DNA of 64,000 bases. Source: Methylocaldum szegediense. Lineage in GTDB: Bacteria > Pseudomonadota > Gammaproteobacteria > Methylococcales > Methylococcaceae. The stretch covers positions 3,415,001 to 3,479,000 of the forward strand of contig NZ_OX458333.1 in assembly GCF_949769195.1 (NCBI RefSeq). Reading direction: 5' to 3'. Position numbers and translations under genes: made by a program. Numbering within the stretch: the first letter of the stretch is position 1; each line of letters opens with the position of its first letter. The notes below the pieces were generated by a model. The model did no database searches, was not told the origin of the DNA, and worked only from the letters and a program-made list of their open reading frames with translations. Of this stretch, positions 1 through 64,000 are shown in pieces.

Positions 1-308
1 TGCTTGCCACCGCAAGAGACCAATACTTGCTTGACGTCGTAGTCGAGGCCGTTTTCCCGCTTGAACTTCGCCACGACCGCCTTTTTGAGGCTGGGCGTGC
101 CGCCGACCGGCGTATATTTGGTGAACCCGTCCTGAATGGCCTTGATGGCGGCCTGTTTGATATGCTCGGGGGTATCAAAATCCGGCTCGCCTGCTCCGAG
201 GCCCACAATATCTTTGCCAGCGGCACGCATGGCGGCCGCTCTCGCCGTTACGGCCAAGGTAGGGGAGGGTTTGATCGACTGTACGCGGTCGGAAAGTTTG
301 ATGTTCAT
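1..308 (-). CDS. aspC: Aspartate aminotransferase, class I PLP-dependent (5' part only)
   Basis: The reverse strand from the ATG at 308 reads through the left edge as about 102 residues beginning MNIKLSDRVQSIKPSPTLAV, followed by GLGAGEPDFDTPEHIK and KYTPVGGTPSLKKAV. These are the N-terminal arm and the substrate-binding GxGEPDFDTP segment of class I aminotransferases of the aspartate/prephenate aminotransferase (subgroup Ib) type. Such enzymes transfer the amino group between aspartate and 2-oxoglutarate in the cytoplasm. The catalytic lysine lies outside the window. The gene is divergent from uvrB with only 38 bp between the start codons, an arrangement also seen in pseudomonads. Exact substrate range (aspartate versus prephenate) cannot be judged from this fragment. 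Confidence 0.88.
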   Translation of the reverse strand, partial: MNIKLSDRVQSIKPSPTLAVTARAAAMRAAGKDIVGLGAGEPDFDTPEHIKQAAIKAIQDGFTKYTPVGGTPSLKKAVVAKFKRENGLDYDVKQVLVSCGGK

Positions 309-346
309 CGTGTCGAATTGAAGATTGATCAAATGGGTCAGGCTTT

Positions 347-2413
347 ATGCCCCAAAAAATGATACTCGATGAAACCTTGCCCCTGCATCCCACCAAGGGG
401 AAAAGTTTCAAACTTCACAGTCAATTCAAGCCGTCTGGCGATCAGCCGGAAGCGATCCGGCAATTGGTCGAAGGTCTTGGCGACGGCTTGTTACACCAGA
501 CTCTTTTGGGTGTCACTGGTTCCGGAAAAACCTTCACCATCGCCAATGTCATTCAAGCCGTGCAGCGTCCGACGCTGATCCTGGCGCCGAACAAGACGTT
601 GGCGGCTCAGCTTTACGGCGAGATGAAGGAATTTTTCCCGGAAAACGCCGTTGAATACTTCGTGTCGTATTACGACTACTATCAGCCTGAGGCGTACGTC
701 CCGGCTTCCGACACCTATATCGAGAAAGATGCCTCGCTCAACGAGCATATCGAGCAGATGCGCCTTTCGGCCACCAAGGCCCTGATCGAGCGGCGCGACA
801 CTATCATCGTGGCGACCGTCTCCTCCATCTACGGTTTGGGCGAACCCGCTTCCTATTTCAGCATGGTGCTGCATCTGGTGCGCGGAGACATGATCGATCA
901 ACGGACGATACTGCGCCGGCTCGCCGAATTGCAGTACACGCGTAACGAAACGGAGCTCCGCCGCGCTACCTATCGTGTGCGGGGCGACGTGATCGACGTG
1001 TTCCCGGCAGAATCTGAAAAAGAGGCGCTACGCATCGAATTATTCGACGACGAGATCGAACGGCTATCACTATTCGATCCTTTGACCGGCGAAATCATCG
1101 CCCGCATCGCCCGCTACACCGTTTATCCCAAGACCCATTACGTCACCCCGCGGGAAAAAATCTTGGACGCGGTGGACCAGATTAAGGCCGATCTCAAGGT
1201 CCGGCTGGAAGAGCTACGGTCCATGAATAAGCTGGTGGAAGCCCAGCGGTTGGAGCAGCGCACGCTCTTTGATCTCGAGATCATGCTGGAGGTCGGCTAT
1301 TGTTCCGGCATCGAGAACTATTCCCGCTATCTGTCAGGGCGCGCCCCGGGCGAACCCCCACCCACCCTGTTCGATTATCTCCCGGCCGATGCCTTGTTGG
1401 TGATCGATGAAAGCCACGTTACCATTCCACAGCTAGGCGCCATGTACCGGGGCGACCGCTCTCGTAAGGAGACTCTAGTGGAGTATGGTTTCCGTCTGCC
1501 GTCGGCGCTGGACAACCGCCCGCTCAGATTCGAGGAGTTCGAAGCTCGTGCGCCGCAACGCATCTACATTTCGGCAACGCCGGGGCCGTACGAACTCAAG
1601 CATTCCGGAGCGGTCATCGAGCAGGTGGTACGACCGACCGGCCTGGTGGACCCTGAAGTCGAGGTTCGCCCAGCCTTGAACCAGGTGGAAGACCTCCTTT
1701 CGGAAATTCGCGAGCGCATCGCCCGCAACGAGCGGGTATTGGTCACGACGCTGACCAAGCGCATGGCGGAGGATTTGACCGAATACCTGTTCGAGCACGA
1801 TATCGCGGTGCGTTACTTGCATTCCGACGTGGATACCGTGGAGCGGGTTGAGATCATTCGTGATTTGCGCCTAGGCAAGTTCGACGTACTAGTGGGTATC
1901 AATCTTCTGCGGGAAGGCTTGGACATTCCAGAAGTCTCGCTGGTTGCCATCCTCGATGCCGACAAGGAGGGGTTCCTGCGGTCGACCGTATCTTTGATTC
2001 AGACCATCGGCCGAGCCGCGCGAAATCTTCACGGCAAGGCGATTCTCTATGCGGACACGGTGACCGGTTCGATTCAACGGGCAATTGACGAAACCGAGCG
2101 CCGGCGTGCCAAGCAGATCGCCTACAACAAACGGACCGGTCTAACCCCGACAGGCATTTCGAAACGCGTGACGGACATCTTGGAAGTACCGGTTCCGGGG
2201 GCATTGCAGACGGGTACCGGCAAGAAGAAACTAGCCAAGGTGGCGGAGCAGGGGGCCGACTACCGCGCGGTGAAACCGGCCGAAGCGGCCAAGCTGATCA
2301 AACAACTCGAAGAAAGGATGTACGCCCATGCCCGCGAACTCGAATTCGAAGAAGCGGCGAGGCTGCGCGACGAAATTCGCCGGATTCAGGCGGAAGTCTT
2401 TGCCGGAACATAG
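347..2413 (+). CDS. uvrB: UvrABC system protein B (excinuclease helicase subunit)
   Basis: UvrB is the damage-verifying, ATP-dependent subunit of nucleotide excision repair; it is loaded by UvrA and recruits UvrC. The 688-residue product has the family's start ([17 protein letters not shown]), Walker A GVTGSGKT at about residues 55-62, the damage-probing beta-hairpin segment [12 protein letters not shown] at about 108, DEC-box-like DESH, helicase motifs including QTIGRAARN, and a C-terminal UVR domain (about 645-685) that contacts UvrC. Length is normal (about 670). Two in-frame ATGs, 347 and 359, are possible starts; neither has a strong ribosome-binding site. It is divergent from the aminotransferase gene, so both promoters must lie in the 38-bp gap or within the neighbouring coding sequence. 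No LexA box was recognised. Confidence 0.97.
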
Positions 2414-2459
2414 GCGAAGCGATCACAATCACAGGAGATCAGCGGAACAGAAAACCCTT

Positions 2460-2488
2460 TTAGACAATTCGACCTGCGCTGCTATGAT
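2460..2488 (+). promoter_or_regulatory. Probable sigma-70 promoter for the 2521 gene
   Basis: TTAGAC at 2460-2465 and TATGAT at 2483-2488 are separated by exactly 17 bp. The expected transcription start, near 2495, is 26 nt ahead of the ATG at 2521. Because uvrB ends at 2413 this gives the small downstream gene its own promoter. Confidence 0.5.
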
Positions 2489-2520
2489 TGTTTCTTTTGG
2501 CAAATCGAGGATCGGTTTCC

Positions 2521-2715
2521 ATGGTCAAGCCGAACATCTCGATCGAAGTGCACTGGACCTTGGATGGCTATCGCGTCGTGGTCTGCGAGAACGATAAAGT
2601 CGTTTTCGCCAGAACCTACGCCTTGCGTCAGGTCGCGCTGAAGGCTTGCGAACGTTTGGCGAAATCCCGGGCCGTTGCTTCCAACTCCGACGGGCAAAAT
2701 AGCAGCCGCGAATGA
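2521..2715 (+). CDS. Small hypothetical protein (64 aa)
   Basis: A 64-residue product starting MVKPNISIEVHWTLDGYRVV. I do not recognise the family. It is hydrophilic, without signal peptide or membrane segment; the first 40 residues look like a beta-rich fold (alternating hydrophobics in EVHWTLDGYRVVVCENDKVVF) followed by one amphipathic helix (ALRQVALKACERLAK) and a polar tail. The ATG at 2521 is preferred over an upstream ATG at 2488 because GAGG at 2506-2510 is well placed as ribosome-binding site and because 2488 falls inside the proposed -10 element. A good promoter just upstream supports a real gene. Convergent with the transaldolase gene, whose stop is 25 bp away. Confidence 0.6.
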   Translation: MVKPNISIEVHWTLDGYRVVVCENDKVVFARTYALRQVALKACERLAKSRAVASNSDGQNSSRE

Positions 2716-2740
2716 TCGTCTGTCCAAAATCTCGCGAATT

Positions 2741-3379
2741 TCAGCCATTGCGGACAGCACGTCCGAATTCCTCGATCGCTTGATCGGACAAGGGGTGATC
2801 GCCCATTTCGAGTAGCAGTGGTAAAGGAATGGTGACGTGATGCGCGCCTGCGATTACCGCTTGCACAACCTCGCTCGCGGACTTTAGGCTCGCCACCAGA
2901 ATCGTGGTCGGCGTATTACAGGCATCGACCACCGCCCGCATTTCCGACACCAGAGCTGTTCCGTCGCCTTGAAGGCGCGTGCTGCGGTTTACATAAGCGA
3001 TCGAATAGGCAATACCCGCCTCGCAGGTCAGATAGGTTTGCGCCGCACTATAAGTTGCGGTCATGCCCACCTTGACCCCTTCTCTGGTGAATTTGGCAGC
3101 CAATGCCAGGTTTTCGGTGGTCATCGGGATTTTTAAGCCCACGTTTGGCCGCAGAGCGAGAAAGCGTCGGGCCTCCGCCTCGCGTTCCGACACTGTCGGC
3201 GCGGTGAGCTGATAAAAAACCGGACCCGGGCAGATGTCGGCCAGCTCGGCAATGACATCCTCGGGCTTGCGGTCAACCTTCGCCATGAGCGTCGGATTGG
3301 TGGTGATGCCGGCGACAAAACCCAGTGCCATCGCCTGCCGCGCGTCGGCCGGCACGGCGGAATCCAAAAACAAAGACAT
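2741..3379 (-). CDS. Transaldolase / fructose-6-phosphate aldolase-like protein (small TalC type)
   Basis: A 212-residue class I aldolase of the short transaldolase family, TIM-barrel fold, cytoplasmic. The family transfers dihydroxyacetone units (transaldolase) or cleaves fructose-6-phosphate to dihydroxyacetone and glyceraldehyde-3-phosphate. Visible marks are the N-terminal MSLFLDSA, the GITTNPTLMAK loop, NVGLKIPMT carrying the Schiff-base lysine, GVKVGMTATYSAAQ, AYVNRS and ILVASLKSASEV. The true start is the ATG at 3379, preceded by AGAGGAGAG; a longer in-frame ORF reaching 3523 has no supporting sequence similarity to the family. If the host is a ribulose-monophosphate methylotroph, the enzyme would belong to the sugar-phosphate rearrangement steps. 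An insertion sequence lies 236 bp upstream of the gene and may have separated it from older regulatory sequence. Which of the two activities it has cannot be read from sequence alone. Confidence 0.85.
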   Translation of the reverse strand: MSLFLDSAVPADARQAMALGFVAGITTNPTLMAKVDRKPEDVIAELADICPGPVFYQLTAPTVSEREAEARRFLALRPNVGLKIPMTTENLALAAKFTREGVKVGMTATYSAAQTYLTCEAGIAYSIAYVNRSTRLQGDGTALVSEMRAVVDACNTPTTILVASLKSASEVVQAVIAGAHHVTIPLPLLLEMGDHPLSDQAIEEFGRAVRNG

Positions 3380-3609
3380 CGTACAACTCTCCTCTAAGCT
3401 TGGGTCGAATATTGTTTCAGAGCGTTCCCGGTGCCGCCGTGCCGTTTGTGGTGAAGCGGCCAATCGGATAGCGGGTGCGTCCATTCCACAACGCCGTACC
3501 GACCTTGGACCGGCGGTCTTCATCGCACACCGACCTGGACGGGACGTCCCGAAACCGGGAGGAAACAGTAGATACCGTCTTACTAACCTTGATGCAAGCG
3601 CATTAAGCG

Positions 3610-3615
3610 CCTATC
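3610..3615. repeat. Target-site duplication, left copy (CCTATC)
   Basis: CCTATC immediately abuts the TGTC terminus of the insertion sequence and recurs directly after its other end at 4681-4686. This 6-bp direct repeat marks the insertion event. On the reverse strand it also supplies the transposase stop codon. Confidence 0.85.
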
Positions 3616-4576
3616 TGTCAAGTCCCGCAAGATCGTAAACCTTCTTTCGAAAAAGATGAGGATGGGACAGTTGCCAGTTTTTGAGAGCCTGGATCGGGGT
3701 GAGATGGCCTAAGTCCTTTTGGGGAATGTGATGATTGTACAGCTCGACATAGCGGTGCAGGGTGGTGTCCAGATCGGCGGTTGAATCGAAGTGATGGGTT
3801 TGCAACACCTCCTCGATGCGGCCATTGAAGCGTTCCACCAGGCCATTCGTTTGGGGCCGGCCCGGCGGAATCAGGCGATGTTCGATGCCTTGTTCAGTAC
3901 AGAGGCGGTCAAACTCATGCGTCCCCGAGGGCTGCCGAGTTCGGGTCAGGAAACGGTCGGTAAACTCCGAGCCGTTGTCGGTCAGGCATTTCTGGATGCG
4001 GAAAGGAGCGGCCTGAATCACCGCTTTGAGGAAGTCCTTGGCGCTTAAGGCGGAGCGGTTGGGCTTGAGGGCGACATAGACCCAGCGGGTGGCGCGGTCG
4101 ATGGCGACGAACAGGTATCGGCGGGGTTCGCCGTCGATGGCGGGCAAGTACTTAACATCCAGGTGAAGGAAGCCGGGCTCATAGGCCTTGAAGGGTTTGA
4201 CCTTCGCCTTCTCTGTAGGCGGAAGCAGGGTCTTGAGGGACGCCACCCCGTGGCGGCGCAGGCAGCGGTCTAGCCCGGAACGGGACACGGCGGGATTGAG
4301 AAATTCCCGGGTCACGGCCAGGAGATCATCCAAGGGGAGGAGCAGAGCTTGGCGGAGGTAGACCACGATGGCTTCCTGGGCGGGCGTGAGCGTGGTTCTG
4401 AGGGTGTGGGGCCGGTGTGAGGCATCTTCGACCGAGGATCGGTGTTTCCACTTGCGGACGGTCGTTCGGCTAATGCCATGCTTTTGGGCCAAGGCGCGCT
4501 CGCTCAACGTGGACGCTTGAATGGCCTGCCGAACGGCCGGGGTGGTACGGGCGTTCTTATGAAGACGAATCTGCAT
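3611..4576 (-). CDS. IS481-family transposase
   Basis: A 321-residue DDE transposase. The N-terminus (LHKNARTTPAVRQAIQ) is typical of IS481 and is followed by a helix-turn-helix (LAQKHGISRTTVRKWKHR). The catalytic core shows the three acidic residues in FLHLDVKYLP, LTDNGSEFTD and LVERFNGRIE, and the C-terminus carries the conserved YNHHIPQKDLGHLTPIQAL. It is full length and undamaged. The start is placed at 4576 where GAGG precedes the ATG; an in-frame ATG at 4591 is an alternative. The last complete element-encoded codons are followed by a TAG lying in the flanking target duplication (3611-3613), so the stop codon is not part of the element. Confidence 0.93.
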   Translation of the reverse strand: MQIRLHKNARTTPAVRQAIQASTLSERALAQKHGISRTTVRKWKHRSSVEDASHRPHTLRTTLTPAQEAIVVYLRQALLLPLDDLLAVTREFLNPAVSRSGLDRCLRRHGVASLKTLLPPTEKAKVKPFKAYEPGFLHLDVKYLPAIDGEPRRYLFVAIDRATRWVYVALKPNRSALSAKDFLKAVIQAAPFRIQKCLTDNGSEFTDRFLTRTRQPSGTHEFDRLCTEQGIEHRLIPPGRPQTNGLVERFNGRIEEVLQTHHFDSTADLDTTLHRYVELYNHHIPQKDLGHLTPIQALKNWQLSHPHLFRKKVYDLAGLDR

Positions 4577-4680
4577 GGAGAGAAACCTCACTTGGACGAA
4601 CCGAATATCTCCTGGAGAAGGCTCCGGGCTTCGAACAGAGCATAACTCCTTCTCGGTAAATAATCACACGAGACGCGACA
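3616..4680 (-). mobile_element. Complete IS481-family insertion sequence, 1065 bp
   Basis: The termini are imperfect inverted repeats: reading inward from the left, TGTCAAGTCCCGCAAGAT; reading inward from the right (reverse strand from 4680), TGTCGCGTCTCGTGTGAT; 12 of 18 positions match and matches continue to an ACC at positions 24-26. Both ends are flanked by CCTATC. The single transposase gene fills most of the element, leaving about 100 bp between its start and the right end. Intact ends, clean duplication and an intact transposase suggest a fairly recent and possibly still mobile insertion, into the intergenic space between the transaldolase and DUF4124 genes. Confidence 0.85.
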
Positions 4681-4686
4681 CCTATC
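4681..4686. repeat. Target-site duplication, right copy (CCTATC)
   Basis: Direct repeat of 3610-3615, directly after the right inverted repeat. Removing 3616-4686 restores a continuous intergenic sequence. Confidence 0.85.
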
Positions 4687-4798
4687 CCGGAAGGGTTCAA
4701 AGTCCTTCGTCTCCACTCAAGGCAGACTGTGTCACAGAGTTAGGTAACTAACTAGCGTAACAGCGCACCGCGTTTTTCCCAATGACGCCGCGCTGGGG

Positions 4799-5377
4799 TT
4801 AGTCGCGTTTTCTTGCTCGCGGAACTATGATCGCATGCGGAACGTCATAAAAGCGCCACGGCAGCGCGCGCTTCCGGCGCTCCCGTTCCAGGCGTTGCTG
4901 CTGCACTCGGATCATTTCATCCTTTGATTCCAAGGCTTTTTGCAGGCGTGTTTTTTCCTCCAGATATTTTTCCTTCAGCCGTTCCATTTCCTGTCCGCTC
5001 GGAGATCGGAAATCGGATGCCTTTCTGCCGCTAAGAAGTGCCGCACGGTGGGCGAGCAGGTCGAGAAGTAACTCCTGCTTGGCCGCAGGCGTGAATTCGT
5101 ACTCCGGTCCTAAGCCCGCGGGTATGGACTCGATTCGTTTCATTTCACTATCAATCAGGCGCAAATGCTCTTTGACCAAGTTCGAACAAAGGGCATCGAC
5201 CGGGCCGTTATAAAGGTGGCGCTGCTCGTCTTCGGCGGGGACGGCATTCATGCCCGGGGGAGGGTGATAACCGTAGCGCACCGAGCCAGAATTATCGGTC
5301 CAGCGGTAAAGGGTGGCTGCGCTGGCAGGGGTAGCTACGCTCGCGAAAAGGATGAAAACGACAAAACCCAGATTCAT
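4799..5377 (-). CDS. Secreted DUF4124-domain protein
   Basis: 192 residues with a classical Sec signal peptide (MNLGFVVFILFASVATPASAA, cleavage likely after ASA). It is followed by a DUF4124 domain at about residues 21-45, recognised by LYRWTDNSGSVRYGYHPP. The middle and C-terminal part (about 100-180) is highly charged and predicted to be alpha-helical or coiled-coil (QEMERLKEKYLEEKTRLQ...ERERRKR). The biochemical role of DUF4124 proteins is unknown; they are common periplasmic or envelope proteins in gammaproteobacteria. The gene is monocistronic here: the IS lies 112 bp beyond its stop, and the next gene upstream is divergent. Confidence 0.75.
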   Translation of the reverse strand: MNLGFVVFILFASVATPASAATLYRWTDNSGSVRYGYHPPPGMNAVPAEDEQRHLYNGPVDALCSNLVKEHLRLIDSEMKRIESIPAGLGPEYEFTPAAKQELLLDLLAHRAALLSGRKASDFRSPSGQEMERLKEKYLEEKTRLQKALESKDEMIRVQQQRLERERRKRALPWRFYDVPHAIIVPRARKRD

Positions 5378-5625
5378 GGAATGTCTCCAGTCATAACGGT
5401 TCTCAGAGTCTGTCTGAGTCGGTCCCGAGACCTTCGACTCAGGACTAGGGCAAGGCGAACGGTCTACTGAGAAAAGCTCGCGGTCAGTTTGCGAGGTTCC
5501 GATTGGTTCTCCGACCCCTTGGCGTTTCCCGTGGAAAAGCGGTCCAGGATATGCCGAACCAGCGGATTACCGTTTAAACCCGGTCTGTTAAATCCGCAAG
5601 TTTTTATGCTATCGTTCGCCCCCTT

Positions 5626-6348
5626 ATGCACCACCTTGAAACCGCGTTCAGCACGTCCTATCTCGTAGCCTTGCTGATGGGGCTCTTCAGTTCCCTGCAT
5701 TGCTTAGGTATGTGCGGTTCCATCATTGGTTCGCTAACCCTGAGCTTGAGGCGCGAAATTCGGGAGCAGAAATCGCTGCTCATGCCTTTCGTGTTCAGCT
5801 ACAACGTGGGACGCATCACCAGTTACTCGCTGGGCGGGCTATTGGCAGGCTTGGCCCATCATGTTCTCAGCATGCCGTTGGGGGAAGGACACGGGCACCG
5901 CATCTTGCAAATTGTGTCCGCGTTGATTATGGCTGGCGCGGGGTTGCACATCGCCGGGTGGTTTCCGCGATTCGCTTATATCGAAAAGGCCGGTGGGGGT
6001 ATATGGAAAAGAATCGAGCCTTACGGTCGTCGGCTGATTCCGGTGGAGACCTTGCCGAAAGCTTTCGTTTTCGGCATGATCTGGGGTTGGCTTCCATGCG
6101 GTCTGGTCTATACCGCCCTAGCGCTCGCCGCGACTACCGGTGACGTGGTGCGCAGCACGTTCACGATGTTGGCGTTCGGTGTGGGCACTTTGCCGGCCGT
6201 TATGGGCGTCGGTATAATTACCTCCCTTTTGGTGCGGTTGTCCAATATGAAGAAATTTCGCCAGGCAGCAGGAGTCACTCTGATCGCGCTGGCTCTATTG
6301 GCGGCGTTCCCCTGGCTCAATCCCATGGTTCGCCATACAATAGGCTAA
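5626..6348 (+). CDS. UreH/TauE-like membrane protein (sulfite exporter TauE/SafE superfamily)
   Basis: 240-residue integral membrane protein with six or so hydrophobic segments (about 10-30, 52-80, 92-115, 143-170, 175-200 and 208-228). The first segment ends in SSLHCLGMCGSIIG; this HCxGMCG motif is characteristic of the UreH_2/CcdA-like branch of the TauE/SafE superfamily, whose members are linked to copper or metal handling and cytochrome oxidase maturation. A second conserved stretch is WGWLPCGLVY, with a paired Pro-Cys typical of metal or thiol relays. Location is the inner membrane; substrate unknown. A sigma-54 activator gene starts 22 bp downstream in the same direction, so the two are probably cotranscribed. 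The sulfite exporter name is a superfamily label rather than a function. Confidence 0.75.
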   Translation: MHHLETAFSTSYLVALLMGLFSSLHCLGMCGSIIGSLTLSLRREIREQKSLLMPFVFSYNVGRITSYSLGGLLAGLAHHVLSMPLGEGHGHRILQIVSALIMAGAGLHIAGWFPRFAYIEKAGGGIWKRIEPYGRRLIPVETLPKAFVFGMIWGWLPCGLVYTALALAATTGDVVRSTFTMLAFGVGTLPAVMGVGIITSLLVRLSNMKKFRQAAGVTLIALALLAAFPWLNPMVRHTIG

Positions 6349-6370
6349 ATTTAAGGAGGAGGGTGAAATC

Positions 6371-7312
6371 ATGTTTGAAAGGCTGATTGGCCAGTCCCCG
6401 AATTTCGAGGCGTTGTTGCGTAGCGCCAGGATGATTGCTGCGACCGACGTGACCGTATTGATTATTGGGGAAACCGGTACCGGCAAAGAGGTGTTGGCAC
6501 ACGCTTTGAAAGAGCATAGTCCTCGTGCCAATAAGCCGTTCATCACGCTGAACTGTGCCGCGCTTCCGGAAGCGCTCGCTGAATCTGAATTGTTCGGGCA
6601 TCGTAAAGGCGCATTCACCGGGGCTGTCACTAGCCAGATCGGCCGTCTCCAAGCCGCTGACGGCGGCACGGTTTTTCTCGACGAGGTCGATTCGCTGCCT
6701 GCGGCGTTGCAGGCAAAATTCCTGCGTTTCCTCGAGACTGGAGAGATTCAACCGGTTGGCGAAACCCATACGCTCAATGTTGACGTGCGCGTCATTGCCG
6801 CGACCAATGCCAACCTTCAGGAAAAGATTTCCCGAGGCGAGTTCCGTAAAGATCTCTATTATCGTCTCAACGTCGTGCCGCTCGAAATCCCGCCATTGCG
6901 CGAGCGCATGGGCGACATCCAACTCTTATTGCAGCACTTCATGAAGCAGTTTGCTGAGGAACACAAGCTCCCGGAGGCTTCGTTCACGAAGGCAGCCCTC
7001 AATCGGCTTACGGCTTATTCCTGGCCCGGTAACGTCAGAGAGCTTCGAAATGTGTGCGAGCGGCTCGCTATCCTGCTGGCCGGCCGAATGATCGACGAGA
7101 GCAATCTGCCCCAGGAGATCGTCAACCGAGCGCCCTCGCAGAAGCCGGTGTTTGATCTGCCCGAGGTCGGGATTGAGCTGGAAAAGGTCGAAATGGATCT
7201 GATTCGTCAGGCCTTGTCTCGCACCAATGGCAACCGCAGTCGTTCGGCCCGGCTTTTGGGTATATCGAGAGACACGCTGCTTTATCGCATGCAGAAATAC
7301 GGAATCAGCTAA
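6371..7312 (+). CDS. Sigma-54-dependent activator lacking a sensor domain (PspF-like architecture)
   Basis: 313 residues consisting of an AAA+ sigma-54 interaction domain and a Fis-type DNA-binding domain only. Walker A GETGTGKE is at about residue 33, the sigma-54 contacting loop GAFTGA at about 80, Walker B GGTVFLDEVD at about 99, the arginine-finger region FRKDLYYRLNVVPL at about 160, and the helix-turn-helix NRSRSARLLGISRDTLLYRMQ at the C-terminus. All residues needed for remodelling sigma-54 RNA polymerase are present. There is no receiver, PAS or GAF domain: the AAA+ domain begins at residue 5, as in PspF, which is controlled by a partner protein. AAGGAGGAGG upstream of the ATG is a strong ribosome-binding site. 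The target promoter is unknown; no -24/-12 element was found ahead of the upstream membrane protein gene. Confidence 0.88.
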   Translation: MFERLIGQSPNFEALLRSARMIAATDVTVLIIGETGTGKEVLAHALKEHSPRANKPFITLNCAALPEALAESELFGHRKGAFTGAVTSQIGRLQAADGGTVFLDEVDSLPAALQAKFLRFLETGEIQPVGETHTLNVDVRVIAATNANLQEKISRGEFRKDLYYRLNVVPLEIPPLRERMGDIQLLLQHFMKQFAEEHKLPEASFTKAALNRLTAYSWPGNVRELRNVCERLAILLAGRMIDESNLPQEIVNRAPSQKPVFDLPEVGIELEKVEMDLIRQALSRTNGNRSRSARLLGISRDTLLYRMQKYGIS

Positions 7313-7359
7313 GATACCTGTTTGGGTGGTTTCACTCTCCCGCCCGACCACATTTCGGA

Positions 7360-7387
7360 AGCCCGCGGTCGAACCCGCGGGCTTTTT
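7360..7387 (+). terminator. Rho-independent terminator of the membrane protein-activator pair
   Basis: Perfect 9-bp stem AGCCCGCGG / CCGCGGGCT with a 6-nt loop, followed by TTTTTATTT. It lies between the activator stop (7312) and the convergent argG stop (7390). The U-run is only on the plus strand. Confidence 0.85.
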
Positions 7388-7389
7388 AT

Positions 7390-8616
7390 TTAGACGAACT
7401 TCAGGCCTTTTTGGGCGGCGATCCGCATGCGCAAGGCGTTGAGCTTAATGAATCCTTCCGCATCTTTTTGATTGTAAGCGCCGCGGTCGTCCTCGAAAGT
7501 GGCGATGTTCATGTCGAACAGGCTATTGTTTTCGGACTTTCGACCAACGATTGTGACATTACCCTTGTAGAGCTTTACCTTGACTTCACCGTTTACCGTC
7601 GCCTGCGAAGCATCGATTAACTCCTGTAGCATCAGGCGTTCCGGGCTCCACCAATAGCCGTTGTAGATCAGGCTGGCATAGCGCGGCATCAGCTCATCTT
7701 TCAGATGCGCTACTTCGCGATCCAGTGTGAGGGATTCGATAGCGCGGTGGGCTCGCAACATGATGGTACCACCCGGCGTCTCGTAGCAGCCGCGCGATTT
7801 CATGCCGACATAGCGGTTCTCGACGATATCGAGGCGTCCGATTCCGTTTTCGCCGCCCAGTCGATTGAGCTTTGCCAGCACTTGAGCAGGTGTAAGCCGT
7901 TCGCCGTCGACGGCCACGATGTCGCCGCGCTCGTAGCTCAGTTCGACATAAGTCGGTTTATCGGGCGCTTTTTCGGGCGAAACGGTCCAGCGCCACATGT
8001 CTTCCTCGGGTTCGGCCCACGGATCCTCGAGAATGCCGCCTTCGTAGGAGATGTGCAGAAGATTGGCATCCATGGAATAGGGTGACGCCTTGCCACGCTT
8101 CATCTCGATCGGAATGCCGTGCCGTTCGGCATACGCGAGAAGTTTTTCGCGCGAGTTCAGGTCCCATTCCCGCCAGGGTGCGATGATTTTGATATCGGGG
8201 CGCAGGGCGTAGGCGCCCAATTCGAACCGGACCTGGTCGTTGCCCTTGCCGGTAGCGCCGTGTGCGATGGCGTCGGCACCGGTCTCTCGGGTGATTTCGA
8301 TAAGACGCTTGGCGATCAAGGGACGAGCAATAGAAGTCCCGAGGAGGTACTCGCCTTCATAGATCGCATTGGCGCGGAACATGGGAAATACGAAATCCCG
8401 AGCAAACTCCTCCTTAAGGTCGTCGATATAGATTTCCTTGATGCCAAGGGCCTGAGCTTTGGCGCGCGCCGGCTCCAACTCCTCGCCCTGGCCGATGTCA
8501 GCGGTAAAGGTGACGACTTCGCAGCCGTAGGTCTCCTGAAGCCATTTGAGGATGACGGATGTGTCGAGCCCGCCGGAATAGGCAAGTACGACTTTTTTTA
8601 CGGTTTGGTTGGGCAT
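7390..8616 (-). CDS. argG: Argininosuccinate synthase
   Basis: Catalyses ATP-dependent condensation of citrulline and aspartate to argininosuccinate, the penultimate step of arginine synthesis, in the cytoplasm. The 408-residue protein has the N-type ATP pyrophosphatase loop [10 protein letters not shown] at residues 11-20, the citrulline/aspartate-binding segments [14 protein letters not shown] and the conserved [17 protein letters not shown]. Length is typical for the short ArgG class. It is transcribed alone, convergent with the activator gene. A TATAAT on the reverse strand at 8654-8649 is a likely -10 element about 33 bp ahead of the start codon. Confidence 0.97.
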
Positions 8617-8648
8617 GGCGTTTCTGATAAATAGCGAAAAAACATTAA

Positions 8649-8654
8649 ATTATA
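8649..8654 (-). promoter_or_regulatory. Possible -10 element of argG
   Basis: The reverse strand reads TATAAT here, about 33 bp ahead of the argG ATG. No good -35 hexamer is found 16-18 bp upstream, so this is tentative. Confidence 0.35.
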
Positions 8655-8898
8655 ACGAGGCACTTGGACCTACGCAGCCCGACCTCGCCCGATTTATGGC
8701 AGTTCGAGGCTGGTTCCGGCCGTGTTGGACCTGTACGACGTCGTTGTTAAATAACTGGATTCGGTTCATGGCGGATGCGTCGACCAAAACCTGAGTCAAT
8801 ACCTTACGTTACCGTTCGTTTAGTTCTGTCGAAGGACTGAATCAGACCTTCCCAAGCCTTTTCGCCTGCATAATTGAAAACGTCCGAGCTGCTTTCGT

Positions 8899-10248
8899 CT
8901 ATAGTCCATACTTCTTCCGCTTGCGCCAAAAGGTCGCCCTACTCATGCCGAGCATCTGCGCGGCGCGGTCGATACGGCCACGGGCGGACGCCAGCGCCCG
9001 ACGAATGCGATCCGCCTCGCTCTCAGCCGCCGGTATGTTGGGGACCGATGGTGATTGGGGCTCTTCACGAAATTCGGGCGGCAAATCCTCGACTTGCAGT
9101 ACATCGCTTCGGCCAACGGCAAATGCGTATTCAACGACATTTTGCAGTTCGCGCACGTTGCCTGGCCAGTGATAATCCAGCAGCACTCGCATGGCCTCGG
9201 GTTCTATGCTCTGGATGCGGCGCGGCCCTTGAACATTGTGGCGATCAATGAAGTGCTGCAAAAGAAGACTGATATCCTGACGCCGTGCCCGCAGGGGCGG
9301 CAAGAAGATGGGCACGACCCGCAGCCGATACATCAAGTCCTCGCGGAAACGCCCGGCTTTGACTTCCTCGCGCAATGAACGGTGAGTGGCCGCGACGATG
9401 CGTACGTCCACTGTGATCGGGTGATCGCCGCCGACCGGGATAAATGTTTTTTCCTGCAGTACACGTAGCAGCTTGGCTTGCAGTTCAAGCGGCAGTTCGG
9501 CGACTTCGTCCAGGAAAAGAGTGCCGCCGTCAGCGCGCTTGAACAGCCCCTGGTGGTCCTTGACGGCACCGGTGAACGCACCGCGCACATGTCCAAACAA
9601 TTCGCTTTCCAGTAGATGGGCGCTTAGAGCGGCGCAGTTGATGGCGAGGAACGGATGGTCGCGGCGGTGGCTTTCTTCGTGCAGGGCCTGAGCGACCAAC
9701 TCCTTGCCGGTTCCCGATTCGCCCCGGATTAAGACCGTTGCATCGGTCTGGGCCACATTGCGGATGATTTGGAAAGCCTGCTTCAGCGCGGGGTCTCGTG
9801 TGATGAGGCCGTGAAAGACTTCTGCCTCGTTGGCCGGCGGCGTTCCGATGTCCTTACGATTGGGTTCCGGTTCAGGCCAAAGTATTTCGATGGCTCCGGC
9901 GAAACGACCCTGAGCGTCAAAAAAAGCCTGAGCGGAGCGTTTGACACGGATGGTTCCACCCTTGGCGTGCTCGACCTCGAACGGGATACCCCGAATCTTT
10001 CCTTCTTGAACGACGCTGCTCCAACCATCGTGATCGTGGCAGCGGATGACGGAACCGCAAGGTCTCCCTAAGACCTGCTCGCTGGAGAAGCCGAACAAGC
10101 GCTCGGCTCCGCGGCTCCAAAACAGGATTTCACCGTCGGCATTGATCGCAAACACGGCGCCGCCCATCAATTCGGCTAAGGTCGACAACGCTTTGTCGGG
10201 TCCGACGGCACTCAACCAACGATTCAGAAAAGGCGAGAACTGGGTCAC
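8899..10248 (-). CDS. FisR-like PAS-domain sigma-54-dependent activator (probable sulfane sulfur sensor)
   Basis: 449 residues: an N-terminal PAS domain (about 20-130, with [23 protein letters not shown]), an AAA+ sigma-54 interaction domain (about 150-375; Walker A GESGTGKE near 174, GAFTGA near 222, Walker [10 protein letters not shown] near 240) and a C-terminal Fis-type helix-turn-helix ([20 protein letters not shown]). The PAS domain carries two cysteines, C64 and C70, in [12 protein letters not shown]. In Cupriavidus, FisR of this architecture uses cysteines in its N-terminal domain to sense sulfane sulfur and switches on persulfide dioxygenase and sqr genes from sigma-54 promoters. Here the divergent neighbour is a persulfide dioxygenase gene with a sigma-54 promoter and repeated half-sites in between, so the same role is inferred. 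The assignment rests on architecture and context, not on a demonstrated ligand. Confidence 0.82.
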
Positions 10249-10273
10249 AAGGGGATAATCAAATGGTTTCGTA

Positions 10274-10334
10274 ATGTTTCATATGGCATGTTTTGTTTCA
10301 TGTAATGTATCACATGAAACGCCGGATGAAACAT
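10274..10334. promoter_or_regulatory. Cluster of GTTTCAT half-sites, probable activator-binding UAS
   Basis: Four copies of (A)TGTTTCAT or its complement lie within 61 bp: 10274-10282, 10294-10303, 10312-10320 and 10326-10334. The middle two form an inverted repeat with perfect 9-bp arms, GTTTCATGT and ACATGAAAC. A weaker fifth copy, GTGAAACA, is at 10363-10370. The array sits 85-145 bp upstream of the -24/-12 promoter, the usual distance for enhancer sites of sigma-54 activators, and just upstream of the divergent activator gene, so autoregulation is also possible. Confidence 0.75.
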
Positions 10335-10417
10335 TCGATTGATGGCGGCTTGTTCGGGAGTCGTGAAACACCGGTAAAAATGCGGGTTTCCGTGGTGAGA
10401 GGGGGTTCCAAGAATAT

Positions 10418-10433
10418 AGGCATAGTCCTTGTA
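10418..10433 (+). promoter_or_regulatory. Sigma-54 (-24/-12) promoter of the persulfide dioxygenase operon
   Basis: AGGCATAGTCCTTGTA matches the TGGCACGN4TTGCA consensus at the critical GG and TTG positions with exact spacing (GGCA at 10419-10422, TTG at 10429-10431, A at 10433). Start of transcription is expected near 10445, 40 bp before the ATG at 10486. A sigma-54 activator gene and its likely binding sites lie directly upstream. Confidence 0.78.
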
Positions 10434-10485
10434 AGGTATTAGTCAGATAGGTCTCGCGGATTCCCGATCCGTAAGGAGCGACACA

Positions 10486-11190
10486 ATGATCTTCAGACAA
10501 CTTTTCGAGCCCGACATATTCACTTACACCTATTTGCTCGGCTGTGAGCGTACCCGCCGCGCAGTGCTGATCGACCCGGTAGCGACCGAAGTCGACAACT
10601 ATATCGATCTCTTGAAGAAGCTTAGTCTCAAGCTTCTTTACACGATGGAGACGCATGTCCATGCCGACCACATTACCGGTTCGGGGCTTCTACGGGAGCG
10701 CCTGGGGAGCAAAAGCGTCGTACATCGTGATGCAGGCGCTATGTGTGCCGACCTTCTGGTTACCGACGGCGTTCTGCTTCAGGTGGGAGACATCGAAATC
10801 GAGGTACGCCATACGCCGGGCCATACCAATGGCTGCGTCAGTTATGTCGTCGGCGATCGGGTATTTACCGGCGACGCCTTGTTCATCGGCGGGTGTGGGC
10901 GTACCGACTTTCAGCAAGGCGATGCCGGGCGGCTGTACGACAGCGTCACCAGCAAGCTATTCACGCTGCCGCCGGACACGTTGGTCTACCCTGGCCATGA
11001 TTACAACGGTAATACGGTGTCCACTATCAAGCAGGAGGTGGCTAAGAATCCGCGGCTGGGCGGCGGGAAGACCCGAGAGGAATTCATCGATATCATGAGC
11101 AAACTCGATCTGCCATACCCCAAGTACATCAACCAGGCATTGCCGGCCAATCGAGCCTGTGGCCGGGAACCCGCCGTGCGTCACGGTTGA
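10486..11190 (+). CDS. Persulfide dioxygenase-like MBL-fold protein (ETHE1/Blh type)
   Basis: 234-residue metallo-beta-lactamase-fold enzyme. Visible metal-binding motifs are HVHADH at about 56-61, HTPGHTNGCVSY at about 109, TGDALFIGGCGRTDFQQG at about 128 and YPGHDYNG near the C-terminus. The CGRTDFQ and PGHDY signatures belong to ETHE1-type mononuclear iron enzymes, which oxidise glutathione persulfide to sulfite and glutathione in the cytoplasm, rather than to glyoxalase II. The start is supported by AAGGAG. It is the first gene after the sigma-54 promoter and is followed by a TauE/SafE transporter gene that could export the sulfite product. No sulfide:quinone oxidoreductase is adjacent. 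An arginine- and alanine-rich tail after YINQALPANRACG is slightly unusual. Confidence 0.87.
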   Translation: MIFRQLFEPDIFTYTYLLGCERTRRAVLIDPVATEVDNYIDLLKKLSLKLLYTMETHVHADHITGSGLLRERLGSKSVVHRDAGAMCADLLVTDGVLLQVGDIEIEVRHTPGHTNGCVSYVVGDRVFTGDALFIGGCGRTDFQQGDAGRLYDSVTSKLFTLPPDTLVYPGHDYNGNTVSTIKQEVAKNPRLGGGKTREEFIDIMSKLDLPYPKYINQALPANRACGREPAVRHG

Positions 11191-11217
11191 GGATCGCGTC
11201 GCCGGATGAACATTGCT

Positions 11218-11256
11218 GCAACCCGGCCTCTGCGCGTGGTTCGGAGGCTGGGTTGC
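11218..11256 (+). other. Intercistronic hairpin between persulfide dioxygenase and TauE genes
   Basis: GCAACCCGGCCTC (11218-11230) can pair with GAGGCTGGGTTGC (11244-11256): 13 pairs with one mismatch and a 13-nt loop. There is no U-tract. It may tune the relative expression or stability of the two halves of the transcript. Confidence 0.55.
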
Positions 11257-11280
11257 GCATGATCTGATGGAGCGAGAACC

Positions 11281-12201
11281 ATGACCCTAGTCGTCATCCT
11301 ATCGCTCGTGATCGGCTTGCTGCTCGGGCTGCTCGGCGGTGGAGGATCGATTCTCACGGTTCCGGTGCTGGTTTATCTGCTCGATATCGAGCCGAAAACA
11401 GCGATTGCCACATCGCTGGTCGTCGTGGGAGTCACTAGCTTTGCTGCCGTCATTAATTATGCCCGACGCGGGCGGGTCTGTTGGCGAACGGGACTCATTT
11501 TTGGCGTTGCGGGTATGGTGGGCGCGTACGGCGGCGGACGCCTCGCGGCCTTTGTTCCGGGCGGCGTGCTGTTGTTACTGTTCGCTGCGATTATGTTCGC
11601 CACGGCTTTGGCGATGCTACGTGGGCGACGGCCAACCGGTGCGGATGCTGGCAGGGTCAAGCCGGTTTGTCCGCGCGATCTCCCTTTGTTGGCTATCATT
11701 TTCGACGGCCTCATGGTCGGTGCGCTGACCGGATTGATCGGTGCCGGGGGTGGCTTCTTGGTGGTGCCGGCGCTGAATTTGCTCGGTGCCTTGCCCATGC
11801 ACGCGGCAATCGGCACATCATTGCTGGTTATCGCCATGAAATCGTTCGCCGGCCTCGCCGGATATATCAGTCATGTCAGGATCGATCTCCAGCTGGTTTC
11901 CATCGTTACCGGCTTTGCCGTCCTCGGGAGCCTGTTTGGTGGCTTGCTTTCGCGGCGTGTAAGCGGACCAGCGCTGCGCCGGATTTTCGCGCTGTTCGTC
12001 ATCGGGGTCGCCTGCTACCTCTTGTACAAAGAGATCACCTTTGAATTAATCGCCGAAACGAAAGAAACGCTGCTGAAGCATTCTGATTTTCTTTGGGGCA
12101 TGGCGACCATGCTGGGTGTTGTTGCAATCGTCTGGCTCTGGCGATGGATACATAGCCAAGGTTTGCACCAAAAAAAAAGCATGTACGCTGAATTACGGTA
12201 A
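11281..12201 (+). CDS. TauE/SafE family transporter, probable sulfite exporter
   Basis: 306-residue polytopic inner-membrane protein. It contains the family's two internally related halves, each with a glycine-rich turn (GLLGGGGSILTVPVLVYL at about residues 17-34 and GLIGAGGGFLVVPALNLL at about 153-170), each followed by an IATSL/IGTSL motif. About eight hydrophobic segments are visible, with a C-terminal one near 275-297. TauE/SafE proteins export sulfite or sulfonate-derived anions. Placement directly behind a persulfide dioxygenase, whose product is sulfite, makes sulfite export the likely job. The spacing of 90 bp and the hairpin between them suggest one transcript with internal control. 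Substrate is inferred. Confidence 0.82.
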   Translation: MTLVVILSLVIGLLLGLLGGGGSILTVPVLVYLLDIEPKTAIATSLVVVGVTSFAAVINYARRGRVCWRTGLIFGVAGMVGAYGGGRLAAFVPGGVLLLLFAAIMFATALAMLRGRRPTGADAGRVKPVCPRDLPLLAIIFDGLMVGALTGLIGAGGGFLVVPALNLLGALPMHAAIGTSLLVIAMKSFAGLAGYISHVRIDLQLVSIVTGFAVLGSLFGGLLSRRVSGPALRRIFALFVIGVACYLLYKEITFELIAETKETLLKHSDFLWGMATMLGVVAIVWLWRWIHSQGLHQKKSMYAELR

Positions 12202-12284
12202 TGCGCCGGATGCCGCTGTAAGCGTGATTTCGGTAAGATTGCGCCCGTTTGCATTGAACACCGATCTATCGGACAGGACTAAAC

Positions 12285-12944
12285 ATGCGTTTACCGTTTC
12301 CCCGCTCGGGGCTTTATGCCATCACCCGGGAAGCTTATCCTGATGAGCAGGCCCTGTTTGATGCCGTGGCAGCCGCTATTCGGGGAGGGGCAGCGGTGAT
12401 TCAGTACCGGGCCAAGACGCCGCGCGATCCGTTGGGCGAGACGGCCGGTCTTTTGGCGATCTGCCGTGCAGCCGGGGTGCCGCTGATTATCAATGACGAT
12501 GTAGACCTGGCCCGCCGCATCGGTGCCGACGGCGTACATTTGGGCAAGGAGGATATGTCGCTGACGGAAGCGCGGGCCACTTTGTGGCCGGACGCCATCG
12601 TCGGCGTATCCTGCTACGATTCCGTTGATCTGGCAATCCAGGCCGAAACTTGCGGCGCTAGCTATGTCGCGTTCGGCCGTTTCTTCCCGTCCAAGACGAA
12701 ACCCGATGCGCCGTGCGCTCGACTGGAAACGCTTGCGGAGGCCAAAAGCCGCCTTCGCATTCCTATCGTCGCGATTGGCGGCATAACGCCGGAGAATGGC
12801 GGATTACTTCTGAAAGCCGGTGCGGATCTCTTGGCCGTGATCGAAGCCGTATTCGGGGCGCCGGATCCGGGCGTTGCGGCGGCGGCGTTCTTGCCGTTGT
12901 TTAGCGAGAGCAAGAGCGAGTCGGCCGTATCGGAGATGCCCTAA
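12285..12944 (+). CDS. thiE: Thiamine-phosphate synthase
   Basis: Joins hydroxymethylpyrimidine diphosphate and thiazole phosphate to thiamine monophosphate. The 219-residue TIM-barrel protein shows QYRAKT (pyrophosphate binding), PLIINDDVDLARRIGADGVHLGKEDM, VGVSCYD, FGRFFPSKTKP and IVAIGGITPENG, all in family order. Length is normal. It starts 83 bp after the TauE gene, and the 3' flank has no clear terminator. No TPP riboswitch was found upstream, so regulation is not evident. Confidence 0.95.
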   Translation: MRLPFPRSGLYAITREAYPDEQALFDAVAAAIRGGAAVIQYRAKTPRDPLGETAGLLAICRAAGVPLIINDDVDLARRIGADGVHLGKEDMSLTEARATLWPDAIVGVSCYDSVDLAIQAETCGASYVAFGRFFPSKTKPDAPCARLETLAEAKSRLRIPIVAIGGITPENGGLLLKAGADLLAVIEAVFGAPDPGVAAAAFLPLFSESKSESAVSEMP

Positions 12945-13126
12945 AAAAAATCCTGCTTAGCGATGAATTTCAGCCAAGCGAAGTTGCCACGATGGAGATC
13001 AATTGTGAAAGTGCGTTTGGCCTTTAAGATTAGGCTAGATCGCTATCGTGTGCTGGAAATGGAGCATTCGATTCGGTCGCTCGGCCATTAGCCGGTACCC
13101 CGATCCCGTATAACATCCGCGGAATT

Positions 13127-13876
13127 ATGGACTGGAGCTGGTTTTTCACTAATTTTTTCGCTGCGTTGCTCCTGCCTCCGCTCAACATGCTCATTATCGC
13201 AGCGTTCGGTTTCTGGCAGCTCAAGATACGGCCTCGGGTAGGTATTGGGTTGATCGCCGGTGGGCTTTTTGGACTCGGGTTGCTGTCGACACCTTATGTG
13301 TCTAGTCGTCTGTTGGCTACGCTCCAGGTTCCACCTCTGCCGAACTCGGACCACGATGCGGAAGCCATTGTGATTCTCGGTGGCGGCATTCGCTCGAGCG
13401 CGCCGGAATACGGCGGCGGTGCAACCATCAATGCGCGTACTCTGGAAAGGCTTCGATACGGAGCGTCCTTGTACCGCAAAACCGGAAAACCGATCTTGGT
13501 CACCGGTGGTGCCCCCGTAGGCGCCCCGGTGGAAGGTCCCATCATGCGCTCGATCTTGGAGAACGAGTTCGGCGTCCCGGTCCGCTGGGTCGAAAGCAGG
13601 TCCAGAAATACAAGGGAGAACGCCCAATTCTCCTCGCCGATTCTCAGGCAAGCAGGCATACGCCGGATTTATCTCGTTAGCCATTGCTGGCACCTGCCGC
13701 GAGCGATTCCTGAGTTCGAGCGGGAAGGCTTGGATGTGGTTCCTGCCGGAACGGGATATGTGTCGACGGGCCGCGTCAGGCTGTTCGATTTTGTGCCCAG
13801 CTACCTGGCCATAACCAACAGCGCCTTCGCACTTCACGAATGGATCGGGTTGGCGTGGTATCGGATCCGAGGCTGA
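13127..13876 (+). CDS. YdcF/ElyC family protein (DUF218)
   Basis: 249 residues with two N-terminal membrane segments (about 3-28 and 35-60) and a DUF218 domain from about 78 onward. Typical motifs are AIVILGGGIRS, ILVTGGAP, VESRSRNTRENAQFS and IYLVSHCWHLPRAIPEFEREG. ElyC and SanA relatives affect envelope and peptidoglycan or undecaprenyl-phosphate metabolism at low temperature in enterobacteria; the enzymatic activity is not established. The domain should face the periplasm or cytoplasmic face depending on topology, which two N-terminal helices leave as cytoplasmic-N, cytoplasmic-domain or the reverse. Transcribed alone. Confidence 0.82.
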   Translation: MDWSWFFTNFFAALLLPPLNMLIIAAFGFWQLKIRPRVGIGLIAGGLFGLGLLSTPYVSSRLLATLQVPPLPNSDHDAEAIVILGGGIRSSAPEYGGGATINARTLERLRYGASLYRKTGKPILVTGGAPVGAPVEGPIMRSILENEFGVPVRWVESRSRNTRENAQFSSPILRQAGIRRIYLVSHCWHLPRAIPEFEREGLDVVPAGTGYVSTGRVRLFDFVPSYLAITNSAFALHEWIGLAWYRIRG

Positions 13877-14008
13877 TGGCGGGCAATTTAGAGAGCGATC
13901 ACAAATTGGCGCAGAGTCTTGTTAGCTCAACAGGCTACTGCAATCCATGCGCCGCCTAGTCATCTGGGTGAGCTCCGAAAGCAGCAGCTGCTGACTTAAG
14001 AAACAGTC

Positions 14009-14245
14009 CTAAGGGTTTCTTACCGCCATGGGCTCACGGAAGGGTGTCGCGAACGTTAAAACCGGCGAAGCCGACAGGCGTTCGTATTCCCGCCGAGCGC
14101 GTCTCGAAATTACCGTAGATAAGACTCGGCGCCGGATCTTTCGGATAGCGGGTGTCTCGTCGGTTTGGGTTTTCAGCCGCCCGGTCAACGTTGCCAGCAC
14201 GGAAAGCAGAGAGTCTTCGACCGGACGCCTAACCGGGGCGCTCAT
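14009..14245 (-). CDS. Possible small protein translationally coupled to the chemoreceptor gene
   Basis: 78-residue ORF whose ATG overlaps the stop codon of the upstream chemoreceptor gene (ATGA at 14245-14242). Such coupling is typical of real operon genes. The product is basic and Ser/Arg-rich ([21 protein letters not shown]) without recognisable domain, signal or membrane segment. The overlap could be chance, and no homology can be recognised by eye. Confidence 0.35.
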
Positions 14246-15819
14246 TCGTCGCCCTGGGCGAAACGATTCATCAGGTTTTCGAGATCTACCGCCAACTGCA
14301 GAGCCTGTTCACTGGTGTTGGCCGTTCGTTCGGCTTCTTGCGCAATGGTCTTGGTTTTTTGGTTGATGTTTTCAATATTGCGCATGATCTCCTGGGTTAC
14401 GCAGGACTGCTCTTCAACCGCGCTCGCCACTTGGACGTTCATACCGTTGATTTCTTCGATTGTCTCCGTGATCTCTGAGAGTGTGTGGTTACAGATTTCC
14501 GCCTGCTGCACGCTCGCCTGGGCTTGTTGCCGCCCCTTCTCCATCACGACTGCCGCCTCTCGCGCACCTCTCTGCAGCCGCTCTACGATTTGTTGGATTT
14601 CCCGTGTCGAGTTCTGGGTGCTGGATGCGAGCTTGCGAACTTCTTCGGCGACGACCGCGAAACCTCGTCCTCTGTCGCCGGCCCGGGCGGCTTCGATTGC
14701 GGCATTCAGCGCCAACAGATTGGTTTGCTCGGCAATGTCGCGAATCACTTTTACCACGAGGTCAATGCCTTTGCTTTCCTGTTCCAGTTGCGCGATGACC
14801 CTTGCCGCATTCTCGACTTCGTGAGCCAGGTCGTCTATCGCGATGCTGGTCTGCCCGACCGCCTGCTTGCCCTTGCCGGCTGCTTGCGTCGCGCGGTCGG
14901 CAGCGGACGCGGCTTCAGCCGCGCTGCGAGCGATCGCCTGAACGGTGGCGGTCATTTCGTCGATGGCAGTCGCCACCAAGGCGATTTCCGACTCCTGCTG
15001 GGCAAGATCGCTGCTGGTCTGGGCTGCGGCCTGGCGGGTCTGGGTCGCCATGGCTTGGAGTCGGCCGGCGGCGTCGTCGAAGCGCCCGATAACGGTTCGC
15101 AGTCGAGCCTGCAGGGAAAGCATGGCGGTTTGCAATTGGCCCACTTCGTCGTTCCGGCCGGCATAAACCTTTCGGGCGATGCCGTTATCGATGAACCGCT
15201 TGGAATAGTCCGCCGCTTGGGTGAGTGGCTTGGTCAAAAGCCGAGCCATGACGGCCGCAACTGCCAAACTCGCGGCGGTGGTGGCAACAAACACGGGATC
15301 GAACTCGCCCCGGACGAAATGGACGACCGGGAGAGGCGCTAGGGCGACCACGAATCCGACGAACGTTTTTGCTGCGAAACCCAGATCGGAAAGCGACGCT
15401 CGCTTTAGCTTTTTTTCGCGCATCGAACGGTAAAGGTTTTCTGCCCTGGCGACATGCTCAGGCGAAGGCCTGACTCTTACCGACTCGTAACCGACCACCC
15501 GGTCTTTATCGAGCATCGGCATGACGAAAGCGTCGACCCAATAGTAATCTCCATTCTTGCAGCGATTTTTTACGATGCCCATCCAGGGGTTCCGGTTCTT
15601 GATGGTGGACCAGAGATCAGCGAAGGCTTCCGGCGGCATGTCTGGATGTCGGACCAGATTGTGACTCTTGCCGAGCATTTCCTCGGCGGTGAAGCCGGCT
15701 ACCGCTTGAAAGTCCTTGTTTGCGTACGTAACGATGCCCTTTAGGTCGGTGGTCGAGATGAGTTGTGTGCCGGCAGGATAGGTTCTTTCGTGATCGGTGA
15801 CGGGCAGATTGATTCTCAT
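14242..15819 (-). CDS. Aer-like methyl-accepting chemotaxis protein with N-terminal PAS domain
   Basis: 525 residues. A PAS domain at about 10-115 ([24 protein letters not shown], then [25 protein letters not shown]) matches aerotaxis receptors that bind FAD and report redox or energy state. A short membrane anchor follows at about 150-200 without periplasmic domain, then a HAMP-like region and the MCP signalling domain with the highly conserved hairpin tip ([19 protein letters not shown]). The C-terminus (RFAQGDE) lacks the CheR-docking pentapeptide. The protein should form trays with CheA/CheW in the membrane and mediate movement towards favourable energy conditions. No other chemotaxis or flagellar gene is in the window. 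A possible coupled small gene follows. Confidence 0.88.
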
Positions 15820-16211
15820 AGGATCGCCTAATGGATTCCACTCGAACGGGAGTGCGGAAATCCGTTTTCCATGTCGGCCGTCGAGATAGGAGTCGTTTAG
15901 TTATTCTTGGAATTGCCGAGCGCGCTCGCATCCAGAGATGCAGCCGAGACTGCGTCGGGGACGACTTAAATTATAGGTAAGAGAGCCGTTTTTAAATGTG
16001 CGAACCGATTTTGTAGGCGTGTTTTAGAGAAATCTAAATCGCGTTCTCGGATTCGCATATTTGCCAAGCTGGACTAATTTTTAGGCCAATTCTCCTTAAA
16101 ACTTCTGTCCACCGGGTCCGCAGCATCGTCGTGGTCTTTCGGGACGGCGCCGAGGTCAACCGCCCGCCCGGAGGTCCCGGTCTGTTGCTGCCTATTTCTT
16201 AGAGGTCCGTG
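15820..16211. other. Divergent intergenic region, 392 bp
   Basis: Separates the Aer-like gene (minus) from the HerA-like gene (plus). The middle part (about 15965-16090) is distinctly AT-richer than the surroundings and probably holds both promoters. It includes a small palindrome TTTAGA-GAAA-TCTAAA at 16023-16038. A flagellar sigma-28-like element for the chemoreceptor was considered but has wrong spacing. No RNA gene or ORF is evident. Confidence 0.4.
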
Positions 16212-17867
16212 ATGCCTGAACAAACCGATACGCTGATTGGCCACCTGTTAGAAGTCCGCAATGGTCGATTCGTAGCCAAGTTGCTGAACGAGAAAGACGG
16301 TTTTCGCCCGACGCTGAAAGCGGCCGACGAGGTCAAGGTGGTCGGGCAGGTAGGTTCTTACGTGTCCGTCCGTCAGCACGGCTTTCGATCGTTGGCCTTG
16401 ATCAATCACGTAGAGGCGGATCGTTCCGACGGGAGGCGCTGCCGTTCTGCGGCCGGCTGCTTGGTTGCGCTGACGCCGCTCGGGCAGATCACCGAGGATG
16501 GTGTATTCCATCGCGGGGTAAGGCATTTTCCGACACCCGGCGCGGAGGTTCACATCGTAGCCGAGGAGGAAATTGATTCGATTTTCGCGAAGCACCGGCA
16601 GTACCAGTTCGAATTCGGTCATCTCCACAGCCATCCCTCGACGGCCGTTCATTTGGATCCGTCGGCCTTGTGCAGCCGCCATTTCGCGATTCTCGGACAG
16701 TCCGGCTCCGGTAAGTCATGGTCGGTGGCAAGCCTTATTCAGCGCATGGTCGATGCCATGCCGAACGCACACATCATCTTGCTCGATCTGCACGGCGAGT
16801 ATTGTTGGAGAGATCGAACCAGGGCTTTGCACTCCGCTTTCAAGCCGGAACAGACGCGTTATCTCGACGCGCGGGCGCTGGAGATTCCTTATTGGCTTAT
16901 GACCTTCGCGGAGTTAGTCGACTTGTTGGTTGACCGCAACGATCCGGGAGCCGCCATACAGACGGCGTTTTTACGCGAGACGATTTTCGAGTTGAAGAAA
17001 AAGGAGGCAAAAGTCCTTGATTTGGAGACGATTTCACTCGACTCGCCGATCTATTTTTCCTTGCGCGAGGTTTACGAGACCTTCAAAGAAGCGAATGAAT
17101 TCCGCACCGATTTCGGCAAGACCAAAGGCCCGCTGTTTGGTCAGTTCGACGAGTTTTTGGTCAAACTGCTAAGCCGGCTCAATGATGTGCGTTACGATTT
17201 TTTGCTCAATCCGGTGAGGCGAAACCGCTCGGAAACCCTGCCGGGGCTGTTGCGGGATTTCGTTGGCCTGGGCGATCCGAAATGCCAGGTCACAGTCATC
17301 GATCTGAGTCCGGTGCCGTTCGATGTTCGTCCGACGGTTTCTGCGCAGATCGGCCGGTTGGCCTTCGAATTCAATTACTGGAACCCGTTCAACCGCGAAT
17401 TCCCGATTCTGCTGGTCTGCGAGGAAGCTCATGCCTACATTCCCCGTGAATCCAACACCCAGTTCGAAGGAACTCGCAAGAGCATGGAACGCATCGCCAA
17501 GGAAGGACGTAAGTACGGCGTCGGCTTGGGCGTGATTAGTCAACGGCCCCACGAGCTGTCGGAAACAGTATTGTCTCAATGCGGTACATATATCTGTCTG
17601 CGCATTACCAATCCCGATGACCAGGATTACGTGCGCAAGCTGGTGCCGGAAGGCGAAACTGATTTGGTCGATATCTTGACTTCTCTCGGTCGCGGTGAAG
17701 CGATGATTCTCGGTGAGGCGATCCCGCTTCCCACCCGGACCCAGATTCACAAACCCGATCCTACGCCCAACAGCAACGATGCGGATTTCTACACCGCCTG
17801 GACATCGGGTCCGGAAAACTTGGACATTGAAGGTATCGTTGACCGCTGGAGACGGCAGGGAAGGTAA
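16212..17867 (+). CDS. HerA-like hexameric ATPase / DNA translocase (DUF87)
   Basis: 551 residues. The N-terminal 130 residues resemble the HAS beta-barrel of HerA, followed by a FtsK/HerA-type RecA fold with Walker A GQSGSGKS at about 162-169, Walker B FPILLVCEEAHAYIP at about 395-410, and EGRKYGVGLGVISQRPHELSETVLSQC containing the sensor glutamine and likely arginine finger. HerA proteins form hexameric rings that move on double-stranded DNA, in archaea with the NurA nuclease and in some bacterial defence modules with SIR2 or DUF4297 proteins. No nuclease or other effector gene is adjacent here, so this is a stand-alone copy whose role is unknown. The ATG at 16212 is preferred to the GTG at 16209 because of its spacing from AGAGG at 16201. 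Confidence 0.85.
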   Translation: MPEQTDTLIGHLLEVRNGRFVAKLLNEKDGFRPTLKAADEVKVVGQVGSYVSVRQHGFRSLALINHVEADRSDGRRCRSAAGCLVALTPLGQITEDGVFHRGVRHFPTPGAEVHIVAEEEIDSIFAKHRQYQFEFGHLHSHPSTAVHLDPSALCSRHFAILGQSGSGKSWSVASLIQRMVDAMPNAHIILLDLHGEYCWRDRTRALHSAFKPEQTRYLDARALEIPYWLMTFAELVDLLVDRNDPGAAIQTAFLRETIFELKKKEAKVLDLETISLDSPIYFSLREVYETFKEANEFRTDFGKTKGPLFGQFDEFLVKLLSRLNDVRYDFLLNPVRRNRSETLPGLLRDFVGLGDPKCQVTVIDLSPVPFDVRPTVSAQIGRLAFEFNYWNPFNREFPILLVCEEAHAYIPRESNTQFEGTRKSMERIAKEGRKYGVGLGVISQRPHELSETVLSQCGTYICLRITNPDDQDYVRKLVPEGETDLVDILTSLGRGEAMILGEAIPLPTRTQIHKPDPTPNSNDADFYTAWTSGPENLDIEGIVDRWRRQGR

Positions 17868-17958
17868 GCCGGCGGTGGTCTGAGCAAATTTTTGCCGTTC
17901 CAAGGAAAACCTGGGGCGGCAACGCCTTAGCTCGGCTCGCTGAAGCTCTTCCACAACC

Positions 17959-17981
17959 TTATCCACAGAAACGGTGGATAA
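17959..17981. promoter_or_regulatory. Pair of inverted DnaA boxes upstream of gyrA
   Basis: TTATCCACA at 17959-17967 is a perfect match to the DnaA box consensus TTATNCACA. GGTGGATAA at 17973-17981 is the complement of TTATCCACC (one mismatch). Together they form an inverted repeat with 8-bp arms and a 7-bp spacer, about 40 bp upstream of the gyrA -10 element and 111 bp before the start codon. Confidence 0.6.
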
Positions 17982-18021
17982 CCACAGTTCTGCTTTAGTG
18001 GAGCGGCCTCGTCTCAAAGGT

Positions 18022-18027
18022 TATAAT
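18022..18027 (+). promoter_or_regulatory. gyrA -10 element (TATAAT)
   Basis: Consensus TATAAT, 65 bp ahead of the gyrA ATG at 18092. No convincing -35 hexamer is present at standard spacing, so the promoter may depend on upstream binding (DnaA boxes lie nearby). Its position also argues against the in-frame upstream ATG at 18026 as the start. Confidence 0.55.
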
Positions 18028-18091
18028 GCCCCCCGGTAATTGCGCTGCATTTTCATTGCGGCGCTGCTCCTTCACGGTACAGCGATCCCTC

Positions 18092-20671
18092 ATGACTTCC
18101 TTCGCCAAAGAAATCATTCCGGTCAATCTCGAAGACGAGATGAAGCAGTCCTACCTCGATTACGCCATGAGCGTGATCGTGGGACGGGCCTTACCGGATG
18201 TTCGCGACGGCCTGAAACCGGTGCATCGGCGCGTGCTCTACGCCATGCACGAATTGAGCAACGACTGGAACAAACCTTATAAGAAATCCGCCCGCGTGGT
18301 GGGCGATGTCATCGGTAAATACCATCCTCACGGCGACGCCGCAGTTTACGACACCATCGTGCGCATGGCCCAGCCGTTCTCGCTGCGCTACATGTTGATC
18401 GATGGCCAAGGCAATTTCGGGTCGGTGGACGGGGATCCGCCGGCGGCCATGCGTTATACCGAAGTGCGCATGGCCCGGATTGCACACGAACTGCTTGCGG
18501 ATCTCGAGAAAGAAACGGTCGACTTCGTTCCGAACTACGACGAATCCGAGAAAGAGCCTTCCGTGTTGCCAACGCGCATTCCGAATCTGCTTATCAATGG
18601 TTCGGCTGGCATCGCGGTAGGCATGGCGACCAACATCCCGCCCCACAATCTCAACGAAGTCATCGATGCCTGCTTGCTGCTGATCGAGAAACCGGATGCC
18701 AGTATTGCCGAACTGATGGAACACATTCCGGGTCCGGATTTTCCCACGGCGGGAATCATCAACGGGGCGAGCGGCATCCGAGAAGCGTATCTTACCGGGC
18801 GGGGGCGAATTTTCATCCGAGCCCGCTGCGATTTCGAGGATGACGGTGGGCGCACCAGCATCGTCGTCACCGAGCTGCCGTACCAGGTGAACAAGGCGCG
18901 GCTCATGGAAAAAATCGCCGAGCTGGTCAAGGAAGGAAAGCTGGAGGGTATTTCCGGACTGCGCGACGAATCGGACAAGGAGGGCATGCGCATGGTGATC
19001 GAGCTCAAGCGCGGCGAAGTGCCGGAAGTAGTGCTGAACAATCTGTATCAGCAGACCGCCATGCAGAGCGTGTTCGGCATCAATATGGTGGCCTTGGCGG
19101 ATGGCCGCCCGCGCTGCATGAATCTCAAGGAGTTGCTCGCGGCCTTCATCGACCATCGCCGCGAAGTCGTCACCCGGCGCACGCTGTACGATCTCAGAAA
19201 GGCGCGCGAGCGGGCTCATATCCTGGAAGGACAGGCCGTCGCCCTCGCGAATATCGACGAAGTGATCGAACTGATCAAGACCTCGCCCACCCCGGCGGAC
19301 GCGAAACAGCGGCTGCTGGAGCGCACCTGGCGTCCAGGAGTGGTTTCGGAGCTTCTGGCGCGGGCGGAGGACGCGATGCGGTCGCGTCCGGAAAACCTTG
19401 CGGTCGGTTATGGTTTGACCGAAAACGGCTACAACCTGTCACCCGAGCAGGCGCAGGCGATCTTGGATCTCCGTCTGCACCGCCTGACCGGTCTCGAACA
19501 GGACAAGATCATTGACGAGTACAAGCAGCTCTTGGCGCAGATCGACGAGTTCCTGGAAATTCTGGCCAGTGACAAGCGGCTGATGGAAGTCATCCGCGAC
19601 GAGCTCCTAGCCATCCGCGAGCAGTTCGGCGACAAGCGCCGCACCCAAATCATCGAGGATCATCTCGATTTATCCGCCGAAGATTTGATTACCGAGGAAG
19701 ATGTGGTGGTCACGGTCTCGCACGAGGGCTACGTGAAATCGCAGCCTCTCAGTGCCTATCGTGCGCAGCGGCGAGGCGGTCGCGGCAAGGCGGCTGCGAC
19801 GACCAAGGAAGAGGATTTCATCGAAAAACTTATAGTGGCCAACACCCACGACACCATTCTGTGTTTTTCGAGCGTGGGCAAAGTGTACTGGCTCAAAGTC
19901 TACGAGCTACCTTCGGCCAGCCGGGCTTCGCGCGGCAAGCCTTTCGTCAATCTCCTACCGTTGGAGCAGGGCGAGCGCATCAATGCCATTCTGCCGGTGC
20001 GGGAGTTCGATGGAAGCCATTATGTGTTCATGGCGACAGCATCCGGCATCGTCAAGAAAGTGGCCCTAGGGGAATTCGAACGTCCGCGCCCGTCTGGGAA
20101 AATCGCCATCGATCTTCGCCAGGACGATTATTTGGTGAATGCTGCCATCACAGACGGCAAGCAGCGGGTCATGCTGTTCAGCAATGCGGGCAAGGCCGTT
20201 TGCTTCGAGGAGGACGACGTCCGGCCTATGGGGCGCGGCGCGACCGGCGTTCGTGGTATGACGCTGAACGACGGACAAAAGATCATCGCTCTCATTATCG
20301 GCACCGAGGGATCGGTGTTGAATGTCACCGAAAACGGCTTCGGCAAACGCACGGCCCTAAGCGAGTTCCCGGTACATCGTCGCGGTGGTCAGGGTGTGAT
20401 CGCCATTCAAACCAGCGAACGTAACGGCTCGGTGGTCGGCGCTGTGCTGGTACAGGACTCGGATGAAATCATGTTGATCACGGACGCCGGCACACTCGTA
20501 AGGACGCGAGTCGAAGAGATTCGGGAACTCGGACGCAACACCCAGGGTGTGATGGTCATTCGTCTCAATCCGGGCGAAAAAGTGGTCGGAGTGGACAGGA
20601 TTCCGGTTCTCGAGGGCGAAAACGAGGAATTGGCGGAGTCGAATGGAAACGAGGAGGGTGGCGATGGCTAG
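18092..20671 (+). CDS. gyrA: DNA gyrase subunit A
   Basis: Breakage-reunion subunit of the A2B2 gyrase that introduces negative supercoils. 859 residues, slightly shorter than E. coli GyrA (875). The start [20 protein letters not shown] at 18092 fits the family; a 22-residue longer ORF would begin inside the promoter. The catalytic tyrosine is Y122 in AMRYTEVRM. The GyrA-box QRRGGRGK is present near residue 560, confirming gyrase rather than topoisomerase IV. In the quinolone-resistance region, position 83 is alanine ([10 protein letters not shown]) and position 87 is aspartate. The C-terminal half is the beta-pinwheel domain, ending in an acidic tail ([18 protein letters not shown]). The stop overlaps the serC start by 8 bp. 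Confidence 0.97.
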
Positions 20672-21746
20672 GATTTTCAATTTCAGCGCGGGACCGTCCA
20701 TGCTTCCGGAGGCGGTATTGTTGCGCGCGCGCGAAGAATTGCCGGATTGGCACTCCACCGGCATGTCGATCATGGAAATGAGCCACCGGGGCAAGGATTT
20801 TGTCGCCGTCGCTGAAAAATCCGAAGCGGATCTGCGAGAACTACTGGCGATTCCGGCCAACTATAAGGTCCTGTTTTTGCAAGGCGGCGCGACCGGGCAG
20901 TTCGCGGCGGTTCCGATGAATCTGTTACGGGGGAGATCTAAGGCCTGTTACGTCAATACCGGTCTTTGGTCGGAAAAGGCCATTGCCGAGGCCGAGCGTT
21001 ACTGCTCAGTGACCGTTGCGGCGAGCTCCAAGGAAAGTGGATTTGTGACGATTCCGGATCGCGCGGACTGGCGAATCGATCAAGATGCCGCTTATCTCCA
21101 TTACACCGCTAACGAAACCATCGGCGGGGTTGAATTCCAGGACATCCCGGACTCGGCCGGTCTGCCGCTGGTTTGCGATATGTCGTCCAATATCCTGTCG
21201 AGGCCATTGGATGTCACGCGATTCGGGCTGATTTATGCCGGGGCACAGAAAAACATGGGGCCTTCCGGCATCGTCGTGGTGATCGTGCGTGACGACCTCA
21301 TCGGGCAGGCTCGCGATGACACACCCTCGATCTTCAACTATAAGAAGCAGGCTGACAGCGGTTCCATGCTCAACACACCGCCGACCTACAACTGGTATTT
21401 GCTCGGCCTGGTACTGGAGTGGCTGAAAGAGCAGGGCGGATTGGCTGCCGTCGAGGCGCGCAACATACGTAAGGCGGAAAAACTGTATGCCGCCATCGAT
21501 AGATCAGCGCTCTATTCGAATCCCGTCGACCCGGCTTATCGCTCCCGCATGAACGTTCCGTTTCGGTTGGCGAAAACGGACCTCGAAAAAACGTTTCTGG
21601 CGGAGGCTAGGGCGGCAGGATTAGTCAACCTCGAGGGGCACCGGTCGGTGGGCGGATTCAGGGCGAGTATCTATAACGCCATGCCTGAAGAAGGCGTCGA
21701 TGCCCTGATCGAATTTATGCGCGAATTCGAGCGCAAATACGGATAG
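20664..21746 (+). CDS. serC: Phosphoserine aminotransferase
   Basis: PLP enzyme that converts 3-phosphohydroxypyruvate plus glutamate to phosphoserine, and also serves pyridoxine synthesis. 360 residues, with [11 protein letters not shown] at the N-terminus, the HRGKDF and [16 protein letters not shown] substrate/cofactor loops, [11 protein letters not shown], the Schiff-base lysine in [12 protein letters not shown], and [16 protein letters not shown] at the end. The start is the ATG at 20664, behind GAGGAGG and inside the last codons of gyrA, indicating translational coupling. In the Pseudomonas mixed-function supraoperon serC occupies the same place. Confidence 0.97.
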
Positions 21747-21750
21747 CTTG

Positions 21751-22914
21751 ATGTTCAAGGTTCTCACGTACGACAACATTTCGATAGCCGGTCTGGAGCG
21801 ATTGCCCCGCGACCGCTACGAGGTTGCGTCGGAAATACAGCATCCGGACGCTATCCTGTTGCGTTCACATAACCTCCACGGCGTGCCGATTCCCGAATCG
21901 GTCAAGGCGGTGGGGCGCGCTGGGGCCGGGGTCAACAATATTCCTGTCGCCGAGTATTCGAAGCGCGGCGTTCCAGTGTTCAACGCTCCGGGTGCCAACG
22001 CCAATGCCGTGAAAGAGCTGGTCATCGCGGGCATGCTGCTGGCGGCCCGGAATATTTGCGCCGCTTGGGATTTTGCCCGCCAGCTGGAGGGTGACGACGA
22101 AGTCATTCATCATCAGGTGGAAAAGCATAAGAAGCAATTTGCGGGTTTTGAGCTGGCGGGCAAGACTCTGGGTGTTTTGGGGTTGGGGGCGATCGGTGTC
22201 AAAGTAGCGAATGCGGCGGTGGCTTTGGGTATGCACGTGATCGGTTACGATCCTCTGCTAACGGTCGAAAGCGCTTGGCAGTTGTCTTCGTCGGTTGCGC
22301 GGGCCGCAAGCATTGACGATTTGATCGCCAAAGTCGACCTTCTCACGCTTCATGTGCCCCTGAACGATCAGACGCGCCACCTCGTGAATGCCGCGCGGAT
22401 CGGTATCATGAAAAAAGGCGCCGTTTTGCTTAATTTTTCCCGTGCCGGCATCGTGGACGATGCCAGTGTTTGCAACGCTTTGAACACGGGCCACCTCACG
22501 GCGTATGTGACCGATTTTCCCTCGCGCGTTATGCTCAAGCATCCGCGAGCGATCGTCCTTCCGCACATCGGTGCCTCTACGGCCGAAGCCGAAGAGAACT
22601 GTGCGGTTTTTGTGGCCGATCGGATACGGGATTTCCTGGAAAACGGCAACATCCGGCATTCAGTCAATTTTCCGGACGTGGTCATGCCGCGTACCGAAGG
22701 CATCCGCTTAGGAATAGCCAACGAGAACGTGCCCAATATGGTGGGGCAGATTTCCAGTGCGCTGGCCGATGCCAACCTCAATATTCTCGATTTATTGAAC
22801 AAGTCGAGAGGAGAGCTCGCATATACACTCATCGACCTTAATTCCGAGGTTCCGCCGGAAACGCTGGAACGCATCCGTGCCATCAAGGGAGTGCTCTCGG
22901 CCCGCGTCATATAA
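21751..22914 (+). CDS. serA: D-3-phosphoglycerate dehydrogenase (388-residue class)
   Basis: NAD-dependent 2-hydroxyacid dehydrogenase that would oxidise 3-phosphoglycerate, the step before SerC. The product (387 residues) has the ANAVKELVIAGMLLAARNI segment, the Rossmann motif GVLGLGAIGVKVANAAVALG at about 145-165, the catalytic pattern LHVPLND...NFSRAGIVDD...LPHIGAS with the histidine in PHIGAST, and a C-terminal ACT domain (about 315-387, NVPNMVGQISSALADANLNILD) that may bind serine. The ATG at 21751 follows the serC stop by 4 bp; the preceding in-frame TTG is less likely. Pairing with serC makes serine synthesis its obvious role. Confidence 0.9.
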   Translation: MFKVLTYDNISIAGLERLPRDRYEVASEIQHPDAILLRSHNLHGVPIPESVKAVGRAGAGVNNIPVAEYSKRGVPVFNAPGANANAVKELVIAGMLLAARNICAAWDFARQLEGDDEVIHHQVEKHKKQFAGFELAGKTLGVLGLGAIGVKVANAAVALGMHVIGYDPLLTVESAWQLSSSVARAASIDDLIAKVDLLTLHVPLNDQTRHLVNAARIGIMKKGAVLLNFSRAGIVDDASVCNALNTGHLTAYVTDFPSRVMLKHPRAIVLPHIGASTAEAEENCAVFVADRIRDFLENGNIRHSVNFPDVVMPRTEGIRLGIANENVPNMVGQISSALADANLNILDLLNKSRGELAYTLIDLNSEVPPETLERIRAIKGVLSARVI

Positions 22915-22923
22915 CGAGTTGTC

Positions 22924-24030
22924 ATGGCGAATTCGAATAAATCATCGACTGCTGATACTGCGTTGCTTCAGCTCCGTAAGGAGATCGATGCGATCGATGA
23001 TCGCATCTTGGATCTATTGAATCAGCGTGCTCGCTGTGCTCAGCAAGTCGCCGAGATCAAAACTGCCGCTGGCGAGGTCGATTGTTTTCACCGTCCTGAA
23101 CGGGAGGCGGAAGTGTTGCGCCGTATTGCCGAAAACAATCGCGGACCTCTGAGCCAAGAGGCAGTCACCCGTTTTTTCCGCGAGTTGATGTCGGAATGCC
23201 TGGCTTTGGAAAAACCGCTGGCCGTTGCTTTTCTGGGACCCCAAGGCACGTTCACGCAGCAGGCCGCATATAAACATTTCGGTCATGCCATTCAGGCGCT
23301 GCCTTTACCTACCATCGACGAGATTTTCCGAGCCGTTGAAAGCGGCGCTTGCCAATACGGCGTGGTGCCCGTCGAAAATTCGACCGAGGGTGTGATCACG
23401 CATACCCTGGACAGTTTTCTCCGGTCCTTTTTGCTCATCGCCGGCGAAGTGGGGTTGCGGATTCATCACAACCTGATGAGTACGGTGAGCAGTTCGGAGG
23501 AGATACGGGAAGTCTTCTCCCATCAGCAATCACTTGCGCAGTGTCGAGGATGGCTGGATCGTTATCTTCCGAACGTTCGGAGGACGCCCGTGAGCAGCAA
23601 CGCCGAGGCGGCGCGACTGGCCGCGGTTATGCCGAATACCGCAGCCATAGCAGGGGAAGTGGCGGCCGAGCTGTACGGACTCACTATCCTAGAGCGCAAC
23701 ATCGAGGACGAACCCGACAATACCACGCGATTTCTGGTTATCGGACGAAACCCAGTCGGCGCCACCGGAAACGACAAGACCTCATTGCTTCTTTCGACCC
23801 GGAACAACCCCGGTGCTCTTTATGCCGTTCTCGAGCCGTTTGCCAGACATGGCATCAGCATGACTAAAATCGAGTCTAGGCCGTCTCGACGGGGGACGTG
23901 GGATTATGTTTTTTTCATCGACGTGGAAGGACACCGCGACGATCCTCGATTGGCGGAAGCCTTAAAGGATGTTGAGAAAAGTGTCACCATGTTGAAAATC
24001 TTGGGCTCTTACCCTCGAGCCTCGTTTTGA
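22924..24030 (+). CDS. pheA: Bifunctional chorismate mutase / prephenate dehydratase (P-protein)
   Basis: Two steps from chorismate to phenylpyruvate in phenylalanine synthesis. 368 residues: an AroQ chorismate mutase domain at about 12-95 (LRKEIDAIDDRILDLLNQRA), a prephenate dehydratase domain at about 100-275 (VAFLGPQGTFTQQAAYKHFG, YGVVPVENSTEGVI, NTTRFLVIGR), and a C-terminal ACT regulatory domain with the phenylalanine-binding ESRPSRRGTWDYVFFID. Feedback inhibition by phenylalanine is expected. The stop TGA overlaps the next start codon. Confidence 0.97.
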   Translation: MANSNKSSTADTALLQLRKEIDAIDDRILDLLNQRARCAQQVAEIKTAAGEVDCFHRPEREAEVLRRIAENNRGPLSQEAVTRFFRELMSECLALEKPLAVAFLGPQGTFTQQAAYKHFGHAIQALPLPTIDEIFRAVESGACQYGVVPVENSTEGVITHTLDSFLRSFLLIAGEVGLRIHHNLMSTVSSSEEIREVFSHQQSLAQCRGWLDRYLPNVRRTPVSSNAEAARLAAVMPNTAAIAGEVAAELYGLTILERNIEDEPDNTTRFLVIGRNPVGATGNDKTSLLLSTRNNPGALYAVLEPFARHGISMTKIESRPSRRGTWDYVFFIDVEGHRDDPRLAEALKDVEKSVTMLKILGSYPRASF

Positions 24031-25175
24031 TGCTTGATCCCGGTACTCGACTCGCTTCCATGAAAGTAGAACACCTAGCTGCTCCCGGAGTTCGGGCGCT
24101 CACCCCTTATCTGCCTGGTAAACCCATTAGCGAATTGGAGCGGGAACTGGGACTTTCCACTATCGTCAAATTGGCGTCAAACGAGAACCCGCGCGGACCG
24201 AGCCCTAAGGCGCTCGAAGCAGCCCGTCGCGCGCTATCCGAGAGCCATCTTTATCCGGACGGCGGCGGTTTCGAGCTCAAGGCTGCTTTATCGGCCAAAC
24301 TCAATGTGCGGCCTGAACAGATTACCTTGGGTAACGGTTCCAACGACGTCCTGGAATTGGTGGCCCGCGTTTTCCTATCCGCTGAGTCGAAAGCGATCTA
24401 TTCCGAGTATGCTTTTGCAATTTACCCCATCGTGACCCAGGCCGTCGGCGCGAAGGCTGCCGTTGCACCGGCCCATGACGGTTCACGCGGGCCTCGTTAT
24501 GGCCATGATTTGCAGGCCATGGCGCAACGGGTAGACGAAACGACACGGCTGGTCTTCATCGCCAATCCCAATAATCCGACCGGGACCTATTTGACGAAAT
24601 CGGAGTTACGCGGTTTTCTCGACCACCTCCCGAAAGATGTTGTCGCGGTAGTGGACGAGGCTTATTTCGAGTATGTCGATGCCCCGGATTATCCAGATTG
24701 CATTGCGTGGCTGCCCGATTTTCCCAATTTGATCGTTACGCGCACGTTCTCCAAGGCCTATGGGCTGGCAGGGCTTCGGGTCGGCTATGCCGTGTCGAGC
24801 CCGTCGATCGCCGACCTTTTAAATCGTGTAAGGCAACCGTTCAACGTCAACTCGGCGGCCTTGGAAGCCGCCAAGGCCGCACTCGAGGACGAGGAGCATC
24901 TGATCCACTCCGTGAATCTGAATCGAGCCGGATTGGTTCAACTGTGTGAAGCTTTTGCCGCGCGCGAGTTGAGCTTTATTCCGTCGGTCGGCAACTTTGT
25001 TACTGTTGACGTCGCGAAACCGGCAACCCCGGTTTACGACGCGCTGCTACGACAGGGCGTTATCGTCCGGCCGGTCGGCAATTACGGTTTGCCCAATCAT
25101 TTACGCGTGACCGTCGGTACCGAGGAAGAAAACCGGATTTTCCTCGACGCGCTGGATCGCGTTCTGGCGCTATGA
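24030..25175 (+). CDS. hisC: Histidinol-phosphate aminotransferase (aromatic supraoperon paralogue)
   Basis: Class II-type PLP aminotransferase of 381 residues. Motifs: VKLASNENPRGPSP, YPDGGGFELKAALS, LGNGSNDVLELVARVFL, FIANPNNPTGTYL, VVDEAYFEY and the lysine-bearing TRTFSKAYGLAGLRVGY. HisC acts in histidine synthesis; copies in this operon context (hisHb of Pseudomonas supraoperons) are broad-range and also transaminate aromatic keto acids, which would suit a place between pheA and tyrA. The ATG at 24030 overlaps the pheA stop (TGATG); an internal ATG at 24060 is an alternative start without a better ribosome-binding site. The stop overlaps tyrA (ATGA). Confidence 0.92.
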   Translation: MLDPGTRLASMKVEHLAAPGVRALTPYLPGKPISELERELGLSTIVKLASNENPRGPSPKALEAARRALSESHLYPDGGGFELKAALSAKLNVRPEQITLGNGSNDVLELVARVFLSAESKAIYSEYAFAIYPIVTQAVGAKAAVAPAHDGSRGPRYGHDLQAMAQRVDETTRLVFIANPNNPTGTYLTKSELRGFLDHLPKDVVAVVDEAYFEYVDAPDYPDCIAWLPDFPNLIVTRTFSKAYGLAGLRVGYAVSSPSIADLLNRVRQPFNVNSAALEAAKAALEDEEHLIHSVNLNRAGLVQLCEAFAARELSFIPSVGNFVTVDVAKPATPVYDALLRQGVIVRPVGNYGLPNHLRVTVGTEEENRIFLDALDRVLAL

Positions 25176-26041
25176 TCAATCGTTTATGCATTATCGGCGT
25201 AGGGCTGATCGGCGGATCAGTGGCGCGCGCTGCCCGTGCCAAAGAATTGTGCCATGAGATCGTAGGCGTCGATGCCGACGCCGATAACTTGCGAAGTGCA
25301 TTGGAATGGGGCGTCATCGACGTCGGCTTTTCTGATGTGGCAAAAGGCGCGGCAAATGCCGATATGGTCATGATAGCCACCCCGGTCGGAAGCTTTGATG
25401 TCATTTTCAACGCCTTGAAAGCGATTTGGCCGACCGAAGCAGTTGTGACGGACGCTGGCAGCACGAAATGCAGTGTCATCGAATCCGCCAAAAGAGTTTT
25501 CGGTGAAGTTCCCGACAATTTCGTACCCGGGCATCCGATCGCAGGAGCCGAAAAAAGCGGAGTGGGGGCTTCGACGGTTGATTTGTTTCAGGGCAAGCGG
25601 GTCATTCTGACGCCTCTCGAGACCACATCGCCTTCAGCCGTGAAGCGGGTCGAGCGTCTTTGGCAATCGATGGGCGCGAAGGTTTACCAAATGGAGCCCG
25701 CTCATCATGACGAGGTCTTGGCCGCAACCAGCCATTTACCCCATGTGCTAGCGTTCGCTCTGACGAACATGTTGGGGAAGAAAGACGAACAGCAAGAGAT
25801 TTTTCAGTTTGCCGCCGGCGGATTTCGAGACTTCACCCGCATTGCATCGAGCGATCCGAAAATGTGGCTGGATATTTGCCTCGCAAACCGACGGGAGATC
25901 CTACCTCTGATCCACCAGTTCCGCGAGGAGTTAGCCGTGGCCGCCAGCCTGATCGAGAAGGGGGCCACGGACCAACTTTTTGCTTTGTTTGTCGATGCTC
26001 GCGGCGCTCGGCAACGATTCTTAGATCAACTTGAAAAATAG
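25172..26041 (+). CDS. tyrA: Prephenate/arogenate dehydrogenase
   Basis: Oxidative decarboxylation of prephenate or arogenate on the tyrosine branch. 289 residues with a Rossmann GVGLIGGSVARAARAK at about 8-23, ATPVGSFDVI, VVTDAGSTK, PGHPIAGAEKSGVGAS (catalytic histidine) and HHDEVLAATSHLPHVLAFAL. No ACT or chorismate mutase domain is fused. In Pseudomonas the corresponding tyrA is fused to aroA; here the two are separate reading frames (7 bp apart, different frame). Cofactor (NAD versus NADP) is not decided by the visible motif. Confidence 0.95.
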   Translation: MINRLCIIGVGLIGGSVARAARAKELCHEIVGVDADADNLRSALEWGVIDVGFSDVAKGAANADMVMIATPVGSFDVIFNALKAIWPTEAVVTDAGSTKCSVIESAKRVFGEVPDNFVPGHPIAGAEKSGVGASTVDLFQGKRVILTPLETTSPSAVKRVERLWQSMGAKVYQMEPAHHDEVLAATSHLPHVLAFALTNMLGKKDEQQEIFQFAAGGFRDFTRIASSDPKMWLDICLANRREILPLIHQFREELAVAASLIEKGATDQLFALFVDARGARQRFLDQLEK

Positions 26042-26048
26042 CATATCC

Positions 26049-27377
26049 ATGCAGAACGACACGATCAGTTTTCGCGTGCAGCCCGGCGGTACACTTCGCG
26101 GAGAAGCCCGCGTACCCGGGGATAAATCCATCTCTCATAGATCGATCATGTTCGGGGCGCTTGCCGAGGGCACGACTCGTGTCGCCGGTTTTTTGGAGGC
26201 GGAGGATTGCCTCGCCACCATGAATGCGTTTCAGGCAATGGGCGTCGAGATCGACGGACCCGAAAACGGGTTGGTCTCGATTCGAGGTGTGGGGCTTCAT
26301 GGGCTGCAAGCGCCGAAAGAGCCCTTATATTTGGGGAACTCGGGTACATCGATGCGCCTTCTCTGCGGGTTGCTGGCAGGGCAACGGTTTGACACAGTTT
26401 TGACTGGCGACGCATCTCTGTGCCGACGTCCCATGAAGCGGGTTACCGAGCCGTTGCGCGCCATGGGTGCGGTGGTGGAGACCACCGATGCGGGCACTGC
26501 CCCCCTCCGAATCAAGGGGGTGGGACGGCTGAGAGGAATCCACTACGACATGCCGGTAGCTAGCGCCCAGGTCAAATCCTGCCTGCTCTTGGCAGGACTC
26601 TATGCGGACGGTCAGACCTGCGTGCGAGAGCTGGCACCGACACGCGATCATACCGAGCGTATGCTCACCGGATTTTCCTATCCGGTAGTCCGTGCCGGAG
26701 ATACCGTGTGTATACGGTCGGGTGGCAAACTCGTCGCCCGCGACATCGATGTGCCCAGCGACATTTCATCGGCCGCATTTTTTATGGTCGGCGCCGCGAT
26801 AGGAGAGGGTGCCGACATTACGCTAAAGCACGTGGGCGTCAATCCGACGCGTACCGGCGTCATCGAGATTCTGCGCCTGATGGGGGCTGATATCGAGGTC
26901 CTCAATCCCCGAGAGATCGGGGGGGAGGCGGTCGCGGACATACGCATCCGATCGAGTCGCCTCAACGGCATAGACATTCCGGAAGAGCTGGTACCGTTAG
27001 CGATCGACGAGTTTCCAGTTCTATTTGTCGCTGCGGCTTGCGCTGAGGGCGAAACTCGATTGAGTGGTGCCGAGGAACTGCGCGTCAAGGAAAGCGATCG
27101 TATTCAAGTGATGGCCGACGGCTTGCAGACATTAGGGATTGATGCTCGACCGACGCCTGACGGGATGATCATTCGGGGCGGAAAACTATCCGGAGGAAAA
27201 GTCGATTCCCACGGTGACCATCGCGTTGCAATGGCGTTTTCGATTGCCGCGCTGCGTGCCAATGGTCCTATAGAAATCGACGATTGCGCCAACGTCAATA
27301 CGTCCTTCCCGAATTTTGTGGAGTTAGCACGTGATCTGGGCTTGAATATTACGGCCATTTGCGGCGAGATCATATGA
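26049..27377 (+). CDS. aroA: 3-phosphoshikimate 1-carboxyvinyltransferase (EPSP synthase)
   Basis: Transfers enolpyruvyl from PEP to shikimate-3-phosphate, the sixth shikimate step. 442 residues, two-domain inside-out barrel. Visible: RVPGDKSISHRSIMFGALAEGTT, LGNSGTSMRLLCGLLAG, GDASLCRRPMKRV, ASAQVKSCLLLAGL, PSDISSAAFF, DEFPVLFVAAACAEG, RVKESDRI and DSHGDHRVAMAF. The alanine in GTSMRLLCG and Q in SAQVKS classify it as a conventional bacterial enzyme; I cannot decide class I or II glyphosate sensitivity with certainty, though the LCGLLAG and lengthy spacing resemble class II. The ATG at 26049 is chosen over an upstream TTG within tyrA. The stop overlaps the cmk start (ATGA). Confidence 0.95.
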   Translation: MQNDTISFRVQPGGTLRGEARVPGDKSISHRSIMFGALAEGTTRVAGFLEAEDCLATMNAFQAMGVEIDGPENGLVSIRGVGLHGLQAPKEPLYLGNSGTSMRLLCGLLAGQRFDTVLTGDASLCRRPMKRVTEPLRAMGAVVETTDAGTAPLRIKGVGRLRGIHYDMPVASAQVKSCLLLAGLYADGQTCVRELAPTRDHTERMLTGFSYPVVRAGDTVCIRSGGKLVARDIDVPSDISSAAFFMVGAAIGEGADITLKHVGVNPTRTGVIEILRLMGADIEVLNPREIGGEAVADIRIRSSRLNGIDIPEELVPLAIDEFPVLFVAAACAEGETRLSGAEELRVKESDRIQVMADGLQTLGIDARPTPDGMIIRGGKLSGGKVDSHGDHRVAMAFSIAALRANGPIEIDDCANVNTSFPNFVELARDLGLNITAICGEII

Positions 27378-28042
27378 CGATGAAGGTGCCGGTAATTACC
27401 ATCGATGGGCCTAGCGGTGCCGGTAAAGGAACGGTGAGCCGCGCATTGGCAAAAAAACTGGGCTGGCATTTTTTGGACAGCGGGGCTATCTACCGTTCCT
27501 TGGCACTGGCGGTCACGCAAGCAGCAGTCGATCCCAACGATATCGATGCCGTCGTCAAAATCGCGTCTTCGATGGAACTTGAATTCGAGACGAATGACCC
27601 GCCGCGTATACTGTTGAACGGCCGGGAAATTACTGATCAAATCCAATCGGAAGAATGCGGCAGCACGGCTTCGAAGATTGCCGCCTATGGCCCTGTGCGG
27701 CAGGCGCTTCTCCAGAAGCAGCGAGACTTTCGGCGTGAACCCGGCCTAGTTGCCGACGGGCGCGACATGGGCACTGTCGTTTTCCCGGATGCTCCTTACA
27801 AAATCTTTCTCACCGCCAGCGCGGAGGTGCGCGCAAAAAGACGGTATAAGCAGTTGAAAGAGAAGGGGGCTGATGTTAACCTTGAACGCTTAACGAAAGA
27901 GATTGAAGAACGGGACCGGCGCGACAAGGAACGTACCGAGGCGCCGCTGATTATACCGGATGGCGCTGTTCTGATTGATTCGTCCGATCTCACGATTGAT
28001 CAAGTTATCGCCCGTTGTCTCGATATTGTAGGCGGTAAGTGA
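27374..28042 (+). CDS. cmk: Cytidylate kinase
   Basis: Phosphorylates CMP and dCMP with ATP. 222 residues, P-loop GPSGAGKG at residues 12-19, LDSGAIYRSLAL, the CMP-binding insert with VVADGRDMGTVVFPDAPYKIFLTASAEVRAKRR, and a lid arginine pattern ERDRRDKERTEAPL. ATG at 27374 overlaps the aroA stop. Placement before rpsA is widely conserved in Proteobacteria. Confidence 0.96.
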   Translation: MTMKVPVITIDGPSGAGKGTVSRALAKKLGWHFLDSGAIYRSLALAVTQAAVDPNDIDAVVKIASSMELEFETNDPPRILLNGREITDQIQSEECGSTASKIAAYGPVRQALLQKQRDFRREPGLVADGRDMGTVVFPDAPYKIFLTASAEVRAKRRYKQLKEKGADVNLERLTKEIEERDRRDKERTEAPLIIPDGAVLIDSSDLTIDQVIARCLDIVGGK

Positions 28043-28149
28043 GATCTTAATCGGTAATTTTTAGGTGTTGCCGGCTTTGTTCGGCAATATGTTCAACCAT
28101 TTAACCCAAGCGGCCAGGGAGACTTGGCTGTTAGAACCAAGATCGTTTT

Positions 28150-29820
28150 ATGAGCGAAAGCTTTGCACAACTGTTTGAAGAGAGTCTGCGTCAGGCGGAG
28201 ATGCGGCCAGGCAGCATCATTACCGGCACTGTGGTCGATATAGGCCCTGATGTGGTCGTGGTCAACGCTGGTTTGAAGTCGGAAGGCGTCATTCCGAAAT
28301 GGCAGTTCCTGAATGCGGACGGGCAAATCGAGGTACAGGTTGGCGACACCGTCGAGGTGGCGCTCGATATGCTGGAAGATGGCCTTGGGTCCACGCTTTT
28401 GTCCCGTGACAAGGCAAAGCGGATGAAGGCGTGGCAGGAGCTTGAGCGAGCGTACGAGAACAATGAAACAGTGGTCGGTCGAATCACCGGTAAGGTACGC
28501 GGCGGCTTCACCGTGGCCATCGGTGCGCTTCGCGCCTTTTTGCCGGGCTCTCTGGTCGATGTGCGCCCAGTGCGCGACACTTCCTATCTCGAGGGACGCG
28601 ATCTCGAATTCAAGGTTATCAAGATCGACCAGAAGCGCAACAACGTCGTGCTTTCCCGTCGAGCCGTCGTGGAGTCCGAATTCAGTGCCGAGAAGGAAGC
28701 GCTGCTCGAAAGCCTAAAGGAAGGCGCTATCGTTACGGGTGTGGTAAAGAACCTTACCGATTACGGTGCCTTCATCGACTTGGGCGGCATTGACGGTCTT
28801 CTTCATATTACGGACATGGCATGGAAGCGAGTGCGGCACCCTTCCGAAGCCGTCCAGATCGGCCAGGAGATTCAGGTTAAGGTACTGAAATTCGATCAGG
28901 AAAAGAACCGGGTCTCGCTTGGTTTGAAGCAGTTGGGAGAAGACCCGTGGCTGAATATCGCACGTCGCTATCCGCCGGGTACTCGGCTTTTCGGTAAGGT
29001 TAGCAATCTTACCGATTACGGCTGTTTCGTCGAGTTGGAAGAGGGTGTCGAGGGCCTCGTTCACGTTTCCGAGATGGATTGGACCAATAAGAACGTCAAC
29101 CCGGCCAAGGTGATCCAGCTGGGTGAGGAAGTTGAGGTCATGGTGCTCGATATCGACGAGGAACGTCGTCGCATTTCGCTAGGCATGAAGCAGTGTAAGC
29201 CTAACCCGTGGGAAGAGTTCGCTGCGACCCACAAGAAGGGCGATAAAATTAAGGGGAATATTAAGTCCATTACGGATTTTGGTATTTTCATCGGATTGGA
29301 AGGCTCTATTGATGGCCTCGTTCATCTGTCAGATATTTCCTGGTCCATACCGGGCGAAGAGGCGATCCGACAGTACAAAAAAGGCGACGAAGTGGAAACC
29401 GTCATTCTGGCCATTGATCCTGAGCGGGAGCGTATCTCTCTTGGTATCAAGCAGCTGGAGCAGGATCCCTTCCAGAATTATTTAGCGACCCATGAGAAGG
29501 GCAGTGTCGTTCAGGGCGTCGTCAAAGAGGTCGATGCAAAAGGAGCAATAGTTACGTTGGCCGATAGCGTAGAGGGCTATCTCCGCGCTTCCGAGATTTC
29601 TCGCGATCGAGTAGAAGACGCCCGCACCCAATTGAAAGTGGGCGATGAGATCGAGGCAAAATTCATTGGCGTCGACAAGAAAAACAAGTTGATTACGCTT
29701 TCGATCAAAGCCAAAGATCAAGAGGAGGAGGCTGCGGCGATCAAGGGATACGCTCAGCAATCTGCGTCCGGCATGCCGACGTTGGGAGATATCTTCAAGG
29801 AACAGATGGAAAATAAATAG
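28150..29820 (+). CDS. rpsA: 30S ribosomal protein S1
   Basis: RNA-binding protein that recruits mRNA to the 30S subunit. 556 residues, six S1 (OB-fold) repeats as in E. coli (557): the first two are the degenerate ribosome-binding ones, and the later four carry the typical G-V-K[11 protein letters not shown] pattern (for example [20 protein letters not shown] and [20 protein letters not shown]). It starts 107 bp after cmk; the gap contains a small hairpin (TTGCCG/CGGCAA at 28068-28087) and likely leader sequence for S1 autocontrol. Confidence 0.97.
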
Positions 29821-29832
29821 TCAGGTCAGACT

Positions 29833-29854
29833 AGGGAGCCGTGTGCGGCTCCCT
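29833..29854 (+). other. Hairpin between rpsA and ihfB
   Basis: Perfect 9-bp stem AGGGAGCCG / CGGCTCCCT with loop TGTG, 12 bp after the rpsA stop and 8 bp before the ihfB start. No U-tract follows, so it is more likely an mRNA-stabilising 3' end or partial attenuator than a full terminator. Confidence 0.6.
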
Positions 29855-29861
29855 GCCACTC

Positions 29862-30161
29862 ATGGAAATGACAGTGACAAAGTCAGAATTGATCAATCTT
29901 TTGGCAGAAAAATACAGCCATCTTCCGTTCAAGGACGTTGAGATGGCTGTAAAAGGAATGATCGAGCATATGACCCACGCTCTTTCCTCAGGGGAGCGGA
30001 TCGAAATCAGAGGATTTGGCAGCTTTTCACTACATTATCGTCCTCCACGGATCGGACGTAACCCAAAGACAGGCGATGCAGTGGAATTAGCATCCAAATT
30101 CGTACCTCATTTCAAGCCAGGCAAAGAGCTGCGAGACCGAGTCAATCAGTCGCGGAGTTGA
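29862..30161 (+). CDS. ihfB: Integration host factor subunit beta
   Basis: DNA-bending nucleoid protein that pairs with IhfA. About 99 residues; the region [51 protein letters not shown] and [15 protein letters not shown] is almost identical in pattern to the E. coli subunit, including the DNA-intercalating proline arm (RPPRIGRNP). Start may be ATG 29862 or ATG 29868; the latter gives a protein closer to the usual N-terminus. IHF commonly assists sigma-54 promoters, of which there is one in this window. Conserved position after rpsA. Confidence 0.95.
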
Positions 30162-30652
30162 GTCGTTCCTACTTACTTACCTCATTCGTCTGCAGGGGCC
30201 TTTGACGGGCTCCGCGGCATCGTACTTGGCTGCTGTGGCGTTTGAAATTTCCTGTTCAGCGTCTTCAGCGTCCTCTCAGTTTATTCGTTAGAGATTCTAC
30301 GCGGCCACAACGCGCGTTTTTTCACCTTCAGGGAAGGAGGCGAGAAATGAAGCGCGGGAAGATGAACTCAAGTTCCTGTTTCTCACTCGTTGGCCTCGCG
30401 CGTTATTGCAAGGCGTGAACGGTTTTGGCTCTTCTCCTGGCCTGATTATTCTGCCGAGATGTGGTGGTCGGAGCTTCCTCGAAAAGTAGGTGCGGTGGCG
30501 CGCAGTTACGTATCGGACCATGTGATGTTGTCGCTCACAAGCGTCAGTAAAAGCTTACAAAAAAATCCGTAAATACTTACAGAAAGTTAGGTTGTGTAAC
30601 AGGCTTTAGCTGCTACCTTTAGAAATACCTAATTACTAAAGGAGTAGAAATA
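30162..30652 (+). other. Intergenic region, 491 bp, no recognisable gene
   Basis: Between ihfB and the ComEA-like gene. No coding pattern, tRNA or terminator with a U-run is recognised. The last 120 bp become AT-rich, with TTGTGT and TACCTT as a weak promoter candidate for the ComEA-like gene and an inverted repeat around its ribosome-binding site. Confidence 0.4.
30616..30642 (+). promoter_or_regulatory. Inverted repeat that can sequester the ComEA-like gene's ribosome-binding site
   Basis: CCTTTAG (30616-30622) is complementary to CTAAAGG (30636-30642), with a 13-nt loop. The 3' arm contains the AAAGGAG ribosome-binding site of the gene starting at 30653. Pairing would hide it; opening would allow translation. 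Whether it folds in vivo is unknown. Confidence 0.4.
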
Positions 30653-30958
30653 ATGGCAAGGCTTGTAAAACTCATCGTAGCTTTATTGCTTATCGGTTTT
30701 GCCTGGTGCGCGTCAGCCGAACAGGTGGATATCAATTCCGCAACGGCGGAGCAGATCGCCGAAGTTCTGACCGGGGTAGGCAAGGCAAAAGCGGAAGCGA
30801 TCGTTCAGGACCGTGAAAAAAATGGAAAATTTAAGTCAATCGAGGACCTGGGACGCGTCAAAGGCATCGGCCAGGCTACTATCGAGAAAAACCGGGACAA
30901 GATCATTATAGGTATGGATACGCAAAACCCGCCGGCGGCGCCTCCGAAGGGCAAGTAG
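30653..30958 (+). CDS. ComEA-family helix-hairpin-helix DNA-binding protein, secreted
   Basis: 101 residues with a Sec signal peptide (hydrophobic LIVALLLIGFAWCASA, cleavage near residue 22) and a ComEA-type double helix-hairpin-helix domain: VDINSATAEQIAEVLTGVG (residues 25-43) and IEDLGRVKGIGQATIEKNRDKI (64-85). A short Pro/Lys-rich tail (PPAAPPKGK) follows. Periplasmic ComEA proteins bind incoming double-stranded DNA during natural transformation; short single-domain versions are frequent in gammaproteobacteria. It is alone, between a long upstream gap and a strong terminator. Participation in DNA uptake is inferred. Confidence 0.87.
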   Translation: MARLVKLIVALLLIGFAWCASAEQVDINSATAEQIAEVLTGVGKAKAEAIVQDREKNGKFKSIEDLGRVKGIGQATIEKNRDKIIIGMDTQNPPAAPPKGK

Positions 30959-30982
30959 ATCACAATAGTCTTTTCGATTGCT

Positions 30983-31008
30983 AAGCTCCTTTATGGAGCT
31001 TTTTTTTT
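30983..31008 (+). terminator. Rho-independent terminator after the ComEA-like gene
   Basis: AAGCTCC / GGAGCTT stem with loop TTTAT, followed directly by an uninterrupted run of U (TTTTTTTT to 31008). Located 24 bp after the stop codon. Confidence 0.9.
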
Positions 31009-31094
31009 AAAAAAAGATTGGCGCTTGCTGGTGAGTGCTATGGAACTCGAAGCTACAATACTCGAGAGAACCAACGGCAGCGAAAGTGATTTCT

Positions 31095-31688
31095 ATGAGT
31101 TCAAATATCGTCTGGCACAAGGCATCCGTAACACGGGAAAAACGAGAGCAGCTTAACGGGCATAAAAGTTTTGTTTTGTGGTTTACCGGACTTTCCGGTG
31201 CGGGAAAGTCAACCTTAGCTCACCGGATCGAAGATTTGCTATTCGAACGAGGGTGTCGCACCTATGTGTTCGACGGGGACAATGTTCGGCACGGACTTTG
31301 CTCTGATTTAGGTTTCAGCATAGAAGACAGACGGGAAAACATCCGCCGCATAGGAGAGATGAGTAAGCTATTTGTCGATGCAGGCGTGATTGCCCTGACT
31401 GCTTTTATATCCCCGTTTCGGCAGGATCGACAAATGGTGAGATCACTTGTCGGTGAGGAGGATTTCATCGAAATTTACTGCGATGCATCGGTGGATGTGT
31501 GTGAAAAGCGAGATACAAAAGGTCTATATAAGAAGGCTAGACTGGGCGAAATCCCTGATTTCACAGGCATCTCCTCGCCGTATGAACCACCGGAGAACCC
31601 TGAGATCGTCTTGCATTCCGGGGTTGATTCTCTGGAAACGTGTGCACAAACCGTAATGCGGTATCTTGAGGATAGACGCAAAATTTAA
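31095..31688 (+). CDS. cysC: Adenylylsulfate kinase (APS kinase)
   Basis: Phosphorylates APS to PAPS. 197 residues; P-loop GLSGAGKS at about 32-39, [47 protein letters not shown] and [24 protein letters not shown] are all standard. The start [18 protein letters not shown] at 31095 fits the family; a longer ORF from 31035 lacks similarity and begins just after the preceding terminator. No cysD/cysN sulfate adenylyltransferase or PAPS reductase gene is adjacent; instead galU follows 30 bp later, which suggests a role in supplying PAPS for sulfated surface polymers or in general sulfur assimilation with dispersed genes. Confidence 0.95.
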
Positions 31689-31718
31689 GCTGTATTTTTG
31701 TTCAACCAAGAGCAGAGA

Positions 31719-32597
31719 ATGAAAAGGATCGTACGAAAAGCTGTTTTTCCAGTAGCGGGTTTGGGAACTCGATTTCTTCCGGCAACCAAGGCAAGTCCCA
31801 AAGAAATGTTGCCTATTGTAGACAAGCCGTTGATCCAGTATGCAGTCGAAGAGGCGGTTGCGGCTGGAGTCGATGTCATGGTGTTTATAACGAGCCGGAC
31901 GAAAAGGGCGATCTCAGATCATTTCGATAAGGCTTACGAACTGGAAACAGAGTTGGCCAATCGTGGGAAGTCCGAAATTTTGCGAATCGTTCAAAACATC
32001 GTACCCCCTCACGTTACCTGCGTTTACATCCGACAGGCGGAAGCCCTGGGTTTGGGACACGCCGTCAATTGTGCGCGGGCGGTGATCGGAGATGAACCGT
32101 TTGCCGTGTTGCTGGCTGACGACATGATCGATGATGGGAGTACCGGTTGTTTGTCCCAAATGGTCAGCGTGTTCGACGAATGGCAGTGTTCCGTTCTTGG
32201 GGTTGAACGAATTTCTCCTGCGGAGACCCAAAGCTACGGCATTGTTAAGGCCAATATGATTCAACACAACATCGGAAAGTTGGAGCAGATCGTCGAAAAA
32301 CCGAAGCCTGAGAACGCGCCTTCCAATTTAGCTGTTGTTGGTCGGTACATTCTGACCCCAGCTATTTTCGACAAGCTTGATAACGTGCAAAAAGGCGCGG
32401 GCGGTGAAATTCAACTTACCGATGCAATTGCAATGCTTCTGCACGAGGAACCGGTCTTGGCTTATGAATTCCATGGCAAGCGCTACGACTGTGGTTCCAA
32501 ACTCGGATACTTAATTGCAACCGTTGAACAGGGTCTGAAACACCCCGAGTTGAGCGCGAGCTTCAAAGACTATTTGGCAAACCTCGAACTTTCTTAA
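31719..32597 (+). CDS. galU: UTP-glucose-1-phosphate uridylyltransferase
   Basis: Makes UDP-glucose from UTP and glucose-1-phosphate. 292 residues, nucleotidyltransferase fold with [31 protein letters not shown] at the N-terminus, VLLADDMID (metal-binding aspartate), [28 protein letters not shown] and the lysine region [13 protein letters not shown]. The ATG at 31719 is preceded by AAGAGCAGAGA; an upstream TTG is unlikely. UDP-glucose feeds envelope polysaccharides and glycogen or trehalose pathways. Probably cotranscribed with cysC. Confidence 0.96.
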
Positions 32598-32865
32598 GCG
32601 AGCATAGATCCCCGTCTAGAGCATTCTCATACTGCCTGCACAAGGCACCTCACGAGTAAGTAGGGCATCCCCTTCCGGTGTTGCAGTTGGAGACAGGGGT
32701 TCGTTGCCAACGGATGGCCGACCTACGGAATTGCAGTTGATCCAGCCTGGCTGAAGGTGGCAACGACTTCCGCCAGGGCTGTTTCCTATACGAACCCGAT
32801 TGAAAACGCATTAGCCGTCGAAAGACGCGGGCGGGGCGTAGACTTGACTTCAAACGCGGAACCCG

Positions 32866-34611
32866 TTATTTCAGCTTCGCCAGTCCCTCGCCTCGTGGAT
32901 CGCTTGCCGCGTAAACACGGTTAGTGCTCTTATTCCATAGCACGGCTTGCATGTCTCCGTATCGGCGGTCTATAGCTTTCAATTTATGGCCCCGTTTTTT
33001 GAGTTCTGCCTGCTCGTTCTCGGTCAGTCCGCTCGGTTCGTATTGGATAACATCCGGCAGGTATTGGTGGTGAAATCGGGGGACAGCGACCCAGGATTCT
33101 GGTGTACGACCTTCGGCAAAATCGAGAACCGCCAACAACATCATCGAGACGATACGGCTACCGCCTGGGGTTCCCATGATACCGATCCGATACGCGTCCT
33201 CGACAAAGAGCGGTGTCATGCTGGACAGCATCCGTTTGCCCGGGGCGATAGTGTTCGGCTGTCCTCCAACCAACCCGTAAACATTCGCGGTGCCGGGCTG
33301 AGCGGCGAAATCGTCCATCTCGTCATTTAGCAATACGCCCGTACCCGGGACCATGAATCCGGAACCGAAAGGATAATTGATGCTCAGTGTAGCGGAGACT
33401 CGGTTACCCTCCTTATCTAGAATCGAGAAATGCGTCGTGTTTTCGCCATCCGGTTCCGGGAGGTTGGCGTGACTCAAATAATCGCTGGGCAGCGCTCTGT
33501 CGGGACGTATTGACGCGCGAAGTCCGGCAGCGTAATTGGGGCTGATCAACCGCTGCAAAGGGATCGTGACGAAATCGGGGTCGCCCAAAAACCGCTCGCG
33601 GTCATGATAGGCACGTCGCATCGCTTCCACGATAAGATGCTTGCGAGTGGACTCGTCGACCACTTGGAGATCATAGCCGGACAAGATATTCAGCATCTCG
33701 ATCAGCCCGACGCCGCCGGCAGAAGGTGGTGGCGGTGCGGTAATGCGGATTCCGCGGTAAAAGCCCTGAATCGGCTGCCGCTCGACAACACGGTACTCGG
33801 ACAGATCTCTCAGCGTCCAAATGCCGCCGGCATTTCGTACACCTTCGACTAACTTTTTAGCAAAATCACCATTGTAAAATCCTTTCTTTCCAGATGTGGC
33901 GAGTTGCTTGAGTGTATTGGCAAGGTCTTTCTGCACCAAGAGCGTGCCGACGTCAGGCACATTACCTTCGATTAGAAAAACATCGGACGCAGCCTTCGAG
34001 CGACGTAATATATCGACGCGAAAAGATAGCAAGCGATGGTGACGTTTGCCGATGGGAAATCCGTTTTCAGCATAACGAATAGCCGGCGCTAAGCTCGTGG
34101 TTAGCGGAAGGCGTCCGTAATGTTCGGAAAGATGTACGAGCGCAGCAGGCATACCCGGAATACCGGCTGATAGGGCCCCATTGATGGATTTGTCGGGTAC
34201 TGGTTTTCCCTGCTCGTCGAGGTACATGTCCGGGCGAGCCTCTAGAGGCGCGCGCTCCCGACCATCCAGCATCACCGTTTTACCGTCGGCCGCACGATGA
34301 AGTAGCCAAAACCCGCCGCCGCCGAGCCCCGATCCCGCCGGCTCGACGACCGCGAGTGCTGCACTGACCGCTACCGCAGCATCGAAGGCATTACCGCCTT
34401 TTTCCAGGATTTCAAAACCGGCCTCCGTAGCGAGTGGGTGTGCGCTAGCAATAGCGGCTTGCGGTGGGGAGGCCTGCGCTACAGGGAAAACAATAATGAG
34501 ACAGAGTGCGAGTCGAATCAGGCCGGGTTTGGAAAACGATTGGATAATGAGCCTTAATGCATCGAACTGGCAGTCTAAGCACCGCAAGTATGGACGGTTA
34601 CGATTATGCAT
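32866..34611 (-). CDS. ggt: Gamma-glutamyltranspeptidase (glutathione hydrolase)
   Basis: 581 residues, periplasmic N-terminal-nucleophile hydrolase that removes or transfers the gamma-glutamyl group of glutathione. A hydrophobic export segment (LIRLALCLIIVFPVAQA) lies unusually deep, at about residues 32-50, after a basic N-terminal stretch; the ATG at 34611 may therefore be too far upstream, and a later start is possible. The large-subunit motif GGNAFDAAVAVSAALAVVEP and the autocleavage/nucleophile site GENTTHFSILDKEGN, with the second threonine as nucleophile, are visible, as are PFGSGFMVPGTGVLLNDEMDDF and GTPGGSRIVSMML. The protein should self-process into two subunits. Monocistronic or followed by nothing on the same strand within 260 bp. 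Confidence 0.94.
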   Translation of the reverse strand: MHNRNRPYLRCLDCQFDALRLIIQSFSKPGLIRLALCLIIVFPVAQASPPQAAIASAHPLATEAGFEILEKGGNAFDAAVAVSAALAVVEPAGSGLGGGGFWLLHRAADGKTVMLDGRERAPLEARPDMYLDEQGKPVPDKSINGALSAGIPGMPAALVHLSEHYGRLPLTTSLAPAIRYAENGFPIGKRHHRLLSFRVDILRRSKAASDVFLIEGNVPDVGTLLVQKDLANTLKQLATSGKKGFYNGDFAKKLVEGVRNAGGIWTLRDLSEYRVVERQPIQGFYRGIRITAPPPPSAGGVGLIEMLNILSGYDLQVVDESTRKHLIVEAMRRAYHDRERFLGDPDFVTIPLQRLISPNYAAGLRASIRPDRALPSDYLSHANLPEPDGENTTHFSILDKEGNRVSATLSINYPFGSGFMVPGTGVLLNDEMDDFAAQPGTANVYGLVGGQPNTIAPGKRMLSSMTPLFVEDAYRIGIMGTPGGSRIVSMMLLAVLDFAEGRTPESWVAVPRFHHQYLPDVIQYEPSGLTENEQAELKKRGHKLKAIDRRYGDMQAVLWNKSTNRVYAASDPRGEGLAKLK

Positions 34612-34637
34612 TGTCAAGGCGTTGGGCTGCGCGACGA

Positions 34638-35465
<828 letters not shown>

Positions 35466-35512
35466 CTAAAATTTTTTGCGCGGCGGGTGCTCGCTGCCAG
35501 ATACGGTCGCCT

Positions 35513-36658
35513 CTAAAGTCCGAGCTTATCGAAGAACTGCCTTACGCCATCGAACCAGCTATGGGCTTGTGGACTGTGGTGACTGCCGCCGCCGCTCAGG
35601 GACTCGTCCAGCTTCTTGATGAGTTCAATCTGCTCCTTGTTGAGATGCACCGGCGTCTCGACGCGGACTCGACACAGGAGGTCGCCCGGGGGACCTCCGC
35701 GCACCGGTTTTACCCCTTTACCCCGAAGCCGGAACAGCCTTCCGGTTTGCGTTTCCGGTGGAATCTTAAGTACAACCTTGCCATCAAGTGTCGGCACTTC
35801 AAGTTCGCCGCCCAAGCACGCGGTCGGAAAACTGATTGGCACTTCGCAATAGAGATTGGCGCCATCGCGGGTGAAAATCGGGTGTTCCTTAACCGAGATT
35901 TGCACATACAGATCACCTGGGGGCCCGCCAAATTCTCCCGCTTCGCCTTCGCCCGCCAAACGTATGCGATCCCCGGTATCTACGCCGGGTGGAATTTTGA
36001 CCGACAGGGTCTTGGTTTCCTGGACGCGTCCTAAGCCGTGGCAGACACGGCAAGGGTCCTTGATTTGTTGACCTGTGCCGTGACAGGTCGGACAAGTCTG
36101 TTGAACGGCAAAGAAGCCTTGCTGCATGCGGATGGCGCCATGGCCTTGACATGTCGCGCAAGTCGTGGGACCGCTCCCTTTTTTGGCTCCGGTGCCGTTA
36201 CACTCGTTGCAGGTGACGAAAGTCGGAACGCGAATCTTGACTTCCGTTCCGGCCACCGCTTCTTCAAGAGTGATTTCCAGGTTGTAACGAAGATCGGCGC
36301 CGCGTTGGGCGCGGGTACCCCGCCTTCGGCTCGTGCCGGTACCAGCACCGAAAATGTCCCCGAAAACGTCACTAAAGATGTCGCTGAAGCTTTCGCCAGT
36401 GAATCCGAATCCTCCGGCCGCTCCCATGGACGGGTCGACGCCGGCATGGCCAAATTGGTCGTAAGCGGCGCGTTTCTTCGGATCCGAAAGTACGTCGTAG
36501 GCTTCCTTGATCTTCTTGAATTGTTCTTCCGCGCCTGGATTGTCCCGGTTGCGATCGGGATGATATTTCATTGCCAAGCGGCGAAAGCTCTTTTTGATCT
36601 CGCTATCGCTCGCGTTACGCGGCACGCCCAAAAGTTGGTAATAATCTTCTTTCGCCAT
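35513..36658 (-). CDS. dnaJ: Chaperone protein DnaJ
   Basis: Hsp40 co-chaperone that delivers unfolded clients to DnaK and stimulates its ATPase. 381 residues: J domain at 1-70 with the HPD motif (KYHPDRNRD), a Gly/Phe-rich linker (about 75-125), four zinc-binding repeats ([32 protein letters not shown], about 150-220) and two C-terminal beta domains. All key residues are present. A 221-bp gap containing a GC-rich hairpin separates it from dnaK. Confidence 0.97.
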
Positions 36659-36667
36659 AACGTAAAG

Positions 36668-36691
36668 AGCCGCAGGGCTTCGCCTGCGGCT
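36668..36691 (-). other. Hairpin between dnaK and dnaJ
   Basis: Perfect 9-bp stem AGCCGCAGG / CCTGCGGCT with 6-nt loop, immediately ahead of the dnaJ start on the coding strand. Followed only by CTTTACG, so at most a partial terminator; it may lower dnaJ output relative to dnaK. Confidence 0.55.
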
Positions 36692-36879
36692 GAATTGGGA
36701 TCAAAACGCAGTATGCAGCCGAATTTGCCTCAAATACTCCAACGTTCAACTTGACCATCGGTACTCCCCCGCCGGAACGCAACCGTGTCATGCATAGCGT
36801 TGAAGGCGAAGGGCAGTGGATACTCGGTTTTTGCTCATCCGCACCCGAGGCTCGGTTTGATACCAAGCAACAGAACGCT

Positions 36880-38808
36880 TTATTTCTGATCCTCTTTCAC
36901 CTCTTCGAACTCGGCATCGACAACATCCTCTGTGGTTCTGGATTCCGCCTTTGGTTCCGTCTCTGCGCCGGTCGAACCTGCCGTCTCGCCTTTCTGTTGG
37001 TATAAACGTTCGGCCAGTTTACCCGAAAGTTCAGTCAAGCGTTCCGTCTTTCGTTCGATTTCGGCTTTGTTGTCACCGCTCATCGCGGTTTTCAGCTCGC
37101 TGATCGCTGCTTCAATCTCGCTACGCTCGCTAGCCGTCACCTTATCGCCAAGTTCACGCAGTGTCTTGTTCGTCGCATGAATCATGGCATCTGCATTATT
37201 GCGTGCAGTGACCAATTCGTGCAGTTTCTTGTCTTCTTCCGCATGTAGTTCCGCATCCTTGATCATGCGCTTGATTTCCTCTTCGCTCAGACCGCTGGAG
37301 GCGGTAATACGGATCGACTGCTGCTTGCCAGTTGCTTTGTCCTTGGCCGAGACATGCAGGATGCCGTTGGCATCGATATCGAAGGTCACTTCGATCTGCG
37401 GTATGCCCCGTGGAGCCGGCGGAATATCGGTCAGATCGAATTTGCCGAGAGACTTATTGTCTTTGGCCATTTCGCGTTCGCCCTGCAGGACGTGAATGGT
37501 CACCGCAGTCTGGTTGTCTTCGGCCGTGGAGAAGACCTGACTGGTCTTGGTCGGAATGGTGGTATTTTTCTCGATCAGCTTGGTCATGACGCCGCCGAGG
37601 GTTTCAATACCTAGCGACAACGGCGTGACGTCCAAAAGCAGTACGTCTTTGACCTGTCCGCCTAAAACGCCGCCTTGAATCGCTGCCCCCAGCGCTACCG
37701 CTTCGTCCGGGTTGACGTCCTTGCGCGCTTCTCTGCCGAAGATTTCCTTCACAAACTCCTGCACCTTCGGCATACGCGTCTGCCCACCGACGAGAATGAC
37801 TTCATTGATTTCACTGGGCTTGAGGCCGGCATCCTTGAGTGCGGTTTCGCACGGTCCTCTAGTCTTCTGAATCAAATCTTCGACCAAGGATTCGAGCTTG
37901 GCGCGCGTAAGCTTCATGTTGAGATGCTTGGGCCCGCTGGCATCGGCCGTGATGTAGGGCAGGTTGATGTCGGTTTGTTGGCTCGACGACAACTCGATCT
38001 TGGCCTTTTCGGCCGCTTCTTTCAGACGTTGCAGGGCCAGCGGATCGTTATGCAGGTCGATGCCGTTTTCCTTTTTGAACTCGTCGCAGATGTAATCGAT
38101 GATGCGCAGATCGAAGTCTTCGCCACCCAGGTGAGTGTCGCCATTGGTGGAAAGTACTTCGAACTGATGCTCTCCGTCGACCTCGGCAATCTCGATGATG
38201 GATATGTCGAACGTACCACCGCCGAGATCGTAGACGGCAACTTTAACGTCTCCGTGCTTTCTATCCAAACCAAAGGCCATCGCTGCCGCGGTAGGCTCGT
38301 TGATAATACGTTTGACGTCGAGCCCGGCGATGCGACCTGCATCTTTTGTTGCCTGGCGCTGGGAGTCGTTAAAGTAAGCCGGTACCGTAATGACCGCCTC
38401 TTTAACCTCTTCGCCCAGAAACGCTTCGGCATCCTTTTTCAGCTTCATCAACACGCGTGCCGAGATTTCCGGTGGCGCCATCTTTTTGCCATTAACCTCG
38501 ATCCAAGCGTCTCCGTTATCGGCTTCGACGATCTTGTAAGGAACGAGATGTATGTCTTTTTGTACCTCGGAATCCTTGAACCGGCGTCCGATGAGGCGTT
38601 TGACCGCGTATAGGGTGTTCTTCGGATTGGTGATCGCCTGCCGTTTAGCGGATTGCCCCACCAATACTTCATTGTCGGGCGTGAAGGCTACTATTGAAGG
38701 GGTGGTGCGAGCGCCCTCGGCATTTTCGATCACGCGCGGTTTGCCCGCTTCGAGAATGGCCACACAGGAATTGGTGGTGCCCAAGTCGATGCCAATAATC
38801 TTCGCCAT
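36880..38808 (-). CDS. dnaK: Chaperone protein DnaK (Hsp70)
   Basis: ATP-dependent Hsp70 chaperone. 642 residues: nucleotide-binding domain (1-385) with [28 protein letters not shown] and [13 protein letters not shown] motifs, the interdomain linker [13 protein letters not shown], substrate-binding domain and helical lid, and the acidic C-terminal end [18 protein letters not shown], close to the E. coli EEVKDKK terminus that contacts co-chaperones. Third gene of hrcA-grpE-dnaK-dnaJ, regulated by the CIRCE/HrcA system seen upstream of hrcA. Confidence 0.98.
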
Positions 38809-38885
38809 TTAATTCTCCAAATTAATCGATAGCTTGTCGGGAAGGATGTGGATTTAGCGCTAATGTGGGGGCGGCCATGCGGATT

Positions 38886-39518
38886 TCAAGCTTGCTCGTC
38901 GATACGTGTGGGTTCTACGGCGGCTTGGGCGACCACCACCATGGCCGGACGCAACAGGCGATCATGTAGGAGATAGCCTTTCTGGAAAACCTTTATCACC
39001 GTGTTGGGCTCGCTGTCCGCAGCCGGCTGCATCGCCATGGCTTGATGCAAGTCGGGATTAAACTTTTCGCCCATTGGGTCCACGGCTCTGATACCGAATT
39101 TTTCCAGTACCGTATTCAACTGCTTTAGCGTGAGTTCCATTCCTTCACGCAATTTCGCCACGTCCGTGCTTTCTCCTGCAGCGGCTTGTAGGCCCAGTTC
39201 GAGGCTATCAACCACGTTCAGCAGCTCTTTCGAAAATTTCTCGAGCGCATATTTGTTGGCATTCTGGAGTTCCTTTTCCGAACGGCGGCGCAGGTTCTCC
39301 AACTCGGCCTGTGTTCGAAGGAACTTATCCCAGTTTTCATTTGCCCGCCGAGTTGCTTCAGCCAATTGTTCCGCAAGTTGTTCGATTGGAGCCGGTTCGA
39401 TAATACCTTCTTTCTTTTCGGTTTCTTTCGTCTCGATTGGCGCATCGACAGATGCGGGTTGAGTCGCTTGATCTGGTGCGTTGGGCGTCGATTCGGGCGA
39501 AGCCTGGTCTTTGCTCAT
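38886..39518 (-). CDS. grpE: Nucleotide exchange factor GrpE
   Basis: Homodimeric exchange factor that releases ADP from DnaK. 210 residues: a disordered Thr/Glu-rich N-terminus (about 1-45), a long coiled coil (QLAEATRRANENWDKFLRTQAELENLRRR), and the C-terminal beta wing with VDPMGEKFNPDLHQAMAMQPA and VIKVFQKGYLLHDRLLRPAMVVVAQ. Lies 77 bp upstream of dnaK on the same strand. Confidence 0.97.
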   Translation of the reverse strand: MSKDQASPESTPNAPDQATQPASVDAPIETKETEKKEGIIEPAPIEQLAEQLAEATRRANENWDKFLRTQAELENLRRRSEKELQNANKYALEKFSKELLNVVDSLELGLQAAAGESTDVAKLREGMELTLKQLNTVLEKFGIRAVDPMGEKFNPDLHQAMAMQPAADSEPNTVIKVFQKGYLLHDRLLRPAMVVVAQAAVEPTRIDEQA

Positions 39519-39611
39519 AGATACGCTCCGTTTAAAAAAACAGCGAACCTGGTGCGTCTACGCACCAGGTCAGCTATTTCTACCAAAGTGAATTAATGAA
39601 TGAATTAAAGA

Positions 39612-40670
39612 TTAAGATGGGGACAGTGATTTTTGATTCAAGGCGGCCCCCAACAATTTCGCTGTGACGTCGACTAACGGGATAACCCGTTCATACGCCA
39701 TGCGAGTGGGACCGATGACGCCCAGTACGCCTACCGTTTCTCCATTCATTGAATAAGATGCGGTTACGAGGCTGCACTGGTCCAATGCACGATAACCTGA
39801 TTCCTCGCCGATGAAGATCTTTACACCAGGAGTTTCCAGGCAGCGGTCTAACAGGTGAACTAGGTCTTCCTTCTGATGAAATGCTTCAAATAACGAACGA
39901 AGCCGTTCCATGTTGGCCAAATCGGCAAAATCCATCAGGTTGAACTCGCCGGTCAGAACAAACGGCTTCCGACGTTTTCCTCTCTCTTTGATTGCTAAAT
40001 CGGCAAACTCAGCTGCATCTATAATTTCCTGACTCAGCCGGTTCCGCATTTCCTGCAAGTCATTGAATAGACTCTCGCGAATTGCACTCAAATCCTTGCC
40101 GCCATAAGTGGAATTGAGGAAATTCGCCGCCGCTTGCAGATCGGCAGCAGAGAATTGGCGAGACGTGTGAATGATCTTATTGTGGACTTCTTGCTCATTC
40201 GTTACCAAGATGACCAAAAGGCGTTGTTCGGACAGCGGGATAAATTCAATGTGTTTGAAGGCAACGCTTTCTCGGCGCGGCAGCATTACTAGACCCGCCA
40301 TATGTGTGATTTCCGAAAGCGCGCGAGATGCCGCGTCGATCAAGTCTTGGGGGTCTTCCTGGGTGCTTAGTTCTTGGCGAAGCTGGTGGACGATCTCTTG
40401 CTGCAAAGGCTTAATAGTCAGCAAGGTGTCGACGAAAAAACGGTAGCCGGTCACTGTTGGCATGCGTCCAGCCGATGTGTGCGGCGACGTGACCAACCCG
40501 ATATCTTCAAGGTCCGCCATGATGTTGCGGATGGTTGCCGGGCTTAAATTTAGCCCGGTTTCGCGAGCCAAGGCACGCGAACCGACCGGTTGGCCTTCAC
40601 CGATATAGCGCTCCACCAACACTTTAAGCAAGTGCTGTGCTCGTTCGCTCAATTGGGGATATTTAGGCAC
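39612..40670 (-). CDS. hrcA: Heat-inducible transcription repressor HrcA
   Basis: Repressor that binds CIRCE operators and is kept active by GroE. 352 residues: winged-helix N-terminus (LSERAQHLLKVLVERYIGEGQPVGSRALA...LSPATIRNIMADLEDIGLV) and the HrcA GAF-like core with the C-terminal motif VLGVIGPTRMAYERVIPLVDVTAKLL. A CIRCE element sits 22 bp ahead of the start codon, so the operon is autoregulated. Confidence 0.97.
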   Translation of the reverse strand: MPKYPQLSERAQHLLKVLVERYIGEGQPVGSRALARETGLNLSPATIRNIMADLEDIGLVTSPHTSAGRMPTVTGYRFFVDTLLTIKPLQQEIVHQLRQELSTQEDPQDLIDAASRALSEITHMAGLVMLPRRESVAFKHIEFIPLSEQRLLVILVTNEQEVHNKIIHTSRQFSAADLQAAANFLNSTYGGKDLSAIRESLFNDLQEMRNRLSQEIIDAAEFADLAIKERGKRRKPFVLTGEFNLMDFADLANMERLRSLFEAFHQKEDLVHLLDRCLETPGVKIFIGEESGYRALDQCSLVTASYSMNGETVGVLGVIGPTRMAYERVIPLVDVTAKLLGAALNQKSLSPS

Positions 40671-40691
40671 CGGTATCCTCGAATGGCAGGG

Positions 40692-40718
40692 TTAGCACTC
40701 GAAACCATCGAGTGCTAG
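40692..40718. promoter_or_regulatory. CIRCE operator of the hrcA-grpE-dnaK-dnaJ operon
   Basis: TTAGCACTC - 9 bp - GAGTGCTAG, 17 of 18 arm bases matching the consensus TTAGCACTC-N9-GAGTGCTAA. It lies just downstream of the -10 element, where bound HrcA would block initiation. Confidence 0.95.
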
Positions 40719-40719
40719 A

Positions 40720-40748
40720 AAATTAGCAACCCCTAGATAATGTGTCAA
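40720..40748 (-). promoter_or_regulatory. Sigma-70-type promoter of hrcA operon
   Basis: On the reverse strand TTGACA (40748-40743), 17 bp, TAATTT (40725-40720). The -35 is perfect consensus. No sigma-32 element (CTTGAAA/CCCCAT) is apparent, so heat control is likely through HrcA. Confidence 0.82.
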
Positions 40749-40837
40749 GAAGCTCATACCATATCGCTCAACGCGCGTCTAATCTAAGATGTAGTCGAAC
40801 TTTGTGGGCAGACGCAAGCGGCTCCAAGGAGACATTC

Positions 40838-41302
40838 ATGCAAGGCGACTCGACGGTCCTCAACTATCTCAATCGCGTACTCGGTAACGAGTTGACCGGC
40901 ATCAACCAGTACTTCCTTCACGCGAGAATGCACAAGAACTGGGGATTGGAAAAGCTCGGTCAACGCGTATACGCCGCATCGATCGGCAAGATGAAGCGTG
41001 CCGATAAGTTGATCGAGCGTATATTGTTTCTTGAGGGACTGCCGAATTTGCAGGATTTAGGACATTTGAAAATCGGCGAGAACCCGGAAGAGACGCTTGG
41101 TTGTGACCTTCAATTGGAACTTCAAAGTACGTCTTCGCTGCGGGAAGCCGTCGAGTTCTGCGAAAAAGCCGGAGATTACGTATCCCGAGATCTTCTGGAA
41201 GAGATACTCGAAGACGAGGAAGAGCATGTCCACTGGCTTGAGACTCAAGTGGAATTGATTCAAAAAGTCGGTCTGCAGAATTATCTGCAGTCTCAAATGT
41301 AG
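40838..41302 (+). CDS. bfr: Bacterioferritin, haem-ligand-bearing subunit with incomplete ferroxidase site
   Basis: 154 residues, four-helix-bundle iron storage protein that forms 24-mers in the cytoplasm. The start [28 protein letters not shown] at 40838 has a good AAGGAG site; the ORF extends further but without similarity. The haem ligand M52 is present ([13 protein letters not shown]). Of the usual dinuclear iron ligands, E18, E94, E127 and H130 are kept, but E51 is lysine and H54 is arginine; the inner-surface residues H46, E47 and D50 are also replaced (A, A, G). In organisms with two bacterioferritin types, one subunit carries haem and the other the ferroxidase site, and this looks like the former. 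No second bfr is in the window. Divergent from hrcA. Confidence 0.9.
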
Positions 41303-41362
41303 ATTCCGGTACGGGCTGGCCAGGTTTACAGGTACACCGGAAATTCGCTGCATCGAAAACCT

Positions 41363-42247
41363 ATGTCGTCTATTTTCCGGAACGTGGCCTTGGTCGGAAA
41401 GCCCGACGCACCACGCATTGCCGAAACCCTTTCTGGACTTTACCGGTATCTTGTCGGGAGAGGTCTGTGTGTATGGGTGGAAAGGGGCTGCGCTCATTTT
41501 GTAGCCGATTTTTCACCGGAGACATGCACCGTTTCCGAAGTGGGGCAGCGTTGCGACCTAGCGATTGTTGTAGGGGGTGATGGCACACTGTTATCGGCTG
41601 CGCGTGTGCTGGTGAAGTTCAATATTCCACTGATCGGAATCAATCTTGGGCGACTCGGATTTCTTGTGGATATTTCTCCGTCCGACGCGTGTGCCAAGCT
41701 GGATGAAATTCTTGAGGGCCGCTACAGCGCCGACGAACGCTTCCTGCTTCGGGCGAAGATTTGGCGCGGCGATCGCGTAATTCACGAGCAGACTGCGGTC
41801 AATGAAGTGGTCGTCCATAGCTGGAACGCTGCCAGCATGATTGAAATCGAGACGTCGATTAACGGTGTCTTTCTGAATTCACAACGCTCGGACGGGCTAA
41901 TCGTATCGACTCCTACAGGGTCTACCGCTTACGCGCTCTCGGCTGGAGGGCCGATTCTGCATCCTACACTTAAAGCGATCGTATTGGCGCCAATTAACCC
42001 GCATACCTTAACGAATCGCCCGATTGTTGTGGCTGATGAGAGTGTCGTTGAGATTGCGTTCAGGCCCGGCAAGCAGTTTAAAGTGCAGGTCGTTTGCGAC
42101 AATGTGTCGATTCCCGGTGTGGAACTCGAGGATCGGATTGAGATTCGAAGGGAACCCGAGGCTTTTCGCATCCTTCATCCGCTGGATTACGATTTTTTCG
42201 AGATCCTGAGAGCCAAGCTCAACTGGAGTTCCGGTTATCGAAGCTGA
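41363..42247 (+). CDS. nadK: NAD kinase
   Basis: ATP- or polyphosphate-dependent phosphorylation of NAD to NADP. 294 residues with the catalytic GGDGTLLSAARVLV (residues about 72-85), INLGRLGFLVDI, NEVVVHS, DGLIVSTPTGSTAYALSAGGPILHP and a C-terminal all-beta domain. Forms a likely operon with recN (start 3 bp after the stop). nadK-recN adjacent to the heat-shock operon is a conserved proteobacterial arrangement. Confidence 0.96.
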   Translation: MSSIFRNVALVGKPDAPRIAETLSGLYRYLVGRGLCVWVERGCAHFVADFSPETCTVSEVGQRCDLAIVVGGDGTLLSAARVLVKFNIPLIGINLGRLGFLVDISPSDACAKLDEILEGRYSADERFLLRAKIWRGDRVIHEQTAVNEVVVHSWNAASMIEIETSINGVFLNSQRSDGLIVSTPTGSTAYALSAGGPILHPTLKAIVLAPINPHTLTNRPIVVADESVVEIAFRPGKQFKVQVVCDNVSIPGVELEDRIEIRREPEAFRILHPLDYDFFEILRAKLNWSSGYRS

Positions 42248-42249
42248 CT

Positions 42250-43938
42250 ATGCTCGTCCATCTCAGCATCCGAGATTTGGCTATTGTCAGATTGCTCGAA
42301 ATTGAATTCGAGCAGGGCTTCACTGTGCTGACCGGCGAAACAGGAGCCGGAAAATCAATATTATTGACTGCGCTCGGACTGGCTTTGGGTGATCGCGCCG
42401 ACTCCGGGTTTGTTCGCCCCGGAGCGGCCCGTGCCGAAATCAATGTTTCGTTTGCTCTGGATGACGCGCCCGATGCGCTTCGTTGGCTAGAGAAAAATGA
42501 ATTATTAGAGGACGGTGAGTGTCTGATTCGGCGGGTAATCGGTCAGGACGGCCGCTCTAAGGCGTTCGTCAATGGTCGCCCGGTGACCTTGCAAGCCCTT
42601 CAGGAATTAGGCTCCAATCTGGTTGAGATACACGGTCAGCATGCTCATGTGCATCTTCTAAAGGCGGCGGAACAACGCCGGTTATTGGACGAGGCAGCTG
42701 GGAACGAAGCGCTGCTGATGCGGGCGGGCGATCTTTATGAGCATTGGCGGCGCGTTCGGGCAGAGCTGGATACACTCACCGGTTCTGCTCGGGATCAAGC
42801 TGCGCGGGAAGAGTTGTTGCGGTACCAAATCGAGGAACTGGAACAGCATGACATTGCTGGCCTCGACTATGGGGCGCTGATCGAAGAGCATACCTTACTT
42901 GCCAATGTCGGCAAAATCCTCAGCACCGGTCAGGCACAGCTCGACCTTCTCTACGAAGACGAGAGCCGCTCGGTCAACGCGCAATTGGCGCAAGCCATCC
43001 ATGCCTTATCGGACTTAAGCCGACTGGCCCCTGAAATGGAAGGAACGACGGCTCTCCTAAATGAAGCGCAAGTGTATGTCAAGGAAGCGGCGTTGCAGCT
43101 TCGTCGTCAGCTCGATCGAGTCGAAACGGACCCCGGGCGTCTCGATTGGCTAGAACGACGCCTCGGCGATATCCATAGTCTTGCCCGAAAACACCAAGTG
43201 CGGCCGGAAGAATTGCCTGAACGGCTCGATTCCTTACGCTCTGAGTTAAGCAGTATTGTGCATGAATCTGAAAGAATCGAAGCCTTAGAATCGGAGCTTC
43301 AGCGGATTCTCGCAGATTATCAGAAAGTCGCCGACGCATTATCCGAACGCCGAAAAGCCGCTGCCTGTACATTGCAGTCGCGTATTTCCGAGGTGATCCA
43401 GGAATTGGGTATGCCACAAGGCCAATTTGTGGTGGAAGTAAGAACCGAGAGCGCGAAAGAACCAACACCCCTCGGGTGGGATCATGCAGAGTTTCTGGTA
43501 AGCGCCAATCCGGGCTTGCCGCCGCGTCCTTTAGCCAAAGTCGCGTCTGGCGGCGAGTTGTCACGCATCAGTTTAGCCATTCAGGTGGCGGCGACGGATT
43601 CTAAGACCGTTCCAAGCCTGATATTTGATGAGGTCGATACGGGAATCGGCGGACGAGTAGCCGAGATTGTCGGTCAAAAGTTGCGCGCGCTCGCTCTGGG
43701 GAGGCAGGTATTCTGCGTGACCCATCTGCCTCAGGTGGCGGCTCAAGGCCATTGCCATTTATTAGTGGAAAAGGTTAACGCTGACGGCATCACGCGATCG
43801 ATCGTCCGAAAATTGTCTCGTGAGGACAGAAAGCGCGAGATTGCACGTATGCTCGGTGGAATCCGGGTAACGGAGCAAACTTTAGCGCATGCCGAGGAGA
43901 TGTTGGACAGTCACTTACAGAGCGAGTTGGAGGTGTAA
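42250..43938 (+). CDS. recN: DNA repair protein RecN
   Basis: SMC-like ATPase acting in double-strand-break repair. 562 residues: Walker A GETGAGKS at 29-36, a long central coiled coil interrupted by a short zinc-free hinge, the ABC signature LAKVASGGELSRISLAI at about 420-436, Walker B LIFDEVDTGIGG and the D/H-loop region CVTHLPQVAAQGHCHLLVEK. Length and order are typical. No LexA box was recognised upstream; it is closely coupled to nadK. Confidence 0.97.
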   Translation: MLVHLSIRDLAIVRLLEIEFEQGFTVLTGETGAGKSILLTALGLALGDRADSGFVRPGAARAEINVSFALDDAPDALRWLEKNELLEDGECLIRRVIGQDGRSKAFVNGRPVTLQALQELGSNLVEIHGQHAHVHLLKAAEQRRLLDEAAGNEALLMRAGDLYEHWRRVRAELDTLTGSARDQAAREELLRYQIEELEQHDIAGLDYGALIEEHTLLANVGKILSTGQAQLDLLYEDESRSVNAQLAQAIHALSDLSRLAPEMEGTTALLNEAQVYVKEAALQLRRQLDRVETDPGRLDWLERRLGDIHSLARKHQVRPEELPERLDSLRSELSSIVHESERIEALESELQRILADYQKVADALSERRKAAACTLQSRISEVIQELGMPQGQFVVEVRTESAKEPTPLGWDHAEFLVSANPGLPPRPLAKVASGGELSRISLAIQVAATDSKTVPSLIFDEVDTGIGGRVAEIVGQKLRALALGRQVFCVTHLPQVAAQGHCHLLVEKVNADGITRSIVRKLSREDRKREIARMLGGIRVTEQTLAHAEEMLDSHLQSELEV

Positions 43939-44138
43939 GTGCGGTCCAACTTCGGTCAAGAGTTTGATCTCAGTAGTGGCAAAAAAGAAGGCCGTCAACG
44001 GGCTTATCCTGAACCCATTGACTTTAAGCTCAGGACACGCCCGCCTAAGGGCTCAGAGGAGAACAGTCTACGCACACGCACTCCGAGCATGAGGTATAAA
44101 CCACGCCGGCCGCTTTGATGCTGACTGCAAGTTGCATG

Positions 44139-44177
44139 GGCGGAATGTCGCGCGGTTGAACTGCGCGACATTCCGCC
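44139..44177 (+). terminator. Long hairpin between convergent recN and rne
   Basis: A perfect 15-bp stem, GGCGGAATGTCGCGC / GCGCGACATTCCGCC, with a 9-nt loop, followed on the plus strand by AGCGTTTATTTTG. It lies 200 bp after recN and 24 bp beyond the rne stop. The weak U-tract is on the plus side; for rne it could act as a stabilising 3' end. Confidence 0.7.
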
Positions 44178-44200
44178 AGCGTTTATTTTGTTCCCTAAGG

Positions 44201-46792
44201 TCAATCTAACTCCGTGCCGTTTTCCACACTTGAATTGTCAGGTACGATGACGGTGGCCGTGGTTCTGCTCTCTTCAGTTGGCTGGTACCCGTCGGAATAG
44301 CGGTTGTCGTCGGTTGCCGATAAATTCTCGCTTGTTTCATGGTGATCGTCCTGAGGCGCCGTGGCATCTTCTAGTCCTTCACCAGATTCAATACGCTTGA
44401 CGCCAAATCTCCTGTCCCGTCTGCCGCGCCCCCGACGTCTGGCTAAAGACCGGCGAGGTGATTTTCTGACTTCGGGATTCGAATTTTCCGCTTCGATTTC
44501 TTCTTTGTTCTCCGAAACGGACTCGAGCTCAACGGTTCCGATGGCAGGCATGTGGATTGACCTAGCGTCTTCCCGCTCGGCTAGATTTTCTTCTGGTGCT
44601 ATAGACCGTGGCAGGTAGATGATTGGCGCTTCGGAATTTTCCTCGCGTTCGTGCGACGTGCCGGTCAGTTCATCCACGGTTGAAGTCTCATCGCTGGGCG
44701 TTGGCACGGCCATTATGGCTTGGGGCGATTCTTCATTTGTCGATTCATGACTAATCGTCAGGCTCTCCTCCATCCGCAGAAGGTCTTCCTCGGCCCTCTC
44801 CGGGACAAAGTCTCGGGACTGACTTGGTTGGCCATCGCGTGCTAAGCCAGATTCGCCCCTTCTAGAGCGCCTTCTCCGTGATCCCGCGCGCCTTGACTGA
44901 TCTCGGATTCGGTTGTCGCCGTTGCTGGACTCCTGTTTCTCCGGAACAATCGTGCGAGTTTCAGGCTCTCGCGGTTCAAGGATTTCTCCACCAATGAAAT
45001 GTTGGCGTTCCTTGACCTCGGCGGGTCGATAAGGCTGCGGCTGAGCCGCCTGCAAAGATGTTGATCTAGGCTTTTGGCTTGCTCTCTCCGTTTCTTCGTC
45101 GATCTTGCTTCCGGTCAAAATAGACCAAAATCGTTTGATGAAGCCTCCTGCAGCCTGTTTGCTGGCTCCAGAGATTGGTGCAGGGTGGGTAGGTAGAAAT
45201 TCCTTGACGGCCGGCTCAGGGCTGACCGATGCGGATTCCCTCGTAAATCGGGGGAGCTCGGGTTCAGCCGAGCGGAACATCTGATAACTGGGTTTTCGGT
45301 CGCTTTCCTCTTCCGTGCCGGTGCTTCGCACACGCTGGATTTCGTACGCCGGCGTTTCCAGGTGCTTGCTGGGCACTACGATAACGCTGACTTGGTGGCG
45401 CTTTTCGATATCCGCGATAGCCGAGCGTTTTTCGTTAAGCAAGTACGTAGCAGAGTCGATCGGTAAATGAGCGATAACCTTCTCGGTATTTTTTTTCATC
45501 GCCTCTTCTTCGATGATCCGCAGCACCGAGAGAGCCAGCGATTGTACGCTTCGCACGGAACCTTGCCCGTTGCACCGCGGACAGGTGAGTAGACTAGACT
45601 CGCCCAACGACGGGCGGAGCCGCTGGCGAGACATTTCCAGCAAGCCGAAGCGGGAAATTCGGCCGATTTGAACTCGCGCGCGATCCGCTTTGATGGCTTC
45701 GCGCAGCCGGTTTTCTACAGCGCGCTGATTGCGCGCCGCCATCATATCGATGAAGTCGATGACAAACAAACCGCCCAAGTCTCGAAGTCTGAGTTGGCGC
45801 GCAATTTCATCGGCAGCTTCCAAGTTCGTGTTCAGAGCAGTTTCTTCGATATCGCCGCCTTTAGTTGCGCGAGCGGAGTTGATATCGATCGCAGTCAGTG
45901 CTTCGCTGTGATCAATGACAATGGCTCCGCCGGATGGCAGGGGGACTTCGCGGCTGTAAGCGGTTTCGATTTGGCTTTCAATCTGATAACGACTAAATAG
46001 CGGAACCGGATCTTGATACAGTTTTGCCTTTTGGATGAACTGCGGCATGACCTGTTGTAAGAAGCTGCGTACCAGCTTGAAAGTGCCAACATCATCGATC
46101 AGGATCTCGTCGATGTCGCTGCGGAGGTGGTCCCTCAGTGCGCGAATGATCACATTGCTCTCCTGAAAGATCAGGAAAGGCGCCGGCTTTTCCTTTGCTG
46201 AGCGGTCGATTGCCTCCCAAAGTTGCAAGAGATAATTGAGATCCCATTGCAGCTCTTCGGCCGATTTACCGCCGCCAGCGGTTCGAACAATCAGTCCCAT
46301 CCCTTCCGGAATTTCGAGCTGGCTCATGACCTCTCGCATGTCAGACCGAATGTCGCCCTCGATACGTCGAGAAATGCCGCCGGCACGCGGGTTATTTGGC
46401 ATCAGGACCAAGTAACTCCCAGCCAAACTGATATACGTTGTTAATGCCGCGCCTTTGCTTCCGCGCTCCTCCTTCTCGACCTGAACAATGACTTCCTGAC
46501 CTTCCTTGATTAAATCCTTGATATCGCGCCGGGAGAACTCCTCATCCACGGCGTGACCGAAATAATTTGGTGTGATTTCTTTGAATGGCAAAAAGCCGTG
46601 ACGCTCCGCGCCGTAATTGACGAAAGCTGCCTCGAGACTGGGTTCGATTCGTGTGATGATACCTTTGTAGATATTGGCTTTCTTCTGTTCTTTGGAAGGA
46701 ATTTCTATATCAAAATCGTAAAGTTTTTGTCCGTCTACCAGAGCAACCCGAAGTTCCTCGGGTTGGGTAGCGTTGATTAACATTCTTCTCAT
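44201..46792 (-). CDS. rne: Ribonuclease E
   Basis: Essential endoribonuclease and degradosome scaffold. 863 residues. Catalytic half (1 to about 510): S1 domain starting near 35 ([24 protein letters not shown]), 5' sensor, DNase I-like domain with the metal-binding aspartates in [10 protein letters not shown] and VIDFIDM, and the zinc-link CPRCNGQG. Residues after about 520 are low-complexity, rich in Glu, Arg, Ser and Pro, including Arg-rich RNA-binding stretches ([14 protein letters not shown] and [16 protein letters not shown]), as expected for the unstructured degradosome half. The tail is shorter than in E. coli (1061). A 600-nt untranslated leader precedes it. Confidence 0.96.
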
Positions 46793-47462
46793 TCGGCTGA
46801 TCCTTTAGCGGTTCCCCGAAGAAGCGGAAAAGCGGTTTCATACAGTAGCCTTGTTTCTATCAGTCAAAATTGGGTTCTTAATTGACGTAAATGCGCCTAA
46901 TGCGCTGAAAAACCAAGCCTTGACGCCGAAAGAGACTCCTGCCTCGATCAAGAGGAGGGATTTCCGTTTTCTTCAGGTAACCTGATACTCGCTCGTCATG
47001 GGTCGAGCGAAAAAAACCCTGCTGTTTTCGTCTGTTTTGGTCAAATCGCCCTATTAGGCATTTGACCCTTTAAACAATGTTCTGTCTGTCGCCAATGAAG
47101 GATTCCGGTCGGTAAGCGGTTCTCAGTTGGGTCTGATATAAGGTCGGATGGTCTAGGGCAGCCGCCGTATGGGCGGTCAAACCGGCCCATTCAGTCGAAG
47201 ATCAAGTCATTTTCCCCTGATCATGCTCGACGCCCCACGAACCGCGAACCTACGGCTTTCCGTCCCCGAGCCAGGTAACCCTGAGTTAAAGATCGCTTCT
47301 TTAGGCATTCTTATAGGCCTTTGAGTCCTGGCCGTTCAGCGCTTTATGGGTTTCCAGGGCTGGCTAACGACTTGGCGTTCGGTTGCTGGCAACCGTGAGT
47401 TAACTATAACAATCTTAAGGGGAGTCATCAATTTAGCCAGGTAAAGCTGCTATCATGTCCTC
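46793..47462 (-). other. rne 5' leader and rne/rluC divergent region, 670 bp
   Basis: No ORF with coding character. A good reverse-strand promoter at 47432-47404 would give rne an untranslated leader of about 600 nt. In E. coli the rne leader is long (361 nt) and mediates autoregulation by RNase E cleavage, so the same is plausible here. The region contains several inverted repeats, for instance CGCTCG-TCATGGGT-CGAGCG near 46992. rluC starts 30 bp from the promoter on the opposite strand. Confidence 0.55.
47404..47432 (-). promoter_or_regulatory. Probable rne promoter
   Basis: Reverse strand TTGATG (47432-47427), 17 bp, TATAGT (47409-47404). Start of transcription near 47397, about 605 nt upstream of the rne ATG. 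No closer candidate of similar quality was seen. Confidence 0.6.
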
Positions 47463-48413
47463 ATGAAACAAGCAGTGAACGGTGCTACCGTAAAATGGAT
47501 AGAAGTCGACGAGGAAAGTGCGGGACAGCGGATCGACAACTTCCTGTTCACACACCTTAAAGGTGTGCCCAAAAGCCATATCTATAGAATTCTGCGCACC
47601 GGGGAAGTCCGCTGCAATGGCGGACGCATTCAGGCGCAAGAACGCCTACATGTTGGGGATTTGATCCGTGTTCCGCCTGTTAGATTGACGATCCGCGATT
47701 CCAAGCGGGTACCCAAGGACTTTGTGCGAGCCCGATTGGAGTCTCGAATTTTATACGAAGACGACGACCTCTTGGTTCTCAATAAGCCTGCAGGAATGGC
47801 GGTGCACGGTGGTAGCGGTTTATGTTTCGGTGTGATCGAAGGTCTTCGAGAAATCCGTTCAGGAGCGGGACTTTTGGAGCTCGTGCATCGGTTGGATAGA
47901 GACACATCCGGTTGTTTGCTGATTGCGAAAAAGCGTAGCGCCCTACGAATCCTGCACGAGCAGTTTCGCAACGACGAAGTTGAGAAGGTTTACTTTGCCC
48001 TCCTGGCCGGGAGGTGGAGCAGAGCCCGGTGGATGATCGATGCGCCGCTAAAAAGGAACGTTCTGCAGAGCGGCGAACGGTTGGTTAAGGTAGCACGGGA
48101 TGGAAAGCCAGCAGTTACCGAATTCAGAAGAAAGGAACGTTACGCCAATTCGACACTGGTCGAGGCTCGTCCAATTACCGGGCGAACCCATCAAATTCGC
48201 GTTCACGCCCGATCCATGGGGCATCCCATTGTCGGCGACGAGCGGTATGGCGATGACGAGGTGAATCGGGACTTCCGTCGGCGTGGTTTGAAGCGTCTTT
48301 TCCTTCATGCTTTGGAGGCGGGCTTCCGTCACCCACGTACCGGAAAGCTGATCGAGGTGAGAGCTCCGCTCGATCAGGACCTTCGCGACGTTCTGAAGGG
48401 ATTGCCGCGGTGA
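47463..48413 (+). CDS. rluC: 23S rRNA pseudouridine(955/2504/2580) synthase
   Basis: Modifies three uridines of 23S rRNA. 316 residues: N-terminal S4 RNA-binding domain at about 15-75 (GQRIDNFLFTHLKGVPKSHIYRILRTGEV) and the RluA-type catalytic domain with LVHRLDRDTSGCLLIAKK holding the catalytic aspartate, and ARPITGRTHQIRVHARSMGHPIVGDERYG. Position divergent from rne matches other gammaproteobacteria. TATCAT at 47452-47457 may be its -10, giving a very short leader. The stop overlaps the next GTG start. Confidence 0.95.
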   Translation: MKQAVNGATVKWIEVDEESAGQRIDNFLFTHLKGVPKSHIYRILRTGEVRCNGGRIQAQERLHVGDLIRVPPVRLTIRDSKRVPKDFVRARLESRILYEDDDLLVLNKPAGMAVHGGSGLCFGVIEGLREIRSGAGLLELVHRLDRDTSGCLLIAKKRSALRILHEQFRNDEVEKVYFALLAGRWSRARWMIDAPLKRNVLQSGERLVKVARDGKPAVTEFRRKERYANSTLVEARPITGRTHQIRVHARSMGHPIVGDERYGDDEVNRDFRRRGLKRLFLHALEAGFRHPRTGKLIEVRAPLDQDLRDVLKGLPR

Positions 48414-49060
48414 AGGACCGATTTGACCTCCTGGTTTTCGATTGGGATGGCACGCTATTCGACTCGGTGGGATGGATTGTCGAATGCTTGCAGCTGGCGG
48501 CGTCAGACTGTGGTCTTCCGGTGCCTTCCGATATGGAGGCTAGGTCCGTCATCGGTCTTGGATTGAAAGAAGCGATGGAAGTTCTATTCCCCGAATACCC
48601 TGCTGAAATGGCGCTTCGTTTAGCGGGATGCTACCGGCGTTATTACAGTAGCAAGGTAATTGGCGCTGACGGATTGTTTGCTGGAGTGTTGGACATGTTG
48701 ACGGAATTGAAGCAGCGCGGCTACCGCCTCGCCGTTGCAACCGGCAAGACGCGATCCGGACTCAACCATGCGCTTGCCTTAACGGGCACAGAAAGGCTTT
48801 TCGACTCAACTCGTTGCGCAGACGAAACAGTATCCAAGCCTAACCCGGAAATGCTCCTTCAACTCATGTCCGAACTCGGTATCGATGAAAGTAGGACTTT
48901 GATGGTGGGCGATTCGCTTCACGATCTTCGTATGGCTCGAAACGCCGGAGTTGCTGCGGTAGGCGTAGGGTGCGGTGCGAACGATTTGGCGCAATTGATG
49001 GAATTGAGTCCTCTCCTGTGCATAGAGCGGACCACCGACCTTTTAAGGTTTTTGAATTGA
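48410..49060 (+). CDS. HAD-superfamily hydrolase, phosphoglycolate phosphatase-like
   Basis: 216-residue subfamily IA HAD phosphatase. Motif I FDWDGTLFDS (nucleophile and acid/base aspartates at about 10-12), motif II VATGKTRSG (threonine), lysine in SKPNPEMLLQLM, motif IV MVGDSLHDLRMARNAG. A four-helix cap lies between motifs I and II. Substrate unknown; the family includes phosphoglycolate phosphatases and small-metabolite repair enzymes. It uses a GTG start overlapping the rluC stop (GTGA). Adjacent rluC and sppA homologues surround the same HAD gene in pseudomonads. Confidence 0.88.
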   Translation: MKDRFDLLVFDWDGTLFDSVGWIVECLQLAASDCGLPVPSDMEARSVIGLGLKEAMEVLFPEYPAEMALRLAGCYRRYYSSKVIGADGLFAGVLDMLTELKQRGYRLAVATGKTRSGLNHALALTGTERLFDSTRCADETVSKPNPEMLLQLMSELGIDESRTLMVGDSLHDLRMARNAGVAAVGVGCGANDLAQLMELSPLLCIERTTDLLRFLN

Positions 49061-49090
49061 GAAATCGATTTTTGTTTTGTGAAAAACACT

Positions 49091-50080
49091 ATGGACCAAC
49101 ACGATATAAACGAAAATCAACGCGAGGCCGAAAAAAGAGCGCCATCTTCCGCGTGGGAACGGGAGACCTTGGAAAAAGTACTGTTGGCGACTCTTATGGA
49201 GCAGCGGAGGGCGCGACGCTGGGGAATATTTTTCAAGCTTTTGATGCTGGTCTATTTCGGGGTCGCGCTTTGGCTAGTTGCGCAACCGTTCTCTGAGCAG
49301 CGGAGTCGGAGCGCGACGAGCCATACCGCGGTTGTCGACGTGGCTGGCATGATTGCCGCAGGGGAAAAGGCGAACGCGGACTCGATTATAGAAGGGCTCA
49401 GGGCTGCTGCGGATGCAGCAGGTGCCAAGGGAATCATTTTGCGCATGAATACGCCCGGCGGGAGCCCGGTCCAGTCGGCTTATGTCTATGAGGAGATTCG
49501 ACGAATAAAAAAGCTTAAACCTGAACTCCCGATTTATGCCGTAGTTGCGGACATGTGTACTTCTGGGGGTTATTACATTGCGTCCGCGGCGGATAAGATT
49601 TTCGTTAATCAGTCGAGTATCGTCGGGTCCATCGGTGTGATCATGGACAGTTTCGGATTTGTGGAAGCCATTAATCGGCTTGGGATAGAGCGCCGGGTGA
49701 TGACAGCCGGTGAGCACAAAGCGATTCTCGATCCGTTTTCGCCTGTGGATCCAGTGGCGAAAGAGCATATCCAATCGGTGCTCAATGCCATTCATAAGCA
49801 ATTTATAGATGCTGTACGGCAGGGGCGGGGCGAGCGTTTGAGGGAAGACGTCTCGGAACTGTATTCGGGGTTAGTCTGGACTGGCGCCGAAGGTCTCAAG
49901 CTCGGATTGGTGGATGGGTTTGGGGACGTTCGCTACGTTGCAGAGACGGTGATAGGTGCCAAGGATATAGTCAACTACACGCCTGAAGAAAGCCTGTGGG
50001 CTCGTCTAGCGAGCCGCATCGGTACGGCGTTTGGTTATATGCTCCGTAGCGCAATCTCGGTCGAACCTAGCCTGCACTAA
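49091..50080 (+). CDS. sppA: Signal peptide peptidase SppA, short form
   Basis: Membrane-anchored serine/lysine protease that degrades cleaved signal peptides. About 329 residues; one N-terminal transmembrane segment (GIFFKLLMLVYFGVALWLVAQ, about 45-65) and a single S49 peptidase domain with ILRMNTPGGSPVQSAYVYEEI, the nucleophile region ADMCTSGGYYIASAADKIF and the SIVGSIGVI stretch. The active face lies in the periplasm. The ATG at 49091 is chosen; a GTG four codons earlier is possible. The short form works as a homo-oligomer, unlike the tandem E. coli enzyme. Confidence 0.93.
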   Translation: MDQHDINENQREAEKRAPSSAWERETLEKVLLATLMEQRRARRWGIFFKLLMLVYFGVALWLVAQPFSEQRSRSATSHTAVVDVAGMIAAGEKANADSIIEGLRAAADAAGAKGIILRMNTPGGSPVQSAYVYEEIRRIKKLKPELPIYAVVADMCTSGGYYIASAADKIFVNQSSIVGSIGVIMDSFGFVEAINRLGIERRVMTAGEHKAILDPFSPVDPVAKEHIQSVLNAIHKQFIDAVRQGRGERLREDVSELYSGLVWTGAEGLKLGLVDGFGDVRYVAETVIGAKDIVNYTPEESLWARLASRIGTAFGYMLRSAISVEPSLH

Positions 50081-50093
50081 AACGGCTTCGTTA

Positions 50094-50693
50094 ATGAAGG
50101 AGATCGAGAAAGCATTCGAATTGATCGAAGAAGAACCGATTTATTCCGGCTTCTTCAGTTTGTCGCGCATCCGCCTCAGGCACACATTGTTTCGTGGCGG
50201 TTGGAGCGAGCCTTTGGATCGAGAATTGTTTCATCGGGGCCGGAGTGTTGCGGTGATTCCTTACGATCCTGCAGTTGATCAAGTGGTTCTGATCGAGCAA
50301 TTCAGGGTTGGGGCCATGTTCGTAAATGAGGACCCTTGGCTGCTTGAAGTGGTCGCGGGTGTTGTTGAAGAGGGGGAAAGCCCTGAAGATGTCGCTCACC
50401 GTGAGGCTCGCGAGGAGGCTGGTTGTCAAATTCGCCGCTTGATTCATATAGCCGAGTTCTTTCCGACGCCTGGCGGATGCGCCGAGAAAGTCACACTGTT
50501 TTGCGGAATTGTCGATTCAAAAGGGTTAGAAGGTATTCACGGGCTTGACGAGGAGCACGAGGATATTCTGGCTCGAGTGGTGAGTTTTGACCAGGCGATG
50601 GAGTGGCTTGAGCAGGGGCGAGTTCAAGCGGCTATTCCCATCATTGGCCTTCAATGGCTTGCGTTGAATCGTGATCGGTTACGGAATATTTAA
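50094..50693 (+). CDS. nudF: ADP-ribose pyrophosphatase (Nudix hydrolase)
   Basis: 199 residues. The Nudix box, G-x5-E-x7-REAREEAG, spans GVVEEGESPEDVAHREAREE at about residues 101-120. The N-terminal LRHTLFRGGWSEPLDRELFHRGRSVAVIPYD and downstream FFPTPGGCAEKVTLFCGIVD match the ADP-ribose diphosphatase branch, in which a dimer hydrolyses ADP-ribose to AMP and ribose-5-phosphate. Start ATG at 50094, 13 bp after sppA, with the longer ORF discounted because it overlaps sppA. Probably the last gene of the rluC-HAD-sppA-nudF transcript. Confidence 0.9.
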   Translation: MKEIEKAFELIEEEPIYSGFFSLSRIRLRHTLFRGGWSEPLDRELFHRGRSVAVIPYDPAVDQVVLIEQFRVGAMFVNEDPWLLEVVAGVVEEGESPEDVAHREAREEAGCQIRRLIHIAEFFPTPGGCAEKVTLFCGIVDSKGLEGIHGLDEEHEDILARVVSFDQAMEWLEQGRVQAAIPIIGLQWLALNRDRLRNI

Positions 50694-51009
50694 GAGTGTG
50701 ATTCGAGCATTTTTCGGAACGCATTCACAATCTTCGGTAATTTAGGTGTTTTTCACCTTATAGCGGCCGCCATTGTGAGTTTGCAGTCGATATTATTTCC
50801 ATCTGCAACGGGCGGAAGGATCCCCAAGAGTAGTTCTCAGGTCAGTGTCTTACAAGCGCTGGGATTCAGTCCAAATAGTTTCATCGGTAGTGGGTAATCT
50901 GCCGAAGTAGCGCGGCGATGTTGTTCTATCAGAGGCGGCGATTTAGTCAGCGTTTCCGTGAAGACTTTCGCAGAGGCAGGCGCCGCGCGGAGGAGATAAG
51001 AAAAATTAT
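50694..51009 (+). other. Intergenic region upstream of the tRNA genes
   Basis: No gene recognised. A small hairpin AGGTG-TTTTT-CACCT at 50744-50758, 50 bp after nudF, is a weak terminator candidate. Confidence 0.35.
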
Positions 51010-51038
51010 TTGACGAAACGCGTGGCTTTATTGATAAT
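51010..51038 (+). promoter_or_regulatory. Promoter of tRNA-Arg
   Basis: TTGACG (51010-51015), 17 bp, GATAAT (51033-51038). The transcript would start about 8 bp before the mature tRNA 5' end. Confidence 0.8.
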
Positions 51039-51052
51039 ACTTAGTCTCTTGC

Positions 51053-51129
51053 GCGCCTGTAGCTCAGTTGGATAGAGTACCTGGCTACGAACTAGGTGGT
51101 CGGGAGTTCGAATCTCTCCAGGCGCGCCA
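51053..51129 (+). tRNA. tRNA-Arg (anticodon ACG)
   Basis: 77 nt with the 3' CCA encoded. Acceptor arm GCGCCTG / CAGGCGC pairs completely; the D-arm (AGCTCAGTTGGATAGAGT), anticodon arm CCTGG-CTACGAA-CTAGG and T-arm GGGAG-TTCGAAT-CTCTCC are standard. The ACG anticodon is normally deaminated to ICG and reads CGU, CGC and CGA codons. Confidence 0.95.
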
Positions 51130-51148
51130 TTCATAATGCGCGCGGTGT

Positions 51149-51176
51149 TTGACGGAGTTGAGTTCTGTCTTATAAT
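51149..51176 (+). promoter_or_regulatory. Promoter of tRNA-Asn
   Basis: TTGACG (51149-51154), 16 bp, consensus TATAAT (51171-51176). It lies between the two tRNA genes, giving tRNA-Asn its own start near 51183. Confidence 0.8.
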
Positions 51177-51192
51177 AACGCGCTCAGTCTGT

Positions 51193-51268
51193 TCCCCTGT
51201 AGCTCAGTCGGTAGAGCAGCTGGCTGTTAACCAGCGGGTCGGCGGTTCGAGCCCGTCCGGGGGAGCCA
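51193..51268 (+). tRNA. tRNA-Asn (anticodon GTT)
   Basis: 76 nt with encoded CCA. Acceptor TCCCCTG / CGGGGGA pairs with one G-U; anticodon arm CTGG-CTGTTAA-CCAG gives GTT, reading AAC and AAU. T-arm GGCGG-TTCGAGC-CCGTC is nearly standard. Followed directly by a T-run (TTTTTTT). Confidence 0.95.
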
Positions 51269-51739
51269 TTTTTTTCTTGCGAGTTTCTGTAGCGTTTATG
51301 CGGGCTCGCGAATTGGGAACCTTGTCAATTAGGCCGTTGGTCAATCGTAGCCATCCTGAATTTTCCCCTCTATTCCTTTAGCGGTGTGTTCGTCGCCGGT
51401 CTGTGGGGTGTGGCTGCATCGAGGGAGTGGCAGTGTTCTCGGTATCCGTCCGATTCGGATGACATATTAGGAAATAAATGGATGTGGGATTGGTTGTGCC
51501 TTCAGGCTGATTGAGCGGTCTTGCCTTCTATTATTCCCTCTCTCTGCCTTTTTGCTCGATGTGACTGATTAAGGTCGTTTTGAGTGGACTTTGATCAACC
51601 CCTAAGTTTTGGGGTTCTGGAGGGATGTCGGGTGTTGGGCGTCGCGGTTTTCGGATGTCCAGTCGAAAGGCAACGAACTAACGCTGTCGAGTAAGGAGGG
51701 TGTTGGTTCTATCATGGCTTCGATATGTCAGGGATGATA
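51269..51739 (+). other. Intergenic region between tRNA-Asn and the str operon promoter
   Basis: About 470 bp with no coding pattern, tRNA or recognised repeat. rpoB and rpoC, which precede rpsL in many gammaproteobacteria, are absent. Confidence 0.5.
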
Positions 51740-51768
51740 TTGACAAGTCGGCCTTTTGATTTTAAATT
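51740..51768 (+). promoter_or_regulatory. Promoter of the str (rpsL) operon
   Basis: TTGACA (51740-51745), 17 bp, TAAATT (51763-51768). The -35 is consensus. Leader of about 92 nt before the rpsL ATG at 51867. Confidence 0.8.
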
Positions 51769-51866
51769 TCGGCGCTTTACCAGCGCTTTTTGGTGTTTTT
51801 AGGTGGTACGGGGTCCCTGGTGCCAATTTTCCCGAAGGTTAAGCGAAAAAGTTTTGGAGTTCGGTG

Positions 51867-52241
51867 ATGACAACGATTAACCAGTTGGTTCGGAAGCCGC
51901 GAGTCAGAAAAAAAGACAAAAGCAATGTGCCGGCTCTGGACGGTTGTCCGCAGCGGCGTGGTGTATGCACCCGTGTCTATACGACTACGCCTAAGAAACC
52001 GAATTCCGCGTTGAGAAAGGTGGCTCGTGTTCGCTTAACGAACGGTGCCGAAGTGACCAGCTATATCGGCGGCGAAGGGCATAACTTGCAGGAACACTCC
52101 GTGGTCTTGATCAGGGGTGGTCGTGTAAAGGACTTGCCGGGTGTGCGGTATCACATTGTGCGTGGCAGTCTTGATACGGCGGGCGTTCAGAAGCGTCGTC
52201 AAGGTCGGTCTAAGTACGGTGCGAAGAGACCGAAAAGTTAA
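51867..52241 (+). CDS. rpsL: 30S ribosomal protein S12
   Basis: 124 residues; decoding-centre protein. [22 protein letters not shown] with lysine at 43 and [18 protein letters not shown] are the streptomycin-related segments, both wild type in appearance. GGAG at 51856 fits the ATG at 51867 better than the GTG one codon earlier. First gene of the str operon. Confidence 0.98.
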
Positions 52242-52260
52242 CTGAGTTCTGGGTTGCGTT

Positions 52261-52731
52261 ATGTCTAGAAGAAGGGTCGCTCAAAGAAGACAGGTTACTC
52301 CGGATCCGCGCTTTGGCAGCGAAATTCTGGCGCGCTTTGTCAACATGCTGATGTTGAATGGGAAGAAATCGGTGGCCGAAAAGGTCGTTTATGGTGCTTT
52401 GGATCATATCGCGGCTAAGACCAGTCAGCCGTCGTTGGATATTTTGATTAAAGCACTAGAGAATGTGCAGCCGCTAGTAGAAGTTAAGTCGCGACGTGTC
52501 GGGGGTGCCACCTATCAGGTTCCAGTCGAGGTTCGTCCGGCCCGCAGGATGACTCTTGCAATGCGATGGCTTATCGATGCAGCGCGTAAGAGAAGTGAGA
52601 AGGGAATGGTTATGAGACTCGCCGCGGAAGTACTGGATGCGAACGAAAATCGGGGAGCGGCAGTGAAAAAGCGGGAGGACACGCACCGAATGGCTGAGGC
52701 AAACAAGGCATTTTCACATTATCGCTGGTGA
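52261..52731 (+). CDS. rpsG: 30S ribosomal protein S7
   Basis: 156 residues, primary 16S rRNA-binding protein that nucleates the 30S head. [30 protein letters not shown] at the start, the beta-hairpin [17 protein letters not shown] and the conserved ALRWL-type helix ([14 protein letters not shown]) are present. Lies 19 bp after rpsL. In E. coli S7 represses the str operon; whether the same RNA target exists here is not visible. Confidence 0.98.
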
Positions 52732-52779
52732 GCAGCGGTTTTAGATTTTTTCCAATCCAGGTTAGCGAAGGTTAAGACA

Positions 52780-54879
52780 GTGGCACGCACGACTCCAATC
52801 GAGAGATACCGGAATATCGGGATTTCTGCGCACATTGATGCAGGTAAGACTACCACTACAGAGCGTGTATTGTTCTATACCGGCGTAAACCACAAGATCG
52901 GCGAAGTTCATGACGGCGCCGCTACGATGGATTGGATGGAGCAAGAGCAGGAGCGCGGAATTACCATTACGTCGGCGGCGACGACGACCTATTGGCGGGG
53001 TATGGGACTTAATTATCCCGAGCACCGTATCAATATTATCGATACCCCAGGGCACGTCGATTTCACGATCGAGGTGGAGCGCTCCATGCGTGTGCTCGAT
53101 GGTGCGTGCATGCTTTACTGTGCCGTGGGTGGTGTTCAGCCTCAGTCGGAGACGGTGTGGCGTCAGGCTACGAAATATGGCGTCCCGCGTATTGCGTTCG
53201 TGAACAAGATGGATCGCACCGGGGCTGATTTCTTCAAGGTTTATAAGCAGATGCGCGAACGTTTGCGCGCAAATCCGGTTCCTATTCAGATTCCCGTCGG
53301 TGCAGAAGATTCATTCAAGGGTGTGGTCGACTTGGTCAAGATGAAGTCGATCGTCTGGAACGAGGCGGATAACGGTACGACGTTTACTTACGAGGATGTT
53401 CCAGAGGAGCTCGCGGAACTTGCTGCGGAATGGCGGGAAAAGATGGTTGAGGCGGCAGCTGAGGCCGACGAGGAATTGATGAATAAGTATTTAGAGCAAG
53501 GAGAGCTTTCAGAGGAAGAAATTAAGAAGGGCTTGCGTAAGCGTACGATCGCTCTCGAAATCGTTCCAATGCTCTGCGGTTCCGCTTTCAAGAATAAAGG
53601 CGTGCAGGCGATGTTGGACGCGGTCGTAGACTATTTGCCGTCCCCGGTTGATATTCCTCCAATTAAGGGCGTGGATGCTAATACTGGGGAGCCCATCGAG
53701 CGCAAAGCGAGTGACGATGAGCCTTTCTCTGCGCTCGCATTCAAGATTATGACGGACCCGTTTGTCGGTACTCTAACGTTTGTTCGGGTATATTCGGGCG
53801 TATTGAGTTCAGGTGATAGCGTCATCAATTCGCAAACCGGAAATAAAGAGCGAATCGGGCGGTTACTGCGCATGCACGCCAATAACCGGGAAGAAATCAA
53901 AGAAATTCGCGCCGGTGATATCGCTGCATGTGTAGGTTTGAAGGATATTGTTACCGGTACGACGCTTTCGGCGGTGGAGAAGCCGGTTGTCCTCGAGCGT
54001 ATGGAATTCCCTGAGCCGGTTATCTCAGTTGCGGTGGAGCCGAAAACGAAGAGCGACCAGGAAAAGATGGGGCTCGCGTTGCAGCGGTTGGCTCAAGAAG
54101 ATCCATCGTTCCGCGTTCACACGGATGAAGAATCCGGTCAGACGATCATTTCGGGCATGGGTGAGTTGCATCTGGAGATCATCGTCGATCGGTTGAAGCG
54201 GGAGTTTAAGGTCGACGCCAACGTAGGTGCACCTCAGGTGGCCTATCGAGAAACCATCCGCAAATCCGTTGAGCAGGAAGGAAAGTATATTCGTCAGACC
54301 GGTGGGCGCGGTCAGTACGGCCATGTGTGGTTACGTATCGAGCCTCTGGAAACGGGTGGCTACGAATTCGTAAATGCCATTGTCGGCGGAGTCGTACCTA
54401 AGGAATACGTTCCGGCCGTGGATAAGGGCGTGCAAGAGCAGATGCAAAATGGTATACTGGCTGGCTACCCTGTCGTCGGTGTTAAGGTCACTCTGTTTGA
54501 CGGTTCGTATCACGACGTCGACTCCAGTGAAATGGCATTCAAGATCGCGGCGTCCATGTGCTTCAAGGAGGGTGCTCGCAAGGCAAATCCGGTGCTGCTT
54601 GAGCCCATTATGAGTGTCGAGGTTGAGACTCCCGAAGATTACATGGGGGACATCGTCGGTGATTTGAACAGGCGTCGCGGTATGATCCTGGGAATGGAAG
54701 ATAATGCCGGTATTAAGGTGTTGAGGGCAGAAGTCCCATTGGCTGAAATGTTCGGTTACTCGACTACGTTGCGCTCTCTTAGTCAAGGTCGAGCCACTTA
54801 TTCTATGGAATTTAAGAAATACCAAGAGGCCCCCGCGAACATCGCGGATGCGGTGATTAAGAAGGCATCTGTGGGTTAA
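52780..54879 (+). CDS. fusA: Elongation factor G
   Basis: Translational GTPase for ribosome translocation and recycling. 699 residues, GTG start. G1 [10 protein letters not shown] near residue 17, G2 [10 protein letters not shown]3 DTPGHVDF, G4 NKMD, G5 GSA; domains II-V follow, with domain IV carrying the [18 protein letters not shown] loop. Five domains, typical length. Confidence 0.98.
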
Positions 54880-54916
54880 CGTTTTGAGAATTAAGAAGTA
54901 GAGAGGTATCTAGGTC

Positions 54917-56107
54917 GTGTCCAAAGAGAAATTTACGCGCACGAAGCCGCATGTGAATGTGGGGACGATTGGTCATGTGGACCATGGGAAGACGACGCTG
55001 ACGGCGGCCTTGACGAAGGTGGGAGCGGAGCGCTTTGGTGGAGAGTTCAAGGCCTATGATCAAATTGATGCGGCGCCGGAAGAGCGTGCGCGCGGTATCA
55101 CGATTGCGACGGCGCATGTGGAGTATGAGTCGCCGAACCGGCACTATGCCCATGTTGATTGCCCTGGGCATGCGGACTATGTGAAGAACATGATCACGGG
55201 TGCGGCGCAGATGGATGGAGCGATTTTGGTGGTATCGGCAGCGGACGGTCCGATGCCGCAGACGCGGGAGCACATACTGTTGGCGCGTCAGGTGGGTGTG
55301 CCGTACATCGTGGTCTTTCTGAACAAGGTGGACATGGTGGACGACCCGGAGCTGTTGGAATTGGTTGAGATGGAGGTGCGCGAGCTGTTGTCGAAGTACG
55401 ATTTTCCGGGGGACGACACACCGATTGTACGAGGCTCGGCATTGAAGGCGTTGGAAGGGGATCGGAGTGAGATTGGGGTGCCGGCGATTGTGAAGCTGGT
55501 GGAAGCGCTGGATGCGTACATACCGGAGCCGAAGCGCGACGTTGACAAGCCGTTCCTGATGCCGATTGAAGACGTATTTTCGATCTCGGGTCGTGGTACG
55601 GTGGTGACGGGTCGGATTGAACGCGGCAAGATCAAGGTAGGTGATGAGATCTCGATTGTGGGGCTTCGGGAGACGACGAAGACTACGTGTACGGGTGTTG
55701 AGATGTTCCGCAAGCTTCTGGATGAAGGGGTAGCGGGAGACAATGTTGGGGTGCTGTTGCGTGGCACCAAGCGGGAAGAAGTGGAGCGTGGTCAGGTTTT
55801 GGCGGCGCCGAACACGATTACGCCGCACACGCATTTTGAGGCGGAGATTTACGTATTGTCGAAGGAGGAGGGTGGACGTCATACGCCATTTTTCAACGGT
55901 TATCGGCCGCAGTTTTATTTCCGGACGACGGATGTGACGGGAGCGGTGGAGTTACCGGAAGGCGTGGAGATGGTGATGCCCGGTGACAATGTGAAGATCA
56001 CGGTGAAATTGATTGCGCCGATCGCGATGGAGGAAGGTTTGCGCTTTGCGGTTCGTGAAGGCGGTCGGACCGTCGGAGCCGGCGTCGTATCCAAGATTTT
56101 GGAGTAG
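54917..56107 (+). CDS. tuf: Elongation factor Tu
   Basis: GTPase delivering aminoacyl-tRNA to the ribosome. 396 residues, GTG start ([27 protein letters not shown]). G1 GHVDHGKT, G2 [10 protein letters not shown]3 DCPGHADY, G4 NKVD and G5 GSALKAL are intact, as is the kirromycin-site region. Codon use differs from its neighbours, with heavy use of G-ending codons (ACG, GTG, GCG, CCG), producing a spurious antisense ORF of 341 codons. Proteobacteria usually carry two near-identical tuf genes that undergo gene conversion; the second copy is not in this window. rpsJ starts 4 bp later. Confidence 0.98.
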
Positions 56108-56111
56108 TTCC

Positions 56112-56423
56112 GTGCAGAAGCAGCGAATCAGGATTCGTCTTAAGGCGTTTGACCATCGCTTGATCGATCAGTCCGCCAGCGAGATTGTTGAAACGGCGAA
56201 GCGTACCGGTGCTCAGGTGTTAGGGCCTATTCCGTTGCCGACGAAGAAGGAGCGCTATACCGTTCTTATTTCCCCGCACGTAAACAAGGATGCGCGCGAT
56301 CAATACGAGTTGAGGACGCATAAGCGTCTGATGGATATCGTTGAGCCAACGGATAAGACCGTTGATGCATTGATGAAGCTCGATCTCGCGGCCGGCGTAG
56401 ACGTACAAATAAAGTTGAATTGA
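56112..56423 (+). CDS. rpsJ: 30S ribosomal protein S10 (NusE)
   Basis: 103 residues, also a transcription antitermination factor with NusB. GTG start at 56112 behind GGAG and only 4 bp from tuf. [56 protein letters not shown] and the C-terminal [11 protein letters not shown] are canonical. First gene of the S10 cluster; because it abuts tuf there is no room for the usual L4-responsive S10 leader. Confidence 0.98.
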
Positions 56424-56440
56424 CGTATTAGGAGCGATCG

Positions 56441-57079
56441 ATGGCGTTAGGTTTGGTGGGGCGGAAGTGCGGCATGACCCGCATTTACGCCGAAGATGGC
56501 TCGGCCGTGCCGGTTTCCGTGATTCATGTGGAGCCGAATCGCATTGTGCAAGTCAAGACTCCGGATACCGACGGTTATCGCGCAATTCAGGTCACGACCG
56601 GAGTTAAGAAAAGGTCGCGTTTGTCCCGGCCGGAAGCAGGACACTACGCCAAGGCGGGTGTTGAGGCGGGGCGTGGTCTTTGGGAATTCCGGTTGGCCGA
56701 TGACGATACGGCTCAGTATTCGGTTGGGTCCGAGTTAGGTGTCGATATATTCGAAGAGGGACAATACGTCGACGTCCGGGGCACAAGCATCGGAAAAGGT
56801 TTTGCAGGTGTCGTCAAGCGGCACAATTTTCGAACGCAGGATGCCACACATGGAAATTCGTTGTCCCACCGTGCTCCAGGGTCGATCGGCCAGAATCAGA
56901 CACCAGGGCGCGTATTCAAGGGTAAGCGGATGGCTGGCCATCTTGGTAACGTCACGGTTACCGTTCAGTCGCTTAAGGTGTGCGCGATCGACAAAGAGCG
57001 TTCGTTACTACTGATTAAAGGAGCGGTTCCGGGCGCCAAAGGCTCGGATGTCGTCATTAGCCCGGCTGTTAAGAAGTAA
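56441..57079 (+). CDS. rplC: 50S ribosomal protein L3
   Basis: 212 residues; primary 23S rRNA-binding protein. [20 protein letters not shown], the extended loop with [20 protein letters not shown] (glutamine methylation site region), and [15 protein letters not shown] are visible. Starts 17 bp after rpsJ. Confidence 0.98.
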
Positions 57080-57089
57080 AGAGGGTACT

Positions 57090-57704
57090 ATGGGGTTGCA
57101 GATTCCATCGGCGGTCGATGGCGCGGCGGCGCTCGACGTTTCCGAGACCGTATTCGGGCGAGACTACAACGAATCTCTTGTCCATCAGTTGGTAGTTGCA
57201 TATCTTGCCGGATCGCGGTCTGGTACCAAGGCACAAAAGACACGTTCGGAGGTGAGTGGTGGCGGGGCAAAGCCCTGGCGGCAGAAGGGCAGCGGACGAG
57301 CCCGTGCCGGTACCACTCGAAGCCCGCTTTGGCGCACGGGCGGCGTCACGTTTGCCGCGCGTCCTCGGTCTTATGTTCAGAAGCTGAACAAGAAAATGTA
57401 CCGGGCGGGGATGAGGGCGATTCTTTCCGAATTGCTGAGGCAGGGGCGGTTGGTGGTCTGCGATGATATTTATCCCCCGGCCCCGAAGACCAAGGAGTTT
57501 CTAAAGAAGCTCGAACCCATTGGCTTCAATCGTGGCTTGGTGGTTACCGATGCCATGGATGAAAACCTGTTCCTAGCCGCTCGGAATCTCCGAGACATCA
57601 CAGTTTGTACGGTAAGGTCTTTAAATCCTGTGGCACTTGTGCACAGCGAGAAGGTTATTCTGACATCGCAGGCTGCGAAGCAACTTGAGGACGGCCTAGC
57701 ATGA
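57090..57704 (+). CDS. rplD: 50S ribosomal protein L4
   Basis: 204 residues, lines the exit tunnel; in E. coli it also represses the S10 operon. The start [19 protein letters not shown] at 57090 fits the family. The tunnel loop [29 protein letters not shown] is conserved. Stop overlaps the rplW start (ATGA). Confidence 0.98.
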
Positions 57705-57994
57705 GACAGCTGAGATTAATGAATGTCATTGAGGCGCCGATCATTTCCGAAAAAAGTACCGCTGCAGCCGAAAAAGCGCGGCAGATCGCATTTCGTGTGA
57801 AGCGGAGTGCAAGCAAACCGGAGATCAAGAAGGCTGTAGAACTTTTGTTCAAGGTCGAAGTTCAGTCCGTGCATGTCCTTAATGTGAGCGGCAAAGTCAA
57901 GCGGTCCGGACGCTTTGTAGGTAAGCGGGCGGACTGGAAAAAAGCGTATGTCAAGCTCAAGCCGGGATACGATATCGACTTGTCGGCAGGATAG
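57701..57994 (+). CDS. rplW: 50S ribosomal protein L23
   Basis: 97 residues at the tunnel exit, docking site for trigger factor and [30 protein letters not shown] and [21 protein letters not shown] are typical. The annotated ATG at 57701 overlaps rplD by 4 bp. Confidence 0.97.
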
Positions 57995-58038
57995 GCGAGA
58001 CGCAACTACATCGAACAAAATAACTGCGGGAATATCCG

Positions 58039-58866
58039 ATGGCACTTATTAAATCGAAACCCACGTCCGCAGGCTCACGGTTTGTGGTTCGAGTGCGAAC
58101 CGAAGGTCTCTATAAGGGTAGACCCTACGCGGGCCTTGTCGAAAAGAAGACGAGAAGTTCAGGCCGGAACAACCAAGGGCGCATCACTACTCGTCATAAG
58201 GGAGGCGGTCACAAAAGGTTTTATCGCGTTATCGACTTCAAGCGGGACAAGCTCGATATCCCAGGCAGGGTGGAACGAGTGGAATACGATCCGAACCGGA
58301 CTGCCCATATCGCACTCGTCGTCTATAAGGATGGTGAACGTCGCTATGTGATCGCGCCCAAGGGAGTGGGTGTCGGTAGCGAGATTTTGTCGTCCGAGTA
58401 TGCGCCGATCCGCCCAGGCAATTGTCTGCCGATTCGAAATATCCCGATAGGAACTCTCATTCATTGCGTAGAGTTGAAGCCAGGCAAAGGTGCGCAGTTG
58501 GCGCGTAGTGGTGGCACCTCGGCCCAGCTGGTGGCAAAGGAAGGAGCTTACGCGACGATAAGGCTTCGCTCGGCGGAAATGCGTAAGGTGCTGGTCGACT
58601 GCAAGGCAGTGATCGGTGAGGTGTCTAACCATGAACATAACCTGATTTCCATGGGAAAAGCGGGGGCGGCACGCTGGCGCGGAATTCGTCCTACGGTGCG
58701 AGGAGTCGCGATGAACCCCGTTGATCACCCGCATGGTGGTGGTGAAGGCAGAACCTCCGGTGGTAGACACCCAGTATCGCCTTGGGGTGTCCCGACAAAA
58801 GGGTATAAGACCCGAAGCAACAAACGCACCGATGCTATGATCGTGCGGCCTCGCAAGCAGAAATAG
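58039..58866 (+). CDS. rplB: 50S ribosomal protein L2
   Basis: 275 residues, required for subunit association and peptidyl transfer. [22 protein letters not shown] near the N-terminus and [29 protein letters not shown] (histidine 229 equivalent) near the C-terminus are conserved. Typical length. Confidence 0.98.
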
Positions 58867-58882
58867 ATAAGAGGTAAGAAAC

Positions 58883-59155
58883 GTGCCACGTTCGATTAAG
58901 AAGGGACCGTTTGTGGACCATCACCTGATGAAGAAATTGGCCGAGATGGCGCAATCGGGGACAAAAAGGCCCATTAAGACCTGGTCGCGCCGGTCGATGA
59001 TAATACCGGAGATGATCGGGTATACCCTGGCGGTCCATAACGGACGCCAACATTTGCCAATCCTCATAACCGACAACATGGTGGGTCACAAGCTTGGAGA
59101 GTTCGCCCCGACTCGAACGTATAAAGGTCACCAGGCGGACAAGAAGACGAAGTAG
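58883..59155 (+). CDS. rpsS: 30S ribosomal protein S19
   Basis: 90 residues, GTG start behind [82 protein letters not shown] in family order. Confidence 0.98.
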
Positions 59156-59166
59156 AGGCGGGTAAA

Positions 59167-59502
59167 ATGGCAACAGTAGCGAAGCTGAGCAATACACGGA
59201 TATCTGCGCAAAAATGCAGGCTCGTGGCGGATCAGATTCGGGGATTGAAAGTTGATCGGGCGCTCGACGTTCTTACCTTTAGTACGAAAAAGTCCGCACG
59301 AATTTTGAAAAAAGTGCTTGAATCCGCGATAGCAAACGCAGAGCACAACGACGGTGCTGATGTGGACGAATTAATGGTGAGCGCGATCGAGGTGGCCGAG
59401 GGGCCAACGCTGAAGCGCCTTTCGCCACGCGCAAAAGGACGTGCGAACCGGATTCTTAAGCGCACGTGCCATATAACCATTCAGGTCTCAGAACACCGAT
59501 AA
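59167..59502 (+). CDS. rplV: 50S ribosomal protein L22
   Basis: 111 residues; macrolide-region tunnel protein. The loop [30 protein letters not shown] is standard. No insertions in the tunnel hairpin are seen. Confidence 0.98.
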
Positions 59503-59512
59503 AAGGGCATTT

Positions 59513-60184
59513 ATGGGACAGAAAGTTCACCCGACGGGCATACGGCTCGGCTACATTAAAGACTGGAGTTCGCGGTGGTACGCGTCGAGCAAAGACTACC
59601 CAGTCTTTCTTTATAACGATTTGAAGGTTCGGGAGTTCCTTAAGAAAAAGCTAGGGCATGCGTCAATTAGCCGGATCCAAATCAACCGGCCGGCGAATAA
59701 CGCGCACATTACGATTCACACGGCGCGGCCGGGCCTCGTGATTGGAAAAAAAGGCGAGGATATTGATGCGCTCCGCCGGGATTTGTCGTCGATGATGGGG
59801 ATCCCTGTACAGATTAGTATTGAGGAAATTCGGAAACCAGAATTAGACGCGCAGCTGGTGGCAGAAGGGGTGGCTCAGCAGCTAGAGAAACGGATTATGT
59901 TTCGCCGTGCCATGAAGCGGGCCGTCACGAATACGCTCCGCCTTGGTGCAGAAGGTGTAAAGATCAATGTGGCTGGTCGATTGAACGGCGCTGAAATCGC
60001 GCGCAGCGAGTGGTATCGCGAGGGGCGGGTCCCGCTCCACACGTTTCGAGCCGACATCGACTACGGTTTCGCAGAAGCGAAGACCACATATGGCGTTATC
60101 GGCGTGAAAGTGTGGATTTTTAAGGGCGAAGTTTTTACGACCTCAGAGAGCGAAGCGAAGAGCATCGCGCCGTCTGAAGCTTAA
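59513..60184 (+). CDS. rpsC: 30S ribosomal protein S3
   Basis: 223 residues; mRNA entry-site protein with helicase role. [26 protein letters not shown] domain with [16 protein letters not shown], and the C-terminal [31 protein letters not shown] are all present. Confidence 0.98.
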
Positions 60185-60200
60185 TCGGGGCTAGTCGACC

Positions 60201-60614
60201 ATGTTGCAGCCGAAAAGAACGAAGTACAGAAAACAGCAGAAAGGTAGAAACACGGGGCTGGCCACCAAAGGCAACCGGGTAAGTTTCGGCGAGTTCGGTT
60301 TAAAAGCCGTGGAGCGGGGGCGTATTACCGCAAGACAGGTCGAGGCTGCGCGGCGAGCCATTACGCGCCATATTAAACGCGGCGGGAAGATGTGGATTCG
60401 GATATTCCCCGATAAACCGATTTCGAAGAAACCTCTCGAAGTTCGGATGGGAAGTGGAAAAGGCAGCGTCGAATACTGGGTTGCGGAAGTCAAGCCGGGT
60501 ACGATGCTCTATGAACTTGAAGGGGTAAGCGAAGAATTAGCGCGCGAGGCGTTTAGCCTTGCGGCCGCAAAGCTTCCGATAAAAACCACCTTTTCGTTTC
60601 GGACGGTTATGTAA
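60201..60614 (+). CDS. rplP: 50S ribosomal protein L16
   Basis: 137 residues; [25 protein letters not shown] and the arginine region (R81 equivalent, target of hydroxylation in E. coli) in [20 protein letters not shown]. Stop overlaps rpmC by one base (TAATG). Confidence 0.98.
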
Positions 60615-60808
60615 TGAAAGCCAACGACCTGAGATCGAAAACGCCGGGCGAACTCAAAGATCTGCTGCTTGAGCTTCACCGAGAACAGTTCAATCTGAGA
60701 ATGCTGAAGGCAACTGGGCAATTGACCAAGCCGGATCAGCTACGGACCATCAGGCGAAATATCGCTAGAGTCAATACGGTTCTGACGGAGAAGAGTGGCG
60801 CAGTATGA
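60614..60808 (+). CDS. rpmC: 50S ribosomal protein L29
   Basis: 64 residues, two-helix protein at the tunnel exit. [37 protein letters not shown] and [15 protein letters not shown]. Overlaps rpsQ by 4 bp (ATGA). Confidence 0.97.
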
Positions 60809-61065
60809 GCGAAACAGTCAAGGCGCCCCGTACCGTAACGGGGAAGGTGATCAGTTCGAAGATGGACAAGACTATAACCGTGTTGGTGGAACGACTCGTA
60901 TCCCATCCGGTTTACGGAAAGTATGTTCGAAAGACGAGCAAGTTAATGGCTCACGACGAGAACAACGAGTGCCAGGAGGGTGATGTCGTGGTTGTTTCGT
61001 CGACGCGCCCGTTGTCCAAAAGAAAGGTTTGGAAACTCGACAGAATTATTGAGCGGGCGAAGTGA
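60805..61065 (+). CDS. rpsQ: 30S ribosomal protein S17
   Basis: 86 residues, OB fold. [56 protein letters not shown] is canonical. Last gene of the S10 cluster; the spc cluster begins 40 bp later. Confidence 0.97.
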
Positions 61066-61105
61066 GAGCTGTCAGCACAAAGAGAAAATGTGAGGGGTAT
61101 TGAAG

Positions 61106-61474
61106 ATGATTCAGATGCAAAGCAACCTGGATGTCGCCGACAACAGCGGAGCAAGAAAGGTCATGTGCATCAAGGTGCTGGGCGGTTCGCATCGCAGGTA
61201 TGCAAACATCGGCGACGTCATCAAGGTCAGCGTCAAGGATGCCATCCCAAGGGGGCGTGTCAAAAAAGGCGAAGTCTACAACGCTGTAGTCGTTAGAACC
61301 AAAAAGGGCGTTCGTCGTGCCGATGGTTCGGTCGTTCGGTTTGACGGGAACGCGGCGGTGTTGCTTAACAATCAACTTCAGCCCATCGGCACCCGCATTT
61401 TCGGCCCTGTCACGCGAGAACTGCGCTCGGAAAAATTCATGAAAATCATCTCCCTCGCACCCGAAGTGCTTTAA
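61106..61474 (+). CDS. rplN: 50S ribosomal protein L14
   Basis: 122 residues. [33 protein letters not shown] and [21 protein letters not shown]; begins the spc cluster. ATG at 61106 is preferred to the TTG two codons upstream because it gives the exact family length. Confidence 0.98.
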
Positions 61475-61490
61475 CGAGGAGCCTAGCTTC

Positions 61491-61808
61491 ATGCGAAAGA
61501 TTAAGAAAGGTGATCAGGTCATCGTAATCGCCGGTAAAGACAAAGGGAAGAGGGGAGTAGTGTTGACAGTGTCGTCCGATAACCGCGTTGTCGTCGAGGG
61601 TGTAAACGTGGTGAGGAAACATCAAAAGCCTATTCCGATGAGGGGAATAAGCGGCGGTATCGTAGAAAAACCCATGCCGATACATCGTTCGAACGTTGCA
61701 TTGTTCAATCCGGCTACGAATAAACCCGACAAGGTGGGCATTAGACTTTTGGCCGATGGTAGGAAGGTTCGATATTTCAAGTCCACCAACGAAGTTATTG
61801 ACGTTTGA
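61491..61808 (+). CDS. rplX: 50S ribosomal protein L24
   Basis: 105 residues, KOW motif [23 protein letters not shown], initiates 50S assembly. The stop (61806-61808) precedes rplE by 17 bp. Confidence 0.97.
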
Positions 61809-61825
61809 TTAGGCGGAAAACAAGT

Positions 61826-62365
61826 ATGGCTAGGCTTCAATCCCTTTACAAAGAAAAGGTAGTTCCGGAGCTAATGAAGCGATTCAACTACCGGTCAGTA
61901 ATGCAAGTTCCGCGACTGGAAAAAATAACTCTCAACATGGGTGTAGGCGAAGCCGTGGCCGATAAAAAAATCCTCCAGAACGCGATGGATGATCTTCAAA
62001 AGATTTCCGGACAAAAGCCTGTTGTGACTACGTCGAGAAAGTCGATCGCAGGCTTCAAGATCAGAGAAGGAATGCCTATAGGCTGCAAAGTCACCCTACG
62101 GCGTGATAGGATGTATGAATTTTTAGATCGACTAGTGAACGTTGCCATACCGAGAATTCGGGATTTCCGTGGATTAAACCCACGTTCGTTCGACGGTCGA
62201 GGGAACTATAGCATGGGTGTTCGGGAACAGATAATTTTCCCGGAGATCGATTACGACAAGATCGATGCGATAAGGGGTATCGATATAACGATTACGACCT
62301 CAGCGGTCAGCGACGAAGAAGCGCGGGCGCTGTTGGAGCAGTTCAAGTTTCCTTTTAGAACGTAA
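61826..62365 (+). CDS. rplE: 50S ribosomal protein L5
   Basis: 179 residues, 5S rRNA-binding. [72 protein letters not shown]. The ATG at 61826 gives the exact family N-terminus. Confidence 0.98.
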
Positions 62366-62373
62366 AAACGGCA

Positions 62374-62679
62374 ATGGCAAAAAAATCGATGATTGCGCGC
62401 GAGAAGAAGCGTCAGGCGTTGGTGAGCAAGTATTACGAGAGGCGGTCAGCTTTGAAGGCCATCATCAAAAGTGCCTCCGCGACCGAGGAAGAAAAACATC
62501 AGGCTCAGCTTAAGCTTCAACAGTTACCCCGCGATGCGTCGCCATGCCGTTTACACAACCGGTGTAGCCTAACCGGGAGACCCCATGGCTTCTATCGAAA
62601 GTTCGGACTTGGACGGAACAAGCTACGGGAAGCCGTCATGCGTGGGGATGTGCCCGGCGTAACCAAGGCCAGCTGGTAA
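62374..62679 (+). CDS. rpsN: 30S ribosomal protein S14 (zinc-independent long form)
   Basis: 101 residues, the long C-minus paralogue without the CxxC zinc pairs. [20 protein letters not shown] and [31 protein letters not shown] are typical of Proteobacteria. Confidence 0.98.
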
Positions 62680-62739
62680 TGGCTGATTAGCCCGACGAGA
62701 ACTCGTAAAAAAACCAACCGTTTTTAGCGGAGAATAGAA

Positions 62740-63138
62740 ATGAGTATGACAGACCCGTTGGCTGACATGATTGTCCGCATACGGAACGGGCAAGCCGCCG
62801 GAAAAAGTGAGGTCGTTATGCCCTCATCAAAGATAAAGACAGCAGTATGTCGGGTCTTGAAGGACGAAGGATATATCGCGGACTACGAAGTGATAGGCCA
62901 AACGGGCGGCAAGGCCGAACTCCGGGTACAGCTGAAATATTACAAAGGGCAGCCGGTGATCGAGTCATTCGAACGAGTTAGCAAACCCGGTCGCCGAATT
63001 TATAGATCGAAGGACAAACTACCGGTTGTTTTGGGGGGGCTAGGGACAGCTATCGTCTCTACCTCGAAAGGGGTCATGACCGACAAGGAGGCAAGAGAGG
63101 GTGGTCATGGTGGCGAGGTTCTCTGTCTGGTGTCTTAG
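62740..63138 (+). CDS. rpsH: 30S ribosomal protein S8
   Basis: 132 residues; primary 16S-binding protein and, in E. coli, the repressor of the spc operon. [20 protein letters not shown] and the C-terminal [32 protein letters not shown] are conserved. ATG 62740 or 62746 may be used; GCGGAG precedes the former. Confidence 0.97.
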
Positions 63139-63151
63139 TCGAGTGTAGGCA

Positions 63152-63688
63152 ATGTCGAGAATTGCAAAAAATCCCATTCGTTTGCCAAAAGGCGTAGAAG
63201 CGAACATCGCCGGGGATTCGCTTACCGTGAAAGGGGCAAAAGGTTCGTTGACACGCCGCCTTAGCCCGAAGGTTCACGTTGAGATCGATAGCGGTGCTAT
63301 AGTGGTCCGAGCCACCAATGGCGGTGATAAGCATTCTAACGCCATGGCCGGTACGACTCGAGCAACCATTGCGAACATGGTCACTGGAGTAAGCGAAGGG
63401 TTTGCTCGAAGATTAACGATGGTTGGAGTCGGTTATAGGGCGCAGGCGAATGGTAATGCGCTGAGCCTATCCTTAGGGTTCTCACACCCTGTTGAGATCA
63501 GGGCACCGGAAGGGATCACTATTGAAACACCGTCTCAAACCGAGATTGTGGTTAAGGGGTGCGACAAGCAAAGGGTAGGTCAGTTCGCTGCCGACATACG
63601 TGCGTATCGGCCGCCGGAGCCTTACAAGGGAAAAGGCATACGGTACGCTGACGAGGAAGTCGTCAGAAAAGAAGCGAAAAAGAAATAG
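63152..63688 (+). CDS. rplF: 50S ribosomal protein L6
   Basis: 178 residues, two related domains. [31 protein letters not shown] and the C-terminal [29 protein letters not shown]. Typical length. Confidence 0.98.
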
Positions 63689-63695
63689 GTGATTG

Positions 63696-64000
63696 ATGGA
63701 TAAGAAATTGGCGAGACTGAGACGAGCGGCAAAAGCCAGAGCGATCATTAGATCGCTGGGGGTTAACCGTTTGACTGTGCATAAAACCCCACGACACATC
63801 TATGCGCAGGTAACGAGTGCCGATGGCGCTCGTGTGTTGGTATCGGCTTCCACCGTGCAAACAGAGATTAAAGGAAATCTGAGGGCGACGGGAAATATAG
63901 AGGCAGCGAGAGTAGTTGGCAAAACGATAGCGGAAAGGGCGCTATCGGCGGGAATAACGAACGTTGCCTTCGATCGTTCCGGCTTTAAATATCACGGGCG
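63696..64000 (+). CDS. rplR: 50S ribosomal protein L18 (5' part, runs off the window)
   Basis: Starts at the ATG at 63696 ([20 protein letters not shown]) and reads open to the right edge, 101 residues. [25 protein letters not shown] and [12 protein letters not shown] fit L18, the 5S rRNA-binding protein of about 117 residues, so only the last 15 or so residues are missing. Confidence 0.96.

Follow-up and report, generated by a model that had tools for sequence, protein, structure and literature searches.

What can a bacterioferritin (Bfr) subunit contribute to iron storage if it keeps its haem ligand and has lost part of its ferroxidase centre? The question is raised by a bfr gene in the window, i.e. 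the whole stretch of 64,000 nucleotides of Methylocaldum szegediense DNA that was analysed, which is part of a 4.87-Mb contig in a genome of 4.9 Mb. The gene, its informative codons and its surroundings are listed in Table 1.

Table 1. Features of the bfr locus, in positions of the window.
Feature	Position	Strand	Basis or remark
hrcA, divergent neighbour	39612..40670	-	Pfam HrcA
CIRCE-like inverted repeat between hrcA and bfr	40692..40718	.	1 mismatch; 0.02 expected by chance
Ribosome-binding-like AAGGAG	40826..40831	+	6 bases before ATG
bfr paralogue, haem-type, ferroxidase-degenerate	40838..41302	+	154 aa + stop; translation
E18 codon, retained ligand	40889..40891	+	E18 in 4/4 genus genomes
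Codons 50-54, GGC AAG ATG AAG CGT (G50 K51 M52 K53 R54)	40985..40999	+	bases read
E94 codon, retained ligand, proposed partner of K51	41117..41119	+	E94 in 4/4 genus genomes
E127 to H130, both ligands present in the window copy	41216..41227	+	residue calls, genus alignment
H132 codon, D132 in nearly all haem-type relatives	41231..41233	+	alignment
nadK, downstream neighbour	41363..42247	+	Pfam NAD_kinase

By profile and by predicted fold, the product is a bacterioferritin. It matches the NCBIfam model TIGR00754 (bacterioferritin) over residues 1-154 with 235.3 bits against a cut-off of 125.55, and its AlphaFold2 model, built from 30 aligned sequences, has five helices (mean pLDDT 95.3) arranged in the four-helix bundle and short fifth helix of the Bfr subunit fold. 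The model aligns 154 residues with a chain of P. aeruginosa BfrB, 66-67% identical in sequence, at Z 27.0 and 0.9 A. In the numbering of E. coli Bfr, the relevant residues, called by script, are E18, A46, A47, G50, K51, M52, R54, E94, E127 and H130. These agree in full with an earlier sequence-only reading of the locus, as do the codons that it gave for positions 50 to 54. E51, a bridging ligand of the di-iron site, is replaced by lysine (E51K) and H54 by arginine (H54R), while the axial haem ligand M52 is retained. The six-ligand set of the protein therefore reads E K R E E H, which is not that of a ferroxidase-competent, homo-type Bfr. In P. aeruginosa BfrB, according to the relevant part of PMC12120770, E18, E51, H54, E94, E127 and H130 bind two ferroxidase irons, and an inner site is formed by H46 and D50; compared with this set, the window protein lacks two of the six ligands as well as the inner site. 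A weak site, or one for a single iron, may still form in the window copy, since it keeps four of the six ligands. The protein also has an intact four-fold pore motif (N148-Y149-L150-Q151) and intact haem-pocket residues where these were checked.

The sequence-only reading had called for a genome search for a second bfr with complete ligands, and had named the lack of any second Bfr, together with full ferroxidase activity of the protein, as evidence against itself. The search, for which the window protein served as query at E 1e-15 so that a very distant haem-less subunit could escape it, yielded two further Bfr genes, L002 and L003, each encoding all six ligands (EEHEEH), and, as the fourth of the set, a more remote ferritin-like protein (L004, 33%). 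L002 is haem-type, with M52, and is 65% identical to the window protein; its gene directly follows rnf-type genes that encode an Rnf-Nqr membrane subunit and an FMN-binding protein (L002:11-1962). L003 is of the haem-less type, 50% identical to the window protein, with R52 in place of the haem ligand, and a gene for a 68-residue Bfd-like protein (bfd) lies directly downstream of it. Among solved chains, L003 is closest to those of mixed-shell partners, with the haem-free SoBfr1 (9iig_A) as one of them. The idea of an organism with two Bfr types was therefore right in that partner Bfrs are present and fell short in their number, there being three types here, one of the others a complete haem subunit (L002).

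With M52 kept, ligands lost and a haem-less, ligand-complete partner (L003) in the same genome, the window protein shares these features with the haem subunit of a hetero-bacterioferritin. The two genes do not form a tandem pair (TD type), as the window bfr is located at C1:3455838 and its haem-less partner at C1:2058865; with the partner genes at other chromosomal sites, co-expression with the window gene is not implied. Furthermore, because the complete haem-type L002 is found in the same cell, the window subunit is not needed merely for haem supply. The trio of complete haem-type, degenerate and haem-less subunits is present in all four genus genomes compared, namely the window genome (G000) and G001, G002 and G003. 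It is not peculiar to the genus, as G009, from the same family, and G039, from the same order, have it as well. The complete haem-type copy of G002 (L080) deviates at two positions, with Y130 and V47, which may be real changes or errors of the draft genome.

K51, M52 and R54 are identical in the four genus genomes, which rules out a sequencing error or chance and, at the level of sequence, bears out both the degraded ferroxidase centre and the retained haem methionine of the sequence-only reading. Each of the other three genus copies has lost a further ligand, with Q127 in G002 and Q130 in G001 and G003. The frame is open in all four genomes, and the six pairs of window-type orthologues have dN/dS values of 0.048-0.120, compared to 0.030-0.102 for the complete haem-type partner L002 and 0.037-0.116 for the haem-less L003, several of the dS values in this comparison being above 1 and near saturation. 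With dN/dS in the range of its two paralogues, the window bfr is subject to purifying selection of similar strength, and on the same values we rejected a pseudogene. The window-type copy of G001 is identical in sequence to L044 (Methylocaldum sp. 14B). A contig titled as a Methyloversatilis universalis MAG (L043) carries a Methylocaldum-type Bfr with hrcA and nadK; its Bfr is identical to the G002 copy, and the contig is probably mislabelled.

To what extent is such a subunit linked to the haem-less type? Whole genomes and named loci together supplied 199 Bfr rows, of which 128 are haem-type and 71 haem-less-type, each row being assigned to the closest of three query proteins; haem-type rows without E51 or H54 were called degenerate. 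M52 is found in all 128 haem-type rows, 41 of which are degenerate (39 distinct sequences). Five named contigs (L043-L046, L048) duplicate whole-genome sequences, and two such duplicates are among the 41. The haem-less-type rows are ligand-complete without exception (71/71), and M52 is absent from 70 of them, the exception being G094 with M at 52.

Eighty whole genomes gave a haem-type row that could be used. A degenerate subunit is present in 19 of the 44 with the haem-less type and in none of the 36 without it (Fisher p 1.2e-6). Here, too, the window protein was the query for partners at E 1e-15, so that a very distant haem-less subunit could escape the count. Such counts ignore phylogeny, save in the class sample of one genome per family, where the figures are 10/13 vs. 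0/24 (p 8e-7). In the relatives alone, some of whose genomes are incomplete, they are 9/31 vs. 0/11, which is marginal (p 0.045), and 22 of the 31 relatives with the haem-less type have no degenerate subunit. Matches were obtained in 45 of the 61 genomes of relatives, of which 42 enter the count (a haem-type row is lacking in G024 and G035, and G032 was excluded for its interrupted haem-type frame), and in 44 of the 106 genomes of the class sample including G000, of which 38 enter the main count; G066, G089, G108, G134 and G144 were excluded as distant, partial or interrupted. G070, whose start was misread to give an artefactual K18, occurs twice among the 128 haem-type rows and is left out of the class table (n=37). 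Other ferritin-like proteins, matched at about 31% identity, were also left out of the counts.

Under a looser rule, by which the loss of any of the six ligands makes a subunit degenerate, 4 of the 36 genomes without the haem-less type have one (p 0.0014); three of these cases are E127T and one is the misread start in G070. Among haem-type Bfrs, T127 as the sole ligand change is seen in L159, L171, L175, L051, L052, L053 and L056, and S127 in L071; the genomes of L159, L171 and L175 are without a haem-less-type match. Two haem-type Aliidiomarina copies (L057, L066), each beside a haem-less-type gene, keep E51 and H54 and have K18, Q94 and Q127 (KEHQQH). Judged by its ligands, this is a second route of ferroxidase loss that the E51/H54 rule does not count.

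The association extends to gene order. In 35 named loci, the haem-less type adjoins 20 of the 22 degenerate copies, and the two exceptions are of the window's own type. In whole genomes, dispersed degenerate subunits are found in G000-G003, G009, G011 and G015, all in the window's family, and the other 12 adjoin their haem-less partner.

The degenerate subunits keep N23 and F26 as strictly as M52 (41/41 rows each). The complete haem-type rows have 75 positions with a conservation of at least 90%; the least kept of these in the degenerate rows are 97, 51, 54, 47, 138, 130, 93 and 127. The low values at 51 and 54 follow from the definition of the group, unlike those at 97, 47, 138, 130 and 127. 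Alanine occupies position 97 in 68 of the 74 complete haem-type rows and in none of the 41 degenerate ones, making the position a possible second-shell marker of ferroxidase loss in these alignments. D132 is found in 73/74 complete and 39/41 degenerate rows, and the window copy has H132. Within the collected rows, K51 and R54 occur jointly only in the genus, and K51 alone also in a Colwellia. The residues on which Bfd docks in P. aeruginosa include L68, P69, N70, Q72, G80 and E81, as given in part of PMC12261321. The 41 degenerate rows largely retain them (P69 41, G80 41, Q72 40, L68 39, N70 39, E81 37), and the window protein has all six; in the haem-less type, positions 68, 72 and 81 are mostly occupied by others.

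We compared the Bfr loci of relatives with up to 1.5 kb on each side and found hrcA and/or nadK as neighbours at 18 of them (nadK alone in G015 and G023). Eleven of these copies are ligand-complete haem-type subunits (G004, G006, G007, G014, G018, G022, G023, G027, G030, G033 and G036) and seven are degenerate (the four genus members, G009, G011 and G015). This majority, together with the grouping in trees, suggests that the complete site was probably ancestral at the hrcA-nadK locus and that its loss is derived. In a tree of 123 rows made without the ligand and inner-site columns, in which columns are few and 63 of 120 inner branches are open, one group holds 16 of the 17 distinct locus rows including the genus (SH-aLRT 81, weak); the G007 locus copy falls outside it and second copies are also apart. 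A tree of 42 rows supports the genus clade at 98/98; L002-type copies fall in another group there, and degenerate copies are scattered over several places where long branches meet. Neither holding the seven degenerate locus copies together (p-AU 0.388) nor placing the 17 locus rows in a single clade (p-AU 0.391; the 18th, L038, identical to another, was left out) is rejected. The degenerate G015 and the complete G023 are sisters (support 97/83), which argues for a separate loss in G015.

The window bfr is not a recent duplicate of L002, since the four L002 copies of the genus lie in a separate 12-row group (support 98/96) and since a locus copy coexists with a second full-ligand haem-type copy in G004/G018, G006 and G007 (four genomes, three other genera). 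We also considered heat-shock expression of bfr under CIRCE control. The repeat, which has one mismatch to the CIRCE pattern, lies in the intergenic stretch shared by hrcA and bfr in all four genus genomes and may affect bfr as well as hrcA. Control of bfr by it is unsupported, as no promoter-like site was found in 40600-41420; the complete ligands of the hrcA-adjoining Bfr in ten other genomes were likewise counted against it.

Mixed bacterioferritins with a ferroxidase-poor haem subunit are already known. A close likeness is to SoBfr2 of the Shewanella oneidensis complex SoBfr12 (PDB 9IIG), which, in the parts of PMC12120770 that describe it, also keeps M52 with changed ferroxidase residues (D51, V94 and K46) and leaves most of the oxidation to the haem-free SoBfr1. 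The SoBfr1 and SoBfr2 genes are adjacent, whereas those of Methylocaldum are dispersed, and Methylocaldum differs further in its third, complete haem-type subunit and in the nature of the changes (K51 and R54). Similarly, the haem subunit Bfr2 of Magnetospirillum gryphiswaldense has a ferroxidase centre altered by mutation, and a 24-mer of Bfr1 and Bfr2 was demonstrated by purification and two-hybrid analysis; unlike in Methylocaldum, there are only two types, encoded by a putative bicistronic pair (PMC6529640, in part). For both species the arrangement was established on purified proteins, and these studied subunits behave as the sequence-only reading had supposed for the window protein. In P. 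aeruginosa, haem (BfrB) and haem-less (FtnA) types from separate genes share one shell, but both have working ferroxidase centres, unlike the window protein (PMC8945002, in part). Part of PMC12120770 also describes the dispersed (DSD) gene arrangement of mixed bacterioferritins, to which the Methylocaldum genes may belong, and a shell from three different Bfr subunits obtained by co-expression, so that three-way mixing is physically possible. In addition, the PDB entry 9h1u, a heterooligomeric bacterioferritin, contains three chain sequences (8 + 4 + 12 chains), one of them weakly similar; our literature search found no paper naming it. In view of this entry, no claim of a first three-sequence shell is made here. 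Within the listings, passages and sections covered, we did not meet the charge-swapped site, the partner pattern as counted here or such a subunit combined with an intact haem-type paralogue; the search found nothing on bacterioferritin in Methylocaldum and, judged from the listing, nothing apt on three Bfr subunits.

Taken together, we consider it likely that the window gene encodes a haem-binding, ferroxidase-dead subunit that acts as an electron gate, most probably in a mixed 24-mer with L003 and L002. K51 and R54, in replacing two iron ligands, would put two positive charges at the di-iron site; K51 would most likely pair with E94, and R54 with E18 or E127, the side chains filling the site instead of iron. 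Dimers of the subunit would keep the Met-haem-Met site and the Bfd-docking surface, so that electrons from Bfd could pass through the haem of the window subunit to the core, as a gate for reductive iron release, with iron oxidation left to the haem-less L003 and the complete haem-type L002. For the window protein we thus infer the salt bridge, the absent activity, the haem loading, the co-assembly and the role in release. The K51-E94 salt bridge is proposed by analogy to the mammalian L chain, in which K58, at the position of a ligand glutamate, pairs with helix-C E103 and thereby stabilises the protein (PMC2603009, in part), and because E94 is kept together with K51 in all four genus copies, the pattern expected of an L-chain analogue. 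The mammalian chain is no bacterioferritin and has no such haem site, and the correspondence is one of motif spacing alone.

Other readings fit part of these data. The subunit might form a homomeric 24-mer without ferroxidase sites that stores or buffers haem or a slow mineral and shares no shell, as the intact pore motif and haem-pocket residues and the absence of linkage to the partner genes would allow; we hold this to be unlikely, since the haem-less type is present in each of the 19 genomes (of 80) that carry a degenerate subunit, and since a single subunit was not enough to restore the lag phase in Magnetospirillum (PMC6529640, in part) or iron staining in Shewanella (PMC12120770, in part). 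There is a slim chance that E18, E94, E127 and H130, all present in the window copy, sustain residual oxidation of iron, slow or with another metal, and, by results given in part of PMC12120770, E18 still has a part in iron storage by the comparable SoBfr2. The replacement of both E51 and H54 by cations speaks against it, as does the loss of E127 or H130 in the three other genus members while K51 and R54 are constant. That the gene is a decaying, functionless duplicate is very improbable: the ligands and positions 46, 47, 50 and 132 are indeed eroded, but the open frames, the paralogue-like dN/dS, the unchanged M52 and six Bfd-site residues and the retention of the gene at a conserved locus are not what decay would leave.

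The likeness to the L chain can also be taken further, to a subunit that mainly dilutes ferroxidase sites and stabilises or nucleates the core, its haem being secondary. Methylocaldum is a thermotolerant genus, which would fit a need for stability, and the match of K51-E94 to the stabilising K58-E103 salt bridge by motif spacing (PMC2603009, in part) points the same way. Inner-surface residues that might nucleate mineral are lost in the window protein (A46, A47, G50), and M52 is kept in all 41 degenerate subunits, which makes haem their conserved feature; we therefore regard a mainly structural role as quite improbable. Returning to the haem-binding electron gate, a more specific form of it, which we put forward tentatively and with considerable doubt, is that the shell of Methylocaldum is built of three classes, namely oxidation-only, complete haem and salt-bridge-locked haem-only subunits, in which the share of the third would set the speed at which stored iron is reduced and released. 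If true, the K51-E94 pair of the window Bfr would parallel, in a bacterium, that of the mammalian L chain.

The database name 'bacterioferritin' is silent on ferroxidase activity, as a protein far above the TIGR00754 cut-off illustrates. The pattern seen in 80 genomes, that without the haem-less type there is no loss of E51 or H54, makes a clear prediction that is testable in many genomes and by experiment. Finally, the results suggest that the split between oxidation and electron entry, known from tandem gene pairs, could also arise in dispersed paralogues, by a route in which one of two older, dispersed haem-type paralogues would have lost its iron site with the haem site untouched.
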